From Vitreimonas flagellata (GTDB taxonomy: Bacteria; Pseudomonadota; Alphaproteobacteria; Caulobacterales; Aquidulcibacteraceae), in assembly GCF_004634425.1 (NCBI RefSeq), contig NZ_SBJL01000001.1:283001-347000 (forward strand): a DNA stretch of 64,000 nucleotides, read 5' to 3'. Shown here piece by piece: positions 1 to 64,000 of this stretch; the stretch's first letter is position 1, and each line of letters begins with the position of its first letter. Made by a program: the position numbers and the translations under genes. The notes beneath the pieces are model-generated. The model searched no databases. It was not told the DNA's origin and was given only the letters and a program-made list of their open reading frames with translations.

Positions 1-2284
1 GTTTGCCGCGTTTCGTATCACGATCGCGAAAGCCGCCGCCGCCGCGGTTTCCTTGGCGGCTCGTGCGCGATTTGCGCCAACCGAGGATCGCTTCGAGCGG
101 ATCGCTGAGCACGGTGAAGAGTAAGCCGCCGCTGATCGGCGTGGCTTCGTCCAAGCGCACTTCAACACGCATACCGAGCGGGAAGCGTTGGCCGGTTTGT
201 TCGCCGACGAGCGCGTGCGCGGTTTCATCATGCACCCAGCGTTCGTTGCCGAGCGTGGAGATGGGCGCCAAGCCATCGGCTTGTGTTTCGTCCAAGCGAA
301 TAAAGAGCCCGAAGCGGGTGACGCCGGTGACGCGGCCTTCGAATGTGTTGCCGACGCGATCGGCCAGGAAGGCGGAGATATAACGCGCCGTGGCGTCGCG
401 CTCGGCCGCCATCGATTTGCGTTCCATCTCGCTGATGTGCTCGGCGGTTTCGACGTAGCGCTCTTCTTCCTTGTCCGTGGCGCCGTCGTCGCCGAGCTTC
501 AGCGCGCGGATCAAAGCGCGATGGATGGTGACGTCCGCGTAACGGCGGATCGGTGAGGTGAAGTGCGAATAGCGCGCGAGGTTCAGGCCGAAGTGGCCGA
601 TATTGTCGGGCGAATACACGGCCTGCGACTGAGTGCGCAACACGACCTCGTTGATGATGTCCTTGTTCGGCGAGGTTTCGGCCAAATGCAGGATGCGATT
701 GAAGCGCGCCGCAGTGACGTTCTGGCCCTTGGTCCAGGACATATCGACGGTGGGTAGGAAGTCCGAAAGCGAAGCGATCTTCTCATCGCTCGGGCGATCG
801 TGGACGCGGAAGATTTGCGGGCGGTTCTTCTGCTCCAGCGTTTCCGCCGCGCAGACATTGGCCTGGATCATGAATTCTTCGATGAGCTTGTGCGCGTCGA
901 AACGCTCGCGCCGCTTCACGCCGGCGACTTTGCCGTCCTTGAAAATGATCTTGTGCTCGGGCGCGTCGATCTCGAGCGGCTGTCGCTTCAAGCGGCCGGC
1001 CCACACGCACGCATAGGCTTCCCAGAGCGGCTTCAGGATCGGCTCCAGCAGCGGCTGGGTTTTTTCGTTCGGCTTGCCGTCGATCGCGGCTTGGGCTTGT
1101 TCGTAGGAGAGCTTGGCCGCCGAGCGCATCAGGCCGCGGACGAATTTGTGGCGGATCTTTTGGCCATCGCGATTGAAGATCATCTCGACCGCCAAGCACG
1201 CGCGCTCTTCGTTCTCGCGCAATGAGCAGAGATCGGCCGAGAGCGATTCCGGCAGCATGGGTGCTACGCGATCCGGGAAGTACGTGGAATTCGACCGCCG
1301 CCAGGCGCCGCGATCGAGCGGCGAGCCGGGTTGCACGTAAGCGGCGACGTCGGCGATGGCGACCCAGACGCGCCAGCCGCCTTGGTTCTTCTCGTCCGTA
1401 TCGGGCGAAGCATAGACGGCGTCGTCGTGATCGCGCGCGTCCTCGGGGTCGATGGTGACGAGCGGCACGTCGCGCAGGTCGGTGCGGCCTTTGAGCGTGG
1501 GCTTTTGCGCGGCGTTGGCTTGCGCTTCTTCTTCCGGCGAAAAGCCTTCGGTGATGCCGTGCGTATGCATCGCCAGGATCGAAGCCGCGCGCGGATCGCT
1601 TTCACGGCCGATTACGTCTTTGACGATGCCGCGCTTAGGGCCATGTGCGGGGCCGCGCTCAGGCGCGAGTTCGACGAAGACGAGATCGCCGTCCTTTGCG
1701 TCGCCGACGTGCTGCGATTCAATGATGAGATCGTGGCGCGCTTTGCGGTCAGCTGGGACGACGCGACCGCCGCCGTACCTCACCACGCGCGGATCTTTGT
1801 TGGCACGATAGACGCCGAGGATGCGATGCGCGCTTTGGCCGAGGCGTTTGACGACGCGGGCTTCGAATGCGCCGTCGTCGCCGCGCGCGATGCGAGCGAG
1901 CACGCGGTCGCCGATCCCGATCGCCGCTTCACCTTTCATGCGCCGCGCCTCGCCGGGGGCGAGGCGGATCGTCGGCCCGAAATAGCCTTCCGGCCCACGC
2001 ATGCGCGCGAGCAACTCGCCGTCCGGATCGCGGTCGACAATATCCATCACGCCGGATTCAGGCAGCGCGTTGGCGTCCGCGTAAGACTTACGCCCGGTGC
2101 GGCCGAGCGCGCCGCTCTCTTCCAACTCGCGCAGGATGTGGCGGAGCTCTTTCTTCTGCTCGGGCCCAATGCCCAATTCATGCGCGATGTCGCGCTTCTG
2201 CGCCTTGCCGCCAGATTTGCGGATCGCCTCAAGCACGCGCTCGCGGGTGAGGGGCTCAGGGAAGTTGGGTGGGCGTTTGGGCAT
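1..2284 (-). CDS. rnr: Ribonuclease R (3' end of gene beyond the left edge)
   Basis: A 3'-5' exoribonuclease of the RNB (RNase II) family that degrades structured RNA. The N-terminus carries a winged-helix segment (KRDIAHELGI), followed by cold-shock-like RNA-binding regions. The catalytic domain holds the acidic motif DPEDARDHDDAVY near residue 275, which supplies the metal-binding aspartates. A C-terminal S1 domain (GRVTGVTRFGLFIRL) and the start of a basic Gly/Arg/Lys tail are seen before the window ends. The ATG at 2284 lies one base after the stop of the DUF4279 gene, so the two are probably cotranscribed, downstream of topA. About 760 residues are visible; only the tail is missing. Confidence 0.95.
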   Translation of the reverse strand, partial: MPKRPPNFPEPLTRERVLEAIRKSGGKAQKRDIAHELGIGPEQKKELRHILRELEESGALGRTGRKSYADANALPESGVMDIVDRDPDGELLARMRGPEGYFGPTIRLAPGEARRMKGEAAIGIGDRVLARIARGDDGAFEARVVKRLGQSAHRILGVYRANKDPRVVRYGGGRVVPADRKARHDLIIESQHVGDAKDGDLVFVELAPERGPAHGPKRGIVKDVIGRESDPRAASILAMHTHGITEGFSPEEEAQANAAQKPTLKGRTDLRDVPLVTIDPEDARDHDDAVYASPDTDEKNQGGWRVWVAIADVAAYVQPGSPLDRGAWRRSNSTYFPDRVAPMLPESLSADLCSLRENEERACLAVEMIFNRDGQKIRHKFVRGLMRSAAKLSYEQAQAAIDGKPNEKTQPLLEPILKPLWEAYACVWAGRLKRQPLEIDAPEHKIIFKDGKVAGVKRRERFDAHKLIEEFMIQANVCAAETLEQKNRPQIFRVHDRPSDEKIASLSDFLPTVDMSWTKGQNVTAARFNRILHLAETSPNKDIINEVVLRTQSQAVYSPDNIGHFGLNLARYSHFTSPIRRYADVTIHRALIRALKLGDDGATDKEEERYVETAEHISEMERKSMAAERDATARYISAFLADRVGNTFEGRVTGVTRFGLFIRLDETQADGLAPISTLGNERWVHDETAHALVGEQTGQRFPLGMRVEVRLDEATPISGGLLFTVLSDPLEAILGWRKSRTSRQGNRGGGGFRDRDTKRGK

Positions 2285-2285
2285 A

Positions 2286-2693
2286 TCAATGATGTCCAGT
2301 CGAGAGGTCGACTCTGTCTATGAATAGCAGCGCTTTGAGGCGCGCGAGATTGGCGATTATGGTTGGTGACAATTCGAGCGATGCGTCTGGGCATGCACGG
2401 TCGAAATAGAGAGTAATTCGAACCTCTAACTCCGAGTCTCTGGTTCTCAATTCGACAAGCGCATCACCAAGGGCCTGCGTTCGCGCGAGGAGTTGCGAGA
2501 GCAAGTCCTCGGCAGGCAGGTCCGCTTCCGTCTCTGTTATGAGGCGCCAACCATGTTTCGGAGGGGCATAGCGTACTGGCGCCTGATCTAAACCACGGAT
2601 AGCGGTTCCGTCCGGAGGGGCGCGGAGCCGCTCCGTGATTTCGTCCGGCGCGTATTGTTCAGACCAAATCGAAAAGGTAAGCGAGAGAGTCAT
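2286..2693 (-). CDS. DUF4279 family protein
   Basis: A 135-residue cytosolic protein of unknown function, from the Met of MTLSLTFSIW. The pattern of a short beta strand, then DEITERL with a downstream proline and Gly-Leu turn, and a Gly-Trp strand (HGWRLITET) fits the DUF4279 family, whose members are small alpha/beta proteins often found in toxin-immunity or defence neighbourhoods. Here the setting is housekeeping, between topA and rnr. An upstream in-frame extension runs into the palindromic repeat and looks spurious. The stop codon is one base from the rnr start. The family call is from memory of its pattern; no function is proposed. Confidence 0.7.
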   Translation of the reverse strand: MTLSLTFSIWSEQYAPDEITERLRAPPDGTAIRGLDQAPVRYAPPKHGWRLITETEADLPAEDLLSQLLARTQALGDALVELRTRDSELEVRITLYFDRACPDASLELSPTIIANLARLKALLFIDRVDLSTGHH

Positions 2694-2709
2694 TGCGGGC
2701 AATGTGTCA

Positions 2710-2775
2710 CCTCTCCACCGCGAGGGGGAGATCCGGTCGCTTCGCGACCACCTTCTCCCGCCCATTCGGGAGAAG
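2710..2775. repeat. Dispersed palindromic repeat, copy 1
   Basis: Two perfect hairpins lie side by side: GGTCGC/GCGACC at 2735-2749 and CTTCTCCCG/CGGGAGAAG at 2752-2775. Read on the minus strand this is a GC-rich stem followed by a CGCGAAGCGAC motif, the same architecture as copies at 10866, 10937 and 16545. It sits between the topA stop and the DUF4279 start, so it may act as a transcript-stabilising or attenuating structure. It has no T-run, so it is not a clear terminator. Confidence 0.75.
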
Positions 2776-2786
2776 GAAAGGTTGTG

Positions 2787-5423
2787 TCACGCCTTCTTCG
2801 CAGCTTTCTTAGCCGCTGGCTTTTTCGCGGCGGCTTTCTTGGGGGCTGCCGGCTTCTTCGCCGCCTTCGGCGCAGCGGCCTTCTTCGCAGCAGGCTCCCT
2901 CTTCGCCGGCGCTTTCTTTTTCTTTTTGCCGCCGCCGGCTTCGGCGCGGGCGGCTAGGAGAGCGAGCGCTTCGTCAAAGGTGATGTCTTCCGGCTTCTTT
3001 TCCTTCGGCACGTTGGCGTTGGTTTCGCCGTCATTGATGTAGGGGCCGTAGCGGCCGCTCAGCACGCGCACCGGCTTGCCGGTGACGGGGCTTTCGCCAA
3101 GCTCCTTCAACGGCGCGGGCGCGGCGCGACCGAAGCGGCCTTTGCCGCCGCCGGCTTTCTTCTCTTCGATCAAAGCGACGGCGCGGTTCATTTGAATTTC
3201 GTGCACGTCGTCGGCGCCGGGCAGGTTCACATAGAGATTGCCCATTTTGATGTACGGCCCGAAGCGGCCGATATTGGCGACGATCAATTCGTTCTCGCTC
3301 GGATGCATGCCGATTTCACGCGGCAGCGATAGCAATTTGATCGCGGTTTCGAGTTCGACGTCCGTTGGCGAACGGCCCTTCGGGACGCTGGCGCGCTTGG
3401 GCTTGTCGGGGTCGTTCGGGTTGGGCGTTTCGAAGTACGCGCCGAAGCGGCCGTTCTTCAACACGACCGGGCCGTTGGGCCCTTCGCCGATGATGAGGCC
3501 GTCGGACGGAATGGCTTGCTCAGCATCTTCACTGCCGGCGAGCTGGCGCGTGTATTTGCACGGTGGCTCGCCATTGTAGTTCGAGCAGCCGACGAAGGCG
3601 CCGAACTTGCCGAGCCGCAGCGAAAGCTGGCCCACGCCGCAGAGCGGGCAGGTGCGCGGATCGGAGCCGTCTTCCTTCGCTGGGAAGATGTGCGGGCCCA
3701 TCACTTCGTTCAACGTGTCGAGCACTTGGGTGATGCGCAGATCGCCCGTGTCGGCGATGGCGCCGCTGAAGTCTTTCCAGAAGTCGCGCATCAGCGCTTT
3801 CCAATTGAGTTCGCCGGCGGAGACTTCGTCGAGCTTCTCTTCAAGGTCGGCGGTGAAATCGTATTCGACATATTTGCCGAAGAAATTTTCGAGGAAGGCG
3901 ATGACGATGCGGCCGCGATCATCTGGGATGAAGCGGTTCTTATCCATCGTGACGTAATTGCGCTCGCGCAGCTTCTCGAGGATCGCCGCGTAGGTCGAAG
4001 GCCGGCCGATGCCGAGTTCTTCGAGCTTTTTGACGAGGCTCGCTTCGGAATAACGCGGCGGCGGCTCGGTGAAGTGCTGGTCGGCCTTCACGTCCTCGAC
4101 CTTCACGCTCTCGCCTTGCTTCAATTGCGGCAGGCGGCGGTTTTCTTCGTCTTCCTCATCGTCGCGGCCTTCTTGATAGAGCTTCAAGAAGCCGTCGAAG
4201 AGGATGACTTGGCCGGTGGCGCGGAGTTCGACTTTGCCGCTCGGTTCAGTGAAATCGACGCTGGTGCGTTCGAGCGAGGCCGCTTCCATCTGAGAGGCGA
4301 CGGCGCGCTTCCAGATCAGATCATAGAGCTTCGCTTGATCGCCATCGAGGCTGACCTGTTGCGGCGTGTTCGACGGATCAGTCGGGCGGATCGCTTCGTG
4401 CGCTTCCTGCGCGTTCTTGATCTTCGATGCGTATTTGCGCGGCTCGGCGGGCACGTAATTGGCGCCCATCTGCTTGCCGATGGCGGTGCGGAGCTCGCGG
4501 ATCGCGCCTTCGTCCATGCTGACGCCGTCGGTCCGCATGTAGGTAATGTGGCCGGCTTCGTAGAGACGCTGCGCGGTTTGCATCGTGCGCGAGGCGTTGA
4601 AGCCGAGCTTGCGCGCGGCTTCTTGCTGCATCGTCGATGTCGTGAACGGCGGCGGCGGATTGCGCTTGGTGGGCTTGGCTTCGACGGCGCTGACGGTGAA
4701 CTTACCGGCCTTGATCGCATCGCGAGCAGCGAACGCGGTGGCTTGGTTCTCGATGTCGAGGCGCTTCAGTTTCTTGCCTTGGAACGCCGAGAGGCGCGCG
4801 CTGAAGCTTTCGCCGCGCGGGCTCTGCAGCGCCGCATCGACGGACCAATATTCCTGCGGCTTGAAGCGCTCGATCTCGACTTCACGATCGACGATGATGC
4901 GCAGCGCCACCGATTGCACGCGGCCGGCCGAGCGTGAGCCCGGGAGCTTGCGCCACAGCACAGGCGAGAGGCCGAAGCCGACGAGATAATCGAGCGCGCG
5001 GCGGGCGAGGTAGGCGTCCACCAGCTCCATATCGATGTCGCGCGGCGCGGCCATCGCGGCTTGGACGGCGGGCTTGGTAATGGCGTTGAAGGTGACGCGC
5101 TTCACCGTCTTGCCCTTCAGCGCCTTCTTTTGATTGAGCGCCTCGAGCACGTGCCAGGAAATGGCTTCGCCTTCGCGATCAGGGTCGGTGGCGAGGATGA
5201 GATTGTCGGCGCCCTTGAGGGCGTCGGCGATGTCTTTAACCCGTTGGCGCGACTTGGGATCGATCTCCCAATCCATGGCGAAGTCTTCGTCCGGCTTCAC
5301 CGAACCGTCCTTTGGGGGGAGGTCGCGGATGTGCCCGTACGAGGCCAGGACCTTATAGTCCGAGCCTAAATACTTGTTGATTGTCTTGGCCTTAGCCGGG
5401 GATTCGACGACGACGACGTTCAT
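2787..5423 (-). CDS. topA: DNA topoisomerase I (type IA)
   Basis: Relaxes negatively supercoiled DNA by passing one strand through a transient single-strand break. The 878-residue protein opens with the Toprim domain (VVVESPAKAKTINKYLG; acidic DPDREGEAISWH). The active-site tyrosine lies in the GHITYMRTDG motif. After the catalytic core come one zinc-ribbon repeat (CPLCG...GCSNYNGEPPC) and three degenerate C-terminal repeats marked by GRFGAYFE, GRFGPYIK and GRYGPYIND. The tail is a Lys/Ala/Pro-rich stretch typical of alphaproteobacterial TopA and likely to bind DNA. I chose the ATG at 5423 because the longer frame to 5498 adds 25 unconserved residues. It lies in the plsY-dprA-topA-rnr order known in relatives. 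Confidence 0.97.
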   Translation of the reverse strand: MNVVVVESPAKAKTINKYLGSDYKVLASYGHIRDLPPKDGSVKPDEDFAMDWEIDPKSRQRVKDIADALKGADNLILATDPDREGEAISWHVLEALNQKKALKGKTVKRVTFNAITKPAVQAAMAAPRDIDMELVDAYLARRALDYLVGFGLSPVLWRKLPGSRSAGRVQSVALRIIVDREVEIERFKPQEYWSVDAALQSPRGESFSARLSAFQGKKLKRLDIENQATAFAARDAIKAGKFTVSAVEAKPTKRNPPPPFTTSTMQQEAARKLGFNASRTMQTAQRLYEAGHITYMRTDGVSMDEGAIRELRTAIGKQMGANYVPAEPRKYASKIKNAQEAHEAIRPTDPSNTPQQVSLDGDQAKLYDLIWKRAVASQMEAASLERTSVDFTEPSGKVELRATGQVILFDGFLKLYQEGRDDEEDEENRRLPQLKQGESVKVEDVKADQHFTEPPPRYSEASLVKKLEELGIGRPSTYAAILEKLRERNYVTMDKNRFIPDDRGRIVIAFLENFFGKYVEYDFTADLEEKLDEVSAGELNWKALMRDFWKDFSGAIADTGDLRITQVLDTLNEVMGPHIFPAKEDGSDPRTCPLCGVGQLSLRLGKFGAFVGCSNYNGEPPCKYTRQLAGSEDAEQAIPSDGLIIGEGPNGPVVLKNGRFGAYFETPNPNDPDKPKRASVPKGRSPTDVELETAIKLLSLPREIGMHPSENELIVANIGRFGPYIKMGNLYVNLPGADDVHEIQMNRAVALIEEKKAGGGKGRFGRAAPAPLKELGESPVTGKPVRVLSGRYGPYINDGETNANVPKEKKPEDITFDEALALLAARAEAGGGKKKKKAPAKREPAAKKAAAPKAAKKPAAPKKAAAKKPAAKKAAKKA

Positions 5424-5651
5424 GTCTGAGGGAGTTCTCGTTGGGCTTTGGGGGCCGAAGCGGGGCCGGAAACTGGGGGCCGCGATACCGGCTGTCAACG
5501 CGCCGATATAGGGGCGATCCGTCGCTTATGCCGGGGCGGAGCTAATAAAGCTTTGCCCGTCAGTGGGTTGGCGTCTGCATAAGAAAGCGCTGGTCGATAC
5601 AATCAGCGGCTGTTATGAACAACCGTAAGTGGTAATTGAGTCGCTTGCCCC

Positions 5652-5840
5652 ATGCCAGATGACAGTGTGAACACCGATCCTGTCCACCCGTCAGAGGTCG
5701 CAGCCTATGTCAGTTCATTCGCCGCGGAGCTGGCCGACATGGCGCGCGGGGCAGGGCTAGTGCAGGTCGCCGCGCAGCTCGAGCGGGCGCAACGGGCGGC
5801 GTCGTTGTTCATCGAAGGCCGGACGGACGAACCCGTCTAG
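5652..5840 (+). CDS. Small acidic helical protein, 62 aa
   Basis: A short protein predicted to be mostly helical, with a hydrophobic face (VAAYVSSFAAELADMARGAGL) and Leu/Ala spacing that could form a helical hairpin. It has no signal peptide or membrane segment. Similar short YVxxFAAELAxMARGAGL proteins occur near topA/dprA in Caulobacterales as far as I recall, which supports a real gene, but I know of no function. It faces dprA and the two coding regions overlap by 32 bases at their 3' ends (5809-5840). The start ATG at 5652 has no strong ribosome binding site. Confidence 0.55.
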   Translation: MPDDSVNTDPVHPSEVAAYVSSFAAELADMARGAGLVQVAAQLERAQRAASLFIEGRTDEPV

Positions 5841-6926
5841 CTGAAGCTTGCGCTCGCCGAAGCTGCATAGCCGCCAGGTAGCGAGGCTCGCGGCCATTTA
5901 ATTCCAATTCCGTGAGCGCTGCCGCAACAGCGCCGCTGGGCGCGTCCAACAAACGCGCAAGATCGTTCACGTGCACGGGCGTTGGCGAAAGCAGGTCGAG
6001 GATTTGCTTTTGTAGTTTCGTCGATGGCGGTGGCGCTTCTATGGCGTCCTCGAACAATGGCCCTGCGGAGAGCGGGCGCGATGGTGTTGTTTCACCGAGG
6101 GCTGCGATCACGTCTTCGGCGCTTTCAATCAAAGTTGCGCCTTGCTTGATGAGCGCGTTCGAGCCGCGAGCGCGCGTGTCGAGCGGTGAACCGGGCACGG
6201 CCATCACATCGCGCCCCTGATCGGCGGCGGCGCGTGCGGTGATGAGCGAGCCCGAGCGCAACGCCGCTTCAATCACGACCACGCCGCGCGACACGCCGGA
6301 GATGATTGCGTTGCGGCGCGGGAAGTCGCGCGCACGCGCGATTGTACCGAGCGGCGCTTCGGCGATCACGGCGCCGCGCTCGCAGATGGCTTCGTGCAGT
6401 TTGAGGTTCTGCGGCGGGTACGGGTGATCGAGCCCACCCGCCAGCACCGCGACGGCGCCGGAGGCGAGTGCGCCCTTGTGTGCAGCGGCATCAATGCCGC
6501 GCGCGAGACCGGAAACGACGGTGAAGCCAGCGGCGCCAAGATCGACGGCGAGGCGCTCGGTGAACATGAGCGCGGCGGCTGAGCCCTCGCGTGACCCGAC
6601 GAGCGCGATGGTGGGTTTCTTCAGCCACGTCGCATCGCCGCGAATGGCGATAGGTGGCGGTGGCGCGTCGAGCTGTGCGAGCAGCGGCGGGTAATCGGGC
6701 TCACACGAGGCGACCAAGCGCGCGTTGAGCTTTTCGACGCCGTCGAGTTCGCGTTCGATTCCATCGACGCGCGGCGGTGCGAGGTCGGGAGATGCGCGGC
6801 AACGCGTCTAGCCCAGCGCTTGCGGTTTTGAAGCGCGCGAGCAGGCGGTGGAAGGTGAGTGCGCCGACTCTTTGTGTGCGCGCCAGTCGCGCCCCAGCGA
6901 TCCGGGCGCGATAGCGTGCGGTTCAT
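5809..6926 (-). pseudogene. dprA: DNA processing protein DprA, disrupted by two frameshifts
   Basis: DprA loads RecA on incoming single-stranded DNA during transformation. The Rossmann-like core is intact in one frame from about 6770 to 5809: VGSREGS, GLARGIDAAAHKGAL, GSLITA and VMAVPGSPLD, plus a C-terminal winged-helix segment. The N-terminal domain is split. An ATG at 6926, overlapping the plsY stop as ATGA, gives MNRTLSRPDRW. The conserved helices (RLARTQRVGALTFHRLLARF) continue one frame over, after a G-run at 6892-6895. A second shift near 6787-6789 joins the core frame. Both fit one extra base in short homopolymers. Either the gene is decaying or the assembly has errors. A TTG or GTG start inside would give a protein of about 300 residues without the N-terminal domain. 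Confidence 0.75.
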
Positions 6927-7624
6927 TCCGCGCTGGGTTCAGGGTTTGGCGCGGGCGCTGGCGGGGGCGCTTCGGCAACGACTGGCGCTGCCGCTTCTTC
7001 CTCCTTCTTTGCGCCGATCTTTGGTTCTGTGCCGGCGCGCAGGCGCGCGATGTTGGCTGCATGACGCCAGAAGATGAGTGCTGCGAGCACGAACGCGAAG
7101 AGCGTCTCCCACCATTGGTATCCCGCGATCAACGACATGATCGGCGCAATGGCGGCGGCGCAAAGTGCGGCGAGCGACGAATAGCGGAAGATCGTCGCGG
7201 TCGCGAGCCAGGTGATGCCAGCGACGATGCCAAGCGGCCAGATGCCCGCGAACAACACGCCGAAGAATGTCGCGACGCCTTTGCCGCCTTTGAATTGCAG
7301 CCAGACCGGGAAGCAATGGCCAATGAACGCAGCGCCGCCGGCGACGAGGCCGATCTGCATTTGCGGTTCGTCATGGATGCCGGCCAAGCCAGCGAATGCG
7401 CGCGCGAGCAGTAGAGCGATCGCGGCCTTACCGGCGTCGAGCAGCAATGTGGCGAGCGCGATGTCCTTACGGCCGGTGCGGAGCACATTGGTCGCGCCGA
7501 TATTGCCGGAGCCGACATTGCGTATGTCGCCCAGGCCCGCAGCCTTGGTCAGCACAAGCCCGAACGGAATCGAGCCAAGGAGATAGCCGCCCGCAGCGGC
7601 AAGTATGAAAGCGAACACCAGCAC
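6923..7624 (-). CDS. plsY: Acyl-phosphate:glycerol-3-phosphate acyltransferase PlsY
   Basis: An inner-membrane enzyme that transfers an acyl chain from acyl phosphate to glycerol-3-phosphate, the first step of phospholipid synthesis. The family signatures are present: GSIPFGLVLTK near the N-terminus, NVGSGNIGATNVLR, then GGKGVAT and FWRHAANI. Several hydrophobic membrane segments alternate with these loops. After about residue 200 comes an extra Lys/Glu then Pro/Ala-rich tail (ending NPEPSAE) beyond the usual core, probably cytosolic and disordered. The TGA stop overlaps the ATG of dprA. The gene continues the pyrB-pyrC'-mliC-like run. Confidence 0.96.
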   Translation of the reverse strand: MLVFAFILAAAGGYLLGSIPFGLVLTKAAGLGDIRNVGSGNIGATNVLRTGRKDIALATLLLDAGKAAIALLLARAFAGLAGIHDEPQMQIGLVAGGAAFIGHCFPVWLQFKGGKGVATFFGVLFAGIWPLGIVAGITWLATATIFRYSSLAALCAAAIAPIMSLIAGYQWWETLFAFVLAALIFWRHAANIARLRAGTEPKIGAKKEEEAAAPVVAEAPPPAPAPNPEPSAE

Positions 7625-7677
7625 CCTGAGGTCTCTAACAGGCGCGACGCGATCTGTGGAGAGGGGGAGTTTGTGTG

Positions 7678-8010
7678 TTAGCTACCGCGGCAAGTTACTG
7701 GGGCGGCGCGGCCGACTTCCCATTGGCCGTTGGCGCCGCCGCCGCGGAAGCCGTAGCGACCGTTTGAATAATAGCTGTCGCCCGCGCGCGGCAGCACCAT
7801 CGCCGGGCCGCCGATGATGGCGACGCGGGCGCTATTGGTTTCGACATCGACCATGAGTTGGGTGCCGTCGCTGCAACGATACGCGATCGGGCCATCGACC
7901 GGGATCGGCGGCGGCGTGCCATTGGGGCCGGGGTCGCCAGGGCCGATCGGCGGAGACGAAGCGCACGCAGCCAAGCCAAGCATCAAAGCGCTCAACACCA
8001 ATACGCGCAT
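7678..8010 (-). CDS. MliC-like lipoprotein (lysozyme-inhibitor fold)
   Basis: A 110-residue predicted lipoprotein: signal MRVLVLSALMLGLAAC with the lipobox LAAC near residue 16, then a Pro/Gly-rich linker. The C-terminal 70 residues follow the pattern of the MliC/COG3895 beta-barrel: YRCSDGTQLMV at the start, a central Val/Ile-rich strand, YYSNGRYGF and a terminal Cys that could pair with the Cys of the YRC strand. Family members inhibit C-type lysozyme in the periplasm. The Ser/Lys loop usually needed for inhibition cannot be judged by eye. It lies 10 bases after pyrC' and upstream of plsY, so it probably shares their transcript. Confidence 0.75.
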   Translation of the reverse strand: MRVLVLSALMLGLAACASSPPIGPGDPGPNGTPPPIPVDGPIAYRCSDGTQLMVDVETNSARVAIIGGPAMVLPRAGDSYYSNGRYGFRGGGANGQWEVGRAAPVTCRGS

Positions 8011-8020
8011 GTTTGCCTCC

Positions 8021-9304
8021 TTAAGCGGTGAACACCGTCTTGCCGGCGATAAAGGTCGTTTCGACGATGCCTTGCAGCAGCTTTTCGTCGAAGGGCGAGT
8101 TCTTCGATTTAGAGCGGAGATGGTCTGCGTCGAGTTTGTAGGGCGCGCCGGTATCGATGAGGATGAGATCGGCGGGCGCGCCTTTGGTGAGGCGGCCTTG
8201 TGGCAGTTTGAGGATTTCGGCCGGGCGCAACGTCATCGCGCGGATGATGGTGTTGAGCGAAGCATCGCCCTTGTGGTGCAGCGTGAGCGCGCCAGCGAGC
8301 AGCGTTTCAAGGCCGACGGCGCCGAAGGCGGCTTCTTCGTAGGGCAAGCGCTTTTCTTCGGCGGGAAGTGGGTTGTGGCCGGAGACGATGACGTCGATGA
8401 GGCCAGAGCCGATGGCGTCGACCAGCGCTTTGCGATCGTCTTCGCTGCGCAAAGGTGGGCTGAGTTTGGCGAAGGAGCGATAGCCGTCGACGTCGTTTTC
8501 GTTCAGCACGAGATGGTGGACGTTGACGGAGGCGACGGCCTTCACGGCTTTGTCCTTCGCGCGTTTCAGCGCGGGCAACGTGCGTGCGGCGGAGATCATG
8601 TCGAGCAACAGACGCCCGCCAGTTACTTCGGCAAGTGTGAGATCGCGCTCGGCCATGATGCTTTCGGCGATGTCGGGAATGCCGGGCAGACCCAAGCGCG
8701 CAGCGAGTTCGCCCGCGTGCATAACGCCGCCTTCGGCGAGGTATTGATCCTCGGGGCGATTGGCGACGAGCGCGTCGAACGCGGTGGCGTAGGAGAGCGC
8801 ACGGCGTAGCACGCGGCTGGAGACGATGGGCTTGTCGCCATTGGAGAAGAGCACGGCGCCGGCTTCGGCCATGAGGCCGATCTCGGTCATGAGTTCGCCG
8901 TCGAGATGCTTGGTGAGTGCGGCGGCTGGGAGAATGTGCACGCCGCCGGAGCGATCGACGCCGCGGCGGAGCACGAAATCGACCAAGCTTTGATCGTCGA
9001 TGACCGGTGTTGTGTTGGGCGTCATAACCATTGTGGTGACGCCGCCAGCGGCTGCGGCGCGGCCGGCGGATTTGAAGGTCTCTTTGTGCTCGGCGCCCGG
9101 CTCGCCGATAGTGACGCGCATATCGATGAGGCCAGGCGCTAAGTGCGCGCCGTCTGCGTCGATGATGGTGGCGCCGTCGGGCGCGCTGGCGACATTACCG
9201 ACATCGAGGATGGTGTCGGCGAAAAGAATGGCGCCGTCTTCGACCTTGCTCTTGGCGGGATCGATCAGGCGCGCGTTTTTGATGAGGGTGGGTTTGGTGC
9301 TCAC
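8021..9304 (-). CDS. pyrC: Non-catalytic dihydroorotase homologue (PyrC'/PyrX type)
   Basis: An amidohydrolase-fold protein of 427 residues in the pyrimidine operon. In active dihydroorotases the first strand reads GxxDxHxH and binds zinc. Here it is GLIDMRVT, with Arg63 and Thr65 in place of the two histidines. The later DHAPH motif is replaced by SGHNPLPAEEK. The remaining backbone (GEPGAEHKETF, AAAGGVTT, LRPAEIL, GAPADLILID) is well kept. Homologues of this kind in Pseudomonas and Caulobacter are structural partners that assemble with aspartate transcarbamoylase, and the enzymatic dihydroorotase is encoded elsewhere. The GTG start at 9304 overlaps the TGA of the preceding 49-codon gene as GTGA, indicating translational coupling. 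Confidence 0.9.
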   Translation of the reverse strand: MSTKPTLIKNARLIDPAKSKVEDGAILFADTILDVGNVASAPDGATIIDADGAHLAPGLIDMRVTIGEPGAEHKETFKSAGRAAAAGGVTTMVMTPNTTPVIDDQSLVDFVLRRGVDRSGGVHILPAAALTKHLDGELMTEIGLMAEAGAVLFSNGDKPIVSSRVLRRALSYATAFDALVANRPEDQYLAEGGVMHAGELAARLGLPGIPDIAESIMAERDLTLAEVTGGRLLLDMISAARTLPALKRAKDKAVKAVASVNVHHLVLNENDVDGYRSFAKLSPPLRSEDDRKALVDAIGSGLIDVIVSGHNPLPAEEKRLPYEEAAFGAVGLETLLAGALTLHHKGDASLNTIIRAMTLRPAEILKLPQGRLTKGAPADLILIDTGAPYKLDADHLRSKSKNSPFDEKLLQGIVETTFIAGKTVFTA

Positions 9305-9450
9305 GACTTCTTCAGCGCCACGTTGAGAGTTGTCGAGAACGCGATGGCGATGATGAAGGGCACCCAGATCGGCAGCGTGCCGAGGCCGGGCGCGTTGAGC
9401 GCTTGGGCCAGATGATCATCGACCGCCCACCACAAGAGAAAGAGCCACAT
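9301..9450 (-). CDS. 49-aa membrane protein between pyrB and pyrC'
   Basis: A very short gene overlapping both neighbours: its ATG shares one base with the pyrB stop (TGATG), and its TGA overlaps the pyrC' GTG (GTGA). The product starts [14 protein letters not shown], has a polar/Gly-Pro linker (NAPGLGTLP) and a second hydrophobic stretch IWVPFIIAIAFSTTL, and ends in KKS. It could span the membrane once or twice. The exact double coupling and lack of stops argue for a genuine gene. I do not recognise a family. It might anchor the transcarbamoylase/PyrC' complex at the membrane, but that is only a guess from position. Confidence 0.75.
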   Translation of the reverse strand: MWLFLLWWAVDDHLAQALNAPGLGTLPIWVPFIIAIAFSTTLNVALKKS

Positions 9451-10442
9451 CAGCGCGTCTCCTGATTGGAGCCAGGTTCGGCCAAAGCTTCGAGCACGGC
9501 CATGCGTACGGCTACACCCATGCGCACTTGCGTTTCGATCAGCGAGATTTTTGGATCGTCGGCGACGATCGAGTCGATCTCGACGCCGCGATTCATAGGG
9601 CCGGGGTGCATGACGAGGGCGCCGGGCTTGGCGAATTTGAGTTTGTCTTCGTCGAGGCCGTAGAACCAGAAGAATTCGCGCGCGCTCGGGAAGAAGCCGC
9701 CATCCATGCGCTCGCGCTGCACGCGCAGCATCATGACGACATCGGCGTCCTTAATGCCGGCGCGCATGTCGTGATGCACGGTCGCGCCCCAACGCTCGGC
9801 GCCGGTGGGCATAAGCGTCGGCGGGCCGACGAGTCGGACGTTTGCGCCGAGGATGTTGAGCAGCGCCACGTTGGAGCGGGCGACACGGCTGTGCAGCACG
9901 TCGCCGCAAATGGCGATGTTCAAGCCTTCGATCTTGCCGAGGCGTTGGCGGATGGTGAAGGCGTCGAGCAAAGCTTGTGTTGGATGTTCGTGCTTGCCGT
10001 CGCCGGCATTGATCACGGCGCAATCGACTTTGCGTGCGAGCAATGCGGCAGCACCCGAAGAGCCGTGCCGCACGACGAGCAGATCCGGACGCATCGCGTT
10101 GAGCGTGGCCGCCGTGTCGATCAGCGTCTCGCCCTTGGCGACGCTGGAGCTCTTCACGCTCATGTTGACGACGTCGGCGCCCATGCGCTTGCCGGCGAGT
10201 TCGAACGAGCTTTGCGTGCGCGTGGAATTTTCGAAGAAGAGATTGATCAGCGTGCGGCCGCGCAGCGTGTCGAGTTTTTTGACTTTCTGTTCGAGCAGCG
10301 GCTCGAACGTCTCGGCGCGATCGAGGAGTTGTTCGGCTTCGAAACGATTGAGGTCGCCGATCGCCAATAGATGCTTAGAGCGGAAACGGGCGGGGCTTGC
10401 GCTTGCTTCGGATGTTTTCACGCCAGTCGGTCGCTGAGCCAT
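9450..10442 (-). CDS. pyrB: Aspartate carbamoyltransferase catalytic subunit
   Basis: Joins carbamoyl phosphate and aspartate to carbamoyl-aspartate in pyrimidine synthesis. The 330-residue protein has the carbamoyl-phosphate loop [23 protein letters not shown] and the [11 protein letters not shown] region. It also has [12 protein letters not shown], the [12 protein letters not shown] motif and a C-terminal [11 protein letters not shown] aspartate-binding loop. All expected catalytic segments are intact. The N-terminal extension (about 20 residues, Thr/Ser/Ala-rich) is longer than in E. coli. No pyrI is next to it; instead a pseudo-dihydroorotase follows, as in the Pseudomonas-type dodecameric enzyme. 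It heads the minus-strand run, with a 160-base gap to the divergent small gene. Confidence 0.97.
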
Positions 10443-10603
10443 GCGCGCTTGTTAAGCCGTGTGGCGGACTCGGAGCAAGCGTGGCGAAGCCATGACAAAC
10501 AATTTCGTTTCAGCCCTATTGCCGCCTTCGACTCCGGCTTGTATCCGTTTTGTTCTCATTTCGAGACCGGGCAGGGTTTAGGGCTGAGAGAAGGAAGCGT
10601 GTG

Positions 10604-10852
10604 ATGAGCAAATCGCACCAAAATCGCGGTGAAAGCATGCCTCTGCGGCCGGTTGGGCTGGCTTTGGCGGCTGTGGTGGCCGGACTTGGCGCAGGCCAAG
10701 CGCAGGCTGTGGATAACGTGGCGCGTGCGCCGCTTGAGCCGATGACGCAGGCGAACACGTACGTGGTCGATCCGACGAACCATCCGGGGTTCGAGGAGGA
10801 TGCGAGCATGGTGGTGGGGCGGAGTACGCCGGTGGCGCCGTTTCGGGAGTGA
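10604..10852 (+). CDS. Small exported protein, 82 aa, unknown
   Basis: The ATG at 10604 follows AAGGAA seven bases upstream, a good binding site. The protein has a short polar N-region and then a hydrophobic helix with Ala-X-Ala ending (GLALAAVVAGLGAGQAQA), so a signal peptide is likely, possibly from the second Met (MPLRPVGL). The mature part of about 45 residues is acidic and contains TYVVDPTNHPGF. I do not recognise it. It stands alone on the plus strand, divergent from pyrB and convergent with the AEC transporter, with two palindromic repeats behind it. Confidence 0.6.
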   Translation: MSKSHQNRGESMPLRPVGLALAAVVAGLGAGQAQAVDNVARAPLEPMTQANTYVVDPTNHPGFEEDASMVVGRSTPVAPFRE

Positions 10853-10865
10853 TGCTGGTTTGATG

Positions 10866-10915
10866 CTCCCCCGTTTACGGGGGAGCTGTCGCGAAGCGAG
10901 TGAGGGGGCGAGAAG
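10866..10915. repeat. Dispersed palindromic repeat, copy 2
   Basis: A perfect CTCCCCCG/CGGGGGAG stem with a TTTA loop at 10866-10885 is followed by CGCGAAGCGAGTGAGGGGG. It closely matches the minus-strand reading of the copy inside rsmA (16545-16595). It lies in the convergent gap between the small exported protein and the AEC transporter, where it could end or protect transcripts. Confidence 0.8.
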
Positions 10916-10936
10916 GCGCTTACATTTTGGCGGACT

Positions 10937-10985
10937 TTCCCCCTCCGCTTCGCTGCGCTCAGCACCTCCCCGCGGAGCGGGGAGG
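10937..10985. repeat. Dispersed palindromic repeat, copy 3 (opposite orientation)
   Basis: On the minus strand this reads as a CCTCCCCG/CGGGGAGG stem followed by GCGCAGCGAAGCGGAGGGGG. This is the same hairpin-plus-GAAGCG layout as copy 2 but inverted with respect to it, about 20 bases away. The two copies together fill the convergent gap, ending eight bases before the AEC transporter stop. Confidence 0.75.
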
Positions 10986-10992
10986 ATGAGAG

Positions 10993-11910
10993 TCAGGGCA
11001 TCGCTAAGCCGATAGCGATCGGCATGGTGATGAAGGAGACGATCGTGGAGGCGGTGATGATGGCGGCCATGAGTTGGGCGTCGCCGCCCATTTCGCGCGC
11101 AAGCGTGTAGCCGGCGGCGGCTGTCGGCGTGGAGCCGATGCCGACCGCGACAGCGGTGGCGAGCGGGCTCGCGCCGGTGAGCATGCATGCGGCCCATACT
11201 AAAGTTGGCGCCAGGAAGAGCCGCATGCCGCAGGCGGTTGCGACTTTCGCGGCTGAAGCGCGCAGCGCGCCGAAATCCAGGCCTGCGCCGACGCACATCA
11301 GCGCGATCGGCATCGCCGCTTGACCAAGCAAGCTCAGTGCATCGCTGGCGGAACTCAGATCGTGAATGCCGGCGAAATTTGTGACGAGACCGAATGCACA
11401 GGCGATGATCAGCGGATTGGCGATGATCTGGTCGAGCACCGCGCGCATCGAAGTCGCGCGCGCCGCGCCCCAGCGCGCCAGTACGGCGACGCAGATAATG
11501 TTGAGGATCAGCACGAGCGGCCCGAAGGCAAGGCCGATGAGTTCGGGGCCTTCGGGGCCGTAGAGTGCGGGGGCTGCTGCTAGAAGTGCAAAACCATTCC
11601 AGCGCAAACTGCCTTGAAACACGCTCGTGTAGGCTGGGCCGTCGCCGCGAAAGATGAGTCGCAAACCAAGCGCCAGCGCGGCGAGCGCAAGAAAGCCGCC
11701 GAGCACTCCGCCGAGAAAAGGCAGCGTGTCGCTGCTGGAGAAATCCGCGCCCGAGATCAGTGTGAACAGAAACGCCGGGTAGAGCACGAAATAGCCGAAG
11801 CGATTGACCATGCCGAATTGCTCAGACGTGGCGATGCGCCCCGCGCGCACGGCCCAGCCGAGGGCGATGAGGATGAAAGTTGGTATGAGTGCGCCGAAGA
11901 CGTCGCTCAC
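10993..11910 (-). CDS. AEC family transporter (auxin efflux carrier type)
   Basis: A 305-residue inner-membrane protein with about ten hydrophobic segments in two halves, the arrangement of the AEC/BASS-like permeases. Recognisable family features are the N-terminal FGALIPTFILIALGW, a Leu/Phe-rich mid region, NPLIIA in the fourth helix and the C-terminal half starting LLGQAAMPIALMCVGAGL. Substrates of bacterial members include malate, malonate and other organic acids, but none can be assigned here. The GTG at 11910 overlaps the ruvX stop (GTGA). In-frame sequence upstream of it lies over ruvX and is not conserved. It is probably cotranscribed with ruvX. Confidence 0.85.
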   Translation of the reverse strand: MSDVFGALIPTFILIALGWAVRAGRIATSEQFGMVNRFGYFVLYPAFLFTLISGADFSSSDTLPFLGGVLGGFLALAALALGLRLIFRGDGPAYTSVFQGSLRWNGFALLAAAPALYGPEGPELIGLAFGPLVLILNIICVAVLARWGAARATSMRAVLDQIIANPLIIACAFGLVTNFAGIHDLSSASDALSLLGQAAMPIALMCVGAGLDFGALRASAAKVATACGMRLFLAPTLVWAACMLTGASPLATAVAVGIGSTPTAAAGYTLAREMGGDAQLMAAIITASTIVSFITMPIAIGLAMP

Positions 11911-12377
11911 GTGCGGCGCTCCTGCATGGCGTCCAGCGCGCCTTGGAGCATGTAGGCGGCGGCCATTTTGTCGACGACCTCGCCGCGGCGTCGGCGCGAG
12001 GCGTCGCCTTCGATCAAAGTGCGGGTGACGGCGGCGGTGGAGAGGCGCTCGTCCCAGAGCAGAAGCGGGACGTCGCGCTTGGCCAGCATGTTTCGGGCGA
12101 AGGCGCGCGCGGCTTGCGCCGAGGGGCCGCTCGTGCCGTCCATGTTCAAAGGAAGCCCGATGACGAAGCCGGCGCATTGGCGCGCGTCGTAGAGTTTAAG
12201 GATGGCGTCCGCGTCGGCGGCGAATTTGCTGCGGGCGATGGTGTCGAGCGACGAGGCGATCAAAAGCGTAGTGTCGCTGACGGCGACGCCGATACGCTTC
12301 TGGCCAGGGTCCAGCCCCATGATGGCCGCGCGTGGCGGTAAGGCGGCGGCAAAGGCGGGGAGGTCGAGAAGGGGCAA
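11907..12377 (-). CDS. ruvX: RuvX/YqgF family putative pre-16S rRNA nuclease
   Basis: An RNase H-fold nuclease of 156 residues implicated in 5' end maturation of 16S rRNA, also annotated as a Holliday junction resolvase. The first acidic motif is MGLDPGQKRIGVAVSD. The second is VIGLPLNMDGTSG, followed by LLLWDERLSTAAVTR and a final DKMAAAYMLQGALD helix that supplies the last acidic residue. All of the usual motifs are present. It begins a two-gene unit with the AEC transporter. Its upstream side holds a long hairpin repeat and then the divergent gatC. Confidence 0.93.
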   Translation of the reverse strand: MPLLDLPAFAAALPPRAAIMGLDPGQKRIGVAVSDTTLLIASSLDTIARSKFAADADAILKLYDARQCAGFVIGLPLNMDGTSGPSAQAARAFARNMLAKRDVPLLLWDERLSTAAVTRTLIEGDASRRRRGEVVDKMAAAYMLQGALDAMQERRT

Positions 12378-12388
12378 AGCGGCGTTTG

Positions 12389-12452
12389 TATGGACCGCCG
12401 GCGTCTCGCCGGCCAGCGGAGGCGTAGGCCGGCGAGACGCCAGCGGTCCATA
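12389..12452. repeat. 26-bp-stem inverted repeat (intergenic hairpin element)
   Basis: The arms 12389-12414 and 12427-12452 are inverted copies with a single mismatch over 26 bases, separated by a 12-base loop. The arm contains GGCGTCTCGCCGGCC, itself partly palindromic. Elements with this TGGACCGCCGGCGTCTCGCC sequence are dispersed in many GC-rich genomes and are often wrongly translated as proteins. It lies between divergent ruvX and gatC, so it is not a terminator; it may affect both 5' leaders. Confidence 0.85.
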
Positions 12453-12550
12453 GGCGCCGGTGTTGTTTTTGACGGCTGTGGGCGTGTCGTGGCGCCTAGC
12501 GCCGGGGCGCGCCCTTGAACCCTGCGGCGGGCGGCTTTAAGCCCCGGCGC

Positions 12551-12841
12551 ATGTCTATCGATGAAAAAACAGTCCGTAAGGTCGCCAAGCTGGCGCGGCT
12601 GGCGTTGCCCGAGGATCGCGTCGCGCCGATGGCGGCGGAGCTCAATGGCATCATGGCCTGGATCGAGCAGCTCAACGAGGTCGACGTCGAGGGCGTCGAA
12701 CCGATGACCAGCGCGGTCGAGGGCTTGAGTCTGCCGATGCGCGATGACGTGGTGACGGCCGGGAACGATCCGGGGAAGGTGCTGAAGAACGCGCCGAAGA
12801 GCGAAGACGGCTTCTTCGTGGTGCCGAAGGTGGTGGAATGA
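12551..12841 (+). CDS. gatC: Asp-tRNA(Asn)/Glu-tRNA(Gln) amidotransferase subunit C
   Basis: The small stabilising subunit of the GatCAB complex, which amidates mischarged Asp-tRNA(Asn) and Glu-tRNA(Gln). The 96-residue protein starts MSIDEKTVRKVAKLARLAL and has the family pattern: an N-terminal helix pair, LNGIMAWIEQLNEVDVEGVEP, LPMRDD and a C-terminal FFVVPKVVE. The ATG at 12551 was preferred to a longer frame from 12515, which adds 12 unconserved residues. Its stop overlaps the next gene (ATGA). gatA follows after the GNAT gene; gatB is not in the window. Confidence 0.96.
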   Translation: MSIDEKTVRKVAKLARLALPEDRVAPMAAELNGIMAWIEQLNEVDVEGVEPMTSAVEGLSLPMRDDVVTAGNDPGKVLKNAPKSEDGFFVVPKVVE

Positions 12842-13293
12842 GCTTCACCATCGCCACCGAAACGCCGCTCTCGGATGACGTGCGGGCGTTGGTGCAGGCG
12901 TTGAATGAATTCACCTACGAGCTGACGCCGGCTGAATTCCGTCATCACATGACGGTCGAGCAGATGGCGCAGGCGGATACGACTTTGTTCGTTGCGCGAG
13001 ATGGAAGCGGAGCCACTTTGGGCATGGGTGCGTTGCGCCGGCATGACGGCGTGGGCGAAGTGAAGCGCATGTTCGTGAAGCCGAGCGCGCGTGGTTTGGG
13101 CGTGGGCGGCGCGATCCTCGAACGCATCGAAGCGCTGGCGCGACAGGAAGGCCTGTCGCGCGTGGTGCTGGAAACCGGTTCTAATTTTGATGCGGCCAAG
13201 CGCGTCTATGAGCGCGGCGGATTTCGGCCTTGCGAGCCCGTGCTCGATTATCCGCCAAGCGCCTGGACGGCGTTCTACGCGAAGTCGCTTTAA
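12838..13293 (+). CDS. GNAT family N-acetyltransferase
   Basis: A 151-residue acetyl-CoA-dependent acetyltransferase. The central strand EVKRMFVKPSARGLGVGGAILERIEALAR contains the acyl-CoA pyrophosphate loop (R-G-L-G-V-G-G), followed by the VVLETGSNFDAAKRVYERGGF motif typical of PA4866/YsnE-like members. The substrate is unknown. The start overlaps the gatC stop by four bases and gatA begins 17 bases after its end. It is therefore inserted into what is normally a gatC-gatA pair and probably translated together with them. Confidence 0.9.
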   Translation: MSFTIATETPLSDDVRALVQALNEFTYELTPAEFRHHMTVEQMAQADTTLFVARDGSGATLGMGALRRHDGVGEVKRMFVKPSARGLGVGGAILERIEALARQEGLSRVVLETGSNFDAAKRVYERGGFRPCEPVLDYPPSAWTAFYAKSL

Positions 13294-13310
13294 GTTTTGT
13301 GTGTGATTGA

Positions 13311-14789
13311 ATGACTGATCTGACCTCCCTCACTTTGGCCGCAGCACTTGATGGCATGGAGAAGAAGCAATTCTCCTCCGTCGAGCTGACCGAGGCGTTC
13401 ATTGGCGCGATCGATAAGGCCAATCCGCATCTGAATGCGTATGTGGTGACGACGCCGGATTTGGCGCGCGCGCGTGCGAAAGAATCCGATGCGAAGCGCG
13501 CGGCGGGCAAAGCTGGGCCGCTTGAGGGCGCGCCGCTGGGCATCAAGGATTTGTTTTGCACCGAAGGCGTGCGCACGACGGCGTGTTCGGGCGTGCTCGG
13601 TGAATTCACGCCGACCTATGAATCGACGGTGACGGAAAATCTCTTCCGCGACGGCGCGCTGATGTTGGGCAAGCTCAACATGGACGAATTCGCGATGGGC
13701 TCGTCGAACGAGACGTCGAAGTTTGGTCCGGTGGTGTCGCCTTGGCGGCGCGGCAATGAAGACGCGAAGCTGACGCCGGGTGGTTCGTCGGGCGGTTCGG
13801 CCTCCGCTGTGAGCGCTGATTTGTGCTTGGGCGCGACCGCGACCGATACGGGTGGTTCGATCCGTCAGCCTGCGGCGTTTACGGGTACAGTTGGGATTAA
13901 GCCGACGTACGGGCGTTGCTCGCGCTGGGGCATTGTCGCGTTCGCGTCGTCGCTCGATCAAGCGGGGCCGATCGCCAAGACGGTCGAGGATAGCGCGATC
14001 CTGCTGCAATCGATGGCGGGGCATGATCCGAAGGATTCGACATCGCTGCCGGTTGAGACGCCGAATTTCCGTGCCGCGTGTCAGCGTTCGATCAAGGGCA
14101 TGACGATCGGCGTGCCGGAGGAATATCGCGTCGATGGCATGCCCCCGGAGATCGAAGCTTTGTGGCGGCAAGGCATCGAGTGGGCGAAGGATGCGGGCGC
14201 CGTGATCAAGCCGATCTCGCTGAAGCACACGAAGTACGCGCTGCCGACCTATTATATCGTGGCGCCGGCGGAAGCGTCGTCGAACCTCGCGCGCTATGAC
14301 GGCATGCGCTACGGCGCGCGCGTCGCGGGCAAGGATCTGAATAGCGTGTACGAGAACACGCGCGCGTCGGGCTTCGGCAAGGAAGTGCAGCGGCGGATTT
14401 TGATTGGCACATATGTGCTGAGCGCCGGCTATTACGATGCGTATTATCTGCGCGCGCAGAAGGTGCGTCAGCGCATTGCGCAGGATTTCCGCGATGCGTT
14501 CGAGAGCGTGGATGCGATCCTGACGCCAGCGACGCCGTCGGCGGCGTTTGCGCTTGGCGAAAAGAGCGCTGATCCGGTGGCGATGTATTTGAACGACATC
14601 TTCACGGTGACGGCGAATTTGGCGGGTTTGCCCGGCTTGGCTTTGCCAGCGGCGACCGATGCGAACGGCTTGCCGCTCGGCCTGCAAGTGATCGGAAAGG
14701 CGCTCGACGAAGAGAGCGTGTTTGCCGTGAGTGCGGCGCTGGAGAAGGCGGCGAACTTCCGCGCCAAGCCGGCGAAATGGTGGGCGTGA
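13311..14789 (+). CDS. gatA: Asp-tRNA(Asn)/Glu-tRNA(Gln) amidotransferase subunit A
   Basis: The glutaminase subunit of GatCAB, an amidase-signature protein of 492 residues that releases ammonia from glutamine. The Ser-cisSer-Lys triad is visible: Lys in PLGIKDLF, and the two serines in the [16 protein letters not shown] block. [15 protein letters not shown] continues the signature. The C-terminal half has the expected [10 protein letters not shown] and [12 protein letters not shown] segments. Its TGA shares a base with the start of the next gene (TGATG). Together with the AspRS encoded at 43 kb it fits indirect Asn-tRNA formation. Confidence 0.97.
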
Positions 14790-15238
14790 TGCGCGCGGTG
14801 CTTTTGGCTTTTGTTGTGTTGGCGGCGAGCGCTTTCGCGACGCCAAGCTACGCGCAGCAAGCGCAGAATCTGAGCGGCGTGTGGCTTGGACGTGAAGTGG
14901 AAGAGCCGCGCGTGAGCGACGGCTATTTCCGGGCTGAGTTGAGGCAGGATGAAGCTGGGCGCCTTCGTGGCGCTGGCGTTGTCGATCCATGTCCGCGTTG
15001 CGCGGGCTACATGGCGTATGATCTCAGCTGGGAAGGTCACGTGAAGGGCGACACGCTGACCTTAACGGGTACGCCGGCGCGCGGGCGTGGCAGGCACAGT
15101 GTCGTGCGTTTCGTGGGGCGTGCTGCGGGCGATGGTTTCGAAGGCGTGCTGAGCGGGCTGCCGCGTGGCCACGGGATGGTGATGGTCGTGGCGCGTGCAC
15201 CCGACGTTGCGGAAACGGAACGCCCCGAATCCCGCTAG
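14789..15238 (+). CDS. Exported protein of unknown function, 149 aa
   Basis: Starting at the ATG that overlaps the gatA stop, the product has a clear signal peptide ([16 protein letters not shown], cleavage probably after SYA). The mature region begins LSGVWLGREVEEPRVSDGYFRAELRQDEAG, then has a CPRC pair and a beta-rich stretch with GDTLTLTGTP. The pattern LSGVW...L...G.L.G resembles small lipocalin-like or DUF2147-type periplasmic proteins, but I cannot place it in a family. The Cys pair could form a disulphide or bind metal. It is probably transcribed with gatCA. Confidence 0.75.
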   Translation: MRAVLLAFVVLAASAFATPSYAQQAQNLSGVWLGREVEEPRVSDGYFRAELRQDEAGRLRGAGVVDPCPRCAGYMAYDLSWEGHVKGDTLTLTGTPARGRGRHSVVRFVGRAAGDGFEGVLSGLPRGHGMVMVVARAPDVAETERPESR

Positions 15239-15247
15239 CGTCGCGTT

Positions 15248-15529
15248 ATGGCCAAACGCAAAGTATCTGCTTCGAGACCGGAACGTCGTCCGCGCGGCGA
15301 GATCGATCGCAATTTTTTCTTTGGCGACGTCTTCATCAAGACGGGTGTCGCGACAGCAGTCGCGATCGGTCTGATCACGCTCTACACGCCGTTCACGTTG
15401 ATGGACGCCATCCATGACGGCATGTGGGATTACCTTGCAGTGATGGGCGTGTTCGGCACGCTGGGCATGGCCTGCTTTCTGTTCGGCCGCCACCTGCGCC
15501 GCCAAGCCACGCATTGGGATTTCGACTAG
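15248..15529 (+). CDS. Small two-helix membrane protein, 93 aa
   Basis: A basic N-terminal tail (KRKVSASRPERRPRG) is followed by two hydrophobic segments, roughly residues 31-50 (TGVATAVAIGLITLYTPF) and 63-80 (YLAVMGVFGTLGMACFLF). It then ends in a short polar tail with RHLRRQ and WDFD. The positive-inside rule suggests that both ends are cytosolic. No family is recognised. It starts nine bases after the preceding exported protein, so is likely the last gene of the gat transcript. Confidence 0.65.
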   Translation: MAKRKVSASRPERRPRGEIDRNFFFGDVFIKTGVATAVAIGLITLYTPFTLMDAIHDGMWDYLAVMGVFGTLGMACFLFGRHLRRQATHWDFD

Positions 15530-15603
15530 TTTAGACGCTTCCGGCGCTTGACCTTCCGCGCCCGAGAGCCGAGTTTCCCGGCTTCCAAAATTAGGAGCCG
15601 GTC

Positions 15604-16029
15604 GTGAACCAGGCGGAAGTGACGCGCCTCGGCGCCTATTTGAGCAGAGTTCTGGGTTCGCCGACGGCGTCGGTGAAAGCGCGCGGTGGTGAAGAGGCTG
15701 ACGTGCTGATTTCCGGCGCTGTTGTCGCCGAACTCATCAAGGATACGGACGAGGGTGAGACGTCGTATTCGATCAGCTTGGCGTTGCCGCGTGCGGCGGG
15801 CGCCAAGAAGAATGCGCCGATCGATGATGCCGAACGCGCGCGTCTGCAAGGCGTGCTGCGTGAAAAGCTGAAATCAGCCGACATGCAAGTGCGCGCGCGG
15901 CCGCGGAAAACGGATTCGGCTGAAGTGTATGTCGGTGAGGAATTCATCGGCACATTGTCCGCGGACGAGGACGAGGGCTATTTCCTCACGATGTCGATTT
16001 TGGACATCGATCTCGAAGACGAGGAATGA
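15604..16029 (+). CDS. Tandem DUF3126 protein (two domains in one chain)
   Basis: DUF3126 proteins of Alphaproteobacteria are usually about 70 residues and end DSAEVYVGDEFIGxxxxDEDEGExSYxxxMAILDIDL. Here the 141-residue product contains two such units. The C-terminal half (from about residue 78) is close to that pattern: RARPRKTDSAEVYVGEEFIG, then MSILDIDL. The N-terminal half keeps the same frame in diverged form: AEVTRLGAYLSRVLGSP, AVVAELIKDTDEGETSYSISLALP. The start is a GTG at 15604 behind AGGAG. It faces rsmA (convergent, 12 bases apart). Function is unknown. Confidence 0.8.
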   Translation: MNQAEVTRLGAYLSRVLGSPTASVKARGGEEADVLISGAVVAELIKDTDEGETSYSISLALPRAAGAKKNAPIDDAERARLQGVLREKLKSADMQVRARPRKTDSAEVYVGEEFIGTLSADEDEGYFLTMSILDIDLEDEE

Positions 16030-16041
16030 GAGTGGCGCTCG

Positions 16042-16932
16042 CTAAAAGGCGTCCTTGGACGTCTTCACAATCCACGCATCTGCCAGGCGGCGGAAGCCGG
16101 CTTGGTCGATCTCTTCGGCGCGTGCGGTGGGGGTGATGTCGGCCGCGCGAAGCAAGTCTTCGGCGTCAGGCGTGAGTGAACGCAACGCGGCGCGGAGCAT
16201 TTTGCGGCGTTGGCCGAATGCGGCGCCCGTCACGCGTTCGAGCGCGTCGAGATGCGGATAGGGATCGGCGAGGTCTGTAAGGCGGACGATTGCCGAAGCG
16301 ATCTTAGGCGGCGGCGTGAACGCGCGCGCGGGCACGGTGAATTCGAGACGGCAATGGCAGCGCGCTTGCGCGAGCACGGCGAGGCGCCCGTACGCATCGC
16401 TGCCGGGTTTGGCGACGATGCGTTGAGCGACTTCTTTCTGGAACATGAGAGTCATGTCGCCGCGCCATGCGCCGGCTTTGAGCCATTTCACAAGCAGAGG
16501 CGTGCCGACATTGTAGGGGAGATTGGAGACCACGCTTGCGCACGCACCCCTCCCACTCGCTTCGCTCGCGACCTCCCCCGCTAGCGTGGGAGAAGCCAGC
16601 AGCGTCGCTTCTTCGACGTTGAGCGCGTCGCCTTGAACGATTTGGAGTTTGCCTTCGCTCCATTCGATCAAGGGTTCCAGCAACGGGGCGAAGCGGGGGT
16701 CTTTTTCGATAACGATCAGCGGATCGGCGCCGGCTTCGAGCAGGGCGCGCGTGAGGCCGCCGGGGCCGGGCCCGATTTCTATCACAGGCTTGCCGACGAT
16801 GTCGCCCGCTGTCTTGGCGATGCGGCGCGTGATGTTGAGGTCGAGCAGGAAGTGCTGGCCGAGGCCCTTATTGGCCCACAAGCCATGCGCTTCAAGTTCG
16901 CCGCGCAATGTCGGCAGATCGTCGGCGTTCAT
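16042..16932 (-). CDS. rsmA: 16S rRNA (adenine1518/1519-N6)-dimethyltransferase
   Basis: Dimethylates two adjacent adenines in helix 45 of 16S rRNA during late 30S assembly. The 296-residue protein has the SAM-binding GQHFLLDLNITRRI and EIGPGPGGLTRALLEAGA motifs, acidic VIEKDPRF, and the catalytic NLPYN motif. Between GDALNVEEATLL and SVVSNLPYN lies an extra stretch of about 17-20 residues (ASPTLAGEVASEASGRGAC) encoded by a palindromic repeat; relatives lack it. The C-terminal domain is normal (GQRRKMLRAALRSL). The ATG at 16932 overlaps the pdxA stop (ATGA), so translation is probably coupled to pdxA. Confidence 0.95.
   Translation of the reverse strand: MNADDLPTLRGELEAHGLWANKGLGQHFLLDLNITRRIAKTAGDIVGKPVIEIGPGPGGLTRALLEAGADPLIVIEKDPRFAPLLEPLIEWSEGKLQIVQGDALNVEEATLLASPTLAGEVASEASGRGACASVVSNLPYNVGTPLLVKWLKAGAWRGDMTLMFQKEVAQRIVAKPGSDAYGRLAVLAQARCHCRLEFTVPARAFTPPPKIASAIVRLTDLADPYPHLDALERVTGAAFGQRRKMLRAALRSLTPDAEDLLRAADITPTARAEEIDQAGFRRLADAWIVKTSKDAF
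16545..16595. repeat. Dispersed palindromic repeat, copy 4, in frame inside rsmA
   Basis: On the minus strand this reads CTCCCACGCTAGCGGGGGAG followed by CGCGAGCGAAGCGAGTGGGAGGGG, the same element as copy 2 at 10866. The segment is 51 bases, 17 codons, and is read through without a stop, adding an Ala/Gly/Ser/Glu-rich loop just before the NLPYN motif. A length divisible by three is consistent with selection for an in-frame copy. Confidence 0.8.
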
Positions 16933-17933
16933 GATTGCGCGCGCCGCTCGGCCATTTGCCACGCCATCTGCAATGCTGCGCGGAAGCTATCTGCGCGCGC
17001 GATGCCTTTGCCTGCAATGTCGAAGCCGGTGCCGTGATCGGGCGAGGTGCGGATGATGGGCAGGCCGAGCGACACGTTCACGCCGTCCCAGAAATGCAGC
17101 GTCTTGATCGGGATGAGGCCCTGGTCGTGATAGAGCGCGATGACCGCGTCGTAGCTTTTGCGCGCTTCTTCGTGGAAGAGCGCGTCTGCTGAGCGGGCGT
17201 TGCTGATGTCGACGCCCTCACCGCGGAGTTGTTCGGCGGCGGGGTTAATGATCTCGATTTCCTCGCGGCCGATATGGCCGTCTTCACCAGCGTGCGGATT
17301 CAGTCCGCAGAGTGCGATGCGTGGCGAGGCAATGCCGAAATCGCGGCGCAGCGCTTCAGCGACGACACGCGCGGTGTGCGTGATCTGATCGCGAGTGAGC
17401 GCGGCCGGCACGTCTTTCAGCGGCGTGTGGATGGTGGCGAGCGCGACTTTGAGTGAGGCGCCCGCGAGCATCATCACCGGGCCGCGCGTGTGCACCCACG
17501 CATCGTTGGCGGTGAGATGCGCGACGAACTCAGTGTGCCCCGGGAAGCCGAAATCGGCCGTGTGCAGAACAGATTTCGCGATCGGCAGCGTGACGAGCCC
17601 ACTTGCGACGCCCGCGCGTGCGGCCGCTACACCGCTCTCGATGGCGGCGATGGTGGCGTTGGCGTTGACCGGATCCGGCTCGCCGGGCGTTTCCTCGATC
17701 GCGATGGATGTTTGCAGAACGCAGAGCGCGTCACCTGCGTCGGCGTCAGCCGCGTCCGCAATGACGCGAAGTGCGGGTTTCGGCACTCCAAGGCGCGCGC
17801 TTGCACGCTCAAACGCGCCAGCGTCGCCCACCAGGAAGAAGGGCGGCGCGCCTTGGCGCTCGGCCCACACCCGCGCGGCCAGTTCGAGGCCGATCCCCGC
17901 GGGATCGCCCATCGAAACGGCGAGTGGCTTCAT
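16929..17933 (-). CDS. pdxA: 4-hydroxythreonine-4-phosphate dehydrogenase
   Basis: An NAD-dependent enzyme of pyridoxal 5'-phosphate synthesis. The 334-residue protein starts KPLAVSMGDPAGIGLELA, the family N-terminal signature. The metal ligands lie in FPGHTEFVAHL, the DAVIALYHDQGLIPIKTL segment and the terminal GLPIIRTSPDHGTGFDIAGKG. CGLNPHAGEDG, another hallmark, is present. Length and motifs are normal. The stop overlaps the rsmA start, and the gene follows the SurA-type gene by four bases, giving the common alphaproteobacterial surA-pdxA-rsmA order. Confidence 0.97.
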   Translation of the reverse strand: MKPLAVSMGDPAGIGLELAARVWAERQGAPPFFLVGDAGAFERASARLGVPKPALRVIADAADADAGDALCVLQTSIAIEETPGEPDPVNANATIAAIESGVAAARAGVASGLVTLPIAKSVLHTADFGFPGHTEFVAHLTANDAWVHTRGPVMMLAGASLKVALATIHTPLKDVPAALTRDQITHTARVVAEALRRDFGIASPRIALCGLNPHAGEDGHIGREEIEIINPAAEQLRGEGVDISNARSADALFHEEARKSYDAVIALYHDQGLIPIKTLHFWDGVNVSLGLPIIRTSPDHGTGFDIAGKGIARADSFRAALQMAWQMAERRAQS

Positions 17934-17937
17934 GAGA

Positions 17938-19173
17938 TTATTGCCGGGTGATGATCGTCGCTTCGCGGCGCAGGTTGCGCAGGTAGCGATCGGCCAACAT
18001 CGTCAGCTCTTGTTCGCGCAGGCGTGCGGAAATTTCTTCACGGCTCGGCATGCCCGCGCCGCCGGTCTCGCGCGCGCAGACGATGATGATATTCACTTGA
18101 TCGCCATCGATGACGATCGGCGAAGCGCGGCCGCTCTGGACGCTCGCTACGCGATCGCGGATCGCCGGCGACAGCTCGGATTCTTGCGTTTGGCCAAGGT
18201 CGAGGAGCGTCGCGCCTTCGACGGTAGCGACCTCGCGCTCCAAATTGCCGCAACCGTCGATGCGGCGTTGAACGCGCTCAAGCGCGTTCTGGCGAGCCGC
18301 GGGTGCAGTGATCTGGCGAAGTGCGGCAATCGTTGTCGCGCCTGTTGGCGCGCCGGCGCGCCGGTCGCGCATGGCGATGATGTAAACACCGTTCTGCGTA
18401 CGCACGGGCAGTGAAACTTGCCCTTGTTGTAGTCGTTCTGCAATCGGCTGCAGTTCCGGGGCCAATTCGGGTGCTGCGATCCAGCCGATGTCGCCGCCGG
18501 CTGCCGCCGATGGCGATTGCGAGAATTGACGCGCAACCATTGGGAACGGCGCGCCGCGTTGCATCTGCTCGAGCAGGCGCATCGCGCCTTGTTCCATTTC
18601 GGCGAACTCGGCTTCGGTCTCCGCCGGCAAAAAAATCTCTGAGAGTTGATATTGCGGACGGGTGGCGTTGGCGGCGATGCGCTGCTGGGTCTCCGTCACC
18701 TCGACTTGAGATACGCGCACGCGCGAGCCGTACATGCCCGACATCAAACGCTGCCAAGCCATGTCCGCCTGGATTTGCGCGCGTAGTGTGGTGATCGATA
18801 CGCCGGCCTGCGCGAGCTGCTGAACAAAGCCGTCGAGCGTGGTTTCATTCTGCTGAGCGATATCGGCGAGGCGGCGATCAATTTGGTTCGCATCGATGGT
18901 GACCTCAAAGCGCGCGGCTTCTTCGATCTGCAGGCTCTCGTCGATCAGATCGCGCAGCGCTTGGGCGCGGGCGCGTTGCTGCAATTCCGGTGTCGATTGT
19001 ACGCCGGCGGAAACGAGCAGCAGGTTCGCGCGCTGACGCACGTCGAAGGTGGAGATTACGCGGTCGTTGACGATAGCCGCGACGCCTTCTGCGTTCTGGG
19101 CGGTCGCAACAGGAACAGTCGCGCAAAGCGCCGCAGCCAGAGCCGCCGCAGCCGATACGTGCTTCCAGTTCAT
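17938..19173 (-). CDS. surA: SurA-type periplasmic chaperone / peptidyl-prolyl isomerase
   Basis: Assists folding and delivery of outer-membrane proteins. The 411-residue product has a signal peptide (about residues 1-25, ending TAQ) and a SurA N-terminal helical domain beginning AAIVNDRVISTFDV. A single parvulin domain follows at roughly 172-275: YQLSEIFLPAE, FSQSPSAAAGGDIGW, LPVRTQNGVYIIAM. E. coli SurA has two parvulin domains; one is usual in this class. A C-terminal helical part follows. The ATG at 19173 was chosen because longer in-frame sequence overlaps lptD and lacks similarity. It lies 17 bases after lptD, consistent with joint work in LptD assembly. Confidence 0.9.
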   Translation of the reverse strand: MNWKHVSAAAALAAALCATVPVATAQNAEGVAAIVNDRVISTFDVRQRANLLLVSAGVQSTPELQQRARAQALRDLIDESLQIEEAARFEVTIDANQIDRRLADIAQQNETTLDGFVQQLAQAGVSITTLRAQIQADMAWQRLMSGMYGSRVRVSQVEVTETQQRIAANATRPQYQLSEIFLPAETEAEFAEMEQGAMRLLEQMQRGAPFPMVARQFSQSPSAAAGGDIGWIAAPELAPELQPIAERLQQGQVSLPVRTQNGVYIIAMRDRRAGAPTGATTIAALRQITAPAARQNALERVQRRIDGCGNLEREVATVEGATLLDLGQTQESELSPAIRDRVASVQSGRASPIVIDGDQVNIIIVCARETGGAGMPSREEISARLREQELTMLADRYLRNLRREATIITRQ

Positions 19174-19190
19174 ACTCAATTCGCTCCGCC

Positions 19191-21440
19191 TCAGCTTCCG
19201 CCTAGGACGCCCAGCGAGCGCAATCCGATCCGGATTTGCACGCCCTCGTCTGGGCCGATGGTCCCGCGCTGGGTTTCCGTGCGGGTGTAGGAAATCTCGA
19301 AGAACGTGCAATCGTCCTCGTAAATTGCGCGGATGTCCTGACGCAGATTTATGTCTGAATCTAGGTCGCGGGTCAGGCCTGCCTGCATTCTCCAACCGCG
19401 GGCGAGATCCATCCCGACTTCGCCTGAGACTTCGCGGCTGGGGTCGGTCGGGTCGAGCAGGAGCGTCTCGTCCGTTTCGTAATAGCGCACCGCACCATAG
19501 AATCGACCTACGGCGCCGCGAACGCGGGCGTCCACGCGCTGCACTTCCAAGGTCTCGTCTTCGAGACGAATGCGGCCTTCGGCGGCGAAATTCCGGCCAA
19601 GATCGACTTGGCCTGCGGCGACCCAATCTGAGGTCTCGCTGGCGAGGTTGTTGGCTTCGGTAAAGCCGGGCGCTTGTTCCTCGCGCCAACGGCGGCCGAC
19701 GATAATCGAGGCGCTTTCGCCAGTGTGGGCGCGGGCGGTGGCGCGGACGCCGACGCTGACGCGCGGACCGGGCTCCCAGAGGTCGTAATTGGGCGCAGCA
19801 TTCGGGCGGAAGAGGTTGGTGTCGTCCAATTCGAAGGCGAGGCTGTCTTCGTTGACGATGCGCGGATCATCGGCGTCTTCGCTGGCGATGGCGGCCATGA
19901 CAACAGGCTCGACGATCATGTCGAAGCGTTCGCCGGGGCGCATGAACGGCCAGCTGATTTCAGCGCCGGCCAAGCCCAGGCCGCGCGTGAAGGTCTCGTA
20001 TTCGTCTGCTGAGGTCTCGACGGAGAACACATCCCCGCGCGCTTCCGCGAACGGGCTGAACACCATGCCCGGGCCGAAGATGGCGTCTCGGCGCCAGCTG
20101 GCGCCGAGCGACAAGCGTCCGTCATTGCCGCGGAACGGCCCTACGCCGTCATCGTCGCGACGTAGAGCGGCGAGGTTGGCGTTCAGACGAATTTGGCCGT
20201 CGAAGATCGGGTCTTGGAGCACGTGCTCGGTCTGCGCGTATGGCAGGATGAGCGGCAGCAATTCGGAATTGTCGTCCTCGCGCAGGCCTTGGAAGTTCAC
20301 GAACGCGATGGAGCTGTAGAAATTGCGGTCCTGACCGATGGCATAGACTTGCGAAATCAGGCGTGTATCGCGGCCGATATAGGGGCCGCGGCGTTCGCCG
20401 GCGCCGTCGATGTCGTAGCGACGAAGATATTCGTCGTCATAGGCGTTCTCGACGCCGAAACCCCACATCCAATCTTCGTTGACGCGGAATTCGCCGTTGG
20501 CGAACACGCTGTAGCGGAAGAGGTCTTCGCCGAAGCGTTCGCCGTTGCCGTTGAAGAGTTCTTCTTGTGTGAACGTGGTGTCGATCGAGAGATCGCCGGA
20601 CCAGAAGCGCTGGCGATAATCGAGGCCGGCGAGTGGATTGACGTTGCCATGCAGACGCAACGTCGCCGTCAAATCCTGCGAGTCTGAGATCGCCCAATAA
20701 TAAGGCTGACTATAGAAAGTGCCAAGGCGGCGGTTGCGGCCGATGTTTGGTGGCAAGAAGCCCGACGCACGACCGACGCTCGGGTCCGGGTGCGCGATGA
20801 ACGGCAGATAGAGCACCGGGATGCCGACGACTTCGAGTACGGCGCCTTGGTAAGAGATCGTGCGTGTGTCGCGGTTCTGCACGGCGCGACGGGCGCGCAG
20901 GCTCCAGGTCGGCGGTTGATCGCCGGTCTCGCAGACGGGGCAGCTTGTATAGATGACGTGCTGAAGTTCGCTGGCGCCTTCGCCGCGGCGGATGGCTGCG
21001 CGTGCGGCGAGTGTGGAACCTTCGCCCAAGCGCGCGCGCAATTCGTTGGCGGCGCCGACATTCATCGCTTCGTCGGCTTCGACCGCGTCGGCGTAGGTGA
21101 CCGAGCCGTCCTCGAGCACGATCTGCACGTTGCCGATGGCGCGGATCACGCCGGTGTCGAGGTTGTAAACGAGTTGGTCGGCGCGCAGCGTGCGGCCTTG
21201 GTAGCGGACCTGGACATCGCCCTGGGCAGTGACGGTGCGCGCGGCATCGTCGTTCAGGACTTCGTCGGCCTCAAGCAGGACGTTTTCGCTGGGGGCGGCG
21301 GTGACGGGGTCGGTGGACGGGGTCTGCGCGATGGCGACCGTGCTGACGCTCATGGCCAGCGCCGCCGCAAGCGCGGCGAGCCCGAACGGCGCGCGCTCGG
21401 CCGATCTGTAGGCCATCTCCCCCGAACGGCGCATCCGCAT
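19191..21440 (-). CDS. lptD: LPS assembly protein LptD
   Basis: The outer-membrane beta-barrel that inserts lipopolysaccharide into the outer leaflet with LptE. The 749-residue protein has a signal peptide ending near IAQ. It then has an N-terminal OstA/LptA-like jellyroll (VLLEADEVLNDDAARTVTAQGDVQVRYQG, VIRAIGNVQI). Next comes the LptD domain start YTSCPVCETGDQPPTW, whose cysteines are candidates for the interdomain disulphide. The long remainder is rich in alternating aromatic strands, and the C-terminus falls in an ISYTRTETQRG-type strand. Two further in-frame ATGs (21434, 21416) could be the start; GAGGG lies best for 21434. It is upstream of surA in the same run. Confidence 0.93.
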   Translation of the reverse strand: MRMRRSGEMAYRSAERAPFGLAALAAALAMSVSTVAIAQTPSTDPVTAAPSENVLLEADEVLNDDAARTVTAQGDVQVRYQGRTLRADQLVYNLDTGVIRAIGNVQIVLEDGSVTYADAVEADEAMNVGAANELRARLGEGSTLAARAAIRRGEGASELQHVIYTSCPVCETGDQPPTWSLRARRAVQNRDTRTISYQGAVLEVVGIPVLYLPFIAHPDPSVGRASGFLPPNIGRNRRLGTFYSQPYYWAISDSQDLTATLRLHGNVNPLAGLDYRQRFWSGDLSIDTTFTQEELFNGNGERFGEDLFRYSVFANGEFRVNEDWMWGFGVENAYDDEYLRRYDIDGAGERRGPYIGRDTRLISQVYAIGQDRNFYSSIAFVNFQGLREDDNSELLPLILPYAQTEHVLQDPIFDGQIRLNANLAALRRDDDGVGPFRGNDGRLSLGASWRRDAIFGPGMVFSPFAEARGDVFSVETSADEYETFTRGLGLAGAEISWPFMRPGERFDMIVEPVVMAAIASEDADDPRIVNEDSLAFELDDTNLFRPNAAPNYDLWEPGPRVSVGVRATARAHTGESASIIVGRRWREEQAPGFTEANNLASETSDWVAAGQVDLGRNFAAEGRIRLEDETLEVQRVDARVRGAVGRFYGAVRYYETDETLLLDPTDPSREVSGEVGMDLARGWRMQAGLTRDLDSDINLRQDIRAIYEDDCTFFEISYTRTETQRGTIGPDEGVQIRIGLRSLGVLGGS

Positions 21441-21539
21441 CCCTCTAGTGCGACTCCCCGAACTACCTAGCCGGCCCCGGCGCAGGGCGTCCAGCGCCCG
21501 ACGCCGCTCTGGCGAACCGTTTCGCTGCCGTGTGGCGCC

Positions 21540-22640
21540 TTAGCCGTCTTCCATGAAGGCGACCATCGCCAGGGCGACGAACATGCCGGCAACAGGCGGG
21601 CTCCAGGCGGCCACGGCGGCTGGGACCGATTGGGTCAGCGCAAAAGCGCCAGCGAGCTGGCCATAGAAGAAGAGGAAGAGGCCCGTCCCCACCCCTGCCG
21701 CGCCCCAGCGGGCCATGTTCCCAAGGCGCTGGAGTTGCAGCGAGAAGGCCGCACCGAGGCCCGCCATCACCGCAAGCAGCAGTGGATAAGCCAGGAGGCT
21801 CTGCCATTTCAGTTCGTAACGCGTGGGCGCGAAGCCGGCTACGCGGGCGTCATGGATGAAGCTCGGCAGCGCCCAGAACGAAAGCGTCGCCGGCGTGACG
21901 AAGCGATTGATCAGCTCGGCGGAGTCGAGGGTGGTCGGGATCGCCAAATGCGCAGCCGGCACCGGGCGAGCGCCTGGGGTGGCTTCGACCAAATCTGTGA
22001 GCTGCCAGAAGCCAGGGCGAAGCTCTGCGGTCGCGGCGCGGATGCGGCGGGTGAAGCGCAGGGCCTCAGAGCGGTTTTCGAAGAAGATGAAAGTGACGCC
22101 CTGCAGCACTGTGCCGCTGTCGTCGACGCCTTCAGCGTGGATGACGACTTGGCCTTCGCGATCGCCTTGGCGAATCCAGACGCCGTTGGTGCCGGAGCGG
22201 AAATTCTGCGCCTGCATTGCGGTGTCGCGGCCGGTTTCAAATTCTTGATAGAGCCGCGCGCCGAGCGGATTGAGCGCGGTGACGGTGATCAAGCCGATGA
22301 CGATGCCGACGAGCGCGGCGGGCATGAGGAAGCGCCATGCCGAAACGCCGGCCGCGCGCATAGCGACGAGTTCGCTGGAGCGGTTGAGGCCGATGATGGC
22401 CATCATCGTGCCGGCGAGAATGATGAAGGGCAGCGTCTGCTCGATCAGCATCGGCGTTTTGAGTAGCGTCAGGTGCAGTGCTTCGGGAATGCTGAGCTCG
22501 GTGCGATTGCCGACCGTACGCATCTGCTCGACCATGTCGATGAGCAGGATGGCTGCGAGCACGGCGAACATGACCACGCCGACGCCGGAGAAGATGCGGC
22601 GCGTCACGTAACCGCCGAGGCGCGAGAACAAGAAGCTCAT
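21540..22640 (-). CDS. lptG: LPS export permease LptG
   Basis: One of two inner-membrane subunits of the LptB2FG transporter that extracts lipopolysaccharide. The 366-residue YjgP/YjgQ family protein has an N-terminal pair of membrane helices (GYVTRRIFSGVGVVMFAVLAAILL). It has the coupling segment around LPFIILAGTMMAIIGLNRSSELVAMRAAGVS, a periplasmic beta-jellyroll (about 135-255), and C-terminal helices (LLAVMAGLGAAFSLQL, GLFLFFYGQLAGAFALTQS). It was called LptG rather than LptF because it is second of the overlapping pair and is shorter in the jellyroll. Its start overlaps the lptF stop by four bases. Confidence 0.93.
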   Translation of the reverse strand: MSFLFSRLGGYVTRRIFSGVGVVMFAVLAAILLIDMVEQMRTVGNRTELSIPEALHLTLLKTPMLIEQTLPFIILAGTMMAIIGLNRSSELVAMRAAGVSAWRFLMPAALVGIVIGLITVTALNPLGARLYQEFETGRDTAMQAQNFRSGTNGVWIRQGDREGQVVIHAEGVDDSGTVLQGVTFIFFENRSEALRFTRRIRAATAELRPGFWQLTDLVEATPGARPVPAAHLAIPTTLDSAELINRFVTPATLSFWALPSFIHDARVAGFAPTRYELKWQSLLAYPLLLAVMAGLGAAFSLQLQRLGNMARWGAAGVGTGLFLFFYGQLAGAFALTQSVPAAVAAWSPPVAGMFVALAMVAFMEDG

Positions 22641-23767
22641 GCTGCGTTCTCCGAGAGCACGGAGGGGCCAATCGAGTGGCGTTTCTTGCGTGAACCTTTG
22701 CCATTCAGCATGCCGCTGGCGATCAGGATGACGAGCAGCGGCATAGCGTATTGCAGTACGTTGAGTTCGGGGTCGTCAGCGCCGGCCGATTGCAGACCGA
22801 GCGACAAAAGCCGGATAAACAAGGCGATCCCGGAAGCGATCGCGATGCGGCGTCCGTAACCGCCGCGACGGAAATCGCCGACCAGCACGCCGGCCAGCGC
22901 CACGAAGGCCAGTGCAATGTTCAGCAGCGGTGACGAAAGCCGTGCGTGCGCTTCAGCGGCGAAAGAGTCGGTGTTGTTCTGGTCGTAGTGCGCGGTGCGA
23001 TCCGGGAAGAAGAGTTCGTAGAGCGTGCGATCCGAGGGCTTCAGATAGAAGAGGTCGGGTTCGTCCATCACCTCGCCCATCTGCAAAACATAGCGATCGA
23101 AATCGAGCACATCGACCGTGCCGTCTTCGGATTGACGCTGCACCTGGCCGTCGCGCAGCACCATGGCGGGGCGGCCTTCGAGCGTGACGATCGCGCCGGC
23201 GCGCGCGGTGTAGGTGATCGGAAATTCCTGGCGCGCGTCATTGATGAGCACGTCGCGCAACTCGCCGCTGCCGCCGCGCTCGCGGGCGTAGAGCGTGAGA
23301 TCTTCGCTGGGATAGGTGAAGGCGCCTTCTTCGATTAGGCTTGACGCGATGTCGGTGCGCAAATCGTAGAGCACTTCGCGCCGTTCCGCGAACGCTAGCG
23401 GCTGGATGATGACGTTGATCGCGAGGTGCACGAGCGCGGCGAGCACCGCGAGTTGAATGATCGGGCGCGCGATGCGCTGCCGCGAAACGCCTGCGCCATA
23501 CATGACCGCGATCTCGCTGTCGGTCTGCATCCGGTTCACGGAATAGATGACGGCAATGAATACCGCGATCGGCAGGATGAGCGAGATGAGCTGCGGCAAC
23601 GCGAGCACCACGACCCAAGCGAAGGCGAGGCCCGCGCGGCGGTTGGTGACGATGATGTCGAGCTGGTTCAGGCCCTGAGTCAGAATGGCGATCGCCGCCA
23701 GCGCGCCGAGGATGGCGAGCAGCGGGCCCAGGGCTTGGCGGAAAACATAGGCCGAGAAGGTGTTCAT
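22637..23767 (-). CDS. lptF: LPS export permease LptF
   Basis: The partner permease of LptG in the LptB2FG exporter. The 376-residue protein begins MNTFSAYVFRQALGPLLAILGALAAIAILTQGLNQLD. It has LPQLISLILPIAVFIAVIYSVNRMQTDSEIAVMYGAGVS, the typical LptF cytosolic coupling region. A periplasmic jellyroll follows, then the C-terminal helices (LLNIALAFVALAGVLVGDFRRGGYGRR). It overlaps lptG (ATGA) and is divergent from pepA, with a 160-base gap that must contain both promoters. lptB and lptC are not in the window. Confidence 0.93.
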   Translation of the reverse strand: MNTFSAYVFRQALGPLLAILGALAAIAILTQGLNQLDIIVTNRRAGLAFAWVVVLALPQLISLILPIAVFIAVIYSVNRMQTDSEIAVMYGAGVSRQRIARPIIQLAVLAALVHLAINVIIQPLAFAERREVLYDLRTDIASSLIEEGAFTYPSEDLTLYARERGGSGELRDVLINDARQEFPITYTARAGAIVTLEGRPAMVLRDGQVQRQSEDGTVDVLDFDRYVLQMGEVMDEPDLFYLKPSDRTLYELFFPDRTAHYDQNNTDSFAAEAHARLSSPLLNIALAFVALAGVLVGDFRRGGYGRRIAIASGIALFIRLLSLGLQSAGADDPELNVLQYAMPLLVILIASGMLNGKGSRKKRHSIGPSVLSENAA

Positions 23768-23927
23768 GCCGCTCCCTGGGACCGGGCGTCGCCCGGCTGA
23801 CGTTCTGCTTCCCTAGCCGCGCCGGCCAGCTTTTCAATTGCTTCGGGCATGGCTACCACTGCGCCGACCGAGGTTGAAGCGGGGCCGTGGGCTCCATCGA
23901 CCCCCGACATCTTCCCCAGGGGACTTT

Positions 23928-25418
23928 ATGGACATCCGATTTGTGACCGCCGGGAGCGGCGAGGTTGTGGCGGTTATGGCGGCCGAGGGCGGCGAACTCT
24001 TAGCGGCCGGCAAGGCGCTGGATAGCGCCAGCGGCGGTCGTATCGCCAAGGCAATGAAGGCGGCGGGCTTCAAGGGCGGCGCGGGCCAGTTGGTCGACGT
24101 GCTGGCGCCGGATGGTGTGGATTTCGCGCGCGTGCTGGTGATCGGCGTCGGCAAGGCCGAAGCGGCGGACGGCATGGGCGTCGAGCGCTGGGCTGGGCAC
24201 GCGGTGAAGCGCACGCTGACAGCTGTGGAGAAATTAGTGCTGCAGCCGGACGCGCTGCCGAGCGTGGCGATCGCGGAAGCGGGCGCACATGCCGCGATGG
24301 GCGCGCGCCTCGCCTCCTACCGCTTCGACACCTACCGCACCAAGTTGAAGCCGGATCAGAAGCCGGCGCTGAAGGCCGTGGAAATCGTGTTGGAGCACAC
24401 GGCCGCCGCCAAGGCGCGTGCGGAAGTGGATTCCGCGATCGTGAACGGCGTGTTCTTCGCGCGCGATCTCGTGAGCGAGCCCCCGAACGTGCTCTATCCG
24501 GAAAGCTTCGCCGAACGCTTGCGCGATCTGGAGACGATCGGCGTCGAGGTCGAAATTCTTGAACCGGTGGCGATGGAAAAGCTGGGCATGGGCGCGCTTT
24601 TGGGCGTGGCGCAGGGCTCGGCGCGTCCGGCGCGGCTGGTGGCGATGAAGTGGAATGGCTCTTCGGTGAAGAAGCAAAAGCCGTTCGCCATCGTCGGCAA
24701 GGGTGTCACGTTCGATACTGGCGGCATTTCGTTGAAGCCGGGCGCCGGCATGGACGAAATGAAGGGCGACATGGGCGGCGCTGCTGCTGTTGCCGGCGCC
24801 ATGAAAGCGATCGCGCTGCGAAAGGCGAAAGCCAACGTCGTCGGCATCGTCGCGCTCGTTGAGAATATGCCAGGCTCGAACGCGCAGCGTCCGGGCGACA
24901 TCGTCAGCACGATGTCGGGCCAAACCATCGAAGTGCTGAACACCGACGCTGAAGGCCGCCTGATCCTCGCCGACGCGGTTTGGTACGCACAGGACAAATA
25001 TGAGCCAGTGGCGCTCGTCGATTTGGCGACCTTGACGGGCGCCGTGATCGTGGCGTTGGGGCACGAGCACGCAGGCATGTGTTCGAACGATGAAGATCTG
25101 GCGCACGCGATCACGAGCGCGGCCACTGCTGAGGGCGAGCCGGTGTGGCGCCTGCCGCTCAACGCCGCTTACGATAAGCTGATCGATACGCCGAACGCCG
25201 ACATGAAGAACATCGCCGGCAAGCCGGTGGCGGGTTCAATCATCGGCGCGCAATTCATTAAGCGCTTCATCAAGGACGACACGCCTTGGGCGCACCTCGA
25301 TATCGCCGGTACGGCGACGAAGGCCGGCCCCTACGATGACCCGCTCTCCCCCGCATGGGCGACGGGCTATGGCGTGCGTTTGCTGAACCGCTTGATCGCC
25401 AATAAATACGAGGATTGA
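23928..25418 (+). CDS. pepA: Leucyl aminopeptidase (M17 family)
   Basis: A cytosolic dizinc aminopeptidase that removes N-terminal residues from peptides; in E. coli it also binds DNA. The 496-residue protein has the metal/active site blocks VGKGVTFDTGGISLKPGAGMDEMKGDMGGAA (Lys, Asp and Asp ligands) and the family signature NTDAEGRLILADAVWYA. The C-terminus closes the site with WAHLDIAGTA. The N-terminal macro-like domain is present (EVVAVMAAEGGELLAAGKAL). The ATG at 23928 was chosen over an upstream frame from 23838. Its stop shares a base with the next gene start. Confidence 0.97.
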   Translation: MDIRFVTAGSGEVVAVMAAEGGELLAAGKALDSASGGRIAKAMKAAGFKGGAGQLVDVLAPDGVDFARVLVIGVGKAEAADGMGVERWAGHAVKRTLTAVEKLVLQPDALPSVAIAEAGAHAAMGARLASYRFDTYRTKLKPDQKPALKAVEIVLEHTAAAKARAEVDSAIVNGVFFARDLVSEPPNVLYPESFAERLRDLETIGVEVEILEPVAMEKLGMGALLGVAQGSARPARLVAMKWNGSSVKKQKPFAIVGKGVTFDTGGISLKPGAGMDEMKGDMGGAAAVAGAMKAIALRKAKANVVGIVALVENMPGSNAQRPGDIVSTMSGQTIEVLNTDAEGRLILADAVWYAQDKYEPVALVDLATLTGAVIVALGHEHAGMCSNDEDLAHAITSAATAEGEPVWRLPLNAAYDKLIDTPNADMKNIAGKPVAGSIIGAQFIKRFIKDDTPWAHLDIAGTATKAGPYDDPLSPAWATGYGVRLLNRLIANKYED

Positions 25419-25699
25419 TGGCGCATCGGATCGACATCCGACTCGGCGACTTTGATGGGGATGCGCATCACAAGGTGCGCAACTTCATCGAAGACGTTTG
25501 GCTTGGACTCGAACAGCGCGGTTGGTCGCAGTGGCAAGAGTTCGATCACCGCGTGAATCCCGGTGCGGTGTTTGGCTTCGAGTTCCCGGCGCGGGCGTCG
25601 CACGACGCGGTGACATTTGTGCAGGAAAAAATTGCGCGGCATTTCATGCAGACGCCTGCGACGTTTGAGCATGTGAAGCGGGCGCGTGTTGATGGCTGA
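25418..25699 (+). CDS. Conserved-looking small protein between pepA and holC, 93 aa
   Basis: The ATG at 25418 overlaps the pepA TGA, and the gene runs eight bases into holC, so all three are likely one translationally coupled unit. The product starts AHRIDIRLGDFDGDAHHKVRNFIEDVW and continues with GWSQWQEFDHRV and FEFPARASHDAVTFVQEKI. It thus has two regions that each pair an acidic strand with an amphipathic helix, suggesting a small alpha/beta fold. There is no signal or membrane segment. I do not recognise a family. Confidence 0.65.
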   Translation: MAHRIDIRLGDFDGDAHHKVRNFIEDVWLGLEQRGWSQWQEFDHRVNPGAVFGFEFPARASHDAVTFVQEKIARHFMQTPATFEHVKRARVDG

Positions 25700-26135
25700 A
25701 CTTTGGTTCTACCATCTGGAGCGCTCGGAGCTTGCGCGGGCGTTGGCGCCGTTGTTGGAGAAGTCGCTCCAACGCGGCTGGCGGGCGCTGGTGCGCGGCG
25801 GTTCGCCAGAGCGGCTCGATGAGCTCGATACGGTGCTGTGGACGTATCGCGATGACAGCTTCTTGCCGCATGCGCGCGAGGGCGATCCCAAACGCCAGCC
25901 GGTGTGGCTGACGAGCGAGGGCGGCAATCCGAACGGCGCGCAGGTCTTGTTCCTGCTCGATGGCGCTGAGCCCGGCGACATCTCAGGCTTCGAGCGCGCC
26001 TGCCTCATGTTTGACGGGCGCGACGAGGCTGCCTTGGAATTGGCCAGATCGCGCTGGAAGCAGGCCAAAGCAGACGGAATCGTCGCCTCGTATTGGCGCG
26101 AAAGCGCGGGCGGCAAATGGGAGAAGCAGGCATGA
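25692..26135 (+). CDS. holC: DNA polymerase III subunit chi
   Basis: The chi subunit links the clamp loader to single-strand-binding protein at the replication fork. The 147-residue protein has the expected AELWFYHLERSELARALAPLLEKSLQRGWRALV start. It has the SPERLDELDTVLWTYRDDSFLPHA core and a C-terminal ARSRWKQAKADGIVASYWRES helix. The preferred start is the ATG at 25692, since the earlier TTG adds two residues only. The order pepA-x-holC is common in proteobacteria. Its stop overlaps the first of three inhibitor-like lipoprotein genes. Confidence 0.92.
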   Translation: MAELWFYHLERSELARALAPLLEKSLQRGWRALVRGGSPERLDELDTVLWTYRDDSFLPHAREGDPKRQPVWLTSEGGNPNGAQVLFLLDGAEPGDISGFERACLMFDGRDEAALELARSRWKQAKADGIVASYWRESAGGKWEKQA

Positions 26136-26449
26136 TGCGTTTGGTGATCGCTGGATTGGTGTTGCTGGCGGCGGCCTGCTCGTCGCAACCGCAGACCTAT
26201 CGCGACCTCGAACGCGTCGCCCACGAACAGCAGCGCGAAGCCATCAGCCGGCCGCCGCCGGATACGTGCCAGATGGCGGCGCATCGCGATTTGATTGGCC
26301 GCGAGGGCGCCTCGATCGACCAGAGCACGTTGCCGGCTGGCGCACGTGTGATTTGCTACAATTGCCCGGTCACGCTGGATTACAGCGCAGAGCGCCTCAA
26401 TGTTGATCTCGGGGCGGACGGCAAAGTCGCGCGCCTGCATTGCGGCTAA
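26132..26449 (+). CDS. I78-type peptidase inhibitor lipoprotein, copy 1
   Basis: About 105 residues with a lipoprotein signal (RLVIAGLVLLAAAC; lipobox LAAAC). The mature region follows the I78 inhibitor pattern: DTCQMAAHRDLIGREGASID, LPAGARVI, a strand with LDYSAERLNVDLGADGKVARLHCG. The two terminal cysteines probably pair. Family members are small periplasmic or secreted inhibitors of serine proteases such as elastase and subtilisin. This copy alone has an extra Cys-x-x-Cys (CYNC) in the middle. Either Met at 26132 or 26135 can start; the first overlaps the holC stop. Confidence 0.8.
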   Translation: MMRLVIAGLVLLAAACSSQPQTYRDLERVAHEQQREAISRPPPDTCQMAAHRDLIGREGASIDQSTLPAGARVICYNCPVTLDYSAERLNVDLGADGKVARLHCG

Positions 26450-26477
26450 GCGGCAAAGACAAAGCGGAGGAACGCCT

Positions 26478-26798
26478 ATGCGTATGATTTTGATGTCGGC
26501 TGCCGCGATGCTCGCTTTGGCTGCGTGCGGTCAGCAGGCCGAACCGCCGGCGCCGACGCCGGAGCCGGAAGTCCCGGTGGTCGCTGCGCCGACGAACGCT
26601 GAAGAAGCCACCGCCCAGGATATCTGCGGCGCTTCGGGCTATGCGGCGATGGTCGGCACGCAGATCGCAGCCGCGACCTTCCCGGAAGGCGTGCGCACGA
26701 TCGCGCCGGATACGATCGTCACGCAGGATTTCCGCGCCGATCGCTTGAACGTGCTCGTCGATGCGAACGGCGTGATCACGGGCTTCCAATGCTATTGA
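26478..26798 (+). CDS. I78-type peptidase inhibitor lipoprotein, copy 2
   Basis: 106 residues, ATG at 26478 behind a GGAGG ten bases upstream. It has a lipobox LALAAC, then a Pro/Glu/Ala linker, then the I78 core: ATAQDICGASGYAAMVGTQI, PEGVRTIAPDTIVTQDFRADRLNVLVDANGVITGFQCY. The DxRxDRLNV block and paired cysteines match copies 1 and 3. The role as protease inhibitor is inferred from family membership. Its stop lies inside copy 3. Confidence 0.82.
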   Translation: MRMILMSAAAMLALAACGQQAEPPAPTPEPEVPVVAAPTNAEEATAQDICGASGYAAMVGTQIAAATFPEGVRTIAPDTIVTQDFRADRLNVLVDANGVITGFQCY

Positions 26799-27094
26799 GG
26801 CGTGTTGCCCTTGTATCGCTGGTAACGATTGCCGCGTGCGCGGCGCAGGATCGTCCTGCGCCGCAAGCAAGCGCGCCGCAAAACGCGGAAGAGGCCACGC
26901 AGGCCGATCGCTGCGGCGCGACCCGGTTCATTGGTCTGATTGGCACGCCTGCCGATCAGATCGACCGCGCGTCGTTGCCGGCCGGCGCCCGCGTGTTGAC
27001 GCCGGACATGATGGTGACTGCCGATTTCCGCGGCGATCGGCTCAACATCATTGTCGGATCGGACGGCAAAGTCGGCTCTCTGCGCTGCTTTTGA
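26789..27094 (+). CDS. I78-type peptidase inhibitor lipoprotein, copy 3
   Basis: 101 residues from the ATG at 26789, ten bases before the end of copy 2. The signal region LLRRVALVSLVTIAAC gives a lipobox IAAC. The I78 core reads DRCGATRFIGLIGTPADQIDRASLPAGARVLTPD, then FRGDRLNIIVGSDGKVGSLRCF. The spacing LPAGARV is shared with copy 1, while NAEEAT before the core is shared with copy 2, which suggests serial duplication. It is the last gene of the pepA-holC unit before the ndk promoter. Confidence 0.82.
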   Translation: MLLRRVALVSLVTIAACAAQDRPAPQASAPQNAEEATQADRCGATRFIGLIGTPADQIDRASLPAGARVLTPDMMVTADFRGDRLNIIVGSDGKVGSLRCF

Positions 27095-27146
27095 GGCGAG
27101 CTTCTCGCGCCTAAAGCTAGATTTCTGCGAAGCATTTCTGACGCAC

Positions 27147-27176
27147 TTGGCGGGGCCGGGGGCTGCGGCTATAGAC
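27147..27176 (+). promoter_or_regulatory. Probable housekeeping promoter of ndk
   Basis: TTGGCGG (27147-27153), 14 bases, then GCTATAGAC (27168-27176). This resembles the Caulobacter-type housekeeping consensus TTGACGG-N10-14-GCTANAWC and lies 35 bases before the ndk ATG. It was found by eye only. Confidence 0.55.
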
Positions 27177-27210
27177 GCCGCTCCAATTTCCTTCCCCGGA
27201 GTCTTCAGAA

Positions 27211-27633
27211 ATGCCCGCTGAACGCACGCTTTCCATCATCAAGCCGGACGCGACTAAGCGTAACCTGACGGGCGCCGTGAACGCGGTGATCGAAAAGGCC
27301 GGTCTGCGTATTGTTGCGCAAAAGCGCATTTGGCTGTCGGAAGGCCAAGCCGAAGGCTTCTACGCCGTTCACAAAGAGCGTCCGTTCTTCAAGGATCTCG
27401 TCAGCTTCATGATCTCGGGCCCGGTCGTGGTCCAAGTGCTCGAAGCGGAGAACGCCGTCGCCAAGTATCGCGACGTGATGGGCGCCACGAACCCGGCCAA
27501 CGCCGCTGAGGGCACCATCCGCAAGCTGTTTGCGGAATCGATCGAAGCCAACACCGTGCATGGCTCGGACAGCCTCGAAAACGCCGAGCGCGAGATCGCG
27601 TTCTTCTTCAACGATCAAGAGATCGTTGGCTGA
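27211..27633 (+). CDS. ndk: Nucleoside-diphosphate kinase
   Basis: Transfers the gamma phosphate between nucleoside triphosphates and diphosphates through a phosphohistidine. The 140-residue protein has the complete family pattern: [38 protein letters not shown], the [16 protein letters not shown] loop, and the catalytic histidine in [20 protein letters not shown]. Length is standard. It has its own likely promoter and is followed by a strong hairpin terminator, so it is probably monocistronic. Confidence 0.98.
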
Positions 27634-27653
27634 GCTCCGTGTAAGCTAAAATG

Positions 27654-27689
27654 AAAAGGCGGGTAGCGATCGCGCTGCCCGCCTTTTTT
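27654..27689. terminator. Bidirectional intrinsic terminator of ndk and the 43-aa gene
   Basis: AAAAGGCGGG (27654-27663) pairs perfectly with CCCGCCTTTT (27678-27687), with additional inner pairing (AGCG/CGCT) around ATCG, followed by Ts on the plus strand and preceded by A's that become Ts on the minus strand. It serves ndk in one direction and the minus-strand small gene, whose stop abuts it, in the other. Confidence 0.85.
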
Positions 27690-27820
27690 CATTTCTTTTT
27701 CTTATCGAAACCGGGATTCGGCTTCACCGGCTTGGCGTCCGCGCCGCCGGGTTGGGCTGGGCCCTTTTGCGTCGTGCCGGTCTGTTTCGGCGCTGGTCCG
27801 CCGCCTTGCTTCTCAGGCAT
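27689..27820 (-). CDS. 43-aa Lys/Pro/Gly-rich protein
   Basis: The ATG at 27820 lies eight bases behind a consensus AAGGAG, and the TGA ends at the terminator hairpin shared with ndk. The product is hydrophilic and disordered: MPEKQGGGPAPKQTGTTQKG, then a Pro/Gly/Ala stretch and NPGFDKKKK. No family is recognised. The strong binding site and terminator at both proper distances are the main evidence. A role in nucleic-acid or ribosome binding would fit the charge, but nothing proves it. Confidence 0.6.
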   Translation of the reverse strand: MPEKQGGGPAPKQTGTTQKGPAQPGGADAKPVKPNPGFDKKKK

Positions 27821-27977
27821 CGCTTACTCCTTGAAGTAGTCCCCGCACGCGAAGCTTAAGCGCTCTTCGATGGAAAGCTAGCGCGCCACCCATTCCCGGA
27901 TCGACGCGCAGCGGCGAGTCCGGGACCCATAAACACGATGGGGTGTCGCGATCGCGCAGACCGTTGGAGTCTATGGG

Positions 27978-28009
27978 CCCCGGACATTTTGCTTCGCAAA
28001 ATTCCGGGG
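27978..28009. repeat. Hairpin element CCCCGGA-ATTTTGC
   Basis: CCCCGGA + ATTTTGC pairs with GCAAAAT + TCCGGGG across a three-base loop, with one unpaired C. It sits 13 bases after the methyltransferase stop (minus strand). The surrounding 27895-27976, with CCGGGACCCATAAAC and GTCTATGGGCC, resembles dispersed intergenic repeats of Alphaproteobacteria. It may act as a weak terminator for the methyltransferase gene. Confidence 0.65.
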
Positions 28010-28021
28010 ATTGGTGTGGCG

Positions 28022-28831
28022 CTATTTCCTCGCGATGATTTCCAACACCAGCGGCGTCACCATCAGCGTGCCGGGCTGTTGCGAGACGCGATCGAATTCG
28101 TCGCGCATGTCCTTTGCCATTTGCGGGGTGATGCGATTGAGTTCGAGCAGGCGGTCGATGTGGATTTCGAAAAAGCCGATGGGCCAGCGCCAGACATTGT
28201 CACCCTTGGAGACGACATCGACGTACGGCTTCAGGCTTTCGACTTTGACGCCCATTTCATCGAGCCACGCCGGCAGATGGCGCGCGATGTCAGGCTCGCC
28301 GCCGGAGGCGCGCCAATTGGCCGAAACCTCATCGACGAATTTCTCGAAGTTCGGCGCGGGCGGCGCGAGCTTCCAGGTTTGGTAGTCGATGTATTCGTGA
28401 AACACGAGCGCGCCGCCGGGGCGGACGCTATCGACCAACTTTTTCAGCGCCGCTTTAGGATCGGGCAGAAACGCGAAAATCCAACGCGCCCAGGCGGCGT
28501 CGGCCTTGTTCGCCGGGATCGCGTCGGTGACGACGTCGATCTCGTGTGCTTTCACTTGTGAGAAGCCGCGCGCCTTGGCTTGCGCTTCCAACGTATCGAG
28601 AAAGCGGCGCGAACGTTCGAGCGCGTGGACTTCGCCGGTGGGGCCGACGATTTCGGCGAGGTCCATCGTCGCAAAGCCCGGCCCTGCGCCAAAGTCGATG
28701 ACTTTGCAGCCGTCGCCAATACGCGCGCGTTGCCACGCATCGAGCGCACGCGGGCGCCAGACGCGGTGCTGGTAGCCCAGCCGGTAGATTTCATCGTCAT
28801 GCGTGCCGAGCACGTAATCGCGTTCCGCCAT
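28022..28831 (-). CDS. Class I SAM-dependent methyltransferase
   Basis: A 269-residue cytosolic methyltransferase. The Rossmann-fold motif I is VIDFGAGPGFATMDLAEIVG, the acidic post-II residue falls in VHALERS, and motif IV-like ADAAWARWIFAFLPDPKAAL and post-I VRPGGALVFHEY follow. The C-terminal part contains extra helices with Trp/Phe and a WPIGFFEIHIDRLLELN segment. The methyl acceptor cannot be read from the sequence. It stands alone on the minus strand between the 43-aa gene and the phosphoesterase; no operon partner is evident. Confidence 0.88.
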   Translation of the reverse strand: MAERDYVLGTHDDEIYRLGYQHRVWRPRALDAWQRARIGDGCKVIDFGAGPGFATMDLAEIVGPTGEVHALERSRRFLDTLEAQAKARGFSQVKAHEIDVVTDAIPANKADAAWARWIFAFLPDPKAALKKLVDSVRPGGALVFHEYIDYQTWKLAPPAPNFEKFVDEVSANWRASGGEPDIARHLPAWLDEMGVKVESLKPYVDVVSKGDNVWRWPIGFFEIHIDRLLELNRITPQMAKDMRDEFDRVSQQPGTLMVTPLVLEIIARK

Positions 28832-28894
28832 GGGCGTCTCCTTGTAGGCGGAGATATAGGGCGTGAGGGCGCGTACGTCCCGCCGAAAGCGGAC

Positions 28895-29824
28895 TTAGAC
28901 GCGATCTAGCGCCACGTCGTAGAGCGTCTCGCCCCCTGCGTTCAGGAACATCACCTGCAGCGCGTCGCGGCTCAGATTGCACGCGACAAAGCCGTTTTGT
29001 GCGAGCGCGAAGCGCGATTCCGGCACGGGGCGGACGTCGCGTGTTTCGGAGCCTGAGCCGGAGCAGATGTAATCGACACCGTTGAATTGCAGGTGTTCGA
29101 GATCGTGATCGTGGCCATTGAAATAGGCTTGCACGCCGTAGCGCTCCAAGAGCGGGCGCACATGATGCGCGAGCGCCGCGGACGGGCCGTGGCGGCCGCT
29201 AGAAAAAATTGGATGGTGGCCGACGACGATTTTCCAATCGGAGGTGCACGACGCCAACACGCGCTCAAGCCACATCACCTGATCGCGCGCGCCGAAATCG
29301 GCTTGTGGGACAGCGTCGCGCACGCCGCTCAACATCGTGATCGGCGTGGTGTCGAGGAAGAAAAACGTGGCGCGCGCGCCATCCGGCAAATTCATATCCT
29401 CGCGCCAATAGCGCGACGGCATGCGCCAGCGGCTGCTTTCGCGCGTGTACGCGACTTCCGCGCTCGGTGAGCCATCATAATCGTGGTTGCCAAGCACGGC
29501 GTACCACGGCGTTTGCAGCGATGGCGCGCTGTACACGCTCTCGAAAGTTTCGCGCCATTGTGGATCGCCGATGGAATCGACGCCGCCATGATAGAAATTG
29601 TCGCCGGTCGAGATGACGAAGCCGGCGTGCATTTGCGCAGCGACATCGCCCATCGCCGATGCCACAGCGCGTTGAGCGCCCTGATTTGGGTCGCCCCAAT
29701 CGCCGACGACGAGGAAGGGCAGCGTGTTGATTTGTGCCTTCGCCGCGCTCGGCAGCAGCAGCGCGCCACCCACGCCGGCGCTGGCGATCATGAAGGTGCG
29801 ACGCGACAGCAAATTGTGGCTCAT
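28895..29824 (-). CDS. Tat-exported metallophosphoesterase (purple acid phosphatase-like)
   Basis: A 309-residue exported phosphatase. The N-terminus MSHNLLSRRTFMIASAGVGG has the twin-arginine motif SRRTFM, and the signal ends near AKA, so the folded enzyme with metals would leave by the Tat route. The calcineurin-like dimetal motifs are complete: VVGDWG, ISTGDNFYHGG, VLGNHDYDG, VVGHHPIFSSG and YFNGHDHDLEH. The pattern matches tartrate-resistant acid phosphatases, which hydrolyse phosphomonoesters. The ATG at 29824 gives the natural signal peptide. It is separated from purN by 64 bases. Confidence 0.9.
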   Translation of the reverse strand: MSHNLLSRRTFMIASAGVGGALLLPSAAKAQINTLPFLVVGDWGDPNQGAQRAVASAMGDVAAQMHAGFVISTGDNFYHGGVDSIGDPQWRETFESVYSAPSLQTPWYAVLGNHDYDGSPSAEVAYTRESSRWRMPSRYWREDMNLPDGARATFFFLDTTPITMLSGVRDAVPQADFGARDQVMWLERVLASCTSDWKIVVGHHPIFSSGRHGPSAALAHHVRPLLERYGVQAYFNGHDHDLEHLQFNGVDYICSGSGSETRDVRPVPESRFALAQNGFVACNLSRDALQVMFLNAGGETLYDVALDRV

Positions 29825-29888
29825 AGATGTTCGCTCCCGCCCAGAGGCGAAGCGCATGTGTTCCCAGTTCGCGGCGTTTTTGTGAGCT

Positions 29889-30458
29889 TTAGCTGCGAGT
29901 GCAAGCGAGTTGCGCGAGGCAGCGTGGGTAGAGCTCGTGTTCCAGTGTGAGCACGCGTTCGGCGAGCGTCTCGGCTGTGTCGCCGGGCAGGATCGGCATG
30001 CGGGCTTGGCCGAGGATTTCGCCGGCGTCCACTTCTTCGACCACCATGTGCACGGTGCAGCCGTGCTCGCTCTCCCCTGCGTCGAGGGCGCGTTGGTGGG
30101 TTTTTGTGCCGGGATATTTGGGCAGCAGCGACGGGTGGATGTTAACGAGGCGGTTGGCCCAGGCGCGCACGAAGAAAGGTGTCAACACGCGCATGAAGCC
30201 GGCGAGGGCGACGATCTCGATGCTGCGCTGCACGAGCAGTGCGTCGAGATCGCGTTCGAAGGCTTGGCGGTTTTGACCGTACGGTTTGTGATCGAGCGCG
30301 ATCGCCTCAACGCCCGCCGCGCGCGCGCGATCGAGGCCGGCGGCGTTGGGGATGTTGGAGACCACGAGCGCGATTTCGTACGCGTCTTGCTGCGCATCGA
30401 GCAACGCTTGGAGGTTTGAACCGCGACCCGAGATGAGAACGGCGACGCGCTTGCGCAT
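29889..30458 (-). CDS. purN: Phosphoribosylglycinamide formyltransferase
   Basis: Uses 10-formyl-THF to formylate GAR in the third step of purine synthesis. The 189-residue protein carries VLISGRGSNLQALLDA at the N-terminus, ALAGFMRVLTPFFV, the catalytic NIHPSLLPKYPGTKTHQRAL motif (Asn, His) and GCTVHMVVEEVDAGEIL with the active aspartate. Length and order are standard. Its ATG shares one base with the purM stop (TGATG), so the two are translationally coupled. Confidence 0.96.
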   Translation of the reverse strand: MRKRVAVLISGRGSNLQALLDAQQDAYEIALVVSNIPNAAGLDRARAAGVEAIALDHKPYGQNRQAFERDLDALLVQRSIEIVALAGFMRVLTPFFVRAWANRLVNIHPSLLPKYPGTKTHQRALDAGESEHGCTVHMVVEEVDAGEILGQARMPILPGDTAETLAERVLTLEHELYPRCLAQLACTRS

Positions 30459-31489
30459 CAGGCGGCTTTCAGCACGCCGATCTTGAACGCTTGCTCACCC
30501 GCTGAATTGAGTTGCGCGACCACGTCGTCGGCCTTCGCGGGATCAACGATCAGCACCATGCCGATGCCGAGATTGAAGGTGCGGCGCATATCGGCTTCGG
30601 GCACGCCGCCGGTGACTTGCAGCCATTCGAACACGGCAGGCCGAGCCCAAGCGTTCCAATCGATTTCCGCTTCCAGATGATCAGGCAATGCGCGCGGTGT
30701 GTTTTCGACCAAGCCGCCGCCGGTGATGTGGGCCGCCCCTTTGGCGAGCTTTGCGCCAAAAATCGCCTTCAGCGCTTTGGCGTAGATGCGCGTCGGCGTG
30801 AGCAGAGCTTCGGCGAGCGTTTGGCCGGCGGCGAAGGGCGCGGGCGCGTCCCAAGCTAGGCCGGAGCGCTCCACCACTTTGCGCACCAACGAATAGCCAT
30901 TCGAGTGCGGGCCGCTGGAGGCGATGCCGACGATCACGTCGCCCGCCTGCATTTCATCGACGCGCGGCAGAAGCGTGCCGCGTTCGGCCGCGCCGACGGA
31001 GAAGCCGGCGAGGTCGTAATCGCCTTTGGAATACATGCCCGGCATTTCGGCGGTCTCGCCGCCCGCGAGTGCTGCGCCCGCTTGGCGGCAGCCTTCGGCG
31101 ATGCCGTTGACGACCTTGGCCGCTTCCTCGGCGTTCAATTTGCCGGTGGCGTAATAATCCAAAAACATGAGCGGCTCGGCGCCCTGGGCCGAAAGATCGT
31201 TCACGCACATGGCCACGAGGTCGATGCCGACCGTCTCGTGGCGGCCGCTTTCGATGGCGATCTTGAGCTTGGTGCCGACGCCGTCTGTGGTGGCCAGGAA
31301 GATCGGATCCTTGAAGCCGGCGGCCTTGGGGTCGAAGACGGCCGCGAATCCGCCCAGAGCAGCCTCGGCGCCGGGGCGGGCTGTGGATTTCGCAGCTGGC
31401 TTAATCAGGTCGACAAGGCGCTCGCCCTCGTCGATATCGACGCCAGCGTCACGATAGGTCAGGCCGTTGGTTCCCGAGGTATTGGTCAA
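30458..31489 (-). CDS. purM: Phosphoribosylformylglycinamidine cyclo-ligase
   Basis: Closes the imidazole ring of aminoimidazole ribotide with ATP. The typical N-terminus [20 protein letters not shown] is preceded in frame by a TTG at 31489 and no ATG. From there the protein is 343 residues, the family length. An upstream ATG-free extension would overlap the divergent gene. Other blocks are normal: [58 protein letters not shown] and [14 protein letters not shown]. It is divergent from the DUF2066 gene with an 84-base gap that must hold both promoters. Confidence 0.94.
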
Positions 31490-31573
31490 GTGATGAGTCC
31501 AGAAGCCGCCACATTGATAGGCGATTCCGCGCCGGGTAGGTTCGCCCATCCGCGCGCGCAACGAGGTTTCCGC

Positions 31574-32644
31574 ATGAAAGCTATGCCACTGGCCGCCTTC
31601 GCTGCTTTGTTCCTGGCGGCCTTGTGCGCGTTTGCGCCTGGGCTCGCAAGCGCCCAGACCCGCGACAATGTTTACGCCGTCTCGGGCGTCCGGGTTGAGG
31701 AAACCGCCGCCAACGCCGCGGCCGCCCAACAAGCGGGCTTTTCCGCCGCGCACCGAATTGGCTTCGAGCGTCTGGTGCGCCGTTTGACGGTGCCGTCGGA
31801 ACTCGCCGCCCGCCCGCTGCCGCAGCTGGACGCGAGCGCAGTGGAGAGCCTGGTGCTGAGCGTGGACGTCGAGGAAGAGCGCCGCGCAGGCGCGCGCTAT
31901 ATCGGCCGGCTGACTGTGCGCTTCGACCCGACGGGCGTGCGCACGTTGCTGCGCCAAAACAATTTGACCGTGGTCGATACGCGCACGGCGCCGGTGCTCG
32001 TCGCGCCGATTACGTCGTCGGGCTCATTGGAAGAAACGTCGGCGATTTGGCGTGAGGTTTGGGGCCAGGGCGGGTTTGGCGGTGAATTGGTGCCGCTGAC
32101 TGTGGCGCCGGAAGGCTTGCAGGGCGCGCCGGCTTGGGATGCGGCCGCACCGTTTGCGCGGTCGGCCGGTTCGACGTCGGTGCTGTTCGCCACGCTGCGC
32201 GTGCAAGGCTCAACGGCGACGGCTTCGTTGGTTGAAGTTGATGCAAACGCGCGCCGCGAGCGCGGCGAAGTGACAGCGCGTGTCGCTGGTTCGGATGCGG
32301 CGTCGTTGCGTACGGCGCTGGCGTCACTGGCGGATCAGGCCAGCACGCGGCTGCAGAATGATTGGAAAGCGCGCGTTGCAACGGGCGGCGGTCAACGCTC
32401 GCGCATTGCGGCGTCGGCGCTCTACAGCAACCAGGCGCAATGGGAGCAGATCAAAGATGCGCTCGAAGCTTCGGCGCAAACCCTGATCTCGGAAATCCGT
32501 ATTGAAGCTGTGGGCCGGCAAGGCGCGCTGGTGTCGTTCACGTTCGCGGGCGACCAAGCGCAATTGGCGGCGGAATTGAACCGTCGCGGCGTGCGCTTGG
32601 AAAACAGCGCCGACGGCCAGACGCTGCGCGTCGCCGGGAGATAG
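31574..32644 (+). CDS. DUF2066 domain exported protein
   Basis: A 356-residue periplasmic or outer-membrane-associated protein. The signal peptide [20 protein letters not shown] ends near ASA. The DUF2066 region begins [41 protein letters not shown]. It continues through a strand with [20 protein letters not shown] and [12 protein letters not shown]. The second half (VRVQ... [17 protein letters not shown]) looks like a repeated alpha/beta unit. Function is unknown in this family. hdaA begins at the very next base, an arrangement common in alphaproteobacteria between purM and hdaA. Confidence 0.88.
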
Positions 32645-33337
32645 ATGAGCGAGCAGCCCCGCCTGTTTGAGTTTCGGATGGGCGAGCGCGCCCCCGAAAC
32701 TCTGGTGGTGGCCGAAGCCAATCGGGACGCCGCCCGGCTGTTAACGGGCTGGCGCGACTGGCCGGGCGGCGCACTGGCGCTGGTTGGCCCTAAAGGCTCC
32801 GGTAAGACCCATCTCGCCCTCGCCTGGGCGATGGAAGCCGGCGCGCGCCAGATCGCCCCGATCCTTGCGCCGGACGCTGGCGCTGCCGCCTTCCACGAGG
32901 CCGAGGGCCGGCTGCTGATCGATGACCCCGACTTGGCGCGGGACGAGGACATGCTCTGGCGGGTGCTAGATTTGGCGAAAAGCAAGGGCGGCGCGGTGCT
33001 TCTGGTCGGAGCGTCCCCGCCCGGAACTTGGCCCGTCGCCATCCCGGATTTGTGCTCCCGGCTGGCCGCTTTGCCGGTCGCACGGCTCGGAGAGCCCGAT
33101 GAAGCGCTTATGGAGGTCATTTTACGACGCATCTGTCGCGAACAATTCATTCAATTGAGCGATGATGCCGCCAGGTATCTCGTGCGTCGCCTGCCGCGGA
33201 CCTTCGAAGCCGCCCGTTTGTGGGCGGATGCGTTGGACGCGGAATTAGAACAGGGAGCCAAGCCCGTTAGCCTGAAATTGGCGCGGAAGGCTTATGAACG
33301 GGCCCGTACGGGTTGGGGTGAAGGCGGAGACGGTTAA
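32645..33337 (+). CDS. hdaA: DnaA regulatory protein HdaA (Hda homologue)
   Basis: An AAA+ protein related to DnaA that stimulates hydrolysis of DnaA-bound ATP and so limits re-initiation of replication. The 230-residue protein opens with a probable beta-clamp-binding motif QPRLF. The Walker A is GPKGSGKTH and the Walker B-like strand is RLLIDDPD. The sensor region has CSRLAALPVARLGEPDEAL, then ICREQFIQLSDDAARYLVRRLPRTFEAA. No DNA-binding domain IV follows, as expected for Hda. The ATG directly abuts the stop of the DUF2066 gene and ppk begins four bases later. Confidence 0.92.
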   Translation: MSEQPRLFEFRMGERAPETLVVAEANRDAARLLTGWRDWPGGALALVGPKGSGKTHLALAWAMEAGARQIAPILAPDAGAAAFHEAEGRLLIDDPDLARDEDMLWRVLDLAKSKGGAVLLVGASPPGTWPVAIPDLCSRLAALPVARLGEPDEALMEVILRRICREQFIQLSDDAARYLVRRLPRTFEAARLWADALDAELEQGAKPVSLKLARKAYERARTGWGEGGDG

Positions 33338-33340
33338 TCA

Positions 33341-35548
33341 ATGGCAAAGACGTCGCGCAAGAAGACGCGCGCGCCGGCGCAGAAAACGCCGATGCTGAAA
33401 AGCCCGCAGCGTTTCATCAATCGTGAGCTCTCGTGGCTCGCGTTCAACACGCGCGTGCTTGAAGAAGCCGAGAACCCGAACCATCCGCTGCTGGAGCGGC
33501 TGCGCTTTCTCTCGATCTCCGCGTCGAACCTCGATGAATTCTTCATGGTGCGCGTCGCCGGCTTGCATGAGCAAGTGAAGGCGGGCGCGACGGTGCTGAG
33601 CCTCGATGGCGCGACGCCGACGGAGCAATTGTCGCGTGTGCACGCCGCGGCGACGCAACTGATCGATCGCCAGCAAGCGCGTTGGGCCGCGTTGCGCACC
33701 GAGATGCGCGGCGCAGGCATTTCGGTGCTCGATCCGGAAGAATTGACGAAGGACGAACGGAGCTTCCTTAAGCTTCTGTTCATGACGGAAGTTTTTCCGC
33801 TGCTAACGCCGCTCGCGGTCGATCCGGCGCATCCGTTTCCGTTCATTCCGAATTTGGGCTTCGCCATCGCGCTCCAGCTGAAGCGCAAGAGCGACGGCCG
33901 CGCGCTGAACGCGTTGATCCCTGTGCCCAGCCAAGTGGCGCGCTTCATCGATATCACATTGGCGCATCCGAAGATGACCTCGCCGGGCGAACGGGTGCAG
34001 CGCCGCTTCCTAACGCTGGAAGACACGATCACGCTCTTCCTGGATGAGCTCTTTCCCGGCTACAACGTCGAAGCGCAGGGCTGCTTCCGCGTCGTGCGTG
34101 ATAGCGACATCGAAATTCAGGAAGAAGCCGAAGACCTCGTGCGTGAATTCGAGGCGCGCCTGAAAGAGCGCCGCTTGGGCGATATCGTGCGTCTGAAGAT
34201 CGACGCGCGCATGCCGGAAGATTTGCGCGCGTTCATCATTCACGAGATCGAAGCCGACGCGCGCGATGTGTTCATCGTCGATGGCATGTTGGGCTTGTCT
34301 GCGCTCTCGGCGTTAGTCGGCGAGGAGCGCCCGGAGCTGAAATTCCCGCGCTACGAGCCGCGCTTTCCGGAACGCATCAAGGATTTTGGCGGCGATTGCT
34401 TTGCCGCGATCCGCGCTAAGGACATGCTGGTCCACCATCCGTTTGAGTCATTCGACTCGGTGGTGCAGTTCGTGCGCCAAGCGGCTGCCGATCCGGCGGT
34501 GGTGGCGATCAAGCAGACGCTCTATCGGACTTCGAAGGATTCGCCGATCGTTGCCGCGCTTGTGGCGGCTGCCGAAGCGGGCAAGAACGTCACGGCGCTG
34601 ATCGAGATCAAGGCGCGCTTTGACGAAGAAGCGAACCTGAAACTTGCGCAGACTTTGGAGCGCGCGGGCTGCTCGGTCGTCTATGGCTTTATCGATTACA
34701 AGACGCACGCGAAGGTGAGCTTGGTGGTGCGGCGCGAGGCGGACGGCCTGCGCACCTACACGCACTTCGGCACCGGCAATTATCACCCGATCACGGCGAA
34801 GGTTTACACCGACCTCTCGCTCTTCACCTGCGATCCGGCTTTGGGCCGCGACGCAGGGCGTCTGTTCAATTTTGTCACTGGCTATGCGCGCCCCGCGCAG
34901 CTGGAAAAGATCGCCATGTCGCCGATCTCGATCAAATCGACTCTGCTGCAATTGATCGAAGACGAGATCGCGCATGTGCGCGCGGGCCGCGATGGCGCCA
35001 TCTGGGCCAAGCTCAACGCTCTGGTGCACCCTGAGATCATCGACGCGCTTTATCGCGCCTCGAACGAGGGCGTGAAGATCGAATTGGTCGTGCGCGGCAT
35101 CTGCTGCTTGCGGCCGGGCGTGCCGGGTATGTCAGAGAATATCCGCGTCAAATCGATCGTGGGTCGCTTCCTAGAGCATGCGCGCATCGTCTGTTTCGGC
35201 AATGGAGCGAAATTGCCGAACGCGAACGCCAAAGTCTTCCTCACCTCGGCCGATTGGATGCCGCGGAACCTGGAGCGCCGGGTTGAGGTCATGTGTCCGG
35301 TTGAAAACCCGACCGTTCACCAGCAAGTACTCGACCAGATCATGGTGGCGAACCTCAATGACGAGGCGCAATCCTGGTATATGAACCAGGACGGGGTATT
35401 TAAGCGGGTCGATGTTTCCAAGCTTCCGGACGAGCCGTTCAGTGCGCACAATTACTTCATGCGCAACCCGAGCCTCTCGGGCCGCGGTCGTGCGGGCAAA
35501 GGCGACGCGCCCGCCGCGTTCGATCACATCGGCGCACGCACCAGCTAA
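33341..35548 (+). CDS. ppk: Polyphosphate kinase 1
   Basis: Makes inorganic polyphosphate from ATP. The 735-residue protein has the N-domain start [20 protein letters not shown] and [14 protein letters not shown]. The catalytic PLD-like halves contain [19 protein letters not shown], with the autophosphorylated histidine. Also present are [21 protein letters not shown] and the C-terminal [20 protein letters not shown]. All family blocks are intact and length is normal. It sits between hdaA and ppx on one strand, so polyphosphate synthesis and breakdown genes are probably cotranscribed. Confidence 0.97.
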
Positions 35549-35560
35549 GGCATTTGAGCA

Positions 35561-37057
35561 ATGAGCCGGGCCCCGCTGCGCGACGGCCAGGAAAGCGCCG
35601 TCATCGACGTCGGCTCCAATTCGGTGCGCCTGGTCGTCTATCGCATCGACGGCCGCGCCATGACGCCGATCTTGAACGAGAAGGTCATGGCGGGCTTGGG
35701 GCGCGATCTTTCGCGCACGGGCGCTCTCTCGAAGGATGGCGTCGAACAGGCGATGCGGGCGCTGAAGCGCTTTGCGACTCTGATTGAAGCGGCCGGCGTG
35801 CGCAGCGTGTTTGCGGTGGGTACAGCGGCGGTGCGCGACGCGAGCGACGGGCAGGCGTTTGCGGCGCGTATGCAAGCTGAGACCGGAATCGCACTGCGCA
35901 TTCTCGACGGCGCCGATGAAGCGCGCCTCTCCGCTTTGGGCGTCAGCGCAGGTGTGGCCGATGCGAAGGGCGTTGTCGGCGATTTGGGCGGCGCAAGCCT
36001 TGAGCTAATCGAGATTGGTCCGAAAGGCGTTGGCCGTGGAGAGACCTTTCCTTTGGGCCCGCTCAGCCTCATCGAAGGCAAGGAATTCGACTACGACGAC
36101 GTCACCAAGCGCGTGAATGCGAGCCTCAAGAGATCGAGCGTGCTCGGCAAGACGCGGGGCAATTTCTACGCGGTCGGCGGCGCCTGGCGTGCATTGGGGC
36201 GGATTGATATCGCGCTCTCGAACCACCCGCTTGGCGTTTTGCATTTGCATGAGATGAGCCGCAGCGAAGTGCTGAAGGTCGTCGATGTCGTGCGCAAGCA
36301 GAGTAAGCGCTCGCTGGAGAAGCTCGAAGAAGCAGCGGCGAAGCGCGCGGATTCGCTGCCCTACGCCGCTGTCGTGCTTGAACGCGTGATGCTGGAGGGC
36401 CAGTTCGAGCGCGTGTTTCTCTCTGCCTTTGGTTTGCGCGAAGGCGTTCTGATTGAGCGCATGAGCGAAGCAGCACTTCAGGAAGATCCGCTGATTGCGA
36501 CAGCCGATGCGTTGGCCGGGCGCATGTCGCGCACGCGCAAATTTGGCCCCGCACTCGAGCAATGGATTGCGCCGATGTTCGAGGGGCAAACTCTGGTCTT
36601 CCCCGAAAAGCGCGAGCGTGTGCTGCGGGGTGCGGCCGCGCGCCTGGCCGACATTGGCGGGCCACTGCATCCGGATCAGCGCGTCGAAGTGATCTTCGAT
36701 CTCATCCTGCGCGCGCCCCTGGCGGCGGTGAGCCACGCCGAGCGCGCGTTCCTGGCGGCGGCCATTCACCACCGCTACGACAAGGGCCCGCCACGCCACG
36801 CCACCGCCTATCTGCGCCTGCTCAATGAAGAGCAGCAGATTGCTGCGGCAGGCTTGGGGGCGGCTTTGCGGCTTGGCGCTGATCTTTCTGGGCGAAGCGA
36901 GACGCTTTTGGCTAACTTTGAGCTGCGCGTAGTTGACGGCAGGCTGCAGCTTCGGGTGAAGAAGAGCGCAGCCCATCTATTCACGGAGACGGCGCAGCGG
37001 CGTCTGGATTACGCCGCCGCCGCGCTCGGCTTGGTATCGGAGACGAAAATCATATGA
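35561..37057 (+). CDS. ppx: Exopolyphosphatase / GppA-type phosphatase
   Basis: Degrades polyphosphate from its ends, and related enzymes also hydrolyse pppGpp. The 498-residue protein shows the ASKHA fold: phosphate 1 loop VIDVGSNSVRLVVYRI, FAVGTAAVRDASDG, and phosphate 2 loop GVVGDLGGASLELIEI with GPLSLIEG. A C-terminal HD-like helical half follows (AAIHHRYDKGPPRHATAYLRLLNEEQQIAAAGLGAALRLG). Glu in the catalytic DEARLSALGV segment is present. It overlaps the next gene by four bases. Confidence 0.95.
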   Translation: MSRAPLRDGQESAVIDVGSNSVRLVVYRIDGRAMTPILNEKVMAGLGRDLSRTGALSKDGVEQAMRALKRFATLIEAAGVRSVFAVGTAAVRDASDGQAFAARMQAETGIALRILDGADEARLSALGVSAGVADAKGVVGDLGGASLELIEIGPKGVGRGETFPLGPLSLIEGKEFDYDDVTKRVNASLKRSSVLGKTRGNFYAVGGAWRALGRIDIALSNHPLGVLHLHEMSRSEVLKVVDVVRKQSKRSLEKLEEAAAKRADSLPYAAVVLERVMLEGQFERVFLSAFGLREGVLIERMSEAALQEDPLIATADALAGRMSRTRKFGPALEQWIAPMFEGQTLVFPEKRERVLRGAAARLADIGGPLHPDQRVEVIFDLILRAPLAAVSHAERAFLAAAIHHRYDKGPPRHATAYLRLLNEEQQIAAAGLGAALRLGADLSGRSETLLANFELRVVDGRLQLRVKKSAAHLFTETAQRRLDYAAAALGLVSETKII

Positions 37058-37314
37058 GCGACACCCCGCCTGACCGCCTCGCGGTCGATCCCGACAGCCC
37101 GCACTACAACGCCGAGATTTTGGAGCGCGGCGTGGGCATTCGCTTCAACGGCAACGAGAAGACCAACGTCGAGGAATATTGCGTGTCCGAGGGCTGGGTG
37201 CGCCTGGCTGTGGGCAAGACGCTGGATCGCAGGGGCAAGCAGCTCACGATCAAATATTCCGGCAAAGTGGAACCCTATTTCCAGGACTCGACCGGCGAGC
37301 CGAGCGAGTCGTAA
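37054..37314 (+). CDS. DUF3297 family protein
   Basis: An 86-residue cytosolic protein. The pattern PPDRLAVDPDSPHYN near the start, IGIRFNG-type strand (GVGIRFNGNEKTNVEEYC), then EGWVRLAVGKTLDRRGKQLTIKYSG, is diagnostic for DUF3297, a short family widespread in Proteobacteria without known role. The ATG overlaps the ppx stop (ATGA), so it is coupled to polyphosphate metabolism genes at least in expression. Confidence 0.9.
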   Translation: MSDTPPDRLAVDPDSPHYNAEILERGVGIRFNGNEKTNVEEYCVSEGWVRLAVGKTLDRRGKQLTIKYSGKVEPYFQDSTGEPSES

Positions 37315-37371
37315 TCGCTTGGGATAAGTCCGCGCTGGCGGGCCCATGGGCGCCGGGTCCATAATGGCCCG

Positions 37372-39399
37372 GTGAGCGAGGAACTCGGACCCAGAAAGCT
37401 GGCGGCGATCATGTCGATCGACATCGCCGGCTATTCGGCGATGACCGAAATCGACGAGGCGCAGGCCGCGTCGATGGTGAGCGCCTTGCGCGGCGCGTTG
37501 GAAGGCGCGGCACTCGTGCACGGCGGGCGCATCTTCAACACGGCCGGCGACGGCTTCATGCTTGAATTTTGCAGCGCCGCTGGCGCGTTGGGCGCGGCCG
37601 AGCTGCTGTGGAGCAATGTCGAGCGCGGCAGCGTGCGTGTCGGCGTGCATATCGGCGACGTGTTGGTGACGCAGACCGGCGATCTGCTTGGGCATAGCGT
37701 CAACGTCGCGGCGCGCTTGCAACAGGTGGCGCAGCCGGGCGCGACGATCGTGTCGATGGATGTGCGCCGCGCAGTACGCGGCAAGCTGGCGCAGCGACTG
37801 CATCCGGCGGGCGCCGTGCATCTCGATAAGATGGCCGAGACGATTGAGATTTTCTCGCTCGAACCTGTCGCCTCCGCCAAGCCGCGCACGCGTAAGGCAG
37901 AGCCTGTGCTGGCGGTGCTGCCGTTCGACAATGAGAGCGACGCGCCGGAGATGGATTATTTTTCCGACGGCGTGGCCGATGAGATTATCTCGACGTTGCT
38001 GCGCCAATCGACGATCAAAGTGATCGGGCGCACCTCGGCGTTTCAGTTCCGCGGCGATCGAAAAACAGAGGCGGCGCGGGTGCTGAAAGCGTCGCATGTG
38101 CTGGATGGGGCGGTGCGCTGCAGCGGCACGCGTTTGCGTGCGAGCGTGCAATTGATCGACGCGAGCACTGGGATGGCGCTTTGGAGCGAGCGCTATGAAG
38201 GCGATCGCTTCGATGCGTTCGCGCTCGAGGATGACATTGCGGGGCGTGTCGCGGCTTCGCTCAGGCGGTCGCTGACGCAAGTGGAGCGTGCACATCCGAT
38301 CGATCCGGCGGCGTATGAGCTTTATCTCCGCGCGCGCCAGATCTGGTTGCTGATGAGCGATGTCGAGGAAGATCAGGCCTCGGTGCTGCTCGAACGCTGC
38401 GTGGCGCTGGCGCCGGATTTCGCCATTGGCTGGGCGACGTTGGCGAGTGTGCGGGCGTTGCTGTTGCCGCGCGACCGCGATGCGATCGGCTCGCCTGAGC
38501 ATGATGCAGCGCTTGAGGCGGCGCATCGCGCGCTGGAGCTTGATCCTGAGTGCGCGCAAGCGCTGACGGCGCTGTCGCTGCTGAAGCCAGCGTTCGCCGA
38601 GCATGGCGAGAAAATCCGGCTAGTGAATGAAGCGCTGAAGCGCACGCCGAACGATGCGTCGCTGCATGTGGCGCGCGCGGCATGGCTTTATGGCGTCGGG
38701 CGGTTGAAGGATGCGGCCAAGGCGCTGGAAACGGCGAGTTTGCTCGATCCGCTCGGGCCGGCGGTTGAAGGTGTGCGCGCGAGCTTGGCGACGGCGCGCG
38801 GCGAGGTGCAGACGGCGTATGAGATCATTAGCGCAGCGTGGCGGCGCTGGCCGGACTCGCCGTTCATTTGGTATTTGATGTGGACGACGCTCTGCGTCGC
38901 TAAGCGTCCAGACGAAGCCGAGGCGCTCGCAGCACCCGGCGTGCCGCCGCGTTGGGGTGTGACCGAGCATGATGTCGGCGTGTTGCGCACTTATGCGGCG
39001 TTGCTGCACTTGAGCGCGGAAGATCGGCGGCAAGCGTTCTCCGCTATGCTGGATGCGCTGGCGCAAAGCCGTGAGCCATTACCTTTATCGAGCGTGTTGG
39101 TCGCTGCGGGCGCGGGTTGCGCTGACCAGGCTTTTGATCTGCTCAATGCTGCGCTCGATTCTGGGCGCGATCTAACTCCAGACAACCACAAGGGCTTCGG
39201 CATGGCGCGCTCACAGGCGCCGCTACAATTGTTTGTCAGCACGGGCGGGACGCCGATCTGGCAGTTCGAGCGTTTTCCAGCGCTCGCGGCGCGCTTGGGG
39301 CTTGCGCAATATTGGCTGGAAACCAAGCAATGGCCCGATTGCGCGGCCTTCGTGGACTACGATTTCAAGGGGCTCTGCGCGCAGGCGCTAAAGGCCTGA
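37372..39399 (+). CDS. Class III cyclase-domain / TolB-like / TPR protein
   Basis: A 675-residue soluble protein in three parts. Residues 8-145 are a class III nucleotidyl cyclase domain: metal aspartates in SIDIAGYS (D17) and GDGF (D60), and NVAARL with N111 and R115. The adenine-specifying Lys usually seen before the second metal motif is Asn56 (RIFNTAGDG), while Asp104 is kept, so activity or substrate is uncertain. Residues about 180-310 form the FlgO/TolB-N-like region starting VLAVLPFDNES. The rest holds TPR-like helices. GTG start at 37372. It follows the ppk-ppx-DUF3297 unit by 57 bases. Confidence 0.88.
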   Translation: MSEELGPRKLAAIMSIDIAGYSAMTEIDEAQAASMVSALRGALEGAALVHGGRIFNTAGDGFMLEFCSAAGALGAAELLWSNVERGSVRVGVHIGDVLVTQTGDLLGHSVNVAARLQQVAQPGATIVSMDVRRAVRGKLAQRLHPAGAVHLDKMAETIEIFSLEPVASAKPRTRKAEPVLAVLPFDNESDAPEMDYFSDGVADEIISTLLRQSTIKVIGRTSAFQFRGDRKTEAARVLKASHVLDGAVRCSGTRLRASVQLIDASTGMALWSERYEGDRFDAFALEDDIAGRVAASLRRSLTQVERAHPIDPAAYELYLRARQIWLLMSDVEEDQASVLLERCVALAPDFAIGWATLASVRALLLPRDRDAIGSPEHDAALEAAHRALELDPECAQALTALSLLKPAFAEHGEKIRLVNEALKRTPNDASLHVARAAWLYGVGRLKDAAKALETASLLDPLGPAVEGVRASLATARGEVQTAYEIISAAWRRWPDSPFIWYLMWTTLCVAKRPDEAEALAAPGVPPRWGVTEHDVGVLRTYAALLHLSAEDRRQAFSAMLDALAQSREPLPLSSVLVAAGAGCADQAFDLLNAALDSGRDLTPDNHKGFGMARSQAPLQLFVSTGGTPIWQFERFPALAARLGLAQYWLETKQWPDCAAFVDYDFKGLCAQALKA

Positions 39400-39483
39400 G
39401 ATCGCAGTTTGTGCGCTTGCGAAGTTTGACAATTCCATCACACAAACGAATCCGAACTGTCATCGACCATCCCTAAAGGCCCG

Positions 39484-39504
39484 CCTCGGACTGCTGATCC
39501 GAGG
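39484..39504 (+). promoter_or_regulatory. Small hairpin in the leader of the TonB-dependent receptor gene
   Basis: CCTCGGA pairs with TCCGAGG over a seven-base loop, ending 11 bases before the ATG and close to the ribosome binding region (CTGGGA). It could influence translation start. No known riboswitch or iron-box sequence is apparent in 39400-39515; a TTGACA at about 39427 may be a -35 element. Confidence 0.3.
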
Positions 39505-39515
39505 GGGTTCTGGGA

Positions 39516-41831
39516 ATGCGAATTCGTATGTCGAAAGCCGCGCTTATGAGCGCCGCGATGGTGTTGGGCGCAGCCGCGCAAGCGCACGCACAAGAGGCCG
39601 GAGAAGATCGCGGCACGCAGACGGCCGAGGATATCGTCGTTCTGGGCAACATTCAGTACCGCGACCGCATCGAAGGCGCGCCGCCGGTGCTGGAATATGG
39701 CTTGGACTTCTTCCAACGCTTTGAGCCGCGCACCGTCGGCGACATGCTGAAGCGCACGCCGAGCGCTGCGTTCGCGGGCTCCGACATCGGTGAGTATGAC
39801 GATCTGCAACTGCGCGGCTTGGGCGCCGGTTACACGCAAGTCTTGATCAATGGCGAACGCGCGCCGGGTTCTGGTTTCGATCGTACTTTCTTTGTCGATC
39901 GCATTCCGGCGGAATTGGTTGAGCGCGTTGAAATCGTGCGCAGCAGCTCCGCCAACCGCTCGGGCGATGCGGTCGCGGGCGCGCTGAATATCGTGATGCG
40001 CGACGGCTATTCGCTGGATGGCGGCTATGTCCGTGGCGGCGCGCAGCTTTACAGCGACGACGAAGTCGAAGGCTTACTTGGCGTGGTGTATGGCGGCGAA
40101 GTGGGCCCCGCGCGCGTGCTGCTCGGCTTCAATTACCAAGGTCGCCACAACCCGAAGGACAAATTCTCGGAGCGCTTCGACGAACCGGGTGGCTCGCTCG
40201 ACAATATCGAAGTGCAATCGGACGTGCGCGACGGCGAAGACTATACCTTCAATGGCTCGGTGTTCTTGCCGGTCGGCGAAGGTGAGTTACAGCTCTCCGG
40301 CGTGTATGTGCGCACGGACCGCGAAGAGATTGAGAATTCCGCCGAGTACGAAGGCGGTGACCTGACCACGCTTGTGCCAGGCTTTGCCTTCATCGAGCAA
40401 TCGAATATGGCGTTCGGCGCCGATTTCGAGCACCCGCTGTTTGGCGGGAAATTCGAAGTCGATTTGGGCTTCGCGCGTTTCGAAGAAGACAGCACCGAAG
40501 GCGAAACCGAAACTTCGTTCGATGGCGGCTTGGCCGAAGCGTTCGAAGGCGGCGAAGAGCGCCTCAATTTCACCGACGACGAATGGACGGCCTCGATCGG
40601 CCAGGAATTCGCGCTGGGCGGCGAAACGCGCTTCGAAATCGGCGTCGACTATTCCAGCCGTCTGCGTGAAGGCATCGCATCCGAACGTGAATTCGAGATC
40701 GACGGGCCGCCGCCGTACGCCGCTGACCCCTACACCGATCCGAACGCTGAAACCGATGAGGGCCTGCTCGATGGCGGCGATTTCGAAATCGAAGAACGCC
40801 GCATCGACCCGTACCTGATGCTCTCGGGCGTCAACGGCCGCATGCAGTGGGAAACCGGTCTGCGTTACGAGATGACCGAGCTCGACGTGACCGATCGCGA
40901 CGAAGGCGAGACGGCGTCGAACGATTACAACATCCTCCTGCCATCAGCACACCTGCGCTTTGATCTCTCGGAAGATAATCGCCTGAATTTCAGCGTCGCA
41001 CGCACCGTGCGTCGTCCGAACTTCCGCGAGATCATGCCGACGACGTTTGAAGGCGAGTTCGAAGACAACGATTTCGTCGGCAATCCGGGCATCGATCCGG
41101 AAGCGGCCTGGGGTATCGATGTCGGCTTTGAGCGCCGCTTGGGCCGGGCCGGCGTGTTCGGTGTGAATTTATTCTATCGCGACGTTCAGGACGTCATTGA
41201 ACTCTACAACACCGGCACGATCACCGACGACTTCCTCGACGATTACCAAGACTGGCTCGATGACGGCAATGTCGGCGCGATCGAGGATTTCGTGGACGAT
41301 GAAGGCGACCCCATCGTCTATGAATACAGCATCCGCAACACGGGCGACGGCGCCGTGTGGGGTGCGGAGATCGATCTCTCGACGCCACTGACCATGTTCG
41401 GTCTCGAAGACACCGGCGTGTTCGTGAACTATTCGTGGCTCGACTCGGAAATCGACGACGAATTCGGCTCGCGTCGCTTCAACAATCAATCCGAGTATGT
41501 GTTCAATGTGGGCTTCATCCACGATATGCCGACTTTGAACACGTCCTTCGGCGCGACCTATCGCCAGCAAGGCGATGCGTTCACGCGCATCCTCGGCGAA
41601 GAGGTCAATATCTCGTACGGCGCTGATTTGGAGCTATTTGTCGAACACCGCATCGGCGAGCGCTTCTCGCTGCGCCTCACCGGTTCGAACCTGCTCGATT
41701 CCTCGAAGGACGAAGTGTTCGATAAGTTCCTGACCGAAGCCGATCAGCTCGCGCGGAACTATGACGAGTATGAATTGGAGACCGAAACTGCAGGTCCGGT
41801 GTTCCAGCTCGTGGGCCGGTACGCGTTCTAA
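39516..41831 (+). CDS. TonB-dependent outer-membrane receptor
   Basis: A 771-residue outer-membrane transporter that takes up a ligand using energy from TonB. The signal peptide ends near AHA (about residue 24). The plug domain has VGDMLKRTPSAAFAG, LQLRGLGAGYTQVLINGERAPG and ELVERVEIVRSSSANRSGDAVAGALNIVMRDGY. The TonB box may lie in the EDIVVLG region. The remainder alternates acidic loops and strands of a 22-strand barrel, with an aromatic C-terminus (VGRYAF) recognised by the BAM machinery. The substrate is unknown. It is monocistronic, with its own 116-base leader and a terminator after it. Confidence 0.95.
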   Translation: MRIRMSKAALMSAAMVLGAAAQAHAQEAGEDRGTQTAEDIVVLGNIQYRDRIEGAPPVLEYGLDFFQRFEPRTVGDMLKRTPSAAFAGSDIGEYDDLQLRGLGAGYTQVLINGERAPGSGFDRTFFVDRIPAELVERVEIVRSSSANRSGDAVAGALNIVMRDGYSLDGGYVRGGAQLYSDDEVEGLLGVVYGGEVGPARVLLGFNYQGRHNPKDKFSERFDEPGGSLDNIEVQSDVRDGEDYTFNGSVFLPVGEGELQLSGVYVRTDREEIENSAEYEGGDLTTLVPGFAFIEQSNMAFGADFEHPLFGGKFEVDLGFARFEEDSTEGETETSFDGGLAEAFEGGEERLNFTDDEWTASIGQEFALGGETRFEIGVDYSSRLREGIASEREFEIDGPPPYAADPYTDPNAETDEGLLDGGDFEIEERRIDPYLMLSGVNGRMQWETGLRYEMTELDVTDRDEGETASNDYNILLPSAHLRFDLSEDNRLNFSVARTVRRPNFREIMPTTFEGEFEDNDFVGNPGIDPEAAWGIDVGFERRLGRAGVFGVNLFYRDVQDVIELYNTGTITDDFLDDYQDWLDDGNVGAIEDFVDDEGDPIVYEYSIRNTGDGAVWGAEIDLSTPLTMFGLEDTGVFVNYSWLDSEIDDEFGSRRFNNQSEYVFNVGFIHDMPTLNTSFGATYRQQGDAFTRILGEEVNISYGADLELFVEHRIGERFSLRLTGSNLLDSSKDEVFDKFLTEADQLARNYDEYELETETAGPVFQLVGRYAF

Positions 41832-41857
41832 GCGCGCGGGAGCGAGGTTAAGCAGAG

Positions 41858-41890
41858 CGGCGTCCAGCGAGAGCTGGGCGCCGTTTGCGT
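41858..41890. terminator. Bidirectional hairpin terminator between receptor gene and rnd
   Basis: CGGCGTCCAG (41858-41867) pairs with CTGGGCGCCG (41874-41883) with one G-T pair, then TTTGCGTTTAATT. It separates the convergent receptor gene and rnd, and its 3' edge overlaps the start of the rnd stop region. Confidence 0.65.
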
Positions 41891-43039
41891 TTAATTGTCC
41901 TCGACCGCGACTTTGCCGTTCTTGAGCTTCAGCGCGAGCTTGCCGTGCTTGAGCGCCAGCGCGCGTTCGCCGAACACTTCACGCCGCCAGCCGCGCAGCG
42001 CCCCGACGTCAGCGTCATCATTGGCGGCAATGGCTTCGACATCTGATGCGGAGGCGATCAGGCGCGGCGCCACGCCGTTTTCGTCCGCCTCATAGCGCAG
42101 CAGAACTTTGAGCAGCTCAACCGTGGGCCCAACACTGGATGGCAGCGGCGGCGGACGCGTGTGCTTGTAGACCGGACGATCAGGATCGGCGAAGGCGCGA
42201 TCGAGCGCGTGGATCAAATCCTGCGCCGCGCGCGAATTGCCGAATCCGCGCGGCACGGCACGCATGCGGTCGAAATCGGCGGCGTTCTTGGGGCGATGCT
42301 CGGCGATTTCGTAAAGCGCCTCATCCTTGACGATGCGACCGCGCGGTACGTCGCGTTGTTGCGCTTGGCGTTCGCGCCAGGCGGCGGCGACTTGCAGACC
42401 GAGCACGTAATCCGCCGTTGTCTTGCGCAGCTTCAGGCGCTCCCACGCCTTCTCCGGCGTCGTGTCATAGATGGCCGGATTCGAGAGATTGGCGTGCTCT
42501 TCGTCGAGCCAGTGTAAGCGATTGTCCTTCGCCAGCTTGTCGTGCATGCGCGGATAGATGTCGCGCAGATGCGTGACGTCGGCGAGTGCGTAGGTGAGCT
42601 GGTTTTCCGAGAGCGGGCGGCGGCTCCAATCGGTGAACCGCGAGGATTTGTCCAAGCGGCGCTTCAGCACCTGCTGCACCAGCGCGTCGTAGGCGACGGT
42701 GTCGCCATAGCCGCAGGCCATCGCGGCGATCTGCGTGTCGAAGAGCGGCTTCGGCAGCGATCCGCTGAGGTTCAGGAAGATTTCGAGATCCTGGCGCGCG
42801 GCGTGGAAGACCTTGAGCACGGCTTCATTGGCCATGACCTCAAAGAAGGGCTTCAAATCGATATCCGCTGATAGCGGATCGATCACGGCTTCGACGCCGG
42901 GGGCCGCCGCCTGGATCAAGCAGAGCTTCGGCCAATACGTCGTCTCGCGCATGAATTCGGTGTCGACCGCGACGAAGGGCTGCGCCGCGATCTTGCGGCA
43001 CACGGCTTCCAGCTCAGCGGTTTTGGTGATGACGAGCAT
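41891..43039 (-). CDS. rnd: Ribonuclease D
   Basis: A DEDD-type 3'-5' exoribonuclease that trims tRNA precursors and other small RNA. The 382-residue protein shows FVAVDTEFMRETTYWPKLCLIQ (first Asp-Glu), VFHAARQDLEIFLN (second Asp), and QLTYALADVTHLRDIYP (last acidic with Tyr). This is followed by two HRDC-type helical regions (RAVPRGFGNSRAAQDLIHAL). Length is normal. It is divergent from aspS with a 236-base gap and convergent with the TonB receptor gene. Confidence 0.96.
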   Translation of the reverse strand: MLVITKTAELEAVCRKIAAQPFVAVDTEFMRETTYWPKLCLIQAAAPGVEAVIDPLSADIDLKPFFEVMANEAVLKVFHAARQDLEIFLNLSGSLPKPLFDTQIAAMACGYGDTVAYDALVQQVLKRRLDKSSRFTDWSRRPLSENQLTYALADVTHLRDIYPRMHDKLAKDNRLHWLDEEHANLSNPAIYDTTPEKAWERLKLRKTTADYVLGLQVAAAWRERQAQQRDVPRGRIVKDEALYEIAEHRPKNAADFDRMRAVPRGFGNSRAAQDLIHALDRAFADPDRPVYKHTRPPPLPSSVGPTVELLKVLLRYEADENGVAPRLIASASDVEAIAANDDADVGALRGWRREVFGERALALKHGKLALKLKNGKVAVEDN

Positions 43040-43275
43040 TAGAGTGGTGGTTGGGGCGCGCCGGGGGCTGGGTCAAGAGCAGGCGGGCGCGGGGGCATGG
43101 ATTTGCGCCCTCCAGCGCGCGCTAAAAGCCACGCTGGAACAGTTGGTTGCCGTTTCGGGGACATTGCGGTAGCGCAGCGCTGATCTGCCCTGGGGGCGCC
43201 TGCCTTGACAAGCTGGGCGCCCGCATGCGCCTGTCCGCGCAAATTTCAGCCCGTTTCGACTCTCCGGAGCCCCGC

Positions 43276-45078
43276 ATGCACGCCTACCGTACCCACACTT
43301 GCGGCGCCCTTCGCCCGGCAGATGCCGGCAGGGACGTGCGCCTGGCTGGTTGGGTTCACCGCAAGCGCGACCACGGCGGGCTGCTCTTCATCGATTTGCG
43401 CGATAATTACGGGCTAACCCAGATCGTGATCGCGCCGTCGAGCCCGGCGTTTGCGCTGGCTGAACGGCTGCGCGCCGAGAGCGTCATCCGCATCGACGGC
43501 AAGGTGGTGGAGCGCACGGCGGAAACCGTGAACGCGAACCTGCCGACGGGCGGCGTTGAAGTGCAGGCGGCAGCACTTGAGGTGCTGGGCGCGGCGGAAG
43601 AGCTGCCGTTGCCGGTGTTCGGCGAACAAGAATATCCCGAAGACATCCGCCTCAAGTATCGCTTCCTCGATCTGCGCCGCGAGAAGCTGCACAAATCGAT
43701 CCTGCTGCGCAGCCAAGTGATCGCGAGCCTGCGTCGCCGCATGATCGATCAGGGCTTCACCGAGTTTCAGACGCCGATCCTGACGGCGTCGTCGCCGGAA
43801 GGCGCGCGCGACTTCTTGGTGCCGTCGCGTCTGCATCCGGGCAAGTTCTACGCGCTGCCGCAGGCGCCGCAGCAATTCAAGCAGCTGCTCATGGTGGCGG
43901 GCTTCGATAAATATTTCCAAATCGCGCCGTGTTTCCGCGACGAGGACGCGCGCGCCGATCGTTCGCCTGGCGAATTCTATCAGCTCGATTTCGAGATGAG
44001 CTTCGTCACGCAGGAAGACGTGTTCAACGCCATCGGCCCGGTGCTGGCCGGCGTGTTCGAGGAATTCGGCAACGGCAAGCGCGTGACGCCGGCCAACGAA
44101 TTTCCGCGTATCCCCTATGCCGAGGCGATCTCAAAGTACGGTTCGGACAAGCCGGACCTGCGCAACCCGCTGATCCTGCAAGACGTCAGCGAGCACTTCC
44201 GCGGCGGCGGCTTTGGCGTGTTCGCGCGCATTCTCGAAAAGCCCAAAACCGCGGTGTGGGCTGTGCCTGCGCCGAACGGCGGCTCGCGCGCGTTCTGCGA
44301 TAAGATGAATGCGTGGGCGCAAGGCGAAGGCCAGCCGGGTCTGGGTTACATCTTCTGGCGCGAAGGCGAAGAAGGCGGCGCAGGACCGATCGCCAAGAAC
44401 ATTGGCGTCGAGAAGGCCAACGCCATTCGTGAGCAGCTTGGTTTGAAGGTGGGCGATGCCGCGTTCTTCGTCGCGGGCGAGCCGGCGAGTTTCTATAAAT
44501 TCGCAGGCCTCGCGCGCAACAAAGTCGCCGACGAATTGAATCTGGCCGACAAGGACCAGTTCAAATTCTGCTGGATCGTCGATTTTCCGATGTACGAGTG
44601 GAGCGAGGAAGAGAAGAAGATCGACTTCTCGCACAACCCGTTCTCGATGCCGAATTTCGACCACGAGAAATTCTTGAAGCTCGATGTGAGCGATCGCGAT
44701 ACGATCGAGAAGATCACGGCGTTCCAATACGACATCGTCTGCAACGGTGTGGAGCTCTCATCGGGCGCGATCCGGAACCACAAGCCGGAAATCATGATCA
44801 AGGCGTTCGAACTCGCCGGCTATCCGCAGAGCGTGGTGGAAGAGAAGTTCGGCGGCATGCTAAACGCTTTCCGCTTTGGCGCGCCGCCGCACGGTGGCTC
44901 GGCGCCGGGCGTGGACCGTATCGTCATGCTGCTCGCGGGCGTCGAGAACATCCGGGAAGTGATCGTCTTCCCGTTCAATCAACAGGCTCAAGACCTGATG
45001 ATGAACGCGCCAGGCGAAGTGACGCCGAAGCAGCTGAAAGAACTGCACATCCGCGTGGTCGAGCCGCCGAAGAGTTGA
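43276..45078 (+). CDS. aspS: Aspartyl-tRNA synthetase (probably non-discriminating)
   Basis: Charges tRNA(Asp), and probably also tRNA(Asn), with aspartate. The 600-residue bacterial-type class II enzyme has an N-terminal OB-fold ([25 protein letters not shown]), motif 2 [25 protein letters not shown], a GAD insertion domain, and motif 3 [14 protein letters not shown]. Two features suggest it also mischarges tRNA(Asn): presence of gatC and gatA in the same window, and the [11 protein letters not shown] rather than QSPQ reading in the active-site region. The ATG at 43276 was chosen over a 43-residue upstream extension. Confidence 0.96.
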
Positions 45079-45537
45079 TTATTCGCAGACGCGTACGCGC
45101 AGGCCCTGCGGCGCTTGCGTTTCCGCATCGCCGCAAGCTTGGTTCAGCTGCGCTTGGGTGAGGCCGCGGGCTTCGGCGAGATCGGCGCCGGAAATGTTGG
45201 CGCGGGTGAAGGTCGCGCGCGTGACGTCGGCGCTGGTGAAATTCACGAACGTCAAATCCGCGTCGGTGAAATTGGCTGCGACGAATTCGGTGTCGCTTGC
45301 GTCGGCGCGGGTGAGTACGGCGTTGGAAAAATCGGCGCCGTTGAACACCGAATTCGACATCTTGGCGCCGGCGAGGATGCGCCCCGAGAGGTCGCAATCC
45401 TCGCACACCCCGCCATAAGCCGGTGAAAGCGCGATGCGTGTCGAGCCGCCGAACGGCCAGAACGCGAGCGCCTGGCCGCCAAACGCAACGGTCAGCGCAG
45501 CGCCCGCGATGGCGAGGAGGCGGAATTGTGTCAACAC
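45079..45537 (-). CDS. Exported pentapeptide-repeat protein
   Basis: About 152 residues. A hydrophobic N-terminal segment (FRLLAIAGAALTVAFGGQALAF) indicates export or a membrane anchor. After a CEDC pair comes a run of pentapeptide repeats with A(D/N)F-type units: SVFNGADFSNAVLTRADASDTEF, then FTDADLTFVNFTSADVTRATF, forming a short right-handed beta-helix. A C-terminal region has two more cysteines. No ATG is well placed; the GTG at 45537 begins just before the hydrophobic segment, while an ATG-like start at 45666 would add 43 unlikely residues. It is convergent with aspS, its stop adjacent to the aspS stop. Function unknown. Confidence 0.75.
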   Translation of the reverse strand: MLTQFRLLAIAGAALTVAFGGQALAFWPFGGSTRIALSPAYGGVCEDCDLSGRILAGAKMSNSVFNGADFSNAVLTRADASDTEFVAANFTDADLTFVNFTSADVTRATFTRANISGADLAEARGLTQAQLNQACGDAETQAPQGLRVRVCE

Positions 45538-45732
45538 GTGGACGCGGATAGGTCCGCCCAAGTGTTCGCGCCAGTGAAAAGTGGGTAAGCGAGGATTGTT
45601 ACTTATTGTTTCAAGCCGTGCGCGCCAGTCTAACCTGTGGGCAATGTGGATGTTGCGGCTCCGCAAGAAGTATTCGCATTAGCCGGCAAGTCGCAGGTTT
45701 GCGTGGGGCCGATAGTGCGCCAACCCGTTCGG

Positions 45733-46020
45733 TTACGGGCGTGCGGAGTGGCTCACGCCGCAGGATAAACAATTTCGGCGCAATACGATTGGCGCATAGA
45801 GATTTGTGGCGAGGTGATGCAGGGGCTCTTTGCATTTCCAGCAGCGCGCGTTGAAGGCGTAGACTAGCAAGAATGTGGGCCAGGCGCCCCAAATGCCAAC
45901 CGCAACGGCCGATGCCCCGGTCGCTTCGAGCGCCATCCCCAGATACGCAGCGCCGATGAATACGGGCAGCGTGGCTGCAATTAATGCGTAGCCGATCCAA
46001 ATGCGCGCGCTGTTGGACAT
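45733..46020 (-). CDS. Membrane protein with CxxC zinc-ribbon-like motifs, 95 aa
   Basis: Two hydrophobic helices (about residues 7-30, IWIGYALIAATLPVFIGAAYLG, and 36-55) precede a cytosolic or periplasmic tail with two Cys pairs, CWKC and CLSC, about 20 residues apart. These can make a zinc ribbon or two disulphides. No family is recognised. The 31-base gap to the NrdJ-like gene and equal strand suggest it may lie downstream on the same transcript. The 195 bases between it and the pentapeptide gene hold nothing recognisable. Confidence 0.65.
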   Translation of the reverse strand: MSNSARIWIGYALIAATLPVFIGAAYLGMALEATGASAVAVGIWGAWPTFLLVYAFNARCWKCKEPLHHLATNLYAPIVLRRNCLSCGVSHSARP

Positions 46021-46051
46021 GCCCTAGCTTAGTCGCGCGTAGAGCCGACGC

Positions 46052-48889
46052 CTAGCCGCCGCTGGCCTCGCCTGTCGCGCCGCAGGCGGCGCATTTGCCG
46101 GAGTGTTCGACGGTGAAGTGGCCGCAAGCGCCGCAGGGCTCGTTGCGATAGCCGGTGGCGGCTGGGCGCGCGGGCGCTGCCGCCGGCTTCTCGTCGCGAC
46201 GATCGCGGGTCTCGGCAGCGCGTGGGCGCAGCATCACGAGATTGTCGGGCGATGCGCCACGGGCGAAGCCGCGCGAGATGAGGCGTGCGGCGCTTTCGGC
46301 GTCTTGCGCGTGCTTGGAGAGGCCGTCGCTGCGCGCTTCGAATGGATCGACCTGCGCGAGATCGGCGCGGCCGAGATACGAGACCGCGAGTTCGCGGAAG
46401 ATGTAGTCGAGGATCGATGTCGCGTGGCGGATCGTGTCGTTGCCGCGCACTTCGCCGGCGGGTTCGAAGCGCGTGAACAGGAACGCGTCGACATATTCTT
46501 CGAGCGGCACGCCATATTGCAGGCCGATCGAGATTGAGATCGCGAAATTGTTCATCAGTGAACGGAAGGACGCGCCTTCCTTGTGCAGATCGATGAAGAT
46601 TTCGCCGAGTTCGCCATCGTCATATTCGCCGGTGTGCAAATAGACTTTGTGACCTCCGACTTGCGATTTTTGGATGTATCCTTTGCGGCGTTCCGGTAAG
46701 CGGCGACGGCCTTTGAAGGCAGGCGCTTCGCTGACGGAGAGTGTGGCTGGCGACGGAACGGCGATCGTTTGCGGCGCTGCCGGCGCGGCTTGCGCGGCCG
46801 GCCGGGCTTCCTCGGCGACATCTTCTTCCAGCGCCGGAAGCGTTAGCGTGATCGGCGGCGCTTCGGCGCGGATGTTGATGAGCGCAACGCCCGCGGCTTG
46901 TGCTGCTTTAAGCAATTCGGCGCGGCGTTCGGCCCCCGCTTCACCGAGCGCGATGTCGAGCGCGGTGCGTGCGTAGGGCGCTGTCGCGGCGGCCATGGCG
47001 ATGCGCGCATCCGGCGCGATGTCGCGGTCGCTGGCGAAGATCGCGGCATGCGCGTCGGCAAGGGTCGGTGCGCCTTTGAGATCGCCCGCGCCCATACAGA
47101 AGGCTTCGGCGGCGGCGATATCATCTTCGCTGAAGCCGAGTGTCTTCAAGAGATCACCGCGCTTGCCGGCGGCGACGTCAGGCGGAAGCTTTAGCACTTC
47201 TTCGCAGAGCTCAGGGCCGATCACGAGCGGGTGCACGGCGGCGCGCAGATTGAAGGCGTCGGCGGCGGCTTCTTCGATGGCTTCGAGCGCAGGCTCGGTG
47301 AGGCCAAGCTTCTCGAGGCGTTCGAGATTGACGCCCGGCGCGCCGCGCAAGGTACGGCGACCTTCGACGTGAAGCGTGAGCGCGTTGATCTCGTCGGCAT
47401 TGTAGCCAAGCGTGGCGAGGCCTGCGCGTGCGTCGTCGCTGAGGATGCGGCCGAAACGGCCGTCGTCGCGCTGGCCGAAACCCGCAACGCCTGGCGCGGG
47501 TGCGGCGCCAATGGCCGAAACGCCCAAGCGTCGCGCGCTGCCGATGTCGCGCGCAAAGGCGATGGCGACCGAGGTGCGCAAGCCGGCATTTTTGGCGCCG
47601 GGGAGTCCGCGATAGATCGTCTGAGCACGCGCGGCGATGGCGCCTTTGAGCGATGCGGCTGCATCACGCGCAACTTTCAGCGACGCTTCTTCAGCGCGCT
47701 TCGACTTGCTCCATTCCGGATAGGCTTGCTTCGCATCAGCAAGCGCGGCGCTCTCGGAGATCGCGGTGGCGTGCGCGAGCGCTGCGACCGAGGCGGCGAG
47801 CGTGCGTCCTGCATCGCTGTCGTACGCGAGACCGGCGCGCATCAGCAGCGCGGCGACGCCTTCGAGGCGGATGAGGATGGGGCGACGTGGCGCGCCATGT
47901 GCGCCGTGCGCAGCGTCGAGCGCTTGCACGAGCGCGCGGATCGCGGCTTCGAAGCCGGCGATGTCGAAGCCCTTGTCGGCATCATGGAAGCGCGCGAGCG
48001 CGATGCTGGCGCCGATGACGCTGGTTTCGTCATTCGCGGCAAACGCGCCGGTCGGATCGATGGCGCTGTCGCCAAAGGCGGTCAGCGTATGCGCGCCGGG
48101 TTCGGAGGCAGCGATGGCGACACGGCGGCGTGCGGGATCGGCGCCGGCGTCGAGCGCTGCGCTATAGGCGCCGCGGCTCACTGCGCCGGCGAGTGCTGCG
48201 AGAATGTCCGCATCGGGTGCGCCCGCGAGGCGCGCGGCGGCGGCTTTGCGGCGTACGCCGCCATTCTCGACGTTCAAACCGTTGCGCACGGCTTCGATGG
48301 CGAGATCCGCAAGCGCGGTGTCGAGTGCGCGTGCGCCGGCGGCGAGCGCTGCGCCCGCGCGAATGCGCGCGGCTTCGTCGGCGACAAGCGCTAACGATGC
48401 GTCGCCATCAGCGCGCACGAGAATGGAGGCGCCGTCGCGGCCTTCGGGATCGGCCATGCGTGCGGCGGCGTCGAGCGCGTCGAGTGCGGCGGACGAGGGA
48501 TTGCCGGCGATGCCGATCTTGGCGCCGGCGGCGAGCAAGGTTTGCGCACGCGCGATCGCGCTCAATTCTTCGCGCTTATCTTTGGGCCAATAGAGCAATG
48601 CTGCGGAAAGTGCGAGCTCGGCGCCGTCGGCCATTGCTGCGCGCAGGAGCGGTGGATCGAGTGTGACCTGGCCGGCGGCGATCATTGCGTTAAGGCGATC
48701 GGCGAGCGTCTTGTCCTCAGCCCAGAACCCAAGCCTTGCGGTAGCCCGCGCTAGCGCTTTGGTGATGCTGGGGCCTGACGGCGTGTCGATGGCGATCCCG
48801 GCTTCGAGCGCAGCCTGCACCATTGCCTCGGACCATTGCGCGGGCGCTTGGGCGATCGCGCGCGAATCCTGATCGAAGTCCTGAGCCAT
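46052..48889 (-). CDS. NrdJ-like class II ribonucleotide reductase pseudoenzyme
   Basis: A 945-residue Ala-rich protein with the layout of vitamin B12-dependent ribonucleotide reductase NrdJ (usually about 1200) but without its chemistry. Segments that follow NrdJ are [18 protein letters not shown] (about 350), [14 protein letters not shown] with [10 protein letters not shown] (about 500-520), [25 protein letters not shown] (about 600), and [12 protein letters not shown]. The best-kept part is the C-terminal TSCPD-like domain (about 735-840): [20 protein letters not shown], then [26 protein letters not shown] CxxC pair tail ends the chain. The catalytic barrel has no cysteine; NPCSE, CNLAS and DCANPCG motifs are absent. 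ATG at 48889 follows AGGAG. Role unknown; a regulatory or assembly function is inference. Confidence 0.8.
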
Positions 48890-48934
48890 CGGAGTCTCCT
48901 TCGGGCTCGGAACATACGCTTGCGTCGCGTGTCG

Positions 48935-48983
48935 GATCAATATCTAGTATGGAACGACCTGGGATTATCCCAAGATATTGTTT
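48935..48983 (-). promoter_or_regulatory. Two NrdR-box-like sites upstream of the NrdJ-like gene
   Basis: Box 1 at 48935-48950 (GATCAATATCTAGTAT) and box 2 at 48968-48983 (TCCCAAGATATTGTTT). Against the consensus ACACAATATATTGTGT they match 10 and 12 of 16 positions by eye, and share an inverted CAATATCT core. Start-to-start spacing is 33 bases, near three helical turns, as in paired NrdR operators. They lie 46-94 bases before the ATG, and may also affect the divergent NDUFA12-like gene. Confidence 0.6.
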
Positions 48984-49079
48984 CGCACCCGCACTGGACG
49001 CCGTGCGGGCGCTTCGTCATATTGCGCCCGCCGCGAACCGGGGCCGCAATACTGGCGCGGAGGAGTCTCATTTCAGCCC

Positions 49080-49487
49080 ATGCTTAAGCGCATCTTCACC
49101 TGGTGGAACGGCGCCACGATCGGAGCTCTGGTCGATATCGGTCGCCGCGGAGCGTTCGTGGGCGAGGACGAACAAGGCAATCGCTTTTACGAAGAGCGCC
49201 GGCCGAGCATCGAAGGCCGCAAGCGCCGCTACGTCATTTATAACGGCCTGGCCGAAGCTTCGCGCGTGTCGCCGGATTGGCATGGCTGGATGCACCACAC
49301 GATCGCTGAACCGCCGACGGTGCAGCCGTTGAAGCGTCAGAAATGGGAAAAGCCGCACGAGCCGAATTTGACCGGCACCGTGTTCGCGTATCGCCCGAAG
49401 GGTTCGATCGCACGTGGTGGTGAGCGCCAAGCGTCAAGCGCGGACTACGAAGCGTGGACCCCGGATGCTGCGGAGCCGCGCTCATGA
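49080..49487 (+). CDS. NADH:ubiquinone oxidoreductase accessory subunit, NDUFA12/B17.2 type
   Basis: A 135-residue accessory subunit of respiratory complex I, found in alphaproteobacteria and mitochondria. The N-terminus is LKRIFTWWNGATIGALVD. The core contains VGEDEQGNRFYEERR, RRYVIYNGLAEASRVSPDWHGWMHHT and PTVQP, all characteristic of the family. The tail is hydrophilic. The ATG at 49080 was preferred to a frame beginning at 48978. It overlaps the mlaD-like gene by four bases. Confidence 0.93.
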   Translation: MLKRIFTWWNGATIGALVDIGRRGAFVGEDEQGNRFYEERRPSIEGRKRRYVIYNGLAEASRVSPDWHGWMHHTIAEPPTVQPLKRQKWEKPHEPNLTGTVFAYRPKGSIARGGERQASSADYEAWTPDAAEPRS

Positions 49488-49966
49488 ACGCCGGTTTCGA
49501 GCGTTGGGGCGAGACGATCGTCGGCGCAATCGTTGCGTTTGTGGCGGTTGGTTTCTTCGTGTTCGCGGCTTCGCAAGCGGGCGCGACGGGCAGCGCGAAC
49601 GGCTATGAATTGACGGCGCGGTTTCAGCGCGTCGATGGCGTCGGCGTTGGTTCCGACGTGCGTGTCTCTGGCGTGAAAGTCGGCGTGGTGCGTGCAGTGG
49701 GCCTTGACCCCGACACGTATGACGCGCGCCTGACGCTTTTGATCGACGGCGGCATTCAAGTGCTCGACGACAGCACCGCGCGCATCGCGACGGATGGTTT
49801 GCTTGGCGGCGGTTACGTCGCGATCGAGCCGGCTGGCTTTGATGCGCTGGCCGCTGGCGGTGAAATTCCGAACACGCAAGGTTCGGTCGATTTGCTGACT
49901 GTGCTCGCCAGCTTTGCGCAGGGGTCTGGGCAAAGCCAAACTCAGGAAGAAGCGCCACCACCATGA
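49484..49966 (+). CDS. mlaD: MlaD-like outer-membrane lipid asymmetry protein (MCE domain)
   Basis: A membrane-anchored MCE-domain protein that binds phospholipid for the Mla transport system. The 160-residue product has one N-terminal transmembrane helix (ETIVGAIVAFVAVGFFVFAAS). This is followed by the MCE domain: YELTARFQRVDGVGVGSDVRVSGVKVGVVRAVGLD, a beta-barrel core ending LLGGGYVAIEP and a hydrophilic tail. Its place between the NDUFA12-type and DUF2155 genes is a conserved alphaproteobacterial order; mlaE and mlaF are not here. It overlaps both neighbours by four bases. Confidence 0.9.
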   Translation: MNAGFERWGETIVGAIVAFVAVGFFVFAASQAGATGSANGYELTARFQRVDGVGVGSDVRVSGVKVGVVRAVGLDPDTYDARLTLLIDGGIQVLDDSTARIATDGLLGGGYVAIEPAGFDALAAGGEIPNTQGSVDLLTVLASFAQGSGQSQTQEEAPPP

Positions 49967-50331
49967 TCCGCACGCTTGTCGCCGCGTTTGTGTTTTTTGC
50001 CGCCGCCGTGGGCCCAGCTCACGCGCAGCGCGCTGTCATTCGCGGTCTCGACAAGATCACCGGCCACGCACGCGATTACACGTTGACGATCGGGCGCGCT
50101 GAACGCGTCGGTTCGCTCGAAGTGATCGCGCGCGCCTGCACCAAGAGCGCGCCGGAAGAAACGCCGGAAGTGCGCATCTACGTCGAAGTGTTCGACAATC
50201 CGCCGGCGCGCGAAGGCGAAGAGGCGACGCGCCAGGAAATTTTCCATGGCTGGCTGTTTGCGTCGAGCCCCGGCCTCAACGCCGTCGATCATCCCACTTG
50301 GGATATCTGGGCGATCGACTGCCGCGCGTAA
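49963..50331 (+). CDS. DUF2155 domain exported protein
   Basis: A 122-residue protein with a signal peptide (MIRTLVAAFVFFAAAVGPAHA) and the DUF2155 region: AVIRGLDKITGHARDYTLTIGRAERVGSLEVIARAC, then EVRIYVEVFDNPP, FHGWLFASSPGLNAVDHPTWDIWAIDC. The two cysteines are likely paired. The family is restricted largely to alphaproteobacteria and lacks an experimentally known role. It is cotranscribed with the NDUFA12-type and mlaD-like genes. Confidence 0.92.
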   Translation: MIRTLVAAFVFFAAAVGPAHAQRAVIRGLDKITGHARDYTLTIGRAERVGSLEVIARACTKSAPEETPEVRIYVEVFDNPPAREGEEATRQEIFHGWLFASSPGLNAVDHPTWDIWAIDCRA

Positions 50332-50421
50332 GGCGCACTTCATTCCGTAAGCAGATCGTCGCTTTTCGCGTGCACGCGCGCGAACACGTTTAAGCTTGCC
50401 TCCCGAAAGGGAGGTCGAGCC

Positions 50422-50820
50422 ATGCGTGTGATGGGCCATAATGTGCTGGCGATTATCGTCGCCGCGATCGCAATTTATCTGATCGAGTTCGTTATCTTCG
50501 CGGTGTTGATGACGCCGGAACAATATCAAGCTTTGGTCGGACTATCGCCGGAACAAATGCATCCCGACCGCATGCCGTTCGGGCCGATCCCGCCGGTGCT
50601 TTTCGCGATTGGTTTGTCGTTCGCCATCAAATGGCGCGCAGCGGTGGGTTGGATGGGCGGCGTCATGACGGGCTTGCTGATGGCTGTATTCTTTGGCCTC
50701 GCGGCGAGTTTCTACCCGTTCGTCTATGGCTCGCACGATGCGGCCTATTTGGCGGTCGATCTCGGGCATTACCTCGTTTGTTTCGGCGTCGCGGGCGCGA
50801 TTTTGGGCGCTTGGAAATAG
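50422..50820 (+). CDS. Four-helix membrane protein (DUF1761-like)
   Basis: A 132-residue integral membrane protein. Four hydrophobic stretches are seen: [58 protein letters not shown] and [17 protein letters not shown]. Its size and layout resemble DUF1761 proteins but the match is weak and was made from memory. AGGGAGG lies upstream of the ATG at 50422, ten bases away. Function unknown. It lies alone between the DUF2155 gene and surE. Confidence 0.65.
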
Positions 50821-50863
50821 GGTTTCCGTGACAGGCATGGCCGTTCGCGCTAAGCGGGCGGCC

Positions 50864-51649
50864 ATGCGCATTCTCTGCACCAATGACGACGGCATCCACG
50901 CGACGGGCTTGGCGATCCTTGAGAAGATCGCGCGCACGTTTAGCGATGATGTGTGGGTCGTCGCGCCCGAGAGCGAACAATCGGGCGCGTCGCGTGCGTT
51001 GACACTCACTGCGCCGATCCGCGTGCGCCAAGCTGGCGACAAGCGCTTCGCGATCACCGGCACGCCGACCGATTGCGTGTTGCTTGGTGTCGAGCATCTG
51101 ATCGAAGGCGCGAAACCTGATCTTGTGCTTTCCGGCGTCAATCGCGGGCAGAACATCGCCGAAGACGTGACGTTCTCCGGCACGATCGCCGGCGCCATGC
51201 AGGGCATGCAATTCGGCATTCCTGCAATTGCGCTTTCACAAGCGCGCGGTTTTCGCGGCGAGGAAGCGGCGATACCTTGGGAAACGGCGGAGACGTTCGG
51301 CGCGGGCGTGGTTGGCCAATTGCTGAAGCATGGTTGGCCCAAGGACGTGCTGATGAATGTGAACTTTCCCGATTTGCCGCCAGATGAAGTGAAGGAAGTC
51401 GAGATGACGACGCAGGGGCGTCGCGATCAACACGTCATCTACGCGGATAAGCGCACCGATCTGCGCGGCGGCTCGTATTTCTGGTTGGGCTTTCGCGGGC
51501 AATTGTCGAGCCCGCCGCCTGGGACGGATCTGCGCGCGATTTATGAGGGCCGCATCTCGGTGACGCCACTGCACATCGATCTCACGCACATGCAGACGAT
51601 CCACGATCTCAAAGGTGTCCTGGGCGGTGCGCCGCCGAAGGCGGAGTAA
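50864..51649 (+). CDS. surE: 5'/3'-nucleotidase SurE
   Basis: A metal-dependent nucleoside-monophosphate phosphatase linked to stress survival. The 261-residue protein starts [19 protein letters not shown], the SurE signature. It then has [17 protein letters not shown], the nucleotide site [13 protein letters not shown], and [39 protein letters not shown], all intact. The ATG at 50864 is the only start matching the family; longer in-frame sequence is not conserved. pcm begins four bases after its stop, the usual surE-pcm pairing. Confidence 0.97.
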
Positions 51650-51652
51650 AAC

Positions 51653-52285
51653 GTGAGCGTCGATCCTGCACGCTTGATGCGCTTCGTGTTGGAGATGCGC
51701 CAGGCTGGCGTGACCGACGCGCGGGTGTTGGCTGCGCTCGAACGTACATCGCGCGCGCATTATGCGCCGGAGCATCTGGAAGGCTTGGCGTTGGATGATG
51801 TGGCGCTGCCGATTGGGCATGGGCAGAACATGACCAAGCCTTCGGTGATTGGGCGCATTGTGTCGGCGCTTGAAGTCCGCGCGGATGACGTTGTGCTGGA
51901 GATTGGCACCGGCTCCGGCTTTCAGACCGGCGTGCTTTCGGACCTCGCGCACAAAGTGGTGTCGGTCGAACGCTGGCGTGACCTTGCGGCCGAGGCGCGC
52001 GGCAAGTTTGGGCGCGCGCGGCTGATGCGGACATACGCGCATGTCGGCGACGGCTATTCTGGCTGGGAGGACGACGCGCCGTACGATCGCATCGTGGTCA
52101 ACGTCGCGGTGGAGGAGATTCCGCCGGCGTTGCTGGAGCAATTGAAGCCGGATGGCGTGCTGGTGGCGCCGGTGGGCGATCGATTGATCCGCTATCGCAA
52201 CGGTGTGCGTGAGGATTTGGGGCCGGTGAAACTGCCGCCGATGGAGCGCGGCGTGGAAGACGGCGAGGCGAGCCCAGCGTCTTAA
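51653..52285 (+). CDS. pcm: Protein-L-isoaspartate O-methyltransferase
   Basis: Repairs isoaspartyl residues in aged proteins using S-adenosylmethionine. The 210-residue protein has VRADDVVLEIGTGSGFQTGVLSDLAHKVVSVE (motif I and the acidic post-I), YDRIVVNVAVEEIPPALLEQLKPDGVLVAPVG, and the entrance motif ALPIGHGQNMTKPSVIG. That last motif is the counterpart of GQTISQP but differs at several positions. GTG start at 51653. It is coupled to surE, and the LysM/LytM gene follows. Confidence 0.92.
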   Translation: MSVDPARLMRFVLEMRQAGVTDARVLAALERTSRAHYAPEHLEGLALDDVALPIGHGQNMTKPSVIGRIVSALEVRADDVVLEIGTGSGFQTGVLSDLAHKVVSVERWRDLAAEARGKFGRARLMRTYAHVGDGYSGWEDDAPYDRIVVNVAVEEIPPALLEQLKPDGVLVAPVGDRLIRYRNGVREDLGPVKLPPMERGVEDGEASPAS

Positions 52286-52324
52286 TTTGCCGGCCGGCGC
52301 GATTCTGAGCGAAACTGGGCGACG

Positions 52325-53350
52325 ATGACGCGCGCTGTTCTCCTGCTTGCGCTGCTGGCCGGCGCCTGTGCTTCGGCGCAGCCGGCGCCGATTTCGTATG
52401 GTCGCGGCGAGGCGGCGGCGCAGCGCGCGCCGACGCGGATCGAAGATCGGCGAACGCCGGCGCCCGTTGAAACACGCGCGTCGGCGAGGACGCCGGCGGT
52501 CCAAGAGGCGCCGGATTGGGCCGTGGGTGAGGGCACGCCGCTCTCGGCTTGGGCGCTGCAGCCGGGCGATGCGCAGCCTTATGATCCCGCGAACCTGCCG
52601 CGCACGCATCGCGTTGGCGCCGATGAATCGCTCTACGACATTGCCTCGCGTTACCAAGCGCCGCTGCGCGCGCTGATTGATCAAAACAATCTGGAACCGC
52701 CTTATGCGCTCACGCCAGGGCGCGAGCTGCGTTTGCCGCCGCCGCGCTTTCACACCGTGGCGCGCAACGAAGCACTCGAGGACATCGCGCGCGCCTACAA
52801 TGTCGATACGCGTTCGTTGGCGTTGTTGAACCGGATGGAAGCGCCTTATCGCGTGCGCGCCGGTGATCGCATCGTGCTGCCGGCGATGGCGCGTGCCGAG
52901 GTTGCGCCCGCAGCGCCGTCCGCGCGCGTCGCGGCTGCACCCAACGGCGCGCCTGCCATGCAAGCGGCGAATGCGCATCTGGCCTTGCCGATGCGGGGGC
53001 GGATCGTGGCGCGGTTTGGCGCGCAGCCGAGCGGCGGGCGATTGGACGGCATCGAGATCGCGGGCAGCGAGGGCGACCGGATCAATGCGGCGGCGGACGG
53101 CGATGTCGTCTATGCGGGCTCCGATCTTCCCGCGTACGGCGAACTGGTATTGGTTCGCCACGCCAACGACCTTGTCACCGCCTACGCGTACACACGCCGG
53201 GCGCTGGTGCGGGAAGGCCAGCGGGTCCGCGCCGGCGAGGCGATCGCCGAATTGGGCGCCCGCGCAGAGGGCGGCCCCAGGCTGCTGTTTCAGGTGCGAC
53301 AGGGCAGCACGCCGGTCGATCCGGCGCCGCTGCTAGGGCTGACAAATTAA
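52325..53350 (+). CDS. LysM lipoprotein with degenerate LytM (M23) domain
   Basis: A 341-residue outer-membrane or periplasmic lipoprotein of the NlpD/DipM class: lipobox LLAGAC near residue 15. It has a disordered Ala/Pro/Arg linker, and two LysM domains (about 93-138 HRVGADESLYDIASRY, and 140-185 HTVARNEALEDIARAYNV). A C-terminal M23 fold spans about 220-338. The zinc ligands of M23 are lost: HxxxD is GGRLDGIEIA, YAH is YAYT, and LHF is LLFQV. Such domains activate amidases rather than cut peptidoglycan themselves. An amiC-type amidase is encoded at the right edge. It follows surE-pcm, an order typical for nlpD. Confidence 0.88.
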   Translation: MTRAVLLLALLAGACASAQPAPISYGRGEAAAQRAPTRIEDRRTPAPVETRASARTPAVQEAPDWAVGEGTPLSAWALQPGDAQPYDPANLPRTHRVGADESLYDIASRYQAPLRALIDQNNLEPPYALTPGRELRLPPPRFHTVARNEALEDIARAYNVDTRSLALLNRMEAPYRVRAGDRIVLPAMARAEVAPAAPSARVAAAPNGAPAMQAANAHLALPMRGRIVARFGAQPSGGRLDGIEIAGSEGDRINAAADGDVVYAGSDLPAYGELVLVRHANDLVTAYAYTRRALVREGQRVRAGEAIAELGARAEGGPRLLFQVRQGSTPVDPAPLLGLTN

Positions 53351-53395
53351 GGGCTTAGCTGCGGCGAAACGGCGCGCGCTTTCGTCTTCGGCCGA

Positions 53396-53421
53396 TTGTA
53401 TTGGCAGGCGCTGGCTATATA
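53396..53421 (+). promoter_or_regulatory. Probable promoter of yajC-secDF
   Basis: TTGTAT (53396-53401), 12 bases, then GCTATATA (53414-53421), resembling the Caulobacter-type housekeeping promoter with GCTATA at -10. It lies 85 bases before the yajC ATG. Found by eye. Confidence 0.5.
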
Positions 53422-53505
53422 TTCGCCGCCTTCTCGGGGCAGGACGCTCCGCACCTATATAAACTGTCGCCCGCCGCCCGTCGGCCCGCAGACACGCGAG
53501 GATCA

Positions 53506-53853
53506 ATGTTCATTTCCGAAGCTTATGCGCAGACAGCCGCCGGCGGCGATCCGACCACGGCGGTCTTCATGCAGATGCTGCCGCTCATCCTGATCGTGGT
53601 CGTGTTCTATTTCTTCCTGATCCGCCCGCAGCAACAAGCGCGCAAGCGGCACATGGACATGATCGCCAATCTGAAGAAAGGCGATGTCGTCGTCACCTCG
53701 GGCGGCTTCATCGGCAAGATCAAGTCCGTGCAGGACGACGAAGCGCGCGTTGAGCTCGCGCCGAACGTCGAAGTCCGCGTCGTGCGCGGCACCATCGCCG
53801 AAGTCCGCGGCAAGACCGAACCTGCGCCTGCGAACGATTCCAAAGCGGATTAA
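53506..53853 (+). CDS. yajC: Preprotein translocase accessory subunit YajC
   Basis: A small inner-membrane partner of SecDF. The 115-residue protein has one transmembrane helix (MQMLPLILIVVVFYFFLIRP) followed by the family motif QQQARKRHMDMIANLKKGDVVVTSGGFIGKI and a small beta domain ending NVEVRVVRGTIAEVRGK. The ATG at 53506 gives the typical N-terminus FISEAYAQTA. It is separated from secD by five bases, the standard yajC-secD-secF order. Confidence 0.96.
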   Translation: MFISEAYAQTAAGGDPTTAVFMQMLPLILIVVVFYFFLIRPQQQARKRHMDMIANLKKGDVVVTSGGFIGKIKSVQDDEARVELAPNVEVRVVRGTIAEVRGKTEPAPANDSKAD

Positions 53854-53858
53854 GCCTC

Positions 53859-55457
53859 ATGCTGCAAGTCGCGCGCTGGCGCATCATCCTGGTCGCTGTG
53901 GTGACCGTGCTCGGGCTTGCGTTCGCATTCCCGAACTTCCTGCCGCAAAGCGCGCGAGACAATTTGCCGGGCTTCTTGCCGCGGCAGGGGATCAATCTCG
54001 GTCTCGATTTGCAGGGCGGCTCGCAGCTGCTGCTGGAAATCGATCGCGCGGCGATGCAGCGCCAGCAACTCGACAACGTAGCCGACCAGATGGCCGCCGT
54101 GTTGCGCGACGCAGAGCCAGCGATCCGCTACACAGGTCGCGGTGTTGTCGATGACGCCGCGCGCGTGCGCTTGGTCGATCCGACGCAGATGGAAGCGGCG
54201 CGGCGTTTGTTGCGGCCGCTTTCGCTGTCCAGCACCGGCGGCGCGGAGATTCTCACCTTCACCGAAGGCGAGGATGGGCTCATCGAGGCACGCATCACGC
54301 CGACCCACATGCGCGAGCTCAGCCGCCAAGCGGCGCAGCAATCGATCGAAGTCATTCGCCGCCGTATCGACCCGACCGGCACGAGCGAAGTGACGATCGT
54401 GCGCCAAGGCGACGAGCGCATCGTTGTGCAGGCGCCGGGCGTCAGCGATCCCGAAATGCTGAAGGACCGCATCGGCCAAACCGCGCTGATGACGTTCCAC
54501 ATGGTCCGCGAAATGAGCCCGGAAGAGGCCGCCGCCGGCCGTCTGCCGCCGGGCACTATGCTGGTGCAGCCCTATCCGGGCGGCCGCGGATCTGGCCCTG
54601 AAGTGGTTGAGCGCCGGGCGCGCTTTACCGGCGAACGCCTCGTCCGCGCCAATCCGTCAACAGACGGTCAAACCGGCGAATTCGTGCTGAGCTTCCAACT
54701 CGACAGCCAGGGCACCACGCTCTTTTGCCGGATCACGCGCGAATTCACCGGACAGCGCTTCGCTATTCTGCTCGACAATCAGGTGCTCACGGCGCCGACG
54801 ATCAACGAACCGATTTGCGGCGGTACGGGTCAAATCTCGGGGGGCTTCACCGCGCAAACCGCCAACGAATTGGCGGTGATGCTGCGTGCGGGCGCGCTGC
54901 CAGTGCCGCTCACCGTGATCGATGAGCGCACCGTCGATGCGAGCTTGGGTCAGGACGCGATCAATTCGGGCACAACCGCTTCGATCATCGCCGGCGTTGT
55001 AACCTTCGTGTTCATGGTGCTCGCCTACGGCCTGTTTGGCGTGTTCGCGTGCATCGCGCTTGTCGTGAACTTCGTGCTGCTGATCGGCGCGATGAGCGCG
55101 GTCGGAGCGGCGCTGACTCTGCCCGGCATCGCCGGTCTCATCCTCACCATCGCGATGGCCGTCGACGCCAACGTCATCATTTACGAGCGTATGCGCGAAG
55201 AGGCGCAAGCGGGGCGAAGTCCCGCGCTTTCGATCGATGCAGGCTTCGCGCGCGCCATGATCACCATTATCGACGCGAACCTGACGACGATCCTGGCGGC
55301 GCTCATTCTGTTTCAATTCGGCGCAGGGCCGGTGCGCGGCTTCGCGTGGACGCTATCGATCGGGGTTATCACCTCGGTGTTCAGCGCCGTGCTGGTGACG
55401 CAGCTTTTGATCGCTTGGTGGTTTCGCATCGCGCGACCCAAGCAAATGCCGATCTAA
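53859..55457 (+). CDS. secD: Protein translocase subunit SecD
   Basis: An RND-type membrane subunit that uses proton motive force to help complete protein export. The 532-residue protein has the N-terminal helix and GINLGLDLQGGSQLLLEID, a periplasmic P1 domain, and the conserved periplasmic stretch GTGQISGGFTAQTANELAVMLRAGALPVPLTVIDERTVDASLG. Six membrane helices follow, with AMAVDANVIIYERMREEAQAG and INANLTT-like DANLTTILAA. The length is close to the usual one. secF follows after 15 bases. Confidence 0.97.
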   Translation: MLQVARWRIILVAVVTVLGLAFAFPNFLPQSARDNLPGFLPRQGINLGLDLQGGSQLLLEIDRAAMQRQQLDNVADQMAAVLRDAEPAIRYTGRGVVDDAARVRLVDPTQMEAARRLLRPLSLSSTGGAEILTFTEGEDGLIEARITPTHMRELSRQAAQQSIEVIRRRIDPTGTSEVTIVRQGDERIVVQAPGVSDPEMLKDRIGQTALMTFHMVREMSPEEAAAGRLPPGTMLVQPYPGGRGSGPEVVERRARFTGERLVRANPSTDGQTGEFVLSFQLDSQGTTLFCRITREFTGQRFAILLDNQVLTAPTINEPICGGTGQISGGFTAQTANELAVMLRAGALPVPLTVIDERTVDASLGQDAINSGTTASIIAGVVTFVFMVLAYGLFGVFACIALVVNFVLLIGAMSAVGAALTLPGIAGLILTIAMAVDANVIIYERMREEAQAGRSPALSIDAGFARAMITIIDANLTTILAALILFQFGAGPVRGFAWTLSIGVITSVFSAVLVTQLLIAWWFRIARPKQMPI

Positions 55458-55472
55458 GAGGACGGGAAAGAC

Positions 55473-56516
55473 ATGGCTTCGTTCTGGCCTCTTATTCGCC
55501 TGCTGCCGAAGAAAACGAACTTCACCTATGTGAAGTTCGCGGGTTTCGCCGCTGTGCTGTCGATCTTGGCGGTCGCCGCCTCGATCGTCTCGATGTTTAC
55601 CGGCGGCTTTCGCGCCAATCCGATCGAGATCTATCAGCAGGCGGAGGGTGCTCCGCTCGCGCGCGTTGGCGCGATCCTGGAGCACGGCTTCAATCTGGGC
55701 ATTGATTTTCGCGGCGGCACCTCGATCCTGATCGAGGCGCCGGGGCCGATCGACCAGGAAGCGCTGCGTGCGCTTGGCCGCACCGCGCAGGACGGCGACG
55801 TGGAAGTGCAGGGTACGACCTGCCGACCCGTCAATGGCCCGCCCTATTGCGCCATTCTGAACTTTGAAACCGCGCCAGATCAATCCGCCACGGTCGAGGA
55901 AATTCGCGCCGGATTGGGCGGCGTCGCCCAGGGGGCGCGCATCGCCAACGTGGACTCGGTCAGCGCCAAGGTGTCGGAGGAATTGTTCTCCGGCGGTCTG
56001 ATTGCGCTTGGCCTCGCGATCCTACTGATGCTGGTTTACATCTGGTTTCGGTTCGAATGGCAGTTCGGCCTGGGCGGCGTGCTCGCGCTCTTCCACGACG
56101 TTATCCTGACGCTTGGAATGTTCTCCATCTTCCGGCTGGAATTCACGCTGACGATCATCGCAGCGCTGCTGACCATCGTCGGTTATTCCATGAACGATAC
56201 GGTCGTCGTGTTCGACCGTATCCGCGAGAATTTGCGCAAATATAAAAAGATGCCTCTGGGCGAGCTGATTGATCTTTCGCTCAACGAGACGCTTTCCCGG
56301 ACCATCATCACCGGCTGCACCGCGCTTTTCGCACTGATCGGCTTGTATTTTATCGGTGGCGAGGCTCTTTCGGGCTTCGCGCTCGCCATGATTTTCGGCA
56401 TTGTCATCGGCACGTATTCGTCGCTCTACGTCGCGGCGCCGGCGATCCTGATTTGGGGCGTCAAGCGCGGGCGTGAAGGCGGCGAAGCGCGGGGAGCCCC
56501 GCAGACCGCGGGCTAG
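55473..56516 (+). CDS. secF: Protein translocase subunit SecF
   Basis: The partner of SecD. The 347-residue protein has an N-terminal membrane helix, GFNLGIDFRGGTSILIE, and a periplasmic domain. The membrane half contains ALFHDVILTLGMFSIFRLEFTLTIIAALLTIVGYSMNDTVVVFDRIRENLR, followed by NETLSRTIITGCTALFAL. These are the standard SecF blocks. The extreme C-terminus (GVKRGREGGEARG) is basic and cytosolic. The next gene begins 43 bases later. Confidence 0.97.
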   Translation: MASFWPLIRLLPKKTNFTYVKFAGFAAVLSILAVAASIVSMFTGGFRANPIEIYQQAEGAPLARVGAILEHGFNLGIDFRGGTSILIEAPGPIDQEALRALGRTAQDGDVEVQGTTCRPVNGPPYCAILNFETAPDQSATVEEIRAGLGGVAQGARIANVDSVSAKVSEELFSGGLIALGLAILLMLVYIWFRFEWQFGLGGVLALFHDVILTLGMFSIFRLEFTLTIIAALLTIVGYSMNDTVVVFDRIRENLRKYKKMPLGELIDLSLNETLSRTIITGCTALFALIGLYFIGGEALSGFALAMIFGIVIGTYSSLYVAAPAILIWGVKRGREGGEARGAPQTAG

Positions 56517-56559
56517 GCTGAGCCGCCTCGCTCCCTGCGTTCGGGCTGGAGGAGAGGGC

Positions 56560-57189
56560 ATGGCCTGGTTTTTATCTAATCTGCGTTACGTGGCGTGGAC
56601 GGCTCTGGCCGTTGGCGCGCTGCTTTTGATTTATTTTGCAATGGGCGTCGCCGGCTTCGGCTTTGGCGATCCCGGCTTCTGGGAGGCGGTTTGGCGTTGG
56701 TCCCATGTGCTTGTCGGCATCATGTGGATCGGCCACCTCTATTATTTCAATTTCACCCAGATCCCGAACATGCCGAAGATTCCGGACGAGCAGAAGCCCG
56801 CCGTCACCAAGGTGATCGCGCCGGCGGCTTTGTTCTGGTTTCGCTGGGGCGCCATGGCGACGCTGATCACCGGCCTCGCGCTCGCTGGAAACCAAGGCTA
56901 TCTGCTGCAGGCGCTGACGTTCGGTGCGACGGATGATCCGAGCTTCGCTGTGCCGAAGCACATTTTGATCGGCATCGGCATGTGGCTGGCCATCGTGATG
57001 TGGTTCAACGTGTGGTTCATCATCTGGCCGAACCAGCAAAAAGCGCTGAACATCGACAACAAGTATCCTGATCTCGACGCCGCCGCGAAAGCCGCGGCCG
57101 GCAAGACGGCGATGCTGTTCTCGCGCACGAACACGTTCCTGTCCGTGCCGATGCTCGTGGCGATGACGGGCGCGAGCACGCTGTTCTAG
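56560..57189 (+). CDS. Urate-oxidase-N type (PuuD N-terminal) membrane protein
   Basis: A 209-residue membrane protein matching the N-terminal domain of urate hydroxylase PuuD (PF06181): WSHVLVGIMWIGHLYYFNFTQIPNMPKI, then FWFRWGAMATLITGLAL, IGIGMWLAIVMWFNVWFIIWPNQQKAL and a final SRTNTFLSVPMLVAMTGAS. About five membrane helices and several Trp/His residues suggest heme or quinone contact. The C-terminal cytochrome c domain of full PuuD is absent. A strong binding site (GGAGGAGAGGG) precedes the ATG. In alphaproteobacteria such short forms often follow secF; their role is not proven to be urate oxidation. Confidence 0.85.
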   Translation: MAWFLSNLRYVAWTALAVGALLLIYFAMGVAGFGFGDPGFWEAVWRWSHVLVGIMWIGHLYYFNFTQIPNMPKIPDEQKPAVTKVIAPAALFWFRWGAMATLITGLALAGNQGYLLQALTFGATDDPSFAVPKHILIGIGMWLAIVMWFNVWFIIWPNQQKALNIDNKYPDLDAAAKAAAGKTAMLFSRTNTFLSVPMLVAMTGASTLF

Positions 57190-57197
57190 GGACAGCG

Positions 57198-57266
57198 AGT
57201 AGCGAATAGTGAGTGATGGGTGGGGGCGCTGCGGAGACGTGGCGCCCCTATTCGCTATTCGCTACT
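57198..57266. repeat. Nested inverted repeat AGTAGCGAATAG / CTATTCGCTACT
   Basis: Twelve-base perfect arms at 57198-57209 and 57255-57266 enclose a second stem GGGGCGC/GCGCCCC (57223-57229 and 57242-57248). Extra partial copies (TATTCGCTATTCG, CTATTCGCG) flank the right arm. It lies between two codirectional genes and stops 13 bases before the next ATG, so could act as a terminator or translation-modulating structure. Confidence 0.75.
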
Positions 57267-57278
57267 GACTATTCGCGC

Positions 57279-58010
57279 ATGGAAGCTTTGGGCACTCTCG
57301 TTCGTCGCGTGGACGAAGATCGCTGGTTGGCGACGCGCTTTGCGCCGGCGGATGCGCGCGCGAAGCTGATTGCACTCTACGCCGCCTATTACGAGATCGC
57401 ACACACGACCGAAGCGGTGCGCGAAGCGGCGCTCGGCGACATTCGGCTCGAATGGTGGCGCGCGGGCGTTGCGGAGATCGCCGAGGGCAAGACGCCGCGT
57501 GCGCCGGCACTGGCCGCGTTGAAAGAACGCGGCGTGCCGCTCGGTGCGCTGCCCCAGATCATCGCCACGCGCGCGCGCGATCTTGATCCTGAACCGTTCG
57601 AAACTTGGGTGGAGCTCGACGCCTATATCGACGGCACGGCCGGGGCGCTGATACGCGGCGCGATCGAATCGTGCGGTGCTAGCGTAGACGAGGCGACGCG
57701 AGAATTTGCGCAAAGCGGTGCGCGCGCCTGGGGGTATGCGGGCTTGCTGCGCGCGGCGCCGCATTGGCAGGCGCGAGGGCGGAGCGTTATTCCCCGTGAA
57801 GGCAGCTTGGATGAAATGAAGCAGCGCGCGTTGACGGCGTATCACGCAGCGCGTGGAGTATCGCGCAACGTGCCGGGCAACGCCTTCGCGGCGATCGGCT
57901 ACATTGCGTTCACGCCGCTCTATCTGAAAGCGATGACGCGCGAACGAGATGTCTCGCTCTTTGCGCGCCACACGGCGCTGATCTTCGCGTCAGCGACCGG
58001 CCGCGTTTAG
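57279..58010 (+). CDS. Squalene/phytoene-synthase fold protein, NDUFAF6-like
   Basis: A 243-residue protein of the isoprenoid synthase fold. The part resembling mitochondrial complex I assembly factor NDUFAF6 is RFAPADARAKLIALYAAYYEIAHTTEAVREAALGDIRLEWWRAGVAEIAEG, then YIDGTAGALIRGAIE and the Gly/Ala-rich WGYAGLLRAAPHW. The Asp-rich DDxxD metal motifs of real squalene and phytoene synthases are missing, so prenyl-transfer activity is unlikely. A complex I subunit (NDUFA12 type) is encoded at 49 kb. The ATG at 57279 is preferred over 57213, which would read through the inverted repeat. It overlaps the DsbA-like gene at the 3' ends. Confidence 0.82.
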   Translation: MEALGTLVRRVDEDRWLATRFAPADARAKLIALYAAYYEIAHTTEAVREAALGDIRLEWWRAGVAEIAEGKTPRAPALAALKERGVPLGALPQIIATRARDLDPEPFETWVELDAYIDGTAGALIRGAIESCGASVDEATREFAQSGARAWGYAGLLRAAPHWQARGRSVIPREGSLDEMKQRALTAYHAARGVSRNVPGNAFAAIGYIAFTPLYLKAMTRERDVSLFARHTALIFASATGRV

Positions 58011-58735
58011 CGCTGCGCTTGGCGTTCGCGCGCTTCACGAGTTGCTTCGCGCAAACGCGCATTCAGACGGGTCTCATCGAAGCCTGAAATCAATTCGCCA
58101 TTGATGACGAAGCCCGGTGTGCCGCTGATCTGGAAATTCACCGCATGCGCGCGATTGTCTTCGAGTATGGCGGTGATCTCCGTCGATTCCATGCCACGCC
58201 GCATGCGGGCGACATCGATGCCGGATTGGCGCGCGATGCGGTCGATCTCGGCGCTCGTGAGCTCTCGGTTGAGTGGGAAACTCATCAGCGCCTGGTGGAA
58301 TTGCCAATAGCGGCCTTGCGGGCGCGATGCGAGTACGGCGCGCGCCGCTTCCATCGATTCCGCTGAGAGGATTGGCAATTCCTTGAATACCACGCGCACG
58401 TCATTGCGCGTGCGCACGACGTCGCTCAGCCATTCGAGCGCCGCGTGGCAATAGGCGCAGCGATAATCGTAGAATTCAACGATCGTGACGGGCGCATTGG
58501 CCGGCCCCAGCGCGAAATCGCGTGGGTCGTTGCGGATTTGCTGCCAGCGTTCAGCGGTGACGCGCGCTTCGAGCGAATCCAACGCCTCGCGCAGCACATC
58601 GGGATTGCGCACGAGATACTCGCGCACGATCGCGCGGATTTCCGCTTGCTCCTGCGCGTTGAAACTTTGTGCGGAGGCTGTTGGCGCGAAGCCGACGAAG
58701 CAGGCGAGGGACAAGGCAGTGAAAACGCGCGCCAT
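58007..58735 (-). CDS. DsbA-family thiol-disulphide oxidoreductase
   Basis: A 242-residue periplasmic thioredoxin-fold protein. The signal peptide is RVFTALSLACFVGFAPTASA. An N-terminal helical region (EIRAIVREYLVRNPDVLREALDSL) resembles the ScsC/Com1 oligomerisation part. The active site is FYDYRCAYCHAALEWL (CAYC) and the cis-proline loop is GTPGFVING. These match DsbA-like proteins that oxidise or isomerise disulphides of exported proteins. Convergent with the NDUFAF6-like gene (four-base overlap), and 67 bases after the M48 gene on the same strand. Confidence 0.92.
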   Translation of the reverse strand: MARVFTALSLACFVGFAPTASAQSFNAQEQAEIRAIVREYLVRNPDVLREALDSLEARVTAERWQQIRNDPRDFALGPANAPVTIVEFYDYRCAYCHAALEWLSDVVRTRNDVRVVFKELPILSAESMEAARAVLASRPQGRYWQFHQALMSFPLNRELTSAEIDRIARQSGIDVARMRRGMESTEITAILEDNRAHAVNFQISGTPGFVINGELISGFDETRLNARLREATREARERQAQR

Positions 58736-58802
58736 CAGGCGGTCTCCATCAAATCGGATCTGACGACATGACCGCTTTCAGCCGTTCGGGCAAGGCGACG
58801 CT

Positions 58803-60188
58803 TTAGCTGCGTCGCCGCTCGGCGCGCTCGCGCACTTCATTGCCGGCGAACGTCACGATGTCCGTGGCGCGCTGGTAGGAAGGCGTGTTGCGCGGCAGTG
58901 TGCGGCGCGCGCGTTCGGCGAAATTGAGCGCGGAGCTGTAATCGCCAATGGCGAAATTCTGCTCTGCCGAAGCGAGTTCCGCCAAGCCTTGCTCGCCGCG
59001 CAGATCGCGCGCTTGCGCCAACTCGCGCCAAGCGAAAGCGTTGTCCGGCTCGCGCGAGACCACTTGGCTGAGGATCGTCACCGCCTCGTCAGCGCCTTCA
59101 CGCTCGTGTGCGGCGACCAAGGCGCGGGCGAGGTTCACTTGCAGCAGCGGCTGGTTCGGCAGCAACTCAAGCGAGCGGCGGTGATAGGCGATCGATTCTT
59201 CGGCGCGGCCATTTTCGAACAGGATTTGGCCCATCAGCTCTTGATAATAGGGATTGGCGGGATCAGCCGCGATCAGCGCGTCAAGTTCTGTGCGCGCGCG
59301 CGGCAAATCGGAAACCCGATAATAAGCCACGGCGCGCGCGTAGCGTGCGAACTCTGATGTATCGCGTAGCGGATAGCGCGCGAGCGTTTGGCCTTGCGAT
59401 TGGATGAAGCCGACAAGCTTGGCCTGCATGAATTGGAAGCGGCGCAGATTGTCCGGCGTATCGACAACCTCGCGATGCGCGCCCGTTTCGACGCGCCGGC
59501 GCAGCGCTTCGACGCGGTCCGATGAATAGGGGTGGGTCATCATGTAGGGCGGCATGCGGCGCGTCATGAATTCATACGGACGCATGTTGCGGTTGAAAAA
59601 GGTGATGAGGCCGCGGCCGGATTGACCCGAGCGCTCAAGGAAGTCCGCGCCGGCTTGGTCGGCGGCCGATTCTTGCACTTGCGTGTGACGCACGAAGTTC
59701 GACATCGCAAATTGCTGCGAGCCGGCAATCAACGCCGCACCCGCTTGCGGCGCGCCTGCAGCCATCGCCAACACGCCCAAGCCAATCGAGATCAGCATCG
59801 GGCCCATGGCTTGGCCCATCGCTTCGCGCGAACGCGCCAAGTGGCCGCCCGAGATGTGGCCGGTTTCGTGCGCGAGCACGCCAATAATCTCGTTCGGATT
59901 CTCAGCGGCCATGATGAGGCCGGTGTGCACGAAGATGTTCTGACCGCCGGAGACGAACGCGTTCACGCTCGAGTCGTTGACGATATAGATCTTCACGTCG
60001 TTCGGATTGAGCCCCGCCGCTTCGAGCAGAGGGTTCGTATAGACTCGGAGCGTGTCCTCGATTTCGGCGTCTCGGATCAGGCCTTGGGCCGACGCCTGGT
60101 TCGGCCAGGCGATGATCGCCAAAGCCGCGAGCGCGACGAATGCGCCGCCAGCGTTACGAGCGAATGCGGACGCCAATTTCGCGAGCAT
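58803..60188 (-). CDS. M48 family metalloprotease with TPR domain (BepA-like)
   Basis: A 461-residue periplasmic protein. After a signal peptide (about 35 residues, ending SAQ) comes the M48 domain with HETGHISGGH (zinc-binding HExxH-type, about residue 107), a downstream Glu in VQESAADQAGADFL and the MTHPYSSDRVEALRRRV motif. The C-terminal half has TPR units: ARAVAYYRVSDLPRARTELDALIAADPANPYYQELMGQI, and later AFAWRELAQARDL. E. coli BepA has the same layout and manages misassembled LptD and other outer-membrane proteins. lptD is also in this window. Confidence 0.92.
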   Translation of the reverse strand: MLAKLASAFARNAGGAFVALAALAIIAWPNQASAQGLIRDAEIEDTLRVYTNPLLEAAGLNPNDVKIYIVNDSSVNAFVSGGQNIFVHTGLIMAAENPNEIIGVLAHETGHISGGHLARSREAMGQAMGPMLISIGLGVLAMAAGAPQAGAALIAGSQQFAMSNFVRHTQVQESAADQAGADFLERSGQSGRGLITFFNRNMRPYEFMTRRMPPYMMTHPYSSDRVEALRRRVETGAHREVVDTPDNLRRFQFMQAKLVGFIQSQGQTLARYPLRDTSEFARYARAVAYYRVSDLPRARTELDALIAADPANPYYQELMGQILFENGRAEESIAYHRRSLELLPNQPLLQVNLARALVAAHEREGADEAVTILSQVVSREPDNAFAWRELAQARDLRGEQGLAELASAEQNFAIGDYSSALNFAERARRTLPRNTPSYQRATDIVTFAGNEVRERAERRRS

Positions 60189-60287
60189 GCTCGCTCCTTC
60201 GATCTGATCAGCCTGTCCCCCGCCGCCACGATTTGAAAACCGTTTGCGGCGGGAACAAGGCTTACCGCTAAAGCGGCGTATGGCCGC

Positions 60288-62609
60288 CTATTTCTTCGAC
60301 CAGCGAGAGAGCCGCGAGAAGAATTTGTCGCGACGCTCCTGGTCCGGTTCGTAAGTCGGCGCTTCGGCGACAGCCGCCGCCGGCTCAAACGCCGGTTCCG
60401 GCTCCGGCGCGGGCACGGGCGCTTCGACGACCGCGGGCGGGGGCGTTGCTTCAGCGGCCTCGATCACCGCCGGGTGCACGATGATCTCGGCCTCCGGCGC
60501 GTTTTCGACAACAGCGTCAGACTGCGCGGGTGCGTTGCGTTGGCGTTCGGCACGCTCTGGGCGCTCGCCACGTTCCGGGCGTTCCGGCCGCGGCGTGAGA
60601 TGCTTCAGATCGGCGCTGACGAAATCCAGCCATTCGCCGCCGTCCACTTCATAGACGCGTCGGCCACGGCCACGACCGCGGCGACGGCGTTTGCCGTTGC
60701 GGCCACGCTCATTGCGATCGCCACGCTCTTCGCGTGCGGCTGCAGGGCGCGCGTCGGCGACCTCCGCGTTCTCTTCGCGTGGCGCATCGCCGTCTTCGCC
60801 TTCGCGACGACGACGTCCGCCACGGCGGCCACGACGGCGGCGACCACGGCGCTCGCTGTCGCTGTCAGCATCGCCATCGGTCTCGCCGACGGCGGCTGTG
60901 CGTTCAGATTCTTCTTCGTCTTCGGGCTCGTCCGCCGCGATCGCAGCGTCGGCCTCTTCTTCGGCCACTTCGACAGGGCGGCGTCCGCCGCCACGACGAG
61001 GCTGTTCCTGGACTTCGGCCTCTTCGTCGCCGTACGCGCCGGCGCCGATATTGATCTCGAAATCGCCCGCGTGCATTTCCGAGGCCGCGATGATGCGCAC
61101 GCGCACCTTGTTGGCGTCCTCGATCGCGCCGAGCGTTTCGCGCTTTTCGTTCAGCAGATAGAGCGCGACATCGGTAGCCGTGCGGACTTCGATTTCGCGG
61201 TGCTTCTGCTTAGCGGACGCCTCATCGAGTGCGCGCATGATCGCCAGCGCCGCGGATTCGATAGAACGCGTGCGGCCAGTGCCTTGGCAATGTTCGCAGA
61301 CATGGCTGGTGCCTTCGAGCACACCGGTGCGACGGCGTTGGCGCGAGAGCTCAAGCAGACCAAATCCGCTGATCTTGCCCATTTGCACGCGGGCGCGATC
61401 AAAACGGAGGTTGTCCTTCATGCGCTTCTCTACGGCGCGGTCGTTCTTCGACTCCTCCATATCGATGAAGTCGATCACGACGAGGCCGGCGAGATCGCGC
61501 AGACGCATTTGGCGCGCGGCTTCGTCGGCCGCTTCCAAATTGGTTTTGACCGCCGTTTGCTCGATATTGCGTTCGCGCGTGGCGCGGCCGGAGTTCACGT
61601 CGATGGCGACGAGTGCTTCGGTTTGGTTGATGACGATATAGCCGCCGCTCTTCAACGTCACGATCGGGGAATAGATCGATTCAAGCTGCTTCTCGACGCC
61701 AAGCTTGGCGAAGATTGGCGTTGTATCTTTCCAGAGCTGCACGCGCTTGGCGTGGCTCGGCATCAGCATGCGGATGAAGTCTTTGGCTTCCTTGTAGGCG
61801 GCTTCGCCGTCGACATGGATGTCCTCGACGTCTTTGTCGTAGAGGTCGCGGATCGCGCGCTTTACCAGCGAGCTTTCCTCGTAGATCAGGGCCGGCGCCA
61901 CGGACTTCATCGTGTCGTCGCGGATGGTTTCCCAGGCGCGCGAGAGATATTCGTAATCGCGCTTGATTTCCGTCTTCGTGCGCTTGGCGCCCGCGGTGCG
62001 GATGATCAGGCCTTGGCCTTGCGGCACTTCGAGTTCTTGCGCGATCTTCTTCAGGCGCTTGCGGTCCGTCGCTTGCGTGATCTTGCGCGAGATGCCGCCG
62101 CCACGACCCGTATTCGGCATCAGCACGCAATAGCGGCCCGCGAGCGACAGATACGTGGTGAGTGCGGCGCCTTTGTTGCCGCGCTCTTCTTTCACCACTT
62201 GGATCAGCATGATCTGACGGCGGCGAATGACTTCTTGAATCTTGTAACGGCGCGTCAGGATACGACGGCGGCGCTCGTCGCGCGCCTCATCGTCCTCTTC
62301 CTCGTTTTCGCTTTCTTCTTCCGCCTTCGCCAGCTCGGCCTTGATGGCCTCCTGGTCGTCGTGCGGGATCGCGTAATAATCGGGGTGGATTTCCGAGAAG
62401 GCGAGGAAGCCGTGGCGATTGCCGCCGTACTCAACGAAGGCAGCCTGCAGCGACGGCTCAACGCGCGTCACCTTGGCGAGATAGATATTGCCTCTGAGTT
62501 GTTTCTTGCTGGCGACCTCGAAATCAAAATCTTCAACGCGGTTTCCGTCGAGCACCGCGACCCGAGTTTCCTCGGGATGCGCGGCGTCGATCAACATTTT
62601 CTTGGCCAT
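60288..62609 (-). CDS. rne: Ribonuclease E/G
   Basis: Endoribonuclease that starts mRNA decay and processes rRNA and tRNA. The 773-residue protein begins AKKMLIDAAHPEETRVAVLDG. The S1 domain (GNIYLAKVTRVEPSLQAAFVEYGG) carries an acidic insertion (EEESENEEEDDEARDERR). The catalytic DNase I-like part has LVAIDVNSGRATRERN and VVIDFIDMEESKNDR (metal aspartates), and the Zn-link is CEHCQGTGRTR. After about residue 540 the tail is disordered, with Arg-rich segments (RRGRRRRGRRGG, GKRRRRGRGRGRR) and acidic or Pro/Ala blocks, the degradosome scaffold. ATG at 62609. It has a 554-base upstream region. Confidence 0.96.
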   Translation of the reverse strand: MAKKMLIDAAHPEETRVAVLDGNRVEDFDFEVASKKQLRGNIYLAKVTRVEPSLQAAFVEYGGNRHGFLAFSEIHPDYYAIPHDDQEAIKAELAKAEEESENEEEDDEARDERRRRILTRRYKIQEVIRRRQIMLIQVVKEERGNKGAALTTYLSLAGRYCVLMPNTGRGGGISRKITQATDRKRLKKIAQELEVPQGQGLIIRTAGAKRTKTEIKRDYEYLSRAWETIRDDTMKSVAPALIYEESSLVKRAIRDLYDKDVEDIHVDGEAAYKEAKDFIRMLMPSHAKRVQLWKDTTPIFAKLGVEKQLESIYSPIVTLKSGGYIVINQTEALVAIDVNSGRATRERNIEQTAVKTNLEAADEAARQMRLRDLAGLVVIDFIDMEESKNDRAVEKRMKDNLRFDRARVQMGKISGFGLLELSRQRRRTGVLEGTSHVCEHCQGTGRTRSIESAALAIMRALDEASAKQKHREIEVRTATDVALYLLNEKRETLGAIEDANKVRVRIIAASEMHAGDFEINIGAGAYGDEEAEVQEQPRRGGGRRPVEVAEEEADAAIAADEPEDEEESERTAAVGETDGDADSDSERRGRRRRGRRGGRRRREGEDGDAPREENAEVADARPAAAREERGDRNERGRNGKRRRRGRGRGRRVYEVDGGEWLDFVSADLKHLTPRPERPERGERPERAERQRNAPAQSDAVVENAPEAEIIVHPAVIEAAEATPPPAVVEAPVPAPEPEPAFEPAAAVAEAPTYEPDQERRDKFFSRLSRWSKK

Positions 62610-63163
62610 GGAGGGCTCCGTGGGCGTCGCGCGTGCAGGCCCGCTGGCGACCGAAAACGGCCGGGCGAGGGGCGGCGAAGCGACGCGAGATGTGTGAGAG
62701 AAGGCCCACGCGCGCGTTCGGGCGAGCGACGGCCCGGAGGCCGTCGGCTGCCAGATTAAACGCACTGCGGGTCATATAGTGCTCCGAACTGGCGCCGCCC
62801 GAGGGGAGGCGCTTACGCTCCGGTGATGGGACGCACGTCTTGAGGCCGGGGTCGGGCGCTGGTGAAAGCGCGCCGCGGGCCAGACGCCGATCCGCTTAGC
62901 GGGAGCGCGCCGGGCGCTGCTCGGGGACGCTCCCCGTCTGCGCACGCGACGATGAGGCACCATGCATGATTTGAATTTGGAAAGAAAGCGTGACGGTCGG
63001 CTCATTCCGCATGGGATTTAAGCGTGCGCGCGCCTTGGGCGCCGGTAATCGCTGGCGGCGTCGCCACGGGCGGCGGAGACGCTGCATCGGGTGTGTGGTT
63101 AGCGTGGGATTCACCTTCCCTTTCAACTGGATAGCAAGCCGTTTGCAGTAGTTTAGGCTACTC
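62610..63163. other. Gene-free region between rne and the amidase gene, 554 bases
   Basis: No convincing gene is present. It must hold the rne leader (minus strand) and the amidase promoter (plus strand). Structures seen: a hairpin CGGGGA/TCCCCG with a three-base loop at 62922-62936, a GGCGCC-rich palindromic patch near 62792-62813, and AT-rich stretches at 62963-62985 and 63110-63140 that are the best promoter regions. Open frames in it are Arg/Ser/Pro-rich and look like shadows. A long 5' leader would fit the known autoregulation of rne in E. coli, where RNase E cuts its own leader. Confidence 0.6.
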
Positions 63164-64000
63164 ATGGACGTTACTCGTCGTCACCTCGCCCTCGGCGGCC
63201 TGACTTTGCTCGGCGCACAGGCCGTCTCCGGCCGCGCCTGGGCGGACGCCCCTGCGGCCGTGCGCGGCGTGCTGGTGCAGGAGAGCGGTGCGGCTTCGCG
63301 CGTGACCGTGGCGCTCGATCGCCTGGCTGAGGCTAGGACATTTTTCCTATCCGCGCCGGACCGATTTGTGATCGACTTGGCCAATTCGCGCCTCGCTCTA
63401 GCGGGCCGCGGCGAAGGGCCGGGCGCTGGCGTGGTCCGCCGCTACCGGTATGCGCAGCGCCCCGATGGGATTTCGCGCCTCGTGCTCGATTTGGAAGCGC
63501 CGGCGAGCGTGGTCCGCCAAGAACTCGGCAGCCGCCGTGCTCCTGAACTCAGCTTTGACATCGCGCCGAACGCGCCGATGGCGGTCGCCGCCAGCGCTGC
63601 GCGCCGCGAAACCAATGGCCGCAATGCGCGCCGCCGCACGATTGTCATCGATCCGGGACATGGCGGGCGCGATCCAGGCGCCATCGGCGTGACAGGCGTG
63701 CGCGAGAAGGACGTGGTGCTGGACGCCGCCTTGAAGCTACGTGACGCCCTGGAAAGCCGTGGCCGCTACCACGTTTTGCTCACCCGGGACGCCGATCGCT
63801 ACGTCGAACATGCCGATCGCGTGCAATATGCCCGCGCCCAGCACGCCGATCTCTTCATCTCGATCCACGCGGATTCCAATTCAAACCGCGAGGCCGCTGG
63901 AGCCTCTGTCTATACGCTTTCCGAGCGTGGAGCGGCGCGCGCGCAGGGTATGATGGCGTCGCAGAATTGGGATGTGGATTTGGGCGATGCGCCGCGTAAC
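63164..64000 (+). CDS. amiC: N-acetylmuramoyl-L-alanine amidase, AmiC type (3' end beyond the window)
   Basis: Cleaves the peptide from glycan during daughter-cell separation. The first 279 residues are visible. A Tat-like signal (VTRRHLALGGLTLLGAQAV) is followed by an AMIN domain (about 30-130: GVLVQESGAASRVTVALDRLAEAR, DRFVIDLANSRL). The Amidase_3 domain starts RRRTIVIDPGHGGRDPGAIGVTGVREKDVVLD, with the zinc His and Glu, and LFISIHADSN with the next His. The window ends in the catalytic domain. Export by Tat matches other AmiC proteins. It is divergent from rne, as is common in alphaproteobacteria. The non-catalytic LytM protein at 52 kb could be its activator. Confidence 0.95.
   Translation, partial: MDVTRRHLALGGLTLLGAQAVSGRAWADAPAAVRGVLVQESGAASRVTVALDRLAEARTFFLSAPDRFVIDLANSRLALAGRGEGPGAGVVRRYRYAQRPDGISRLVLDLEAPASVVRQELGSRRAPELSFDIAPNAPMAVAASAARRETNGRNARRRTIVIDPGHGGRDPGAIGVTGVREKDVVLDAALKLRDALESRGRYHVLLTRDADRYVEHADRVQYARAQHADLFISIHADSNSNREAAGASVYTLSERGAARAQGMMASQNWDVDLGDAPRN

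Follow-up and report, generated by a model that had tools for sequence, protein, structure and literature searches.

The gene at 46052..48889 (minus strand) of the window, by which is meant the whole 64-kb stretch of DNA that was analysed, encodes a 945-aa derivative of NrdJ, the B12-dependent class II ribonucleotide reductase (RNR), from which the catalytic residues have been lost. That this is the lineage's own nrdJ, dead as a catalyst and descended in place, is very nearly certain. The gene is under purifying selection and has very probably been retained for its C-terminal module, built around a TSCPD (IscU-like) domain; the near-unchanged tail domain of a dead enzyme suggests that it has a second job. 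The features of the locus are:

46052..48889, minus strand: dead NrdJ, 945 aa (open reading frame with Pfam and NCBIfam matches)
46856..48889, minus strand: degenerate RNR barrel, residues 1-678 (fold alignment; catalytic cysteines and NPCSE missing)
46355..46708, minus strand: TSCPD / IscU-like domain, residues 728-845, hyperconserved (Pfam TSCPD and identity)
46241..46279, minus strand: motif ISxGFxRGxxPDN, residues 871-883, after the TSCPD domain (conserved across genera)
46082..46135, minus strand: four-cysteine Zn-ribbon-like tail, residues 919-936 (cysteine columns in the alignment)
48935-48950 and 48968-48983, unstranded: two tandem NrdR-box-like palindromes, 33 bp start to start, 46-94 bp 5' of the ATG
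49080..49487, plus strand: NDUFA12 gene, the divergent neighbour that marks the nrdJ locus (Pfam PF05071 and synteny)
49963..50331, plus strand: DUF2155 gene, second synteny marker (domain match and synteny)
45079..45666, minus strand: pentapeptide-repeat gene, downstream synteny marker (domain match and synteny)
43225..45078 (start approximate), plus strand: class II tRNA synthetase, aspS from its domain reading, downstream marker (domains and synteny)

Protein architecture and catalytic residues

The frame opens at an ATG with AAGGAG 5' of it, and an alternative start at an upstream TTG (48940) is possible. The best NCBIfam model is NF005736, a 1222-aa B12-dependent NrdJ (391 bits, E 9e-117; cut-off 1737). 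Pfam recognizes the RNR barrel at residues 294-402 only (E 4e-12) and the TSCPD domain (PF12637) at residues 743-835 (E 4e-10; 40.4 bits, above the gathering score of 22.8). The NrdJ-like blocks picked out in an earlier note on this DNA (38 protein letters, not shown, and the terminal CxxC pairs) were found in the protein. The six cysteines of the chain lie at positions 562, 598, 919, 922, 933 and 936, none of them a catalytic position, and residues 1-561 contain no cysteine at all.

The note had also held that the catalytic residues are missing, which was borne out by an alignment of 31 dead-type sequences (23 genera, families f1-f4) with 17 intact NrdJ. The NPCSE cysteine, which carries the thiyl radical on the finger loop, the NPCSE glutamate, and the HACFIQ and CNLAS cysteines, which we take to be the active-site redox pair, are each present in 0/31 dead-type sequences versus 17/17 intact ones. 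The PTGT loop is lost as well, its first threonine being found in none of the 31 and its second in one. Among the intact rows, one (L152) has serine in place of the asparagine that precedes the radical cysteine. The CxxC pairs at the C-terminus are present, with the refinement that they represent four of the six tail cysteines of intact NrdJ: these four are kept in all 31 dead-type sequences and the other two (positions 1231 and 1243 of L030) in none. Each of the six occurs in 16/17 intact rows; the row without is most likely L051, in which the contig ends before the frame does.

An AlphaFold2 model of the dead protein (mean pLDDT 77.6, pTM 0.69) aligns with the Rhodobacter sphaeroides NrdJ structure 7b9q at Z 31.1 over 557 residues (rmsd 3.0), an agreement that is partly built in because the alignment behind the model included intact NrdJ rows. 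The RNR barrel fold is thus predicted to be kept. The TSCPD domain model gave weak matches only in the PDB and no clear one; the best IscU aligned at Z 5.1 (89 residues, rmsd 3.5), a lipoyltransferase scored higher (Z 5.9), and Foldseek returned no match at E <= 0.001.

The closest known system is the long alphaproteobacterial NrdJ (NF005736/PRK07562; R. sphaeroides 7b9p/7b9q), with which the dead protein shares its locus, domain order, predicted fold and a nearly identical TSCPD domain. It differs in lacking the catalytic cysteines, the NPCSE motif, the PTGT loop and two tail cysteines, and in being 277 residues shorter than the 1222-position model. A second relative is NrdJb, the small subunit of the split class II enzyme of Pseudomonas aeruginosa, which, according to the portions available of PMC4520616 and (for its domains) PMC9669993, carries an IscU-like and a zinc-finger domain apart from an active barrel in cis. 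NrdJb mediates dithiol exchange, as stated in the same portions of PMC4520616, whereas dead NrdJ has lost two tail cysteines; moreover, in contrast to the NrdJb system, 38 of the 60 genomes of the window's own family have no class II match above the TIGR02504 cut-off, such a match being found in the other 22. In the accessible text of PMC5704485 the six-cysteine tail is described as an electron carrier that binds Zn and occurs in about 70% of NrdJ, and, according to the parts available of that paper and of PMC4520616, the class II tail helps to transfer electrons and to form oligomers. That dead NrdJ lacks two of these cysteines speaks against its tail being used to carry electrons.

An IscU-like domain of the same kind is found at the C-termini of long class II enzymes, and its role is said in the available part of PMC9669993 not to have been reported; the carriers treated there are RNRs taken as active, and that part describes no catalytically dead carrier. 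In the open-access literature searched, which takes in few papers of subscription journals, no account was found of a bacterial NrdJ that is dead as a catalyst.

Betaherpesviruses have catalytically dead RNR large subunits, which are, as here, pseudoenzymes made from an RNR large subunit; unlike dead NrdJ, they are viral, derive from class I and have another role.

Locus, descent and distribution

The divergent NDUFA12 gene, with DUF2155 beyond it, flanks all 28 dead loci examined (f1-f4), 7/12 intact loci of the order (L156, L158-L162 and L164) and 3/6 outgroup loci (L029, L030 and L051, from Alphaproteobacteria, Xanthobacteraceae and Beijerinckiaceae). The opposite flank is frequently a pentapeptide-repeat gene followed by aspS, and this flank also occurs at the intact f4 loci L152 and L154, although these have no NDUFA12 match. 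The gene had been taken for a paralogue of nrdJ, a reading that synteny rules out: it sits at the nrdJ locus, divergent from NDUFA12, and is the positional orthologue. No genome with both a dead and an intact form was noticed among the best NF005736 matches of 200 genomes of the order.

These 200 genomes of Caulobacterales were searched with the NF005736 profile, dead and intact forms being separated by score, with the motifs checked on 31 sequences. By profile score, the dead-type form is present in 140/200 (best 407 bits) and the intact form in 49/200, namely 40 above the cut-off and nine with matches of at least 1172 bits; G217, which lacks TSCPD, is counted among the 49. The remaining 11 have weak matches only, which we attribute to cross-matching with NrdA. 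Each of them has a match to NrdB, and TSCPD was absent from the five of them that were searched (G014, G061, G074, G085 and G101). In its own family the window protein was matched in 54/60 genomes and in 44/45 of the good ones. Among the controls for NF005736, Caulobacter vibrioides gives a match and none exceeds the cut-off.

The gene or its domain has been lost in four genera (g4, g16, g24 and g45), two of which, g24 and g45, come from the intact group. In the f4 genus g24 (G074, G078, G082, G137, G145, G153 and G193) the NF005736 matches are weak and NrdB is present, nrdJ apparently having been lost; its sole member in the rpoB tree, G074, is sister to the intact-NrdJ genome G181. Breaks of the dead gene's frame occur at L022 (frames of 596 and 383 aa) and L024, and one TAG lies within the match at G133:C1:31218-32714; each may be sequencing error or real decay.

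In a full-length tree of 48 rows the 31 dead rows form one clade (100/100) among the NrdJ of the order, and in a second of 40 rows, from which 11 dead rows had been dropped beforehand, the dead forms again group at 100/100; the branches are long in both trees, which makes a single origin less sure. A tree restricted to the slowly evolving TSCPD domain (60 rows; the domain pattern missed one intact row, L160) marginally rejects a single clade of all dead and solo forms (p-AU 0.0465) and does not reject one clade of dead Caulobacterales with the other dead forms (p-AU 0.0913) or a single Caulobacterales clade (p-AU 0.497). Several independent losses of catalysis are therefore likely, though not proven. 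In an rpoB tree of 27/29 genomes, two fragmentary rpoB genes having been excluded, the genomes with dead forms lie on one side of a weakly supported branch (46/27).

A class-wide draw gave 144/241 genomes above the NF005736 cut-off. The TSCPD domain was then sought in a selection of 25 genomes, 17 from the class (best E 7e-35 to 2e-249) and eight from the order, and was matched in 12. Three of these have a dead NrdJ outside the order, with the catalytic columns lost (G246 of f33, G381 of f119 and G445 of f127), and four have TSCPD-only proteins in frames of 277-301 aa (G289, G370 and G435 of f76, and G224 of f11). NDUFA12 adjoins the gene in f33, f127, f76 and f11, that is, in six of these seven genomes, and is absent beside the f119 gene. 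The other matches are those of G290, G235 and G333, at 45-50% identity, and of the order members G089 and G188. NrdB was found in 10/10 genomes checked, including the seven with dead or TSCPD-only forms.

The free-standing TSCPD proteins of f76 (loci among L219-L222) lack the Zn-ribbon-like tail, and that of L221 has an N-terminal stretch without a Pfam match. A further TSCPD match in G381 is incomplete and lies where a contig ends (G381:C13:3-221); the dead gene of this genome is on C3. The converse arrangement occurs in G217 (f4), in which a 902-aa NrdJ frame (L157, 7508-10213) has the catalytic motifs and a tail ending in GCS, with no TSCPD domain and little of the long insert; no TSCPD match was found in the whole G217 genome. 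The 959-aa frame of L223 (G286, f73) matches NF005736 at 1-944 only; it may lack the tail domain or have it encoded at another place.

Selection, conservation and NrdR-box-like sites

Purifying selection was measured on one pair, the window gene and the 92% identical L022. By NG86, dN/dS is 0.080 overall, with 0.089 for residues 1-255, 0.073 for 256-460, 0.103 for 461-727, 0.027 for the TSCPD domain and 0.045 for residues 846-945; YN00 gives 0.082 overall and 0.155 for residues 1-255. Values for neighbouring genes range from 0.014 to 0.20 (NG86). Together with the retention of the gene in the order, this low ratio fits the view, already put forward from the sequence, of a retained pseudoenzyme derived from a class II RNR and free of recent decay.

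Conservation is very unevenly distributed along the chain. Over the same 107 between-family genome pairs, identity is 86.9% for the TSCPD domain, 75.8% for RpoB and 23.4% for residues 20-727. Of the 130 positions conserved in at least 85% of 23 genera, 95 fall in the TSCPD domain (118 residues) and 18 in residues 1-727, and S872, G874, R877, G878, P881, D882 and N883 of the ISxGFxRGxxPDN motif are found in 23/23 genera. The domain is about as similar among dead forms (87.6% identity) as among intact ones (87.7%), with 84.4% between the two.

Candidate regulatory sites were scored out of 44 with weights and a consensus of our own, the latter taken to be that of the NrdR box. The pair at 48935-48983 is the only one in the window to score at least 29/44, and its score was reached in 0/2000 Markov shuffles of the upstream region, in a shuffle and spacing scan that took the first ATG of each frame and so misplaced some starts. 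The spacing, start to start, is 33 bp here and 32 in f3; a published value for tandem NrdR boxes, in the available part of PMC2892513, is about 31-32 bp.

Across 67 loci (1.02 Mb), a pair scoring at least 30 lies near the 5' end of the gene in 37 (dead 31/49, intact 6/18), and four such pairs occur elsewhere, one of them L005's own pair, overlooked by the anchor. The dead loci divide into 18/23 in genus g1 of f1, 4/6 in other f1, 8/9 in f3, 1/6 in f2 and 0/5 in f4, and the intact ones into 1/5 in f4, 2/7 in f5 and 3/6 among outgroups. Besides L005, the misses in g1 are L014 and L023, which start inside the gene, L024, with its frame break, and L025, in which one box falls below the floor. When 16 upstream regions of g1 are aligned, the sites are conserved and stand out from their surroundings. 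A permuted-palindrome and spacing test is excluded from the evidence, since its 15 loci had all been preselected at 30 or more and the test was circular.

Farther afield, the dead genes of G246 and G381 each have a nearby pair scoring 32; G445, G289 and G370 have none at 30 near their genes, and weak pairs of 30 are found at two of the four TSCPD-only loci, one far from the gene. Pairs also occur in RNR gene regions, scanned as regions with start codons not fixed: 32 at the nrdB of the window's genome, and 33 and 32 at the nrdA and nrdB of G188. The genome's own nrdA scores 28, and its short nrdJ has no pair at 26 or more. The regulator gene nrdR is present in 32/33 genomes examined. NDUFA12 could own the sites, because it shares the intergenic region with dead nrdJ; two Caedibacter loci without an NDUFA12 match also carry box-like sites. 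On the reading preferred here, NrdR would bind at 48935-48983.

Possible function and the accompanying reductases

A count of the other RNR genes of the window's genome (99.97% complete) gave a second class II NrdJ of another type (740 aa; 567.9 bits, cut-off 399.95), an NrdA of 624 aa (NF006577, 1030 bits, cut-off 620) in which no ATP cone was matched at E 0.01, and a single NrdB. The 740-aa protein (L001, G000:C4:105107-106741) looks intact and has a weak TSCPD domain of its own. Across the order NrdB is present in 198/200 genomes, the two without it (G154 and G194) having intact NrdJ.

Tentatively, and as a chain that falls somewhat short of probable, we propose that the ancestral nrdJ of the lineage was inactivated in place long ago, and that its C-terminal module (TSCPD/IscU-like domain, SxGFxRG motif and Zn-ribbon-like tail) would have been kept for a job without ribonucleotide reduction. 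The dead gene would remain under NrdR-type RNR control in many lineages, and the module, scaffolded by the dead barrel, may act in trans on NrdA/NrdB, the class I reductase, by binding to it as a regulatory or accessory subunit. Since the gene appears to stay under such control in many lineages, the job would most likely lie in dNTP supply; because the box-like sites point in that direction and the carriers share class I RNR, we infer that the latter is the partner. Among the roles suggested in the earlier note, modulation of another reductase is accordingly the favoured one, helped by the box-like sites and the NrdB count, although co-occurrence with NrdB says little because NrdB is so common. 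Class I RNR can do without the module in some genomes, since the 11 of the order with neither form all have NrdB. That the domain survives beside a dead barrel, and even where there is no barrel, favours a binding function of its own. A broader proposal is more doubtful: in several alphaproteobacterial lineages the TSCPD/IscU-like domain, whether on dead NrdJ or free-standing, would regulate class I RNR in trans or be its partner in assembly.

A role of the module outside nucleotide metabolism, as a moonlighting partner, with the box-like sites a fading inheritance, is possible though unlikely. It would account for the missing pairs at all f4 and most f2 dead loci and for the domain standing alone in f76 and f11, where pairs are weak and confined to two loci of four; it is harder to reconcile with the boxes kept in 30/38 dead loci of f1 and f3 and with the clear footprint in genus g1. 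Improbable is a working barrel that senses dNTPs or binds B12 and relays the signal. The predicted fold is kept and dN/dS is low within the genus (NG86 0.07-0.10, one pair), but the fold model's alignment held intact NrdJ rows, only 18/727 positions are conserved across genera, identity between families is 23%, and the TSCPD domain survives without a barrel in f76 and f11. With so little conservation in residues 1-727 and with the PTGT loop lost, the ideas of dNTP sensing or of binding B12, both raised from the sequence at the outset, find no support as far as the barrel is concerned.

It is very improbable that the protein still reduces ribonucleotides by some unusual chemistry. Its counterpart in Caulobacter crescentus goes under the name of a B12-dependent RNR (PMC5869019) and of NrdJ (PMC6538847) in the parts of these papers available, but residues 1-561 are free of cysteine, the radical and redox cysteines are lost in 31/31 and NrdB is found nearly throughout the order. 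A slowly dying, functionless pseudogene, to which the frame breaks at L022 and L024, the internal stop in G133 and the absence from 11/200 genomes might point, is ruled out as hardly credible by the dN/dS of 0.08, the retention in 140/200 genomes by profile score, and a TSCPD domain more conserved than RpoB.

The preferred reading, of a dead nrdJ kept for its module, also touches Caulobacter crescentus. In the accessible part of PMC5869019, CCNA_01966, near 2.11 Mb, is named a vitamin B12-dependent ribonucleotide reductase, and in that of PMC6538847 it is listed as NrdJ in nucleotide reduction, with dNTP production among the uses of B12; the legend of Fig. 3D there names NrdE, not NrdJ, as B12-dependent. 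G188 (4.1 Mb, f3), which its gene order suggests is a close relative of C. crescentus, has nrdB at 0.28, the dead gene at 2.12 and nrdA at 3.86 Mb, as expected if they correspond to CCNA_00261, CCNA_01966 and CCNA_03607, in that order; nrdA alone is picked up by PF02867 in this genome. CCNA_01966 is therefore probably dead as a catalyst, and B12 use and dNTP supply in C. crescentus are to be read differently on that account. The series of intact NrdJ, dead NrdJ with TSCPD, TSCPD alone and intact NrdJ without TSCPD makes the role of the IscU-like domain directly testable in a laboratory strain that is easy to work with. If the broader proposal is true, the domain would form an unrecognised layer of bacterial dNTP control, one that arose as class II enzymes died and their tail was retained.
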